DNA of 25,944 nucleotides from a virus. Below, piece by piece: positions 1 through 25,944 of the stretch (its first letter is position 1; each line of letters starts with the position of its first letter). The notes beneath the pieces were generated by a model, which made no database searches, had not been told where the DNA came from, and saw nothing but the letters and a program-made list of their open reading frames with translations. The stretch is taken from the IMG/VR virus record IMGVR_UViG_3300009108_000727, positions 1 through 25,944 of that record; one strand, given 5' to 3'. A program made the position numbers and the translations under genes.

Positions 1-401
1 GCTGGATCCTTGCTTTCCTGTAATTTTTGTTTTATAATTTGTTCTGTACATAACATACCGAACATATTTGACATTGATCGTTGTTCTTCTGTTAATTCAC
101 CGCCCCAATTTTTTAAAAATTCTTTTGCTGGTACTGCTTCTCTAAGTCCATCCATTATACAACCACAAATGTTTTTTAAATCATCTGGCCAAAGTTGATC
201 TGATTTGTATTGTGCATCTTCAAATGTCATATAACATCCATTAATAAATCCATATATTACACCTGAAGGATATTTAGGTTCAAATATTGTTTTGCTTTCT
301 TCGGCATGCACTTTTCCATAACTGTCAGTTATTAAAGTCATGCAGGTTATTGGTAAACTTATAGCAAAAAATAATAATATTGCAATTATAATTTTTCCCA
401 T
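1..401 (-). CDS. Exported hypothetical protein, truncated by the window edge
   Basis: I read an open frame from an ATG at 401 to the left edge with no stop, so the C-terminus lies outside the window. An AGGAG ribosome binding site sits about 6 bases before the ATG. The first ~20 residues (MGKIIIAILLFFAISLP) form a short basic start and a hydrophobic core, that is, a signal peptide or membrane anchor. The mature part is mixed polar with several cysteines (NGCY, ICGC, MLC), which would suit disulphides in the periplasm. The start overlaps the end of the DUF2452 gene upstream by 16 bases, so the two are probably co-transcribed. I do not recognise the family. The coding call is solid; the function is unknown. 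Confidence 0.7.
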   Translation of the reverse strand, partial: MGKIIIAILLFFAISLPITCMTLITDSYGKVHAEESKTIFEPKYPSGVIYGFINGCYMTFEDAQYKSDQLWPDDLKNICGCIMDGLREAVPAKEFLKNWGGELTEEQRSMSNMFGMLCTEQIIKQKLQESKDP

Positions 402-742
402 GTTGAATCTCCTAATTGTCTTACTTTAGCAATACACTTTCCGTATGGAGATTTGGGTTTCCATTCTTCTGGTGCTATTAATGTTAAAGTTAATTTTTTA
501 TTTTTTTCGTACAAATAATATTCTTTTAAATGTACTGGCTTAAAGCCATATTCTGCTGTTGCTATTTTCTCTGCTAATTCCACTCTGTCTACAATTTCTT
601 TTACTTGTTCTACTAATAAATCTGCATGTTCTTGTAATTTTTTTATTTGTTCATTTGCGTGATGACGCATTGCTGTCAAACTATCTTGTTTGACTAAATC
701 TATTTCAAAATTACCTTTCCATACTATATTTTTTCCACTCAT
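386..742 (-). CDS. DUF2452 family protein
   Basis: This 118-residue soluble protein looks like the DUF2452 family, found in bacteria and in eukaryotes (human C1orf50). The recognised parts are a central helical stretch around residues 30-65 with the pattern QxxxLxExVxEIxxRVExAEKI, then GFKPVHLKEYYLYEK, then a C-terminal block PYGKCIAKVRQLGDSTWE matching the family's 'xxIAKVRxLxDxTWE' ending. No catalytic residues are evident and no function is established for the family. The ATG at 742 follows directly after the stop codon of the tiny ORF at 743-823, suggesting translational coupling. Its presence in a phage is unusual. The assignment rests on remembered family patterns, not on a search. Confidence 0.65.
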   Translation of the reverse strand: MSGKNIVWKGNFEIDLVKQDSLTAMRHHANEQIKKLQEHADLLVEQVKEIVDRVELAEKIATAEYGFKPVHLKEYYLYEKNKKLTLTLIAPEEWKPKSPYGKCIAKVRQLGDSTWEKL

Positions 743-823
743 TTATATGTATATTATTGCAAGTATTTTACCTGTAATAGCACCAGCAATAATTGCAAAT
801 AAAATTAGATACAGTTTCCACAT
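743..823 (-). CDS. Putative 26-residue single-span membrane peptide
   Basis: This short frame encodes MWKLYLILFAIIAGAITGKI followed by LAIIYI. It is almost entirely hydrophobic with one Lys near each end, so it would be a single membrane helix with a GxxxA/G-type small-residue face (AGAITG). Its TAA stop abuts the ATG of the DUF2452 gene (TAAATG), as expected for a real gene in this tightly packed operon. The ribosome binding site is weak (AGG about 9 bases upstream). An alternative ATG 4 bases earlier in another frame gives a 19-codon Cys/Tyr-rich ORF that looks less protein-like. Function unknown; this could be chance. Confidence 0.4.
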   Translation of the reverse strand: MWKLYLILFAIIAGAITGKILAIIYI

Positions 824-889
824 TCATAGGCCTAATTGGTAAATGATGTTTGTACTCCTAATAATTGTGTCAAACATATATTTCTTTTT

Positions 890-1087
890 TTAGGTATTTA
901 CTGCTTTATTACATTCATACCTAATATTATTTAAACAATTATTACATATGGTATTATTTTCTCGTTTTTCTTTCGTTTTTTCTAATACATGGTCTAATAT
1001 TTTAAGTATTTTTCTTTTAGTATTTTTTATTTGGCTTGAAAGATAATTTTCAGAAAAGGTTATATATTTGTTTTTTATATAATGCAT
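890..1087 (-). CDS. Hypothetical small basic protein
   Basis: The 65-residue product is Lys/Asn-rich and mostly helical, with three cysteines in its C-terminal third (CNNCLNNIRYEC). The CxxC pair plus a later Cys could bind a metal, but one ligand is missing for a classical zinc ribbon. A good AGGAG site sits about 6 bases before the ATG, supporting translation. It lies 14 bases after the Cys-rich paralogue at 1102-1344 and belongs to the same transcript. I do not recognise a family. Confidence 0.5.
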   Translation of the reverse strand: MHYIKNKYITFSENYLSSQIKNTKRKILKILDHVLEKTKEKRENNTICNNCLNNIRYECNKAVNT

Positions 1088-1101
1088 AATTTGCTCCTAT
1101 T

Positions 1102-1344
1102 TTATATAATTGTATTAGTAAGTTTTGACGATGTATCACGCAACCCTTGCACATATGCTTCTCGCCAATGTTCATTTAATGCATTTTCTACTAATTCTGC
1201 TATTTCAGGTTTATTTAAAACAAATTCTCGTAATAATCGAACGTCGCAATGAGTAACCTCATGCGGACAATGTTCGAGACATTCTTGAATATTTACTTCA
1301 AAACACGTTCTATCTTCAACTTTACTTTTTTCTTGTGGTTCCAT
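1102..1344 (-). CDS. Cys-rich small protein, copy B of a tandem paralogous pair
   Basis: The 80-residue protein is homologous along its length to the gene just upstream (1345-1581). Both contain ExC-x3-CP-x(3-5)-C near residues 18-34, then VRxLRxxV, then LVExALxEHWxxAYxQGxxDT. Its ATG directly follows the TAA of the other copy (TAAATG). The conserved cysteines and the EHW motif suggest a small metal-binding or disulphide domain followed by a helix pair, but I do not recognise a named family. Copy B has a longer charged N-terminus (MEPQEKSKVEDRTC). The adjacency and similarity indicate an internal tandem duplication followed by divergence. Confidence 0.65.
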   Translation of the reverse strand: MEPQEKSKVEDRTCFEVNIQECLEHCPHEVTHCDVRLLREFVLNKPEIAELVENALNEHWREAYVQGLRDTSSKLTNTII

Positions 1345-1581
1345 TTAAACACTTCCTTTATAAGATAATACTGTAAAATCTTTTACACCGTCTTTAATAT
1401 CATTTAGCGTATCTACTACTCCTTGATCGTAGGCGGTCATCCAATGTTCGTCTAATGCCTGTTCTACTAAATCTACTGTTGATGTATTACGAACTGCAAC
1501 TCTTAAATCTCTAACAGTACAATATGTTTCTGGACATTCTGTGATACATTCCTCGACCGGTATTTGATTACAATTTACCAT
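1345..1581 (-). CDS. Cys-rich small protein, copy A of a tandem paralogous pair
   Basis: This is a 78-residue protein with the N-terminal pattern VEECITECPETYCTVRDLR followed by LVEQALDEHWMTAYDQG. It shares this layout with the next gene (1102-1344), so the pair arose by duplication. An AAGGAGAAAACT ribosome binding site precedes the ATG. It lies 19 bases downstream of the dexA-like exonuclease and is probably co-transcribed from the promoter at 2147-2175. There is no signal peptide or membrane segment. The three conserved cysteines could bind a metal, but no function is known to me. Confidence 0.65.
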   Translation of the reverse strand: MVNCNQIPVEECITECPETYCTVRDLRVAVRNTSTVDLVEQALDEHWMTAYDQGVVDTLNDIKDGVKDFTVLSYKGSV

Positions 1582-1600
1582 AGTTTTCTCCTTTATTTTA

Positions 1601-2140
1601 TTATGTTAAATTAAGTTGTGCAAAGGAGGCTTGTACACCCAATATTTGATTATAACAGTCATATAAACAATGATGTTTTGCAGTTTTAGGAAGTTGCATA
1701 TCTACAAGGCTGTACAATGTTCGGGTGTCCCGTATTTGCCAAAATTTCCACGGATTGCCTCTCTGTAGTATTTTATTTATAGTTTCTATAATCATTATAT
1801 CGAATATAGAACCATGAGCCCAAAACTGATCGCACCCTTTACAAAACATGTAAAAGTCTTTTAATACATCTGCTATGTCACATCTATCTTCCGGAGCAAA
1901 TGCTTCTTCTTTAACTTCATCGTCTTGTTTTGCCCACCATTCTAAAGTGGGTTCGTCTGTTCGCAAACCTATTTTTGTACAAGATTCAGGATCAACACGT
2001 CTGTAAAAATGTTCCATATTAAATGGATCCTTATCTACATCATTGTCTGTGGGCCTGAACCGTATAGCACCAAATGTTAATAATACTGCATCGGGTCGAG
2101 TACTAAGGCATTCAACATCTATCATCACATGGTTTTTCAT
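1601..2140 (-). CDS. dexA: DexA-like 3'-5' exonuclease (DEDDh family)
   Basis: The 179-residue protein resembles T4 exonuclease A and the Rv2179c-like clade of DEDD exonucleases, which remove nucleotides from 3' ends with two metal ions. Visible motifs are D8 and E10 in MIDVECL (Exo I), TLEWWAKQ at 65-72 (clade signature), D114 in WAHGSIFDIMI (Exo II), WKFWQIRDTRTL at 131-142, and H156/H157 with D161 in KHHCLYDC (Exo III, DEDDh type). Length is slightly below T4 DexA. A consensus sigma70 promoter ends 6 bases before the ATG and no ribosome binding site fits between them, so the mRNA should be leaderless. It may act in DNA degradation or RNA processing. The DEDD call is strong; DexA orthology is likely. 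Confidence 0.8.
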   Translation of the reverse strand: MKNHVMIDVECLSTRPDAVLLTFGAIRFRPTDNDVDKDPFNMEHFYRRVDPESCTKIGLRTDEPTLEWWAKQDDEVKEEAFAPEDRCDIADVLKDFYMFCKGCDQFWAHGSIFDIMIIETINKILQRGNPWKFWQIRDTRTLYSLVDMQLPKTAKHHCLYDCYNQILGVQASFAQLNLT

Positions 2141-2146
2141 GTGTTT

Positions 2147-2175
2147 ATTATAACATAAAAAATTTATAAAGTCAA
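2147..2175 (-). promoter_or_regulatory. Consensus sigma70 promoter of the dexA-like gene
   Basis: Minus strand: TTGACT (2175-2170), a 17-base spacer ending in ATGT, and TATAAT (2152-2147), giving an extended -10 (TGTTATAAT). Transcription should start about 7 bases later, at or next to the A of the dexA ATG at 2140, so a leaderless mRNA is predicted. The -35 box overlaps the last codons of the halogenase gene. The same layout occurs at 7975, 15899 and 22564. Confidence 0.8.
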
Positions 2176-3749
2176 ATTGATTCGTACCATTCTGTTAGAA
2201 AATCATAATGGTTAGGAAAAGTTTTTATTACATTGTCCATTCTATGTTTATGAACATCTAATACCATTTTACTATACTGTATAAAATCATCACTATATGA
2301 TCTTTTAATATTTTCGTAATGACCAAATCCTTTTAATAATTGCCACCAATGACCAGAAGCAAATATAGGAGAATTTGCTTCAACATATCTAAAACCTGGC
2401 ATGTCTTTCATTTGCATATCATAAAACATAGTTTGGGATAAAGGCCCATCTTTTATTGCATTATACATAGGCATTATTTTATCTGGTATTGGTCTTTCTT
2501 TTATTTCTTTCCAAAATTGTGTATCATTTTTTGGCGCCATTCTATAATGCATATATATAAAATCTACCATTTCATCTACTTGTATACTAAACATTCGACT
2601 TATATGCGATCCCATAGCCTCATTATACATATTTTGTGTTTCATATAATAACTTGGCTAAATTACCTATTGCAATTACTGTAAATGCTAAATTTGTTGCT
2701 TCTAATGGTTCTAAAAATCCTGCAGAAAGCCCAACAGCATATACATTTTTAATGGATATTGTTTCTCGTGTTCCTGCTTTAAATGGTATATGTAATGCTG
2801 GCGAATCCCAATCATTTATTTTTGTTCGTATTTCTTTTTCTGCATCATCTTTATCTATATATTTGTCACTGTAAACATATCCATAGGCTAAATCATCATA
2901 GGTAGGTATTGTCCACATCCAGCCCGAAGTCATTGCAGTAGATTTGGTATAAGGATGACATTCTTTTTGGGGATTGGTATATTTTTTTCTTATCGCTATA
3001 GCATTATTTGTAGGTAAAATCTCCTGTACCGAATGCCATTGGCATTGATATATAAGATCAAATAAAACAGAATTAAATCCCGAACAATCTACAAAAATAT
3101 CACCTGAAAGATTTTCCATTCTATCTTCTAAAATTAACTCTTTTACATATCCTTCTTGATCTAAATTTGCATCTACGACACTATCAACGACATGTGTTAC
3201 ACCAAGTTTTATACATTCTTGTTTTAAAAAATCTATTACTGCAATATTGTCCCATTGTACTGCATTAGGCGGAGGAGTAGAATGACCATTAAGATAATTA
3301 AATCGCTCCTTACCCATTTTAGGTGATTTATTGTTTATTGCTAATCGATATGAAGGAAACCAATTAGACCAATCTTTTGCAGTCATGCCTGTTGCTATTG
3401 CGGCATCATGTGTACCATACGAATCATATTCTGTTGTATCTAGTATACTAAATACTGCCGATTCACTATCGACTAAAAATTGATTATCAGGATTCCATCC
3501 GTCAAACATTACTCCCGATTTATAAGTTGCCTTACATTTTGGCATCCAGTCTGTTTGATTATATCCTGCGAATTCGAAAAAAGCAGAAACCGATGGTTGA
3601 GTACTTTCACCTACTCCTATGGTGGATATCTTTTTTGATTCTATTACTGTTATATTATATTCTTTTCTTTTTAGTAAGAATAGTGCGGCCATCCACCCAG
3701 AGGTTCCGCCACCTATAATAACAATATCTTTTACTTTTATATCTTTCAT
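2172..3749 (-). CDS. Flavin-dependent tryptophan-halogenase-like protein
   Basis: The 525-residue protein fits the PrnA/RebH family, which uses FADH2, O2 and halide to make HOCl and halogenate an aromatic substrate. Seen: the FAD-binding GGGTSGW (13-19), GVGESTQPS (45-53), the catalytic lysine K77 in ATYKSG at the place of PrnA K79, the diagnostic WMWTIP (WxWxIP, 277-282), and FLEPLEATN (345-353) whose second Glu matches PrnA E346. Both key residues are therefore kept. Homologues occur in marine T4-like phages, but the viral substrate is unknown. A separate flavin reductase is normally needed and none is seen in the window. It is followed by dexA and preceded, 1 base away, by a small acidic protein gene. 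The family is clear, the substrate open. Confidence 0.88.
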   Translation of the reverse strand: MKDIKVKDIVIIGGGTSGWMAALFLLKRKEYNITVIESKKISTIGVGESTQPSVSAFFEFAGYNQTDWMPKCKATYKSGVMFDGWNPDNQFLVDSESAVFSILDTTEYDSYGTHDAAIATGMTAKDWSNWFPSYRLAINNKSPKMGKERFNYLNGHSTPPPNAVQWDNIAVIDFLKQECIKLGVTHVVDSVVDANLDQEGYVKELILEDRMENLSGDIFVDCSGFNSVLFDLIYQCQWHSVQEILPTNNAIAIRKKYTNPQKECHPYTKSTAMTSGWMWTIPTYDDLAYGYVYSDKYIDKDDAEKEIRTKINDWDSPALHIPFKAGTRETISIKNVYAVGLSAGFLEPLEATNLAFTVIAIGNLAKLLYETQNMYNEAMGSHISRMFSIQVDEMVDFIYMHYRMAPKNDTQFWKEIKERPIPDKIMPMYNAIKDGPLSQTMFYDMQMKDMPGFRYVEANSPIFASGHWWQLLKGFGHYENIKRSYSDDFIQYSKMVLDVHKHRMDNVIKTFPNHYDFLTEWYESI

Positions 3750-3750
3750 A

Positions 3751-4035
3751 TTAATTTAATAATTTAGAATTAGGAATAAGTTCGGATAATTCGTCTTGGT
3801 CACCTTCGTAGACTTCAACTACTTCTCCGTTATCACCTAATTTAGAAACTGAAATTGATTTTTCTATTGACCCGTTTTCTAATTGTTTTACATCTAATTC
3901 AAAAAGAATATTGTCATGTGTAACTACTTCTATATGTCCTTCTTTAATAAAATTAGGATTAATATCGGGATCGTCTTCGATATTATCGTTAAAGGTTTGT
4001 ATTACTTTTCGAAGCTCATATAATATATCATTCAT
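3751..4035 (-). CDS. Hypothetical small acidic protein
   Basis: The 94-residue product is strongly acidic (DNIEDDPDIN near 17-26, EVVEVYEGDQDELSEL near 71-86) and contains a likely beta-rich middle (IEVVTHDNILFELDVKQL). It lies one base before the halogenase start and overlaps the preceding gene by 4 bases (ATGA), so translation of the three is probably coupled. There is no signal or membrane segment. I do not recognise a family; a DNA-mimic or halogenase-partner role would be guesswork. Confidence 0.55.
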   Translation of the reverse strand: MNDILYELRKVIQTFNDNIEDDPDINPNFIKEGHIEVVTHDNILFELDVKQLENGSIEKSISVSKLGDNGEVVEVYEGDQDELSELIPNSKLLN

Positions 4036-4277
4036 AGAAGTTTTAATATTATAGAAACAGAAGGGTCAGAAAGCCAAAAAAGGCGTTTAACATTAACTCG
4101 CCCTTGCTTAAATTTTTTAAGAGTATTTTTTTGAGCTTTCCAACCAGTTCTACCTAACGTCCTGTTTAGGTAATGAACAATAGAATAGAAATGATCTCTA
4201 TCACGTATGTTCAAAGATACAGCGACATATTCTTCTTTGTCTACCTTATAGGCTTTGCCTTTCCTTAATTTTTGCAT
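4032..4277 (-). CDS. Hypothetical small basic protein
   Basis: The 81-residue protein is Lys/Arg-rich with a pattern suggesting an alpha/beta fold (EEYVAVSLNIRDRDHFYSIVHYLN, then a basic stretch KAQKNTLKKFKQGRVNVKR, then LFWLSDPSVSIILKLL). It is the first gene after the 350-base gene-free block, and its stop overlaps the ATG of the acidic protein gene by 4 bases. A weak -10-like TATACT lies on the minus strand at 4295-4290, 12 bases before the ATG, without a convincing -35. The basic character could mean nucleic-acid binding, but no family is recognised. Confidence 0.55.
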   Translation of the reverse strand: MQKLRKGKAYKVDKEEYVAVSLNIRDRDHFYSIVHYLNRTLGRTGWKAQKNTLKKFKQGRVNVKRLFWLSDPSVSIILKLL

Positions 4278-4372
4278 ACCGTATCTCTTAGTATATTAAA
4301 AAATAAAACATGTAATCAGCGGTATTATTGCCATATACTCAATTTAAGAACGAAAGCAAAATCTTTTTGTTT

Positions 4373-4626
4373 TTAGCCATATCGCGAATAGGCTAAGGTT
4401 TGTTGATTTCGCATTTCCTGAACCGGCTACGATTAATTTTCAACATGCTTGCATATTACAGGCAGAGGTTAATAAGAGCGAACCGAACTTTGTCACATCC
4501 TGTTTCTATCGGTAGGCGGACTTTATGGTCATTTGAAACACATCTTGATCAAGTTTACTACTATAAACAGCACGTAATTGATTAGATCAGTTCTTCCTGT
4601 TTACATGACGATATTTGTCCGCCTAA
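4373..4626 (+). ncRNA. Candidate structured non-coding RNA on the plus strand
   Basis: The 350 bases between the genes at 4277 and 4629 hold no convincing gene but much base-pairing potential. Stems seen: TTAGCC (4373-4378)/GGCTAA (4391-4396); TGCTTG (4446-4451)/CAGGCA (4459-4464); a 9-bp closing stem TAGGCGGAC (4513-4521)/GTCCGCCTA (4617-4625) enclosing GTCAT (4528-4532)/ATGAC (4605-4609), GTTTA (4553-4557)/TAAAC (4564-4568) and AATTGAT (4576-4582)/ATCAGTT (4586-4592). Two stems contain G.U pairs if read on the plus strand but A.C mismatches on the minus strand, which favours an RNA opposite to all genes. A 61-codon plus-strand ORF (4400-4585) overlaps, but its protein looks random. I see no good promoter or terminator, and ends are uncertain. 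Minus-strand readthrough RNA or a DNA element remain possible. Confidence 0.45.
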
Positions 4627-4628
4627 AA

Positions 4629-5384
4629 TTATTTATCTTCAATATACTCTGTTAATTCGTAAATCTTGCCATTAGGGCCGGAAAGAAGGTATTTTCCTGA
4701 TCTTTTATCAAGTGATGCCATGCCCATTTTATCATTATAATTAAATGCTATTATAGTTCGTTGGCCGGGCCCTTTAAATGGATATGCTATATGCCCAATA
4801 GATGCTGGAAACAATATTACTAATCCTGGTTCAGGTTGTACATAATATGAATGATTTATTTCTAAAGTATGCTCATCATAAATTCCGTTACTTAATAAAT
4901 GTAACATACCATCAGGAAATGTCTCTGGTTTAATACTATCGGGTACTTCTAAAAATAAAACTGCCGATAACGCACATTGGGGATGAGTATGCCATGCTTG
5001 ATAATCTCCTTCTTTATATCGTACAGTCCATAAATTTGTAACTTCAAATTCTCTACTTTTAATCCAATTAGCCGTACCCATATTATGATGCATATCTACA
5101 TATAATTTTGCGAGGTTTTCTAAAAATTTAGTAACTTCACCTCGAACTTTAATCCATTCGTCATCTTCGTATGCATTCCAAGTTGTAAGATCATTCATCT
5201 TTATATTACGTTGATATGCATTATATGATGATGTATTACCTATTTGATTTGTTATATTTTCTTCTTCAGTTATTTTATCCGGCATTCGGTTGTTTAATTC
5301 TAAGAAATATTTAAACACCGGTTCATCAGATATGTTAAAAGCGGAAATATGTGTATGGAATATATTACGAGGTTGTATTTTCAT
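4629..5384 (-). CDS. 2OG-Fe(II) oxygenase-like protein (TIGR02466/PF13759 type)
   Basis: The 251-residue protein has the core of the putative 2OG-Fe(II) oxygenases of the TIGR02466 group, common in marine phages. Seen: WHTHPQCALSAVLFLEVP with H132 and H134 (an HxH in place of HxD), then PGLVILFPASIGHIAYPF with H198 as third iron ligand, and R209 in GQRTIIAFNYN to bind 2-oxoglutarate. About 120 residues of variable sequence precede the core. These enzymes would use O2 and 2-oxoglutarate for hydroxylation; the substrate is unknown. It overlaps the preceding gene by 4 bases, and the structured block 4278-4628 lies immediately downstream. The fold is likely; activity is not shown. Confidence 0.75.
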   Translation of the reverse strand: MKIQPRNIFHTHISAFNISDEPVFKYFLELNNRMPDKITEEENITNQIGNTSSYNAYQRNIKMNDLTTWNAYEDDEWIKVRGEVTKFLENLAKLYVDMHHNMGTANWIKSREFEVTNLWTVRYKEGDYQAWHTHPQCALSAVLFLEVPDSIKPETFPDGMLHLLSNGIYDEHTLEINHSYYVQPEPGLVILFPASIGHIAYPFKGPGQRTIIAFNYNDKMGMASLDKRSGKYLLSGPNGKIYELTEYIEDK

Positions 5385-6511
5385 TTTAATATCATTACTT
5401 GAGTTCTCATAGGTAAATCCATGTATCCTTTTGGAAAATTAAATTTATGAAAATATTCTCCCGGAAATAAAATACATTTATTTATTTTGCCAGGTATAGA
5501 TTGAATTAAATCATATTCTGTTAATGTATGCTGTTCGTCCCATACCGAATCACTTAGTTGTTTATTTGTTTTAAATTTATCTGTTTCTGTTAGTTGACCA
5601 TAATGCCACGATTCGTAATAAAATAATTGTGATATTATTTCTTCTTTTTTTAATTCGTCTTGGGTTATTTTATATCTTTCATGATCAGAAACCTTCATAG
5701 GTTTATGTTTCCAAAATTGAATTTCAGGGATTTCCTTCCATTGAGGATCGGTATTAAAATCTAAAAATATAAAACATACAAAACTATTTTCGGGTAACCA
5801 TTGGGGCCTATTAGGATGATTTTGTAATTTTAATCTTTTAGATGTTGGCAAATAATTATAAAAAAAATATGATTTTTTTAAAGCCCCCGGATATATAGGT
5901 CGTTCTGCAGAAATAATGTCTAACTCGGTAGCACTATCATAAAGTCTTTGCTTACATTGTTCACGTTCTTTATTCCAAGAATGACATTTATCTATTTCCT
6001 CGGGAGGGACAAGCATACTATCTAAAAGATGTTTCTCGCCTTTTTCAAAAAGTTCATCCCAACATGCCGTCAAAACATTATCATGATGTGAATTATATGC
6101 ATCAACATGCATTTCATAATCCCAATATGTAGAACTAATACATTGGCTTTCAACACTAGTAACATCTTTATCATACACTTCTTTAATGATAGGTTTAAGT
6201 GTGTCTAATGTATTATAATCTGGAAAAATATCCGACACAGTTCCAGCTGGACCGACAGGTAACAATCGAGGATATAATCTATCTCTTGTTTCAGGTTTTA
6301 AAGTTAATCGTTTTTCTATTTCTTTAAGAACTTTTTTAGATTCTTCTGAATTATCTAAATAATCGTTATTATATTTCCAATAATCAGATTCTTGAGTATG
6401 ATCTGGACACATGGATCTTAATTCTTTTAAATCTTCATAAAAATCTTCAAAAGATAATGCTATATTGTCACCAATAACATGTCGAGTATAATTAGTTGTT
6501 TTTATTTTCAT
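5381..6511 (-). CDS. Large putative 2OG-Fe(II)-oxygenase-like protein
   Basis: The 376-residue protein carries an HxD-like motif (H135-V-D137 in YEMHVDAYNSHHDN) and a C-terminal block CILFPGEYFHKFNFPKGY with a possible distal His near 355, then R near 368 in MRTQVMIL. This order (HxD, far His, Arg) is that of the double-stranded beta-helix oxygenases, and the protein recalls DUF6445-type '2OG-like' proteins. The long middle part (150-330) is Trp/Tyr/charge-rich and unlike the short TIGR02466 enzymes. It overlaps its upstream neighbour by 20 bases and its downstream neighbour by 4, placing it in one unit with the glycosyltransferase-like and 2OG genes. The His-to-His distance is large, so the assignment is tentative. 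Confidence 0.5.
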   Translation of the reverse strand: MKIKTTNYTRHVIGDNIALSFEDFYEDLKELRSMCPDHTQESDYWKYNNDYLDNSEESKKVLKEIEKRLTLKPETRDRLYPRLLPVGPAGTVSDIFPDYNTLDTLKPIIKEVYDKDVTSVESQCISSTYWDYEMHVDAYNSHHDNVLTACWDELFEKGEKHLLDSMLVPPEEIDKCHSWNKEREQCKQRLYDSATELDIISAERPIYPGALKKSYFFYNYLPTSKRLKLQNHPNRPQWLPENSFVCFIFLDFNTDPQWKEIPEIQFWKHKPMKVSDHERYKITQDELKKEEIISQLFYYESWHYGQLTETDKFKTNKQLSDSVWDEQHTLTEYDLIQSIPGKINKCILFPGEYFHKFNFPKGYMDLPMRTQVMILK

Positions 6512-7067
6512 AAGGTAGTTTTTCTATTTTTCTATAATTTCTACATCTTCCGAATTCATGTATTGCCATTCCACCAATTCGTCTAAATTGGATATTGGGA
6601 AAGGAATGAAAGGTCCAGAGAAGTTGTCTTGTGGTAGCAGATTCCACTGAGAAGTGGCGTTCTGAGCCTCTACTACAATAATGGAGAGATCCTTCGTAGA
6701 TATTTCTGTATTCTTCTTCTCCGCCAATGTCAAATCCTATAAGATATATTATATTTGGTAATTGCGTTGCGGCATAATAACATGCTAATGCTCCACAATT
6801 CCATTTTTTCCATTTATTATTTGTTTCGATATGTGTCGCCGAAGGACAACTATATTTATTCGGTGAAATTACTGTATGTGCTTTTGAATAACCACTTACA
6901 TGAATTTCATTGCACATTCTATCATCAACACAAAAAAGAATGTCAGGTTGAAATTCTCTATATATTGCATTACATCCGTATACTATATAATCTTTTTTTA
7001 GTTGCCAAAGATCTATATTTTTTCTACTAACACCATTTCCGACAACTATAATATCATACTGTTTCAA
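6492..7067 (-). CDS. Putative glycosyltransferase-like protein (DUF115/GT42-like)
   Basis: The 191-residue protein begins with a nucleotide-binding-like strand-loop (YDIIVVGNGVSRKNID). It continues with YIVYGCNAIYREFQPDILFCVDDRM and a later NIIYLIGFDIGG near 112-122. The 'GNGxS', 'YGxNAxY' and 'YLxGFD' blocks resemble DUF115/MptE-like proteins and GT42 sialyltransferases, which share a Rossmann-like fold using nucleotide-activated donors. It may modify a glycan, a virion protein or a host surface molecule; the donor is unknown. The ATG lies inside the end of clpS (14-base overlap). I am fairly sure of the fold class but not of activity. Confidence 0.5.
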   Translation of the reverse strand: MKQYDIIVVGNGVSRKNIDLWQLKKDYIVYGCNAIYREFQPDILFCVDDRMCNEIHVSGYSKAHTVISPNKYSCPSATHIETNNKWKKWNCGALACYYAATQLPNIIYLIGFDIGGEEEYRNIYEGSLHYCSRGSERHFSVESATTRQLLWTFHSFPNIQFRRIGGMAIHEFGRCRNYRKIEKLPYENKNN

Positions 7068-7368
7068 TTTCGACGTTTAGAGGATGGCCTTTAGATCTTG
7101 CCAAATGAGTAGTTTCTAATGCTTTTTGTTCGGCTATTTCATAAAAAAACACACCAGCAGTTCCTTTACCTTTTTCATGAATATCTATCATTATCTTTTC
7201 TGCGGCTTCTTTTGAATGATGAAAAATAGCCATTAATGCTTCTACAACAAATTCCATTGGTGTAAAATTATCATTAATAAAAATGACTTGATATTTTTCG
7301 GGTTCTTTTAAATTTTGAACTGTTTTTGTATCTTTTTCAACTATAGTTTCAACATCAGGCATGAGCAA
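7054..7368 (-). CDS. clpS: ClpS, adaptor for N-end rule substrates of Clp proteases
   Basis: The 104-residue protein matches ClpS from residue ~25 on: YQVIFINDNFTPMEFVVEAL, then DIHEKGKGTAGVFFYEIAE, then ARSKGHPL. ClpS delivers proteins with N-terminal Leu, Phe, Tyr or Trp to ClpA-type unfoldases. Of the E. coli pocket residues, N34, D35, M40 and H66 correspond to N32, D33, M38 and H64 here, while D36 is replaced by N34. The flexible N-terminal tail (residues 1-24) that engages the unfoldase is present and rich in charged residues. It follows hsp20 behind a hairpin and is translationally overlapped with the glycosyltransferase-like gene. No ClpA is seen in the window, so it would work with host ClpAP, or redirect it. 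Confidence 0.93.
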   Translation of the reverse strand: MLMPDVETIVEKDTKTVQNLKEPEKYQVIFINDNFTPMEFVVEALMAIFHHSKEAAEKIMIDIHEKGKGTAGVFFYEIAEQKALETTHLARSKGHPLNVEIETV

Positions 7369-7395
7369 ACCTTTTTTTATATTTAGTTAATATGA

Positions 7396-7421
7396 ATGCG
7401 GTGCCAGTTTTGACACCGCAT
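7396..7421 (-). terminator. Hairpin between hsp20 and clpS (attenuator or weak terminator)
   Basis: Inverted repeat with a 10-bp stem (ATGCGGTGTC/GGCACCGCAT on the minus strand) and a 6-base loop. The ninth pair is G.U on the minus strand but a C.A mismatch on the plus strand, so it forms best in the hsp20-clpS transcript. No clean U-run follows, so partial termination, processing or mRNA stabilisation are all possible. Confidence 0.55.
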
Positions 7422-7431
7422 ATAAAGTTGC

Positions 7432-7893
7432 TTAATTAACCGTGATAGGAATTACCTTAGGCTTTTCTTCCTCAGGAATTTCCTGTTCTAAATCAATAGT
7501 CAACATGCCATTTTTAAGGGTTGCATCCTTAACTAGCACATGTGGACCTAAACGAAAAGTTCGCTCAAAAGAACGGTTAGCAATACCACGATGAGCAAAA
7601 TGATCTTTGTCATCATTTTCTTTACTTTCAATTTTACCTTTAACTGTAAGATTGCGTTCTTTTTGTGAAACTTCTATATCATCTTCACCAAAGCCAGCAA
7701 TGGCCATTGAAATTACCCATTTACCGTCATCAAGTTGCTCGATGTTGTAGGGTGGATACCCTGTAGACGAACCTGTATATGTGTTAGAAAACTGCTCTAA
7801 GTCTCTAAACATACGGTCCATTCCAACCGTAAACGGTGTTAGTGAAGTAATGAAATCGCTAAGATTTTCGGTTGTGAGGTGTCTATGTGTCAT
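7432..7893 (-). CDS. Small heat shock protein, Hsp20/IbpA family
   Basis: The 153-residue protein is an ATP-independent chaperone of the alpha-crystallin type, which holds unfolding proteins. Seen: an N-terminal arm, the alpha-crystallin domain from about residue 45 (YNIEQLDDGKWVISMAIAGF, DIEVSQKERNLTVKGK, GIANRSFERTFRLG, ATLKNGMLTIDL), and a C-terminal IPI in VIPITV, the IxI motif that binds neighbouring subunits. I choose the ATG at 7893 rather than 7917 because AAGGAGAAAATT sits just before it. A consensus promoter at 7975-8003 gives an untranslated leader of about 75 bases. Hsp20 genes are frequent in T4-like marine phages and are thought to help virion assembly. Confidence 0.93.
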   Translation of the reverse strand: MTHRHLTTENLSDFITSLTPFTVGMDRMFRDLEQFSNTYTGSSTGYPPYNIEQLDDGKWVISMAIAGFGEDDIEVSQKERNLTVKGKIESKENDDKDHFAHRGIANRSFERTFRLGPHVLVKDATLKNGMLTIDLEQEIPEEEKPKVIPITVN

Positions 7894-7974
7894 AATTTTC
7901 TCCTTTTTTATAAGCAAGACAGAGTTAGATTAACCCATTATGGCATTAATCTTCTCCTCATATTATTTATCACT

Positions 7975-8003
7975 ATTATAACATGGTATAATGATAAAGT
8001 CAA
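7975..8003 (-). promoter_or_regulatory. Consensus sigma70 promoter upstream of hsp20
   Basis: Minus strand: TTGACT (8003-7998), a 17-base spacer ending in ATGT, and TATAAT (7980-7975). The -35 box overlaps the last codons of rpsU. The expected start is near 7968, leaving a leader of about 75 bases that holds a second purine-rich GAGGAG stretch upstream of the true ribosome binding site. It is one of four like-built promoters. Confidence 0.78.
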
Positions 8004-8212
8004 TAATTTTTTATTCTACCTTCATATAATTTTTCCAAGTTTCGTTCTATACGACGAATTGCTTGAGCTTTAAGTCTGCGCCTTTTCTTTGACGGTTTTT
8101 CATAGGATTGTCGGTCCCTACATTCTTTTAACGTGCCTTCGGCATTAATTTTTTTCTTTAATAATTTAATTGCTTTTTCTGCATTATTATTTCTTACTTC
8201 AATTGTTAACAT
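8000..8212 (-). CDS. rpsU: Ribosomal protein bS21
   Basis: The 70-residue protein is bS21, the small basic protein of the 30S subunit near the anti-Shine-Dalgarno end of 16S rRNA. Seen: EVRNNNAEKAIKLLKKKINAEG (the 'ExxxxAlrrfkr' helix region), then the basic KKRRRLKAQAIRRIER block typical of the family. Length is as expected. Its ATG overlaps the end of infC by 7 bases. Phage-borne bS21 has been described in marine phages, including pelagiphages, and is proposed to replace the host protein and bias initiation. Together with IF-3 next door, that suggests phage control of start-site choice. Confidence 0.92.
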   Translation of the reverse strand: MLTIEVRNNNAEKAIKLLKKKINAEGTLKECRDRQSYEKPSKKRRRLKAQAIRRIERNLEKLYEGRIKNY

Positions 8213-8754
8213 TTTAAAATTGCTACGATACTTGAACCGACAAATTTAGGCTCTGAAAGGAAATCTGTTTTCAAACTTTTCGATAATCGTTCAAAAAGTT
8301 CTAATCCGTGCTCTTTGTATATATACCGTTCGCGACCTTTAAATCGAACTACAATTTTTACTTGATCACCTTTATCTAAAAACTTTTTAATTTTGTTTGC
8401 TTTAACTTCAAAATCATGGTTATCAATTTTTGGTCTAAATTGCATTTCTTTTAACTCAGTCCGAGTTGCACGAGCATTTTTTGCTAGAGCTTTCTTCCTT
8501 TGTTGTTCTTTATATACGTATTTATTTAAATCCACAATTTTTGCAACCGGTGGATCTGCTTTTTCAGATACAACTACAACCTCTAATTCCCGTTCACGAG
8601 CAATTGATATGGCTTTTCTAGTCTCCATAACTCCCAATTGTTCGCCCTTTTCATCTATAAGCCGTAACATAGGGTGGCTTATATAATTACTTCGTCTGTT
8701 GTTTTTTCCCGTAAACGAGGAATGGTTCCTGTTGTTTCGTGATCGTGTCTTCAT
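8206..8754 (-). CDS. infC: Translation initiation factor IF-3
   Basis: The 182-residue protein is full-length IF-3, which binds the 30S subunit, keeps it free of 50S and checks the start codon and initiator tRNA. The N-domain ([22 protein letters not shown]), the linker with [23 protein letters not shown], and the C-domain ([33 protein letters not shown]-like) are all seen. The first 25 residues are an Arg/Asn-rich extension. The ATG at 8754 overlaps the end of clpX by 68 bases, a long overlap here. I keep this start because the block before MLRLID (NYISHP) fits the family and an AAGG site lies about 11 bases upstream. An internal ATG at 8670 is the alternative. Confidence 0.93.
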
Positions 8755-9919
8755 TTATAACTACCTTTTCTATGCCTTTCTTTTCGTATGTTGGTAAGTT
8801 AAATTGCACATCTAATAATGCATTTTCTATAACTGATCGCAATCCTCTTGCGCCGACTTTTGTATCATTACAAATTTTAACTATTTCTTCACATGCTTTA
8901 TCTGTAAATTCTAATTTAACATTATCCATTTCAAATATTCGTTTAAATTGTTTAATAATGCTATTTTTAGGTTCTTGTAATACTTGTATTAACTGTTTTT
9001 TTGTAAGTTCTTTTAAACCTACACGTACAGGTACTCTACCTACTAATTCAGGTATCATGCCATACTCAACTAAATCGTCTGGTTCTACTCGATTAAAATA
9101 ATTTGTGTCATCTTGTTGTTCATCTATTATTGCTCCAAATCCTATCGATTTTGTTTTGTTTAATCGTTTTTTAATATGCTTTTCTAAATCTATAAATGCT
9201 CCTCCTAATATAAACAATATGTTTTTAGTATCAACTTCTACTATTTCAGATTGAGGATGCTTTCTTCCACCTGCTGGGGGTACACGAACTTCGGTGCCTT
9301 CTATCATTTTTAACAATGCTTGTTGGACTCCTTCGCCGCTTACATCTCTCGTAATACTTGCAGATTCAGATTTTCGTCCTTTTTTATCTATTTCATCAAC
9401 ATATACAATACCTTTTTCTGCCCTATCAATATCATATTCTGCATTATGCAATAGTTTAGTTATTAAATTTTCTACATCATCGCCTACATATCCTGCTTCT
9501 GTTACTGTAGTTGCATCGGCTATTGCAAATGGCACATCTAATATTTTTGCTACTGTACTTGCCATTAATGTTTTACCACAGCCAGACGGACCTAATAACA
9601 GTACATTAGATTTATCCAATTCTATGTCTGATGCTATATGATTAATTCGTTTATAATGATTATATACTGCTACTGATAAGACTTTTTTTGCTTCGTGTTG
9701 ACCAATGACAAATTCATTTAAATGGTCGTAAATTGCTTGTGGGGTGTAAACATAATGTTCATTAATTTCACTTTCTTCTTCACTAATAATATCAAAGGAA
9801 AGTTTAATACATTCGTCGCATATAAAAGCGCCGTTGTCAGGACCTTGAATTAATTTTTTAACTTCTTCTCGAGTTTTATTACAAAAACTACAGATAAAGT
9901 TTTTAGTGTTCGGGTTCAT
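8687..9919 (-). CDS. clpX: ClpX, AAA+ unfoldase of the ClpXP protease
   Basis: The 410-residue protein is complete. It has the C4 zinc-binding domain (C10, C13, C34, C37), Walker A GPSGCGKT (110-117), pore-1 loop GYVG (143-146), Walker B IVYVDEID (171-178), the RKH loop (219-221) that handles ssrA tags, and the IGF loop (259-261) that docks on ClpP. The C-terminal small domain ends with the usual [12 protein letters not shown] region. All parts for ATP-driven unfolding and ClpP binding are therefore kept; no ClpP gene is seen, so host ClpP is the likely partner. The neighbourhood (infC, rpsU, clpS, hsp20 and a tmRNA gene) points to phage takeover of protein turnover. Its start overlaps the upstream membrane-protein gene by 17 bases. 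Confidence 0.96.
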
Positions 9920-11516
9920 GTGGTGTATTAATCCAACTCACTTTCTTGCTCTTGCCGGATGCTAAAGATTTTAATAATGACCTTCCTTTACTAACTAATG
10001 GTTCTAAAACTGTTTTATTTGTTTTATCAACTAATACTGGTACTACTTCGTCGTCTTCTTTTTCTAATTCTTTTGCTACTTTTTCTCTTACTTCAGGATC
10101 TGCTTTCTCTAATATTTCTTTTATTTCATTTATATTCTGTTCTGTTTCTTCATCTTTTTCTGGATGAATAATTCCAGCAATTCCTGGTTCAGGTGATCGT
10201 GTTGCTTTTCCTATTGCAGGTCTAATATCGTCCCGCTGAACTTCCTCACTTGCTTCTGAAACGCCAACCTCTTCTTCCTCTTTATGTTCAACAACATCTT
10301 CATCAACTCTAACTTCTCGCTCAGGTTCAGGCGGTTCCGGCTCAGGCTCTGGTTCTGTTTCAGGAATTGGTCTTTCTGGTATATCTTCCTGTTCAATTCT
10401 AACATCATTATCGTCTTCCTTTCGCATATTTAAAGGTTTTAAATCAATATATTGCCGTATAGTCATATTTCCTGCAATAACTAATAATACTGCAAGAGGA
10501 TCAAAAACAAATATTAATAATAAAATAACTCCTCTAACTGCACTATCTAACATACCCGATGCATTATCACCATATATAAATTCTGCAATATATTTTACCG
10601 GACCAACTTCTACTTCTAATGCTCTGTATGTTTTTTCTAAAACCAATTTATCATCCCTAACGCTATCGACTATTACTTGTTCTGCTTCAATAAATCCTTC
10701 TAATTCGTTTACACGTTTATCTATATCTTCTGTTTTTAAATTAGATTGTTCTTTAAGTGTAGCAATACGTTTATTAACTGCATCTACATCAGGTGCATAT
10801 CTTTTATCTATTTCTAATAAATCTAATTTGAGTTGATCTTGTATTTTACCAATATCTCTACGAGCAATCCATGCAATGCCTCTTTCACGTTGTCGTATTT
10901 TATCTATTTCTTCTTGATTGTCACCTTCACGTTTACTAATAAGTGCTATATCATCTTTTGTTCTTTGATCTGAATCTTTTAATTTTTCTTGTTGTATATC
11001 AATTGCGCCTTTGGCAGTTAATCTTAATGCTTCTTTTTCTGTATCAATACGACTGTATAATCGTTGTAGTTGCTCTTCTTCACTAGCAACTATATTATCT
11101 ACTCTAACGTTTTCGCCTTTGTTTAACCGATCTATTTCATCTGTCCAGCGTGTTATTTTTGCATTTGCTCTAACTAACTTGCCTTCATAAACTGTTATTT
11201 GGGCAACTTGCTCTTCAGACATTGCAGTTTGTTCTAAGTGTGCTTTAGATAAAAACCCAAAGATACCCATAGATGTAATAAACATTAAACCTACTACTGC
11301 ACCTGTAAGATATATTTTAAGAAATCTAGGTACTACCTTCCAATAATTATAAAGCCAACTTGCTGTAACTAATTTACCTACTTCTAATACTCCGCCCATA
11401 ATAGCAATTGCCAAAGCGGCTCCACTAAAAATAGCCATTAGTCCAACAATAGAATACCAGGCGGCTACTCCTGATATTAATAATGCCGTAAATAGCACAA
11501 ATAAACCAAATATCAT
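9903..11516 (-). CDS. Membrane-anchored coiled-coil protein with acidic, proline-rich tail
   Basis: The 537-residue protein has three predicted membrane segments near residues 2-20, 23-45 and 66-90. A long charged, heptad-like region follows (about 95-310, many E/K/R/Q with regular L/I). A fourth membrane segment lies near 327-350 ([18 protein letters not shown]), and the tail is acidic with a PEPEPEPP stretch around 390. This suggests an inner-membrane protein with a large coiled-coil domain between membrane segments. I do not recognise a family. It overlaps clpX by 17 bases and the preceding oxygenase by 4. Possible roles include remodelling the host membrane or acting as a scaffold; neither is shown by the sequence. 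Confidence 0.7.
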
Positions 11517-12298
11517 TCCGATAATGCCTCCGTTAGTCCAATTTTTGTTATAGTTGTATTAAAATCATGCCATGCATCTTCTACTATTTTAGTAGGTGGT
11601 AATTTATAATCTAATCCAACTGGGTCTATATCAAAAGAATATGAAATTCTGTCTTTTGAAGATTTGTTTACATCTGTTCCGTGTAATGCAACAGAAGGAA
11701 ATATTACGAACTGCCCCGGCTTTACTTTTATATGAGATCTTTCAGCAGGCCCTTTGTTAGGTTCGTATAATAAAAAATGTCCATATGGATCGCCCCTGTC
11801 AAACCAAAGATCTCCTTGGTCAGGACTATGAGATGGATAATATGCTGAGGCAAACATATGACGAGAATGATTGTGTCCTCTAATTACATCACCTGGTTTT
11901 GTTATTGTCGACCAGCATCGTTCTATGTATAACATACAATTTTCTGGTGCTTTTAAAGATGCACCTACATACTTTGCATAATCATATGCACATGTCATAA
12001 TTTTACCTAAAAGTTCCTGAGGAAATCCAGGAAAATTATGACACCTATTCATAATCCATGTATGGGCACCAATAAACGATTCTTTATTATCATTATATTT
12101 TGTACGGACACCCATTTCGGCACCAGGTATTTCCCAAAAAGTATCAGCGTGTTCTTGTGAAAATTTATCAAGAGTATATGCCCGTTCCACCAACCATTGG
12201 TTTATTGAGTGATGGCAGTCAAGGTCATATACACCTATTCTAAACCCAAAGGGTTCATATATTTGTCTTTTTATAATTTGCTTATCGGGTTTGGCCAT
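11513..12298 (-). CDS. 2OG-Fe(II) oxygenase-like protein, paralogue of 23014-23730
   Basis: The 261-residue protein carries GHNHSRHMFASAYYPS with H142 and H144, GDLWFDR at 162-168, PGQFVIFPSVALHGTDVN with H206, and R217 in DRISYSFDI. These are the iron-binding HxH...H set and the 2-oxoglutarate Arg of the TIGR02466-type phage oxygenases. It shares the YYP, GDL, IFP, LHxT, NKSxxDRIS and FDI/CDI blocks, and the PPxKxVED tail, with the gene at 23014-23730, so the two are paralogues within one genome. The substrate is unknown. It overlaps the membrane coiled-coil gene by 4 bases and follows a virion-like gene closely. Confidence 0.75.
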   Translation of the reverse strand: MAKPDKQIIKRQIYEPFGFRIGVYDLDCHHSINQWLVERAYTLDKFSQEHADTFWEIPGAEMGVRTKYNDNKESFIGAHTWIMNRCHNFPGFPQELLGKIMTCAYDYAKYVGASLKAPENCMLYIERCWSTITKPGDVIRGHNHSRHMFASAYYPSHSPDQGDLWFDRGDPYGHFLLYEPNKGPAERSHIKVKPGQFVIFPSVALHGTDVNKSSKDRISYSFDIDPVGLDYKLPPTKIVEDAWHDFNTTITKIGLTEALSE

Positions 12299-12301
12299 AT
12301 A

Positions 12302-13024
12302 TTATGGATGACTATGTGTCGCATTTTGAATAGTCTCGGTACAGCCCATTTTTCCATATAATGTGGCTACATCCGTATCTAAAACAGGACATGTAATTTC
12401 TTTTCGTTGGTAATAAAGTTTATTTTCAGTACCTGCTGTTATTTTTTTAGGATAATAAACATGTCTAAGTTGGGAAGTTGAAACGCCATTGAACGATATT
12501 CCTTCGGCGGCTAATCTTTTTACTGCTAATGCTCCGGCAGTATATGTTGAATCTGGGTGTGTTGGTTGTTTTGCATATGTTACTGTAAATGTACTTGATG
12601 CTGTAGGAACACCTGTGCCTGCAGGTAATGTTTCACTATCGATTTCAAAACGTACAATTTCTTCTGTTTCTCCTAGTCTAGCAAGCATATTATGAAAACG
12701 CATATTACTTCGTTCTATTGCTTCTGCTTTAGCATCTGTGCTAATATTAGCTGAAGTATATGCAGAACTATCTGCACTTGCAACTGTTCCATTTGTGCTG
12801 GAGGCAGTCATAGATCCAGTAGTAATAGCATATTCATATAATTTAGGAGTAGCGGCACCATCAGCATTTGAATTAGAAATATTTGTAGTACTATTAACTG
12901 TTAGCGGATCATTTAAAAAAGTTGCACCTGCATGGTTTTCTCCGGACCCATTTGTTTTACCTTGGGTAGAAGATCCATCTGATCCGTATGCTGGGCTTGT
13001 TATTGTAAATCGTTCTTGTGACAT
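12302..13024 (-). CDS. Probable virion structural protein
   Basis: The 240-residue protein is Ser/Thr/Ala/Asn-rich with low-complexity beta-prone stretches (residues 10-110). A more compact C-terminal half follows (MRFHNMLARLGETEEIVRFEID, ALAVKRLAAEGISFNG, LYYQRKEITCPVLDTDVATLYGKMGC). This composition is typical of phage tail, fibre or capsid-decoration proteins. There is no signal peptide or recognised domain. It sits between an SNase-like gene and an oxygenase, with an AGGAGTTATAA site before its ATG. Structural is an inference from composition and context. Confidence 0.5.
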   Translation of the reverse strand: MSQERFTITSPAYGSDGSSTQGKTNGSGENHAGATFLNDPLTVNSTTNISNSNADGAATPKLYEYAITTGSMTASSTNGTVASADSSAYTSANISTDAKAEAIERSNMRFHNMLARLGETEEIVRFEIDSETLPAGTGVPTASSTFTVTYAKQPTHPDSTYTAGALAVKRLAAEGISFNGVSTSQLRHVYYPKKITAGTENKLYYQRKEITCPVLDTDVATLYGKMGCTETIQNATHSHP

Positions 13025-13046
13025 TTATAACTCCTAAGTGTTTTAA

Positions 13047-13406
13047 TTATTTATCTTCATTTGTTGGATAAGGGGTAGCAAATCCTTCTTTTATAATTAA
13101 GTCATTTATGTTTGTAAGTTCGCCATGTTCTTCTTTAACAAAAATAGTTCCTAATATTCTTCCAACTTTACCTCGTTTATTTAACATTGTTCGTACTACA
13201 ATTTCCTTAGGTAAAATTTCTATTAATCTATTCTTTGATGCTAATCCCTTTTCTCGTTCTACACTATCATGTGATTTAGGATCGGGAGCATTAACACCAA
13301 ATAGTTTGATACGTTGGCCAATATGGACTTGAAATCCCATATCAATATCGGCATCAATAGTACCCCCATCTATAACTCTTACAAGTCGTGCTTTGTATTC
13401 GTACAT
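13047..13406 (-). CDS. SNase-like (thermonuclease-fold) protein with altered active site
   Basis: The 119-residue protein follows the staphylococcal nuclease fold: YKARLVRVIDGGTIDADIDMGF, RIKLFGVNAPD, EREKGLASKNRLIEILP, VVRTMLNKRGKVGRILG. Such Ca-dependent nucleases cleave DNA and RNA. By my alignment, D21 is Gly (G15), R35 is Lys (K34), D40 is Asn (N39) and E43 is Asp (D42), while R87 is kept (R83). The loss of the Ca-binding D21 is the most serious change, so activity may be low or absent. Intact relatives are common in T4-like cyanophages. It has no signal peptide, so it would act in the cell. Confidence 0.75.
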   Translation of the reverse strand: MYEYKARLVRVIDGGTIDADIDMGFQVHIGQRIKLFGVNAPDPKSHDSVEREKGLASKNRLIEILPKEIVVRTMLNKRGKVGRILGTIFVKEEHGELTNINDLIIKEGFATPYPTNEDK

Positions 13407-13419
13407 GCATAATCCTCTT

Positions 13420-14097
13420 TTAATCTAAATTTTCTATATACTTTAAAATTTTATTAATTAAATTTCGCATAGTTTTATTATCTGTATCTTCAAAACTAGA
13501 AAGATACGCAACAAAATTTATACTGTCCTTTAGAATACTTAAATCACCCGTTCTAAATGCATTTATGATAGTTTCTTTATCATGCCGACGTAACAATTCA
13601 CTTGCTATATTGTACGAAAAAGCTTCTACTTCGTCGGGTTTTCCTAAATAATCTCTTTCTGCCTTGCCTTTTTCAGGTCCTGTATATTCAGAGCCTGGAT
13701 GGCGTAATTTTCTTTTTCTTGCCTGTCTTTGATGAATTCTTTCGTGTCCTATTGCATCATTAATTCTAACAACCAATTCATCAAAACCTTCTTTAGAGAA
13801 ACTATAAGTTCTCTGTCTATTATTAAACAACAAATCTAAATTTGTTGCATAATGATCTGGATCATTCCATTTATCAACACTTTGGGAATAACCAGCATTC
13901 ATATTTATTTCATCCTTAGGTACGTTAGATGTGTTTGTAAATTCAACCTCAACTCTATATGGTTCTAACGCATCTTGGACAATACTAGTTAATTTATATT
14001 TGTCTAATCGTTGCCCTACTATTTCTGGCTCCATACTTTTTAATGAAGCCAGTAATTTTTTATGTGCATACGGTTTTGTTACTTCATATATAAACAT
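13420..14097 (-). CDS. Putative zincin-like protein with HExxH motif
   Basis: The 225-residue protein contains H118-E-R-I-H122 in AIGHERIHQRQARKRK, then about 35 residues later KPDEVEAFSYNIASEL. A Glu there (E156 or E158) could be the third zinc ligand, as in zincin peptidases. The N-terminal part (1-100) is of mixed character and unassigned; the C-terminal part is helical. Phage proteins of this layout are annotated as hypothetical or putative peptidases and might process prohead or host proteins. It lies 9 bases after the SleB-type gene. The motif is certain; activity and target are not. An HExxH can occur by chance, but the DEVEAF block makes that less likely. Confidence 0.5.
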   Translation of the reverse strand: MFIYEVTKPYAHKKLLASLKSMEPEIVGQRLDKYKLTSIVQDALEPYRVEVEFTNTSNVPKDEINMNAGYSQSVDKWNDPDHYATNLDLLFNNRQRTYSFSKEGFDELVVRINDAIGHERIHQRQARKRKLRHPGSEYTGPEKGKAERDYLGKPDEVEAFSYNIASELLRRHDKETIINAFRTGDLSILKDSINFVAYLSSFEDTDNKTMRNLINKILKYIENLD

Positions 14098-14105
14098 ACA
14101 AATAT

Positions 14106-14714
14106 TTATCGTGATGCGAGTAGTTTAGGATTCTCCCATCTATAGAATAAATGTGTATCTATTGTTACCGTTTTAACAAAATTTTTACGTTTTGACCATC
14201 GAGGAAACTTCTCCATCCAACCTGCATGATAATGAGTTGCTCCTTCGGTAAAATCAATAATCATCATCGAGCGTTTAAGAAAATATTCTGATAAGGCCAA
14301 TGAATATGCCCAGGCTTTTTTATTTTTTGGTTCATCTAATTTTCCATCGCAATACCAACTAAATTGACAGCGGTCTCTAAAAGGATAATATTTTTTCTTT
14401 TTCTCATTGTAATAATGTTTTCCTTCATGAACTACTTTACAAATAGAAGCAGGAAATCTTTTATCTGCAACTCTATTCATTGTAACCAATATTACCGCAA
14501 TCTTTCCTGATAAACTTTCATTCCTTGCTTCATGATAAATGTTCATAGCAAGACATTCTACTTGTTCTTTTGAGAACACCATAAACGTATTTCTAAATTT
14601 TGGTTCTGTATGTTGTTCAATTTGCTTTGTGGCTTTTGATATCTCGCCCTGGATTCCTAACGCCATTCCACCTAAAAAAAGATATGACAAGGCGGTTAGT
14701 ATAATTTTTTTCAT
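14106..14714 (-). CDS. Cell wall hydrolase, SleB family, with signal peptide
   Basis: The 202-residue protein has a basic start and hydrophobic core (MKKIILTALSYLFLGGMALG), that is, a signal peptide or anchor. A SleB/Hydrolase_2 domain (PF07486) follows: ECLAMNIYHEARNES with the expected catalytic Glu, VILVTMNRV, CQFSWYCDG, and GATHYHAGW near the end. The family cleaves peptidoglycan glycan strands. In a phage it may act in lysis or infection-time wall digestion. I choose the ATG at 14714, which has AGGA about 8 bases upstream, over a GTG at 14729. A small two-span membrane protein gene upstream (14847-15074) could be its holin partner. Confidence 0.85.
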   Translation of the reverse strand: MKKIILTALSYLFLGGMALGIQGEISKATKQIEQHTEPKFRNTFMVFSKEQVECLAMNIYHEARNESLSGKIAVILVTMNRVADKRFPASICKVVHEGKHYYNEKKKKYYPFRDRCQFSWYCDGKLDEPKNKKAWAYSLALSEYFLKRSMMIIDFTEGATHYHAGWMEKFPRWSKRKNFVKTVTIDTHLFYRWENPKLLASR

Positions 14715-14791
14715 ACTATTATTCCTCACTAAATTTTAAATATTAAATTATTTTTTTTGTCATTGGTGTAAACCTCAAATTCGTAAAAGGA

Positions 14792-14829
14792 ATCCCTGCC
14801 TAGGATCATTCGTGAAATAAGACAGGGAC
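14792..14829 (-). terminator. Hairpin between the small membrane protein and SleB genes
   Basis: Inverted repeat with 7-bp arms (GTCCCTG...CAGGGAT on the minus strand, one G.U pair) around a loop of about 24 bases. A short CCTTTT follows. The G.U pair would be an A.C mismatch on the plus strand. It could be a weak terminator or attenuator between the two genes. Confidence 0.4.
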
Positions 14830-14846
14830 TAGTTTAGAATTCCTCG

Positions 14847-15074
14847 TTACTTCTTGTTGTAGATTCCCCAAAGGATCCATAACGCGATTAAGCCAACAAG
14901 TCCTTCTCCACCTAATGCTTTCACGAAACTGATTACATTACCTAGGATGTCGATAGGAAGGAATACTACGTTTGTACCAAAAATGATTTGGAATACAACG
15001 CCTAATGCTATGACCGAAAGACCAATTTCTGTAAGTCCTCTAATCCAAGCAGATACATTTTTAATAATGTCCAT
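14847..15074 (-). CDS. Small two-span membrane protein (possible holin)
   Basis: The 75-residue protein has two hydrophobic stretches, near residues 17-42 (IGLSVIALGVVFQIIFGTNVVFLPI) and 54-71 (GGEGLVGLIALWILWGIY), and ends in NKK. Size, two spans and the charged tail would fit a holin-like or small virion membrane protein, and the SleB hydrolase gene comes next. AGGAGTAAAAAACT precedes the ATG. Upstream lies the inverted repeat at 15092-15111. I do not recognise a named family, so the holin idea is contextual. Confidence 0.6.
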   Translation of the reverse strand: MDIIKNVSAWIRGLTEIGLSVIALGVVFQIIFGTNVVFLPIDILGNVISFVKALGGEGLVGLIALWILWGIYNKK

Positions 15075-15091
15075 AGTTTTTTACTCCTGTT

Positions 15092-15111
15092 AGTGATTAT
15101 CTATAATCACT
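15092..15111. promoter_or_regulatory. Perfect inverted repeat upstream of the small membrane protein gene
   Basis: AGTGATTAT, 2 bases, ATAATCACT: a 9-bp perfect inverted repeat ending 17 bases before the ATG at 15074. A TATACT (-10-like, minus strand 15117-15112) abuts it, without a clear -35. It could be an operator or an RNA hairpin near the 5' end of the message. The adjacent block 15112-15194 has no gene; it holds a small CACT-GAAA-AGTG hairpin (15154-15165, minus strand sense). Confidence 0.45.
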
Positions 15112-15194
15112 AGTATATTTACCTGGTTTTTTAGTATATTTGGTTGTTTTGACCACTTTTCAGTGTTTTTTGGTGGTTAACTATTACTATAATA

Positions 15195-15213
15195 AGGGGG
15201 ACTTAGTCCCCCT
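15195..15213 (-). terminator. Rho-independent terminator after the 76-residue protein gene
   Basis: GC-rich hairpin with an 8-bp stem (AGGGGGAC/GTCCCCCT) and a 3-base loop, followed on the minus strand by UUAUUAUAG. It lies 9 bases after the stop codon at 15222. It is nearly symmetric, so it could also act on the plus strand. Confidence 0.75.
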
Positions 15214-15221
15214 AATTTAAA

Positions 15222-15452
15222 TTATTTGTTTTCAACAAATTCGTAGAGCTCAGTGGCCTTAGTCTTAATATCATCAATGCTATATGACTTTGGCTGAAGT
15301 TCTTTCCAAAACTCCATAGTTGCGGTACCGTTCTCTATTGCTAGATTCCAAGCATCCGTAACAAATTGCTCTTGCCTTGCTGTTTGTTCTTGAAGATAGC
15401 CTTGGGCCATTTCAAGTAATTTGAATCTAAGTTCAAATGGATTACTAGACAT
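15222..15452 (-). CDS. Conserved-looking small hypothetical protein
   Basis: The 76-residue protein begins MSSNPFELRFKLLEMAQGYL and is predicted to be a mostly helical, soluble protein (helices near 6-45 and 58-74). Its style recalls short conserved proteins of T4-like marine phages, but I cannot name a family. I choose the ATG at 15452, preceded by AAGGAGAAAATT (the same ribosome binding site context as hsp20). A longer frame back to 15524 would run into the tmRNA and has no such site. The leader is a CA-repeat-like stretch (ACACACAGACACACACA) that links the gene to the tmRNA transcript. A strong terminator follows. Confidence 0.7.
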   Translation of the reverse strand: MSSNPFELRFKLLEMAQGYLQEQTARQEQFVTDAWNLAIENGTATMEFWKELQPKSYSIDDIKTKATELYEFVENK

Positions 15453-15483
15453 AATTTTCTCCTTGTGTGTGTCTGTGTGTAAT

Positions 15484-15892
15484 GGGGGAATTCTTCTGTT
15501 CCCAAGTGACCCCCCGGAGGACAATCCTCTAACTCGGCTACTGATTATGCGGCAAGCATAACCTGTGCAGGTGAATAATCGTTATTATTTGCGATTATGT
15601 TTTTTGTTGTCTCGTCGTTGCATCCCACGGTGTCGATATCTATTTCACCCCCATCAACTAAAAACTAAAAGAGCCAAATACTGTTATTTTCTAAAAAATT
15701 TATTCCAAACAAAACAATACCTATTATAAGACTAATAATAACGATTGTAGCAAATTCCCCGTCCATACCGATTCTCCCCGGAAGTACGAGTTTCATTTAT
15801 TCCATTAAATGCTTCTAATTTTTATTTGGTGGAGGTGGGCGGAATCGCACCGCCGTCCAGTCGTTTTCAACAAAGAGTCTTTAACAACATTA
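15484..15892 (-). ncRNA. ssrA: Circularly permuted (two-piece) tmRNA precursor
   Basis: Acceptor piece first (about 15890-15827): T-arm GGCGG-TGCGATT-CCGCC (15854-15838), acceptor strand CACCTCC, discriminator A and encoded CCA (ends 15827). After a ~174-base intervening segment, the coding piece starts at 15652 with GGGGGTG. It pairs fully with CACCTCC and includes a G3.U pair, the AlaRS identity element, followed by the conserved D-loop-like TATCGAC. The tag frame runs from resume codon GCA (15592) to TAA (15545) and encodes ANNNDYSPAQVMLAA, ending in the LAA recognised by ClpX. An 8-bp stem and a GAGGA/TCCTC hairpin follow. This order is the alphaproteobacterial two-piece form. tmRNA rescues stalled ribosomes with SmpB. 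A near-perfect promoter lies directly upstream. The 5' and 3' ends are approximate; a G5/C5 hairpin (15515-15484) may close or end the coding piece. Confidence 0.92.
15665..15766 (-). CDS. Putative 33-residue membrane peptide inside the tmRNA intervening segment
   Basis: This ORF lies wholly within the segment removed between the two tmRNA pieces (15826-15653). It starts with ATG behind GGGGAGAA (spacing about 7 bases) and ends in TAG 12 bases before the coding piece. The product has an acidic start (MDGEFATIV), one hydrophobic span of about 18 residues (IVIISLIIGIVLFGINFL) and a polar end (ENNSIWLF). A strong ribosome binding site and a coherent membrane helix argue for translation; the small size argues for caution. 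If real, it would be made from the tmRNA precursor before processing. It might be a toxin-like, holin-like or regulatory peptide; nothing in the sequence decides this. Confidence 0.5.
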   Translation of the reverse strand: MDGEFATIVIISLIIGIVLFGINFLENNSIWLF

Positions 15893-15898
15893 ATATTT

Positions 15899-15927
15899 AT
15901 TATAACATAATTAAAATTGTGTGTCAA
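15899..15927 (-). promoter_or_regulatory. Consensus sigma70 promoter of the tmRNA gene
   Basis: Minus strand: TTGACA (15927-15922), a 17-base spacer ending in ATGT, and TATAAT (15904-15899). This is a perfect consensus with an extended -10. The predicted start near 15892 sits just before the hairpin AAAG-ACT-CTTT of the acceptor piece. It occupies the short gap after the stop of the 806-residue protein gene. Confidence 0.85.
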
Positions 15928-15936
15928 CCGTCTATT

Positions 15937-18357
15937 TTATGCACTTATTACATTACTATTATCAATTCTTATCCAATTAGCACCGTTATATACAACCATG
16001 CAAGCACCACCTGTTTCATTTGAACACCATGCTTGTGAACCTTGATCATTAGCACTATAAAATGCCGCTAATGCATTTAGTTCAGCAACTGTATAACTAG
16101 GTGTTTTAATTGTGCCTGCCGCCGAAGATACTGTTAATGAAGCAGTTGAATTTCCTGCTGAATTAATTGTAAATGTAGATTGAAATGTACTTGCCATTGC
16201 AATACCTGAAGTATTTTCTACAGGAGAAACATGATCATCAGATGAACCTATTGTAGGATACATTGCTGATGTATTTTGACCAACTATAGTTAATTGATAT
16301 ACATTGCTTGCAATCATGTTTTCTACTGGTGTGTATGTTAATAACTTATTACTATATGTAATAGTTCCGCCTGTTTCAAATGTATTTGTTGTAGAATTTT
16401 TAAATTTTACTGAACCACTACCTGCTGTTAATACTGCAACATTACCTGTTGCTGTCCAATATGACGAACTAGTTGGTGGTACTTGGTTTGTGTTATTGGC
16501 TACTGCTGAAGAATATTCTGCTCCATTATATTCTACCAAATCACCTATTGAATATACTTTAGTAGCCGACCATGTAGTTTGAGTATCACCTAATGTAAAC
16601 GTACTAAAATCCATATCTTGATTAAATCGTACTTGAACTATTCCGTCAATTACAACGGTTGTATCGCCCGAACTAGGTGTAATTTCAAGAATTCTAGGTC
16701 GCTCAGATGCCAATGTTGTGACTGTACCTGCGGCAATTGCATCTGGTGTTTCTAATGATCCTTGGGTAAATTCATATTTGTAACCAATTACATTACCACA
16801 ATAATCTTTTTCTGCAACTTGGGTATAAACAGGTGCAATATAAGATTCTCCTGCAGATGCTAATGCAATTGAATCTTCGTCTAAAAATGCATCAAATATA
16901 TTAGTTAAAATTGTACCATCTGTTCGTTGAACAGGATATCCTGCCAATTGATTCCATATTGTTAATATATTTTGAGCGTTATTAATTGCAGTAGGCATAT
17001 CTTGATAATTTGCTATTGCTTTTTGTTGTTGTTCTGGAGTTTGATCAGGTAATGATGTTCCTACATAATTTGTTGCACCTTCTCCTGCTACTGCCTCTTT
17101 ACATGTAAATTGAATTGCTTGTATAGAAAGCATTTCTTTGCCAGAAATTGAGGTAGGTTTAAGTGGAGAAGTATCATGGTTAGTCGAACCAACTGCAAAT
17201 GTAAATGTTGAACTTTGATAGGTTGAAGTATCTAAAACAACTGTCCCACCAAATATTGTATCTCCGTCACCTTCTGGCTTAGGATTAATTGCTTGTACTC
17301 CTGTTGAGTTCCAAATTCGTTCATTACTACCATTGATATCTGGTCCGCCAAGTATTCTTATAGTTCCGTAATATCCCGAACTAGGTGCCGTAGAATCAGG
17401 TAACCTACAAGTAAGTGATGCTGGATCCATTTTTTCTGTAAATTTAACAACAACATCTAATGTAACTTTTGTCGATGTTGTTGCTGTTGCATTGTTTATT
17501 TTTGTAACTATTATTGGTGCTACTTCTGTCCCATCTGCGGCAAATTGTACAGTACTATATCCTGATTGAAATATTTGTACTTCGGGATTACTATCAGGTA
17601 ATGTTACAGGTGCAAGGCTATCTCCTGTGCCTCCGCCCAATCCATTTTGCTCCATTGCCGCATTTGCTATGTCATTTTCAAATTGTATAATTCTTTTAAA
17701 ATCATCAGCAATAGACATTAATTGTGCAATCCAATCATCAACCATACCACTAATATCTATACCTGCTTCTAATGCATCACGAATTTCTTGTAACAATCCA
17801 CCATTTATATAAGCATCTGTATTGAGCTTTCCTGTAGAAAAATCAAAACAGACACTTGCTCTATCTGGTATTACTCTACCTAATTTATTAAGAATTGCTT
17901 CGCCTTTACCTAAAAATGCTCCCATAACTGTTTCCAATAAATTTGGAATAGGTTTGGGATTTATCGGTGTGGCACAAAAGTTAATCATACTTGCTATTGC
18001 CGCGGCTTCACCAATAACTGCATTAAGTCTCATTAATGTAGCAGATAAACCTGTATGGGTATTAAATGCTTGAAGAGCCGATCGGCATGCCCCTAATGCA
18101 CCCATTAATGCCGCATTTGCACTTGCAAGACCTAATAATTCATTTAGGTTCATATCTAAACAAATTTGTATTTGAGGCATAGGTTTTAAACCATTGCCTG
18201 CAAGTAAATTACAAATCATAGTTTTCATATTTCCGCCTATTTCTGCCCGTACTACTGTAGAATCTCCATATGTACCTTCAAGACCTACCGAGTGCTTTTC
18301 AGCTGAAATATAATTATTAAATGTTTGTAAATTGTCTCTAAATTCGCTGTATGCCAT
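15937..18357 (-). CDS. Large virion protein with Ig-like and carbohydrate-binding-like modules
   Basis: The 806-residue protein has an N-terminal region (1-230) that is Ala/Leu-rich and helical with several cysteines, then beta-rich repeats. Near 275-415 is a bacterial Ig-like/SbsA-type module (VTLDVVVKFTEKMDPASL), and near 550-700 another (PRILEITPSSGDTTVVIDG, VQVRFNQDMDFSTF). Inside the second is a WSATKVYSIGDLVEYNGAEY...PPTSSSYWTATG block that looks like a CBM5/12 chitin-binding-like domain. A tail or fibre role in attachment to host glycans is likely. The stop is just before the tmRNA promoter, and its ATG abuts the stop of the gene upstream. Domain names are from pattern memory. Confidence 0.7.
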   Translation of the reverse strand: MAYSEFRDNLQTFNNYISAEKHSVGLEGTYGDSTVVRAEIGGNMKTMICNLLAGNGLKPMPQIQICLDMNLNELLGLASANAALMGALGACRSALQAFNTHTGLSATLMRLNAVIGEAAAIASMINFCATPINPKPIPNLLETVMGAFLGKGEAILNKLGRVIPDRASVCFDFSTGKLNTDAYINGGLLQEIRDALEAGIDISGMVDDWIAQLMSIADDFKRIIQFENDIANAAMEQNGLGGGTGDSLAPVTLPDSNPEVQIFQSGYSTVQFAADGTEVAPIIVTKINNATATTSTKVTLDVVVKFTEKMDPASLTCRLPDSTAPSSGYYGTIRILGGPDINGSNERIWNSTGVQAINPKPEGDGDTIFGGTVVLDTSTYQSSTFTFAVGSTNHDTSPLKPTSISGKEMLSIQAIQFTCKEAVAGEGATNYVGTSLPDQTPEQQQKAIANYQDMPTAINNAQNILTIWNQLAGYPVQRTDGTILTNIFDAFLDEDSIALASAGESYIAPVYTQVAEKDYCGNVIGYKYEFTQGSLETPDAIAAGTVTTLASERPRILEITPSSGDTTVVIDGIVQVRFNQDMDFSTFTLGDTQTTWSATKVYSIGDLVEYNGAEYSSAVANNTNQVPPTSSSYWTATGNVAVLTAGSGSVKFKNSTTNTFETGGTITYSNKLLTYTPVENMIASNVYQLTIVGQNTSAMYPTIGSSDDHVSPVENTSGIAMASTFQSTFTINSAGNSTASLTVSSAAGTIKTPSYTVAELNALAAFYSANDQGSQAWCSNETGGACMVVYNGANWIRIDNSNVISA

Positions 18358-18935
18358 TATCCACCTATCTTAACATTAGGAGAAATCATTTTTTCCAATT
18401 TTTTCTTAATTGCTTTATCATAAATGCCGTAATAACTTTGTTTCGGATTAGGATTACTAGGCGGTGTTTTAGTTAAATCTAATCCAGTTTTATTACATTT
18501 GTCCCAATCTGCATCGCCAGGACTTGCTTCAACTGAAGGCAAATACCATTGATAATCTGGTGGAACTCCATTTGAAGTATTACCTGGACCTGCTCCGGCA
18601 CATGCATTACTAGGAGGAGTAGACCCGCCACTACCATATTTTTGACGTAAATTATGCCACATTTCCATATCGGATTCATTGGCGGCACTATTACCGTCTA
18701 TAAAACATGTTTTTGGGGTATTAACTCTATGTGAGGGCTGAAGTGAATCCCGTGTTTTTATTGCATCTGTATAAGATGTATCAGGAGCCGTTTGGTGCAA
18801 CGATATAGGTTTATCATTACATTTTACTGTAGGATTTGGAATGAAATTTATTCGACTGTAATCCATCATTTCCAAACCGTTTGCTACACAAACCTTGCTT
18901 GAAGGTTTTGTTAATTCTGTCATTGCCGCGGGCAT
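18357..18935 (-). CDS. Probable virion-associated protein, Pro/Gly/Asn-rich
   Basis: The 192-residue protein is rich in Pro, Gly, Ser and Asn with seven scattered cysteines, and contains low-complexity linkers (GSGGSTPPSNACAGAGPGN near 101-119). The C-terminus is basic (YDKAIKKKLEKMISPNVKIGG). No domain is recognised. Its stop overlaps the start of the 806-residue virion protein by 1 base, so the two are likely co-translated and may assemble together, for instance in the tail. It has no signal peptide. Confidence 0.5.
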   Translation of the reverse strand: MPAAMTELTKPSSKVCVANGLEMMDYSRINFIPNPTVKCNDKPISLHQTAPDTSYTDAIKTRDSLQPSHRVNTPKTCFIDGNSAANESDMEMWHNLRQKYGSGGSTPPSNACAGAGPGNTSNGVPPDYQWYLPSVEASPGDADWDKCNKTGLDLTKTPPSNPNPKQSYYGIYDKAIKKKLEKMISPNVKIGG

Positions 18936-18946
18936 TCATATTTCCT

Positions 18947-19240
18947 TTATACTAATGTTATACCGCTCATTTGTGAACTGTATTCTTTTGCTATACTTTC
19001 TACAGGTTCAGCAATTGCAACGATATGTTTTTTACTAATTTTTACTGCCTTACCTGATTTCATATCTACGGCTTGTAACCAAGGCATTAATGCTATGCCT
19101 TGTTGTGTTATTCCTACCATAAATGGTCTATCTACAGTATATGAATCAGCATCATCTTCTACGTAAGAGCATATTAACTCTTCGGATGTTGTTAATTTTA
19201 ATGTAACAACATCTCCTTTTTTATTTGTTTCTACTAACAT
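18947..19240 (-). CDS. Small beta-rich protein, possibly Sm-like
   Basis: The 97-residue protein has alternating strands (GDVVTLKLTTSEELICSYVED, DSYTVDRPFMVGITQQGIALMPWLQAVD) and ends with a helix. The 'LkLtsgEeliCkvveddaDsYtvxrP' pattern resembles the Sm/LSm strand layout and small conserved proteins of T4-like cyanophages. If Sm-like it could bind RNA as Hfq does; no Hfq signature residues are clear. It lies 2 bases after glutaredoxin in the same unit as nrdJ. The fold is a guess; the gene is solid. Confidence 0.55.
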   Translation of the reverse strand: MLVETNKKGDVVTLKLTTSEELICSYVEDDADSYTVDRPFMVGITQQGIALMPWLQAVDMKSGKAVKISKKHIVAIAEPVESIAKEYSSQMSGITLV

Positions 19241-19242
19241 AT

Positions 19243-19518
19243 TTATTTGTTTTTTAGGAGTTGATCGACAGCGGATATTTTTACAGGAATTAAATTTGTT
19301 CTATAAATTGCTTTCCATAATTCATTGGCTCCGCCTACCCGCCAATTACCATAATAAACAAGCGGAGCCTTATCTGCATTGTGTTTTTCTTTAAATTCTT
19401 TTTTTGGTATATCTATGCCAATACGAATTTCATCATATTCGACTCCTCGTTCTTCCATTATTATTTTTGCATGGTCACATAATTTACAATTATCAATAGT
19501 GTAAATTGTTACATTCAT
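19243..19518 (-). CDS. Glutaredoxin
   Basis: The 91-residue protein has the thioredoxin-fold pattern: VTIYTIDNCKLCDHAK with the C11-K-L-C14 redox pair, then APLVYY with the cis-proline, then VGGANEL, the GG turn that contacts glutathione. Its ATG overlaps the end of nrdJ by 4 bases, so it almost certainly supplies electrons to the reductase or to other phage enzymes. Length is normal for a small dithiol glutaredoxin. The C-terminal tail (from about 75) is longer than in T4 NrdC. Confidence 0.88.
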   Translation of the reverse strand: MNVTIYTIDNCKLCDHAKIIMEERGVEYDEIRIGIDIPKKEFKEKHNADKAPLVYYGNWRVGGANELWKAIYRTNLIPVKISAVDQLLKNK

Positions 19519-21854
19519 GCAACTTCTTTTAATAATGTTGTCTTAGGATCTTCTTCTTCTAATGCCCATTCTTTTTGTTCTTCATCAAAATCAATAGGAC
19601 ATCCACCTGGTGCTACACCACAATCAACATGTTCTCTACCTATATCTTCTGTCATTGCAACTGCAATTGCTCTGCTAATTTCTTCATATTTAAATTTAGA
19701 AACTGCTTCTTCTGGTTGATATTCATATGCAGAAATATCTGCTTGTGGCATTACAGAACATGCTCTTACAGTAGATTGGTGCTGTTTAATCATATCTTTA
19801 AAATGCTTATAATCTACAATTTCAGGTACATACTTAAGAGTATAACTAATTTGATTGCCAACATCTTCTGCTAAAGTCCCATCTTCATTGACACCTTGAA
19901 TCCAATATTTTTCCCCTAACTTTAACCATTGATATTGTTCTTGCGGTGTTGCTTCACCTGCTGTAACAAGATTTTCTTCCAAACCTAATCCAGCAATAAC
20001 TGGTTCTGTCGGAAACCCTACAATAGTAGTTCCACTATACTGTACTAATTCTTTTGTAGGATAACCATTTTTCTTATATTGCTCTACCAATGGATCGTCA
20101 TTTCTAAACTGTACCCATCGCATATACCATGCTAATGCTGGTAAATGCCAACCTTCAGTAAGACCAAATAATTTACTTGTAGTTCCGGCAGGTTTAATGG
20201 TAGTCATTGTATGAGGAATTGTTTGTCCTAAATAAGCAGAATATTTTTTTGCTTCGTCTTTGACAGCTCTATTAAAACGTGCCATTGCCATCCAAAAATC
20301 TTTAGATTTTTCTTCATTTATTAAATCTCTAAATCCTAATTTAAAAAATTTCCAGGCAAACTCTTGCACACCTGTTAATCCTACTCCTATCCTATTTGTA
20401 CGTTCTACTTCTTTACCATATATGCTATTCATGCCGTTTACACGCAATAAAGCCCTCGTAGCAACACGGAAAGCCTCCTCTGCTTCATCTAATGTGTCTG
20501 CATGATAAGGTACTACGTCTGCAATAACACAAAATCCGCCTAATACATTTAATGCAATTTCTCCACACGGATTTGTAATTGTATGAAACTTCTTTTTCTT
20601 TGCACGTTTCGCAAGACGACTCATTAATATTTGTGTATCTTCTCTAAGTTGGTACTTAGGACTACCGACATAATCACCACGATTTAAGTCATCCCATCCT
20701 TCGTCGTTTTGTACTAACATATCAGAGTTAAGTATGCCTGGTTCGCCTGTACCATCAGCATAAGCGGCTTCTGTAAGCAGTTTAAACACAGCTCTAGCAT
20801 GTTTTGTTAAGTCATCATTATATTTGGCATCACCACGTTTTACATTAAGCCTATTCCAAAAATCTTTATCTGTAGTAACAGAATTATTACTTGACCATAA
20901 AAAGCCCATTGGAGGATACGCAGAATCTTTATTATATTGAACTATATCTTCCATGTTTAATCCAATATATTCAATAGGTCTTTTAACTGTAATAAAATTC
21001 AATACAGTTTTATCCTTCCATGTTTTAGTACTCATCCTAGCGGCCCGTCGAGCGCCTCCTACAAGTACACATTCAGCCATGTAATGATCTACATACATCG
21101 ACTGTCGCCATGGCTCCATGCCAGCATCTTTAATAGTTGCACATTTTTCAAAGGCATTTAATAAAGATACAGGACCACTTGCTGGTCTATTCTGCATCCC
21201 CCCAATGGGTGTTCCTTTTGCTCGTACTTTACTAAAATCTAATACAAGCATTTTATCTTTATGAATTTTTTCAAAAGCGGCATTTTCCCAAATTTCTAAT
21301 GCCTGGGCCCATCCTTCTCTACTATCTGGAATTTCATACCAAAGAGTATTTTCTCCTTGACCGTATTTGTGTTTTCCATCTCGCAATGATGTATGTGCTG
21401 AATAATCAAAATCTGGATGACTTTCGTCTAATACACATCGTAATTGGGGTGCATTATTCCAATCAACCAACATCATGTCATCATCATAACATCGTCCAAC
21501 CCCTGATCCGTTTAACAGTAAATAAAAAAGTATAAAACTTGTGCTTGATGTAGCACAATTTGTAAACACTTCCATATTTCGTTCTGGCTGTTTTTCATCA
21601 CCATGTTGTAAGTGTCTGCCACTCATTAACAGACTTGCTTTTGCTATATGTTTTTTTAATAATCTAAATTCTCTATCTTTATCTTCTTCTTTAGGGCATA
21701 ACAAACTATTACCCATTGCTACTCTATTAGCAACATCATGCCATGTTTCCCATTCTCCGTTTGGTTTTTTTCTTAATACTGTTCGTTCGGCAACGGCTTG
21801 TCCCATACCAGGATGAAATGACCTGACATTCGGAAAAAAGGTTGGTTTCTTCAT
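19515..21854 (-). CDS. nrdJ: Class II (adenosylcobalamin-dependent) ribonucleotide reductase
   Basis: The 779-residue protein matches the monomeric, B12-dependent ribonucleoside-triphosphate reductases (Lactobacillus leichmannii type). Seen: C100 in FTNCATSSTSF (first redox Cys), GTPIGGMQNRPASGP (214-228), the NPCGEIAL loop with radical Cys C430 and E432, C442 as likely second redox Cys, KPAGTTSKLFG, and a C-terminal CGVAPGGC swinging pair. It makes dNTPs without oxygen. I choose the ATG at 21854 because GAGGAGAACAAAATA precedes it; the longer frame to 21947 adds a basic stretch not seen in the family. It is coupled to glutaredoxin downstream. The phage would depend on host cobalamin. Confidence 0.92.
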   Translation of the reverse strand: MKKPTFFPNVRSFHPGMGQAVAERTVLRKKPNGEWETWHDVANRVAMGNSLLCPKEEDKDREFRLLKKHIAKASLLMSGRHLQHGDEKQPERNMEVFTNCATSSTSFILFYLLLNGSGVGRCYDDDMMLVDWNNAPQLRCVLDESHPDFDYSAHTSLRDGKHKYGQGENTLWYEIPDSREGWAQALEIWENAAFEKIHKDKMLVLDFSKVRAKGTPIGGMQNRPASGPVSLLNAFEKCATIKDAGMEPWRQSMYVDHYMAECVLVGGARRAARMSTKTWKDKTVLNFITVKRPIEYIGLNMEDIVQYNKDSAYPPMGFLWSSNNSVTTDKDFWNRLNVKRGDAKYNDDLTKHARAVFKLLTEAAYADGTGEPGILNSDMLVQNDEGWDDLNRGDYVGSPKYQLREDTQILMSRLAKRAKKKKFHTITNPCGEIALNVLGGFCVIADVVPYHADTLDEAEEAFRVATRALLRVNGMNSIYGKEVERTNRIGVGLTGVQEFAWKFFKLGFRDLINEEKSKDFWMAMARFNRAVKDEAKKYSAYLGQTIPHTMTTIKPAGTTSKLFGLTEGWHLPALAWYMRWVQFRNDDPLVEQYKKNGYPTKELVQYSGTTIVGFPTEPVIAGLGLEENLVTAGEATPQEQYQWLKLGEKYWIQGVNEDGTLAEDVGNQISYTLKYVPEIVDYKHFKDMIKQHQSTVRACSVMPQADISAYEYQPEEAVSKFKYEEISRAIAVAMTEDIGREHVDCGVAPGGCPIDFDEEQKEWALEEEDPKTTLLKEVA

Positions 21855-21894
21855 TATTTTGTTCTCCTCGAGTTTCCTCTTATTGGTTAGTTTT

Positions 21895-22557
21895 TTATTT
21901 ATAATATTCTTCCAATCGTTCTGTCCATTTTTCACATTTATCTTCAAATTTTTTCCCTTCGCAAATAAATTCTTGATATTGCTTTTCTCGTGAACACATT
22001 ATTATAACGATTTTATTAATCTTAGTTCCATATAATTCATTATGGGCCAATGCATATGCACAACATTGCAAATAATAATCTTCGATCCATTCTTCTTTTT
22101 TAGGTTTAGTTGTACTTTTATAGTCCATTATTGCTGGTGTACCATCATGTACTCCAACTAAATCTGTAGTACCTGCATATAAATCGGGATAATAAAGACT
22201 TATTTCTGAGCCCCATATTTCATTTATATTAACCAATCCTTTTTCTATAACAACTTCACTCATGTCTTTGGCTAATTTATAAACAAAATTATTACCATTA
22301 GGTCGTTCTTCACCTAATATATAATTTTCTAAATGTTTATGAAATATAGTACCTAACCCCGAGGCTTCTTTTGTTATACGATTTGCTTCTTCTTCACCAA
22401 CTCGTTTTTTCCATTCTATAAGAAATGTTTTATCTTTGGTTTTATCTAAGATTGTTGTAACAGAGGGGAGATTACCAGATGGGGTATTATATAACCTTTT
22501 GCCTGAATTATTGATCCGTTTTAGAGACGGATAGTCGTACTTCTCTATAAGATTCAT
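21895..22557 (-). CDS. PD-(D/E)XK (RecB/Cas4-like) nuclease
   Basis: The 220-residue protein starts with YDYPSLKRINNSGKRLYNTP and PSVTTIL, common at the N-terminus of phage PD-(D/E)XK proteins. The motif set is GTIFHKHLENY (H83-region, motif I), YAGTTDLVGVHDGTPAIMDYKSTTK (catalytic D, then D-x-K) and YYLQCCAYA (motif with Q). Such enzymes cleave DNA ends or degrade host DNA. No Cas4-type four-Cys cluster is seen. A consensus promoter at 22564-22592 places transcription start at the ATG, and no ribosome binding site is present, so the mRNA should be leaderless. nrdJ follows 40 bases later. Confidence 0.82.
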   Translation of the reverse strand: MNLIEKYDYPSLKRINNSGKRLYNTPSGNLPSVTTILDKTKDKTFLIEWKKRVGEEEANRITKEASGLGTIFHKHLENYILGEERPNGNNFVYKLAKDMSEVVIEKGLVNINEIWGSEISLYYPDLYAGTTDLVGVHDGTPAIMDYKSTTKPKKEEWIEDYYLQCCAYALAHNELYGTKINKIVIIMCSREKQYQEFICEGKKFEDKCEKWTERLEEYYK

Positions 22558-22563
22558 ATATAA

Positions 22564-22592
22564 AGTATAACATATTAATAAGTTTTTGTCAA
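22564..22592 (-). promoter_or_regulatory. Consensus sigma70 promoter of the PD-(D/E)XK nuclease gene
   Basis: Minus strand: TTGACA (22592-22587), a 17-base spacer ending in ATGT, and TATACT (22569-22564). The ATG at 22557 lies 6 bases after the -10, so a leaderless mRNA is predicted. The -35 overlaps the last codons of the DUF454 gene. It has the same layout as the promoters at 2147, 7975 and 15899. Confidence 0.82.
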
Positions 22593-23017
22593 CGAATCCA
22601 GCCGACTTTTTCGCCTGCTTCTATTCTTCTAGTATGTTCGTCTTTACTGCTTGGATAACGCCATGCCCATATTGCAACTAAAGCCATAAAACCTCCTGAC
22701 CATAATACTGCTTTTATATTATCTATTGCATAATATGTTATTATTAATGTACTTGCCATAACAATAAGCATAGACCATTTAGCATACATCGGAAACACTC
22801 TATATTCTGTCCAATTAGTTAAAAAAGGTCCAAAGTATTTGTGATTGTAAATCCAGTCGTGCCATTTTTTGCTAGATTTAGCAAAACTATATGCGGCTAT
22901 TACTAAAAATATACTAAAAGGTATACCAGGTGTAACTACACCTATATATGCCATACCTAAACTAATCATGCCTAATGAAAACCATAAGGCTCTTTTAATT
23001 GTCCATTTTTCTTTCAT
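22589..23017 (-). CDS. DUF454 (YbaN-like) inner membrane protein
   Basis: The 142-residue protein resembles DUF454/YbaN: ALWFSLGMISLGMAYIGVVTPGIPFSIFLVIAAYSFAKSS (the 'G..P.lP...fl..aa..fakss' core), then WHDWIYNHKYFGPFLTNW, then two further hydrophobic segments near 80-95 and 102-118. About four membrane spans are expected. The family is widespread in bacteria and poorly understood. Its ATG overlaps the preceding oxygenase gene by 4 bases. The promoter of the nuclease gene begins in its last codons. A phage copy might alter the host inner membrane, but no role is shown. Confidence 0.8.
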   Translation of the reverse strand: MKEKWTIKRALWFSLGMISLGMAYIGVVTPGIPFSIFLVIAAYSFAKSSKKWHDWIYNHKYFGPFLTNWTEYRVFPMYAKWSMLIVMASTLIITYYAIDNIKAVLWSGGFMALVAIWAWRYPSSKDEHTRRIEAGEKVGWIR

Positions 23018-23730
23018 AATTTAAAATTTTTTGTTAGTTCTTTTTGAAATGCAGAAGTTATATCTTCTACTACTTTAGGCGGCGGAAGATCACTATTAAT
23101 TCCTATGTATTTAATATCACATGAAGTAGATATTCTATCTTCTGGCGATTTATTAATTTCTGTGTGATGCTTTAGGTACCCTGGAAATATTATTATTTGT
23201 CCTTGTTTACCTTCAATTCTTTCTCTAACAGGAACTTCATTACAAGGGTATGTTCTCTTAGTTGCTTTTAAACCAGTGTTTTCCATATGTAAATCTCCTT
23301 GCTCTGGTAAAAATTTAGGATAATACGATACACTAAACTTAGCATCAAATCGTGCATGATCGTGTGATCCTATATAATCGCCTTGCATAGTTATGTTAGT
23401 CCATGCTCGAGATACATATGGTACCAAATAAGGAAAATTATGTTGATTAAATTCTGGTCCTAATTCTCGTGTATACTCATTTAATGCCCACATCACATCA
23501 TCTAAAAATTTTAAAGGATAACCTGGTATGTAATGTGATCTATGTATAAAAGGTTCTATATGATCTTTCATATCTTGAGGAGCATCCGACTCTTTCATTA
23601 GTTTAAAAATATCTGTATTCTCAACTAAATTTTTAGAGTAATATGCAAACTTAATGAAATCATCATTATATGATTCTGCATTAGGTAAGGTATATACACC
23701 TATACTTTCACCAAATATTTTTCTTATCAT
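23014..23730 (-). CDS. 2OG-Fe(II) oxygenase-like protein, paralogue of 11513-12298
   Basis: The 238-residue protein has GSHDHARFDAKFSVSYYP with H123 and H125, EQGDLHME at 143-150, IIIFPGYLKHHTEINKS with H188/H189, and R199 in EDRISTSCDI. These are the HxH...H iron ligands and the 2-oxoglutarate Arg of TIGR02466-type enzymes. Similarity to the gene at 11513-12298 extends to the PPPKVVEDI tail. It lies between an AspH-type oxygenase and the DUF454 gene with small gaps or overlaps. The substrate is unknown. Confidence 0.77.
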   Translation of the reverse strand: MIRKIFGESIGVYTLPNAESYNDDFIKFAYYSKNLVENTDIFKLMKESDAPQDMKDHIEPFIHRSHYIPGYPLKFLDDVMWALNEYTRELGPEFNQHNFPYLVPYVSRAWTNITMQGDYIGSHDHARFDAKFSVSYYPKFLPEQGDLHMENTGLKATKRTYPCNEVPVRERIEGKQGQIIIFPGYLKHHTEINKSPEDRISTSCDIKYIGINSDLPPPKVVEDITSAFQKELTKNFKL

Positions 23731-23733
23731 ATA

Positions 23734-24315
23734 TTAGTTTAAAAGAGTTGTTACTAAAGATATTCTAGGTGTCTCACCACCATTGGTGACTGTATGATAC
23801 TTAGTATCATCATGTATCCATGCTTGTCCATCAGCAGGAATATGTATTACTTCATCTTCTATAATGTGCCTACATCCCGCATTTGATGTAATAGGAATGT
23901 GTATACGTTTTTCAGGATCTCTGTGCCAACTAATTGTTGACCTAGGTGGAAGCAACATTAATCGCATTCTACCTGTTTTATATTTTTCTGTTAATGTGTT
24001 ATATACTTCGGCAAAATATGTATGTTTAAAATGTTCATTAAATTCTGTATATGCATCTTCTTTAATTGGCTCACATCGTTCTACTTCTTCATAAGTATCA
24101 TCAGGGCGTGTCCAGTAATATCCTCGAACTTTTTGGCCTTCCCAAGGATCGCCATTCTTTTTATGATTTAATGCTAACGTATATGTTTCGTTAAAGTCTT
24201 TACCAATTAATGCTTTAGCAAGATTCCTAACTGTATGAGTTGCTTTTCGTAATTCTGCAATATTAAATGCTAAAGGGAGTTTTATAAATAATTCGTTATA
24301 TGTTACAATATTCAT
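23734..24315 (-). CDS. Aspartyl/asparaginyl beta-hydroxylase-like oxygenase
   Basis: The 193-residue protein ends in a compact AspH-like domain (PF05118): GRMRLMLLPPRSTISWHRDPEKRIHIPI with H131-x-D133, NAGCRHIIE, then GQAWIHDDTKYHTVTNGG with H174, and R184 in TPRISLVTTL. These match the iron triad (HxD...H) and the 2-oxoglutarate Arg of the family. The N-terminal half is variable, with YYWTRPDDT near 66-74. Such phage proteins are common in marine T4-like viruses. It would hydroxylate a protein or small molecule; the target is unknown. Confidence 0.8.
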   Translation of the reverse strand: MNIVTYNELFIKLPLAFNIAELRKATHTVRNLAKALIGKDFNETYTLALNHKKNGDPWEGQKVRGYYWTRPDDTYEEVERCEPIKEDAYTEFNEHFKHTYFAEVYNTLTEKYKTGRMRLMLLPPRSTISWHRDPEKRIHIPITSNAGCRHIIEDEVIHIPADGQAWIHDDTKYHTVTNGGETPRISLVTTLLN

Positions 24316-24316
24316 A

Positions 24317-24664
24317 TTACCAACTAACTACCCACTTGAATGTGGTATTTGAGGCAGTATTTATTTGTCGATGGATACTGTATCCTAAATCAACAAAATA
24401 CTTAATTACTTGTGCCATTTGATCTGTTTTTGTTGCATCAGTAGTACCACCTTGCCAAACAGAATGATAACTTTCAGCAAGAACTTGTGCCGCATCACCG
24501 CTATTAGATTCTGTCATTGTAGTACCGTCATCAATAGTTGCTGTAAGTAAATTAGATTCTACTGCTGTTAAAATTGCCGCTTCGATGCTTGCTGTTTCTG
24601 TATTAATAACAGAATCTTTTCTTGCTTTATCTCTTGCTTGTTTTGCACTAATAAAATAAGCCAT
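24317..24664 (-). CDS. Hypothetical small protein, probably virion-associated
   Basis: The 115-residue protein starts MAYFISAKQARDKARKDSVIN, with a long helix, then Thr/Ser-rich and helical parts, and ends in INTASNTTFKWVVSW. The style (helix first, then a short beta-like C-terminus) recalls small conserved T4-like phage proteins of unknown role. It sits 1 base after the gene at 24666 and 1 base before the AspH-like gene. No family is recognised. Confidence 0.5.
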   Translation of the reverse strand: MAYFISAKQARDKARKDSVINTETASIEAAILTAVESNLLTATIDDGTTMTESNSGDAAQVLAESYHSVWQGGTTDATKTDQMAQVIKYFVDLGYSIHRQINTASNTTFKWVVSW

Positions 24665-24665
24665 T

Positions 24666-25004
24666 CTATATTCCTATTTCCTTATTTGCTTGTTTAACTG
24701 CTGTTTTATGTATTTTATTTACATCTGCTTCGCTTTTTTCAGGATTAGTAAATGCATCTGCATCAGTAATTGCAAGTTCAATTACATCATTACTGATATT
24801 TTTAATAAGTTGTTCTCCATTTAATAATTCGTATAAACCACTCATTGTCATAGAATACCCCATTGCTTTAAGATCTTGCAATAAATTAATTGGAGATATC
24901 TGTGTAATACCTTCGGCTGCCGCCGAGGTTAATAATGTAAGTACTTCGTGTTTCATAGATTCGGGGTCAAATCTATTTTCCTGAATTATTTCGTTAGCTC
25001 GCAC
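24666..25004 (-). CDS. Hypothetical helical protein with GTG start
   Basis: The 112-residue protein begins M(GTG)RANEIIQENRFDP, then has helical segments (MKHEVLTLLTSAAAEG, SPINLLQDLKAMGYSM, GLYELLNGEQLIKN) and ends with a Lys-rich helix. N-termini of the 'MRAxEIIxE' type recur in marine T4-like phage genes. The GTG overlaps the TAG stop of the frame at 25004-25436 (TAGTG), implying translation coupled to that frame and supporting it as coding. The middle part (HEVLTLLTSAAAEGITQISPINLLQDL) might be a small winged-helix-like fold, but I would not insist. Confidence 0.6.
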   Translation of the reverse strand: MRANEIIQENRFDPESMKHEVLTLLTSAAAEGITQISPINLLQDLKAMGYSMTMSGLYELLNGEQLIKNISNDVIELAITDADAFTNPEKSEADVNKIHKTAVKQANKEIGI

Positions 25005-25436
25005 TATTTTACCTTCATTCCACTTCCTGCTATGGCTTTAGGGTTAGGTCTATTTAAATCTGCTACAAATTCATCTGTACCACTACTAGCGGCAGATCCA
25101 AACTTTTGAAGGTCAGCAAAAAAGTCTTCATTACCATATTTATTGTCAGGACCCATTTGTGTTATGTTCCAATCAGTATTACCTAATTTTTTAGAAAATT
25201 CATCTGCACCTTTATTTAATGCACGACCTGTTTTATATGCACCTTTAGCAAAAGGTTGACCTACATGCTTTTGATATGCATCATATCCTTGGCTAGCCTG
25301 TTGTATGGCCGAGTCTCTGACTTGGCTTAAAAAATTTGTGACCGATGGTCCATATTTATTATATAGACCTTTTAGATCGGCAACTAATTCGTCATTACCA
25401 TATTTGTCGGCTTCAGTTATTTTGAATTTTTTTTTT
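25004..25436 (-). CDS. Frame without start codon, continuing the upstream gene by -1 shift
   Basis: From the A10 run to the TAG at 25004 a clean frame of about 140 codons reads as protein (FKITEADKYGNDELVADLKG at its start, DEFVADLNRPNPKAIAG near its end). The frame is open only from 25459, contains no ATG, GTG or TTG until a Met in its middle, and lies in the -1 frame of the upstream gene. The run (25436-25427) is read CAA AAA AAA AAT in the upstream frame, an A-AAA-AAA slippery site. The segment has an internal repeat: DKYGNDELVADL and NKYGNEDFFADL. It is either reached by programmed frameshift, or joined to the upstream gene by an uncorrected homopolymer error. Confidence 0.65.
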
Positions 25437-25944
25437 GAGCTAAAATTTGGGCGGCTTCTTTAATAGATACTTTTGTTAACTTGCCATTTTTTGCATGTTG
25501 AAGTAATAATTTTTTAGCCTGTTGCACCGATTCTTTAGGAATACGTCCTAATGGTTCACCTTCTACACCTGCGGCGGCTTCTTCACCGGCAAATTCGTCT
25601 TCAGTTGGTACAGCCATTTCATCACCTGGCATTGGTTCGCCCATATCGCCTGCAGGTGGCATTTCGCCTCCCATCATGTCATTCATAGGAGCTCCTTCAC
25701 CTGTAAGAACTAGAACTGCTTGATCCATTTGTTCGCGAGTTGCTTTGATTGTTTCTAACGCCGCGGCTAGTGTTGCATCTGCTGATGCACTAAATGCATT
25801 TGCTTGCTCTGTACCAAATGATTCACGCATAGCATCTGTAAGTGGCATTAAATCTTCTACTTGCATAGATGCTAAATCTTCGGCCATTTTTTGCAATCTG
25901 TCTACCATATCTTTAGCGGCAAGAACTAATTCTGCTTGATCTAA
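25417..25944 (-). CDS. Structural or scaffold-like protein, 5' end beyond the window
   Basis: The frame is open to the right edge: 12 codons precede the first internal ATG (25908) without a ribosome binding site, so the true start is probably outside. The visible part is helical (MVDRLQKMAEDLASMQVEDL, FSASADATLAAALETIKATR), then Met/Pro/Glu-rich and flexible (GGEMPPAGDMGEPMPGDEMA). A helical tail follows (PKESVQQAKKLLLQHAKNGK, then SIKEAAQILAQKKNSK). This acidic, flexible layout suits a phage scaffold or prohead core component, but no family is recognised. Its in-frame stop at 25417 lies 8 bases after the A10 run; a -1 shift there would add about 140 residues. Confidence 0.65.
   Translation of the reverse strand, partial: LDQAELVLAAKDMVDRLQKMAEDLASMQVEDLMPLTDAMRESFGTEQANAFSASADATLAAALETIKATREQMDQAVLVLTGEGAPMNDMMGGEMPPAGDMGEPMPGDEMAVPTEDEFAGEEAAAGVEGEPLGRIPKESVQQAKKLLLQHAKNGKLTKVSIKEAAQILAQKKNSK

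Follow-up and report, generated by a model that had tools for sequence, protein, structure and literature searches.

The window, by which we mean the whole 25,944-nt stretch of viral DNA analysed here, carries on its minus strand a circularly permuted tmRNA gene whose acceptor piece lies upstream of its coding piece, and between the two pieces is an intervening segment (IVS) that itself holds an open reading frame. The features discussed are listed below from higher to lower coordinates, with the basis of each assignment in parentheses.

15899..15927, minus strand: sigma70-type promoter, TTGACA-17-TATAAT with extended -10 TG (12/12 matches)
15827..15889, minus strand: tmRNA acceptor (tRNA-like) piece (RF04321 alignment and sequence reading)
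15854-15838, minus strand: T-arm of the acceptor piece (RF04321 alignment and sequence reading)
15837-15831, minus strand: acceptor 3' strand CACCTCC (RF04321 alignment and sequence reading)
15830-15827, minus strand: discriminator A plus CCA, ACCA (RF04321 alignment and sequence reading)
15653..15826, minus strand: IVS, 174 nt (position between CCA and the acceptor 5' strand)
15665..15766, minus strand: nested ORF for a predicted 33-aa membrane peptide, MDGEFATIVIISLIIGIVLFGINFLENNSIWLF (SD-like GGGGAG upstream, shuffling, IVS ORFs of relatives)
15484..15652, minus strand: tmRNA coding (mRNA-like) piece (Rfam match, 3' end per the alpha_tmRNA model)
15652-15646, minus strand: acceptor 5' strand GGGGGTG (Rfam alignment and sequence reading)
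15545..15592, minus strand: tag frame ANNNDYSPAQVMLAA-stop (Rfam alignment and sequence reading)
15222..15452, minus strand: gene for a 76-aa protein, directly downstream of the tmRNA (at least 127 relatives in IMG/VR)
8687..9919, minus strand: ClpX homologue (Pfam zf-C4_ClpX 2.1e-15, AAA_2 5.4e-30, ClpB_D2-small)
7054..7341, minus strand: ClpS homologue (Pfam ClpS 8.7e-29)

In a cmscan search against Rfam, the permuted tmRNA model (RF04321, tmRNA_permuted) matched positions 15889-15545 of the minus strand at 83.0 bits (gathering cut-off 47, E 8.9e-15), and the alpha_tmRNA model (RF01849) matched 15931-15484 of the same strand at 56.8 bits (gathering cut-off 50). The first-pass annotation, made from the sequence alone, had described a phage-borne, circularly permuted tmRNA at this place and had named the alpha_tmRNA model and ARAGORN as checks; both covariance models bear the RNA out, and ARAGORN, run on the window, did not call the tmRNA at 15484-15892. 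The T-arm, the CCA at 15827, the pairing of GGGGGTG with CACCTCC including G3.U, and a tag frame ending in LAA and followed by a stop (at 15592-15545), all of which had been read by eye, were confirmed by the Rfam alignment and by direct reading. All seven pairs of the acceptor stem (7/7) are formed, including G3.U70, the alanine identity pair, and the tag opens with an alanine resume codon and closes with a hydrophobic AA end of the LAA type. The earlier observation of a permuted tmRNA is therefore confirmed as real and its interpretation partly supported; what it overlooked is that the IVS appears to be protein-coding. A DNA similarity search of the tmRNA against phage isolates retrieved short matches only, mostly to tRNA-like ends.

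The 76-aa gene gave access to relatives of the locus. From its relatives in IMG/VR, 80 contigs were kept, and 61 of these 80 have a permuted-tmRNA match; the matches that were placed in detail lie directly upstream of the 76-aa gene, and the two facts together rule out chance for the tmRNA. Members without a tmRNA that were read have other genes at the same spot, for instance an hsp20-like gene. The acceptor stem covaries among the relatives (GGGGGTG/CACCTCC, GGGGCTG/CAGCTCC, GGGGATG/CATCTCC and GGGGGCG/CGCCTCC), and in a set of cases located by covariance model, with anchors placed without use of the pairing, full acceptor pairing was found in 31 of 36, as against 13.5 expected by random re-pairing (maximum 23). 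The five unpaired acceptors look like errors of the regular-expression anchors rather than broken stems. This covariation is strong evidence that the two distant pieces belong to one RNA, and the tags of the relatives are homologous as well (ANNxDY...ALAA). The 76-aa gene, which is followed by a terminator-like site at 15212-15197, probably forms one transcription unit with the tmRNA. Its product had no match in Pfam or PHROGs and one distant match, in Roseobacter phage CRP-9. An identification of this neighbour with the late-transcription coactivator, the gene beside the tmRNA of phage Melnitz, was considered and dropped, as the two gave no alignment.

The IVS of two-piece tmRNAs has so far been regarded as a discarded spacer. 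That of the window, 174 nt long and with an ORF, departs from the short, non-coding IVS that is usual, although not defining, in the sampled bacteria: 200 related bacterial genomes, searched for the family, yielded 29 permuted tmRNAs as controls, with IVSs of 5-115 nt (median 30) that are mostly too short to hold a gene. A loose acceptor pattern run over genome contigs was also tried as a control and was dropped because standard tmRNAs share that end. The sequence of the window's IVS predicts a membrane peptide of 33 aa, for which no homologue with known function was found, and an alternative ATG upstream at 15796 would extend it to 43 aa. The longest ATG ORF of the IVS, 43 codons, has P = 0.0076 by shuffling. 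Since the copies of this ORF that were found (L122, L123) are all identical to it, the case for its being coding comes from the shuffle test, the SD-like motif and the relatives. An ordinary permuted phage tmRNA, with a neutral spacer for an IVS and an ORF that arose by chance from T-rich sequence, would agree with the lack of a diverged homologue of the window ORF, with the P of 0.048 for 33 or more codons in the same shuffling, and with the caveat that T-rich DNA yields hydrophobic ORFs readily. It would also agree with the short or non-coding IVSs of most other phage permuted tmRNAs and of L182 and L137, whose IVSs of 15-26 nt without an ORF indicate that the tmRNA does not need a nested gene. 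We nevertheless regard this explanation as unlikely, given the IVSs of the wider phage group.

Among the relatives, a set chosen by the 76-aa gene only, every distinct IVS of 60 nt or longer (32 of 32) contains an ATG ORF that covers at least 60% of the IVS, and the mean ORF coverage of these 32 is 86%, versus 31% in dinucleotide shuffles. In a mixed phage set chosen by acceptor pattern only, 3 of 32 IVSs are coding by the same measure, plus one with a GTG start, and the permuted tmRNAs of most phages outside the group have a non-coding IVS. A third set of IVSs was selected for SD and ATG and was therefore left out of this frequency claim; it was used in the selection tests and in the position counts given below. 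The group was compared on metagenome contigs, from sequence. The IVSs at L620 (1935-2467) and L621, of 366 and 267 nt, hold two or three overlapping small ORFs.

The products of these IVSs are unrelated to one another, comprising membrane peptides of 22-41 aa, basic proteins of 52-59 aa that end in DLWD, coiled-coil-like proteins and a protein with an SNase domain, with a 50-aa family beginning MKYKIVV as a further type. The single-span membrane peptides fall into the families MEK...YFGYDFR, MDKVLTWFF..., MNDT..., MDVKE... and MENKLV.... When the small IVS ORFs were searched against the profiles of PHROGs and Pfam, the one credible match was the SNase domain (Pfam SNase 2.2e-11), which belongs to a 146-aa protein in an IVS of 454-455 nt; proteins of the SNase type are present in several long IVSs. 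Six families in the relatives, the Melnitz type included, have purifying selection on the IVS reading frame. The in-frame pN/pS is 0.14 for SNase (95% CI 0.08-0.21), 0.19 for MDKV (0.04-0.59), 0.34 for MNDT (0.21-0.53, limits that overlap with one other frame), 0.51 for MEK30 (0.36-0.73) and 0.54 for MEK28 (0.35-0.79), while the other frames mostly stand at about 0.9 or higher. Taken together, the ORF coverage, the in-frame selection and the SNase-type proteins exclude neutrality for the group, though not strictly for the window's own allele. We consider it very probable that a T4-like marine phage here carries a genuine two-piece tmRNA gene and, nested between the two pieces, a small protein gene. 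A DLWD-family ORF was also seen outside any tmRNA, at about 2001-2153 of L619, where it is flanked by a structured-looking stretch without an Rfam match and by an SNase-like gene.

The pieces of the tmRNA and the contents of the IVS vary separately from each other. The coding pieces of L004 and L090 are 97% identical, yet the IVS is 88 nt and non-coding in the former and 175 nt and coding in the latter; likewise, the coding piece of L313 is 93% alike to that of the window's own type, and their IVSs differ. The SNase gene stands at a fixed place with the same neighbours, and the tmRNA halves around it vary between related phages: both halves are present in L536 and L538-542, the acceptor half only in L548, the coding half only in L537, and neither in L543-547 and L566. 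On the L537 contig (9.9 kb) the acceptor half was not found elsewhere. Such a pattern is what one would expect if the halves had been lost independently of each other around the cargo gene; a gain of halves, instead of a loss, is conceivable too.

The ORFs are closely fitted to the IVS. Their starts lie mostly 7-17 nt past the CCA, many being preceded by an SD-like motif, and their ends cluster at the RNase P site: in a count of 85 ORFs that includes the set selected for SD and ATG, 38 end at the TGA of a TGAT, one base before G1, another 36 stop within 27 nt of the RNase P site, and 74 in all end within the IVS. Some ORFs that read past the IVS (e.g. L048, L088 and L111) are probably chance ORFs. 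In phage Melnitz (MZ577097.1), with the tag ANDNYVPVDYALAA, the IVS is 142 nt long and its ORF, which corresponds to L497 1584-1745 and falls within 46,013-46,345 of MZ577097, is unannotated in the phage's record. ORFs of the Melnitz type have an in-frame pN/pS of 0.30 in relatives, together with a 24-nt in-frame insertion, and in the Melnitz clade the frame continues 42 nt beyond the RNase P site, so that processing would turn the fragment into a non-stop message.

These positions raise the question of whether processing of the RNA and expression of the nested gene are coupled, as a feedback sensor with an arfA-like logic, which would extend the nested-gene reading and does not exclude it. 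A ribosome stopping in the RNase P leader, at the TGAT before G1, would block folding of the acceptor stem, and the RNase P cut would produce an mRNA that has its stop at the very end or lacks one, which could then be tagged by the same tmRNA. The stop positions in the partly SD- and ATG-selected set of 85 are in keeping with such coupling, as are the ORFs of the Melnitz and MFExWHW types, in which no stop codon precedes the RNase P site, a feature that is conserved among the Melnitz alleles. However, other families stop normally 4-16 nt upstream, in L643-646 a stop lies inside the IVS, and tight packing alone could account for where the stops fall; we accordingly hold the coupling to be possible and rather doubtful. 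We are similarly tentative about the broader proposal that the marine-phage IVS is a cargo slot in which nested translation competes with RNase P cutting on the same precursor and the fragments are non-stop messages.

It is not new for a marine phage to carry a permuted tmRNA. Two-piece tmRNAs were predicted 53 times among 18,146 phage genomes, and the marine Methylophilales phage Melnitz was published with a two-piece ssrA in 2022 (PMC9004378). The first-pass annotation had called the permuted form together with clpX and clpS unusual; both genes are indeed present, and the permuted form alone is not unusual, being documented in marine phages (PMC9004378). The part that appears to be new is the protein-coding IVS, as we found no report of a protein gene within a tmRNA IVS in the open-licence literature; a 2025 tmRNA database paper mentions, among unusual IVSs, one with a tRNA gene and one with a repetitive element, and places endonucleases in group I introns. 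The RNA described here shares with the tmRNAs of RF04321 and RF01849 the acceptor-then-coding order, the G3.U70 pairing, the CCA, the resume codon and the tag; it differs in being phage-encoded, in its longer ANNxDY tag, and in having, instead of a short spacer, an IVS of 100-455 nt with protein genes. Melnitz and related marine myophages are likewise marine T4-like phages with a permuted tmRNA and, on re-reading, an IVS ORF, but in Melnitz the tmRNA lies upstream of the late-transcription coactivator, the IVS ORF crosses the RNase P site, and there is no match to the ClpX zinc finger. A protein gene inside a tmRNA gene is also found where group I introns with homing endonucleases interrupt it (PMC11915505); there the cargo sits in a self-splicing intron in the T-loop, whereas here its place is an IVS that tRNA-type processing would remove, and homing endonucleases were not seen.

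A 66-kb contig with a stretch near-identical to the window (G001) encodes a gp32-like SSB, a UvsX-like recombinase, helicases and structural proteins, which points to a T4-like marine phage. The claim that this phage also carries ClpX and ClpS is upheld by Pfam matches on both, and the phage ClpX is a possible partner of the tag; when 29 related or comparison records, many of which are fragments, were searched for ClpX, only 9 had it. SmpB was found in none of the 29 phage records (0/29, many of them fragments), and the same search retrieved it from 10 of 14 control genomes; probably, then, the phage RNA depends on host SmpB. The same result, together with the precedent of mycobacteriophage DS6A, could be taken to mean that the phage tmRNA is a decoy that titrates the SmpB or the tmRNA function of the host. 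A decoy role has been proposed for the tRNA-like-domain RNA of DS6A, which is also phage-encoded and tmRNA-derived. We think such a role highly improbable here, for the DS6A RNA has no tag frame whereas the tmRNA of the window has a complete one, and a decoy would need neither that frame, with its conserved ANNxDY start and LAA end, nor the retained G3.U70 and CCA.

Reading the locus as a tmRNA gene with a nested protein gene, we propose that, as in the known two-piece pathway, RNase P would cut the precursor before G15652 and maturation would take place at the CCA, after which the pieces would re-pair through the acceptor stem and be charged with alanine. With host SmpB, the tmRNA would rescue stalled ribosomes, and the tagged products would go to ClpXP, possibly with the phage ClpX. 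Translation of the IVS, either on the precursor or on an excised, leader-short mRNA, would give the 33-aa membrane peptide; a membrane role for it, in the timing of lysis or in the exclusion of superinfecting phages for example, would be guesswork. Across the phage group, the IVS behaves like a cargo slot for unrelated small protein genes. If phages do use it in this way, one transcript would give a two-half RNA, part tRNA-like and part mRNA-like, and a separate messenger, a new kind of link between RNA processing and protein output. There would also be a hidden class of microproteins that annotation skips because their bases fall within an RNA gene, with a case in the published and culturable phage Melnitz.

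The promoter of the window's tmRNA gene, claimed as its own and perfect, stands at 12 of 12 matches (15927-15899) with the extended TG, and a similar promoter is also present in the relatives L132 and L140. A T4-like late promoter box (TATAAATA) lies within 110 nt upstream of the T-arm in 15 of 34 relatives of the 76-aa gene, versus about 3% expected. With a sigma70-type promoter in the window, L132 and L140 and a T4-like late box in many relatives, expression timing may differ within the phage group. Elsewhere in the window, positions 7054-9919 form one run with ClpX, IF-3, ribosomal protein S21, Hsp20 and ClpS, positions 23734-24315 match an Asp/Asn beta-hydroxylase, and positions 2172-3749 look like a tryptophan halogenase gene; the 66-kb contig has two confirmed genes of this kind at other places.
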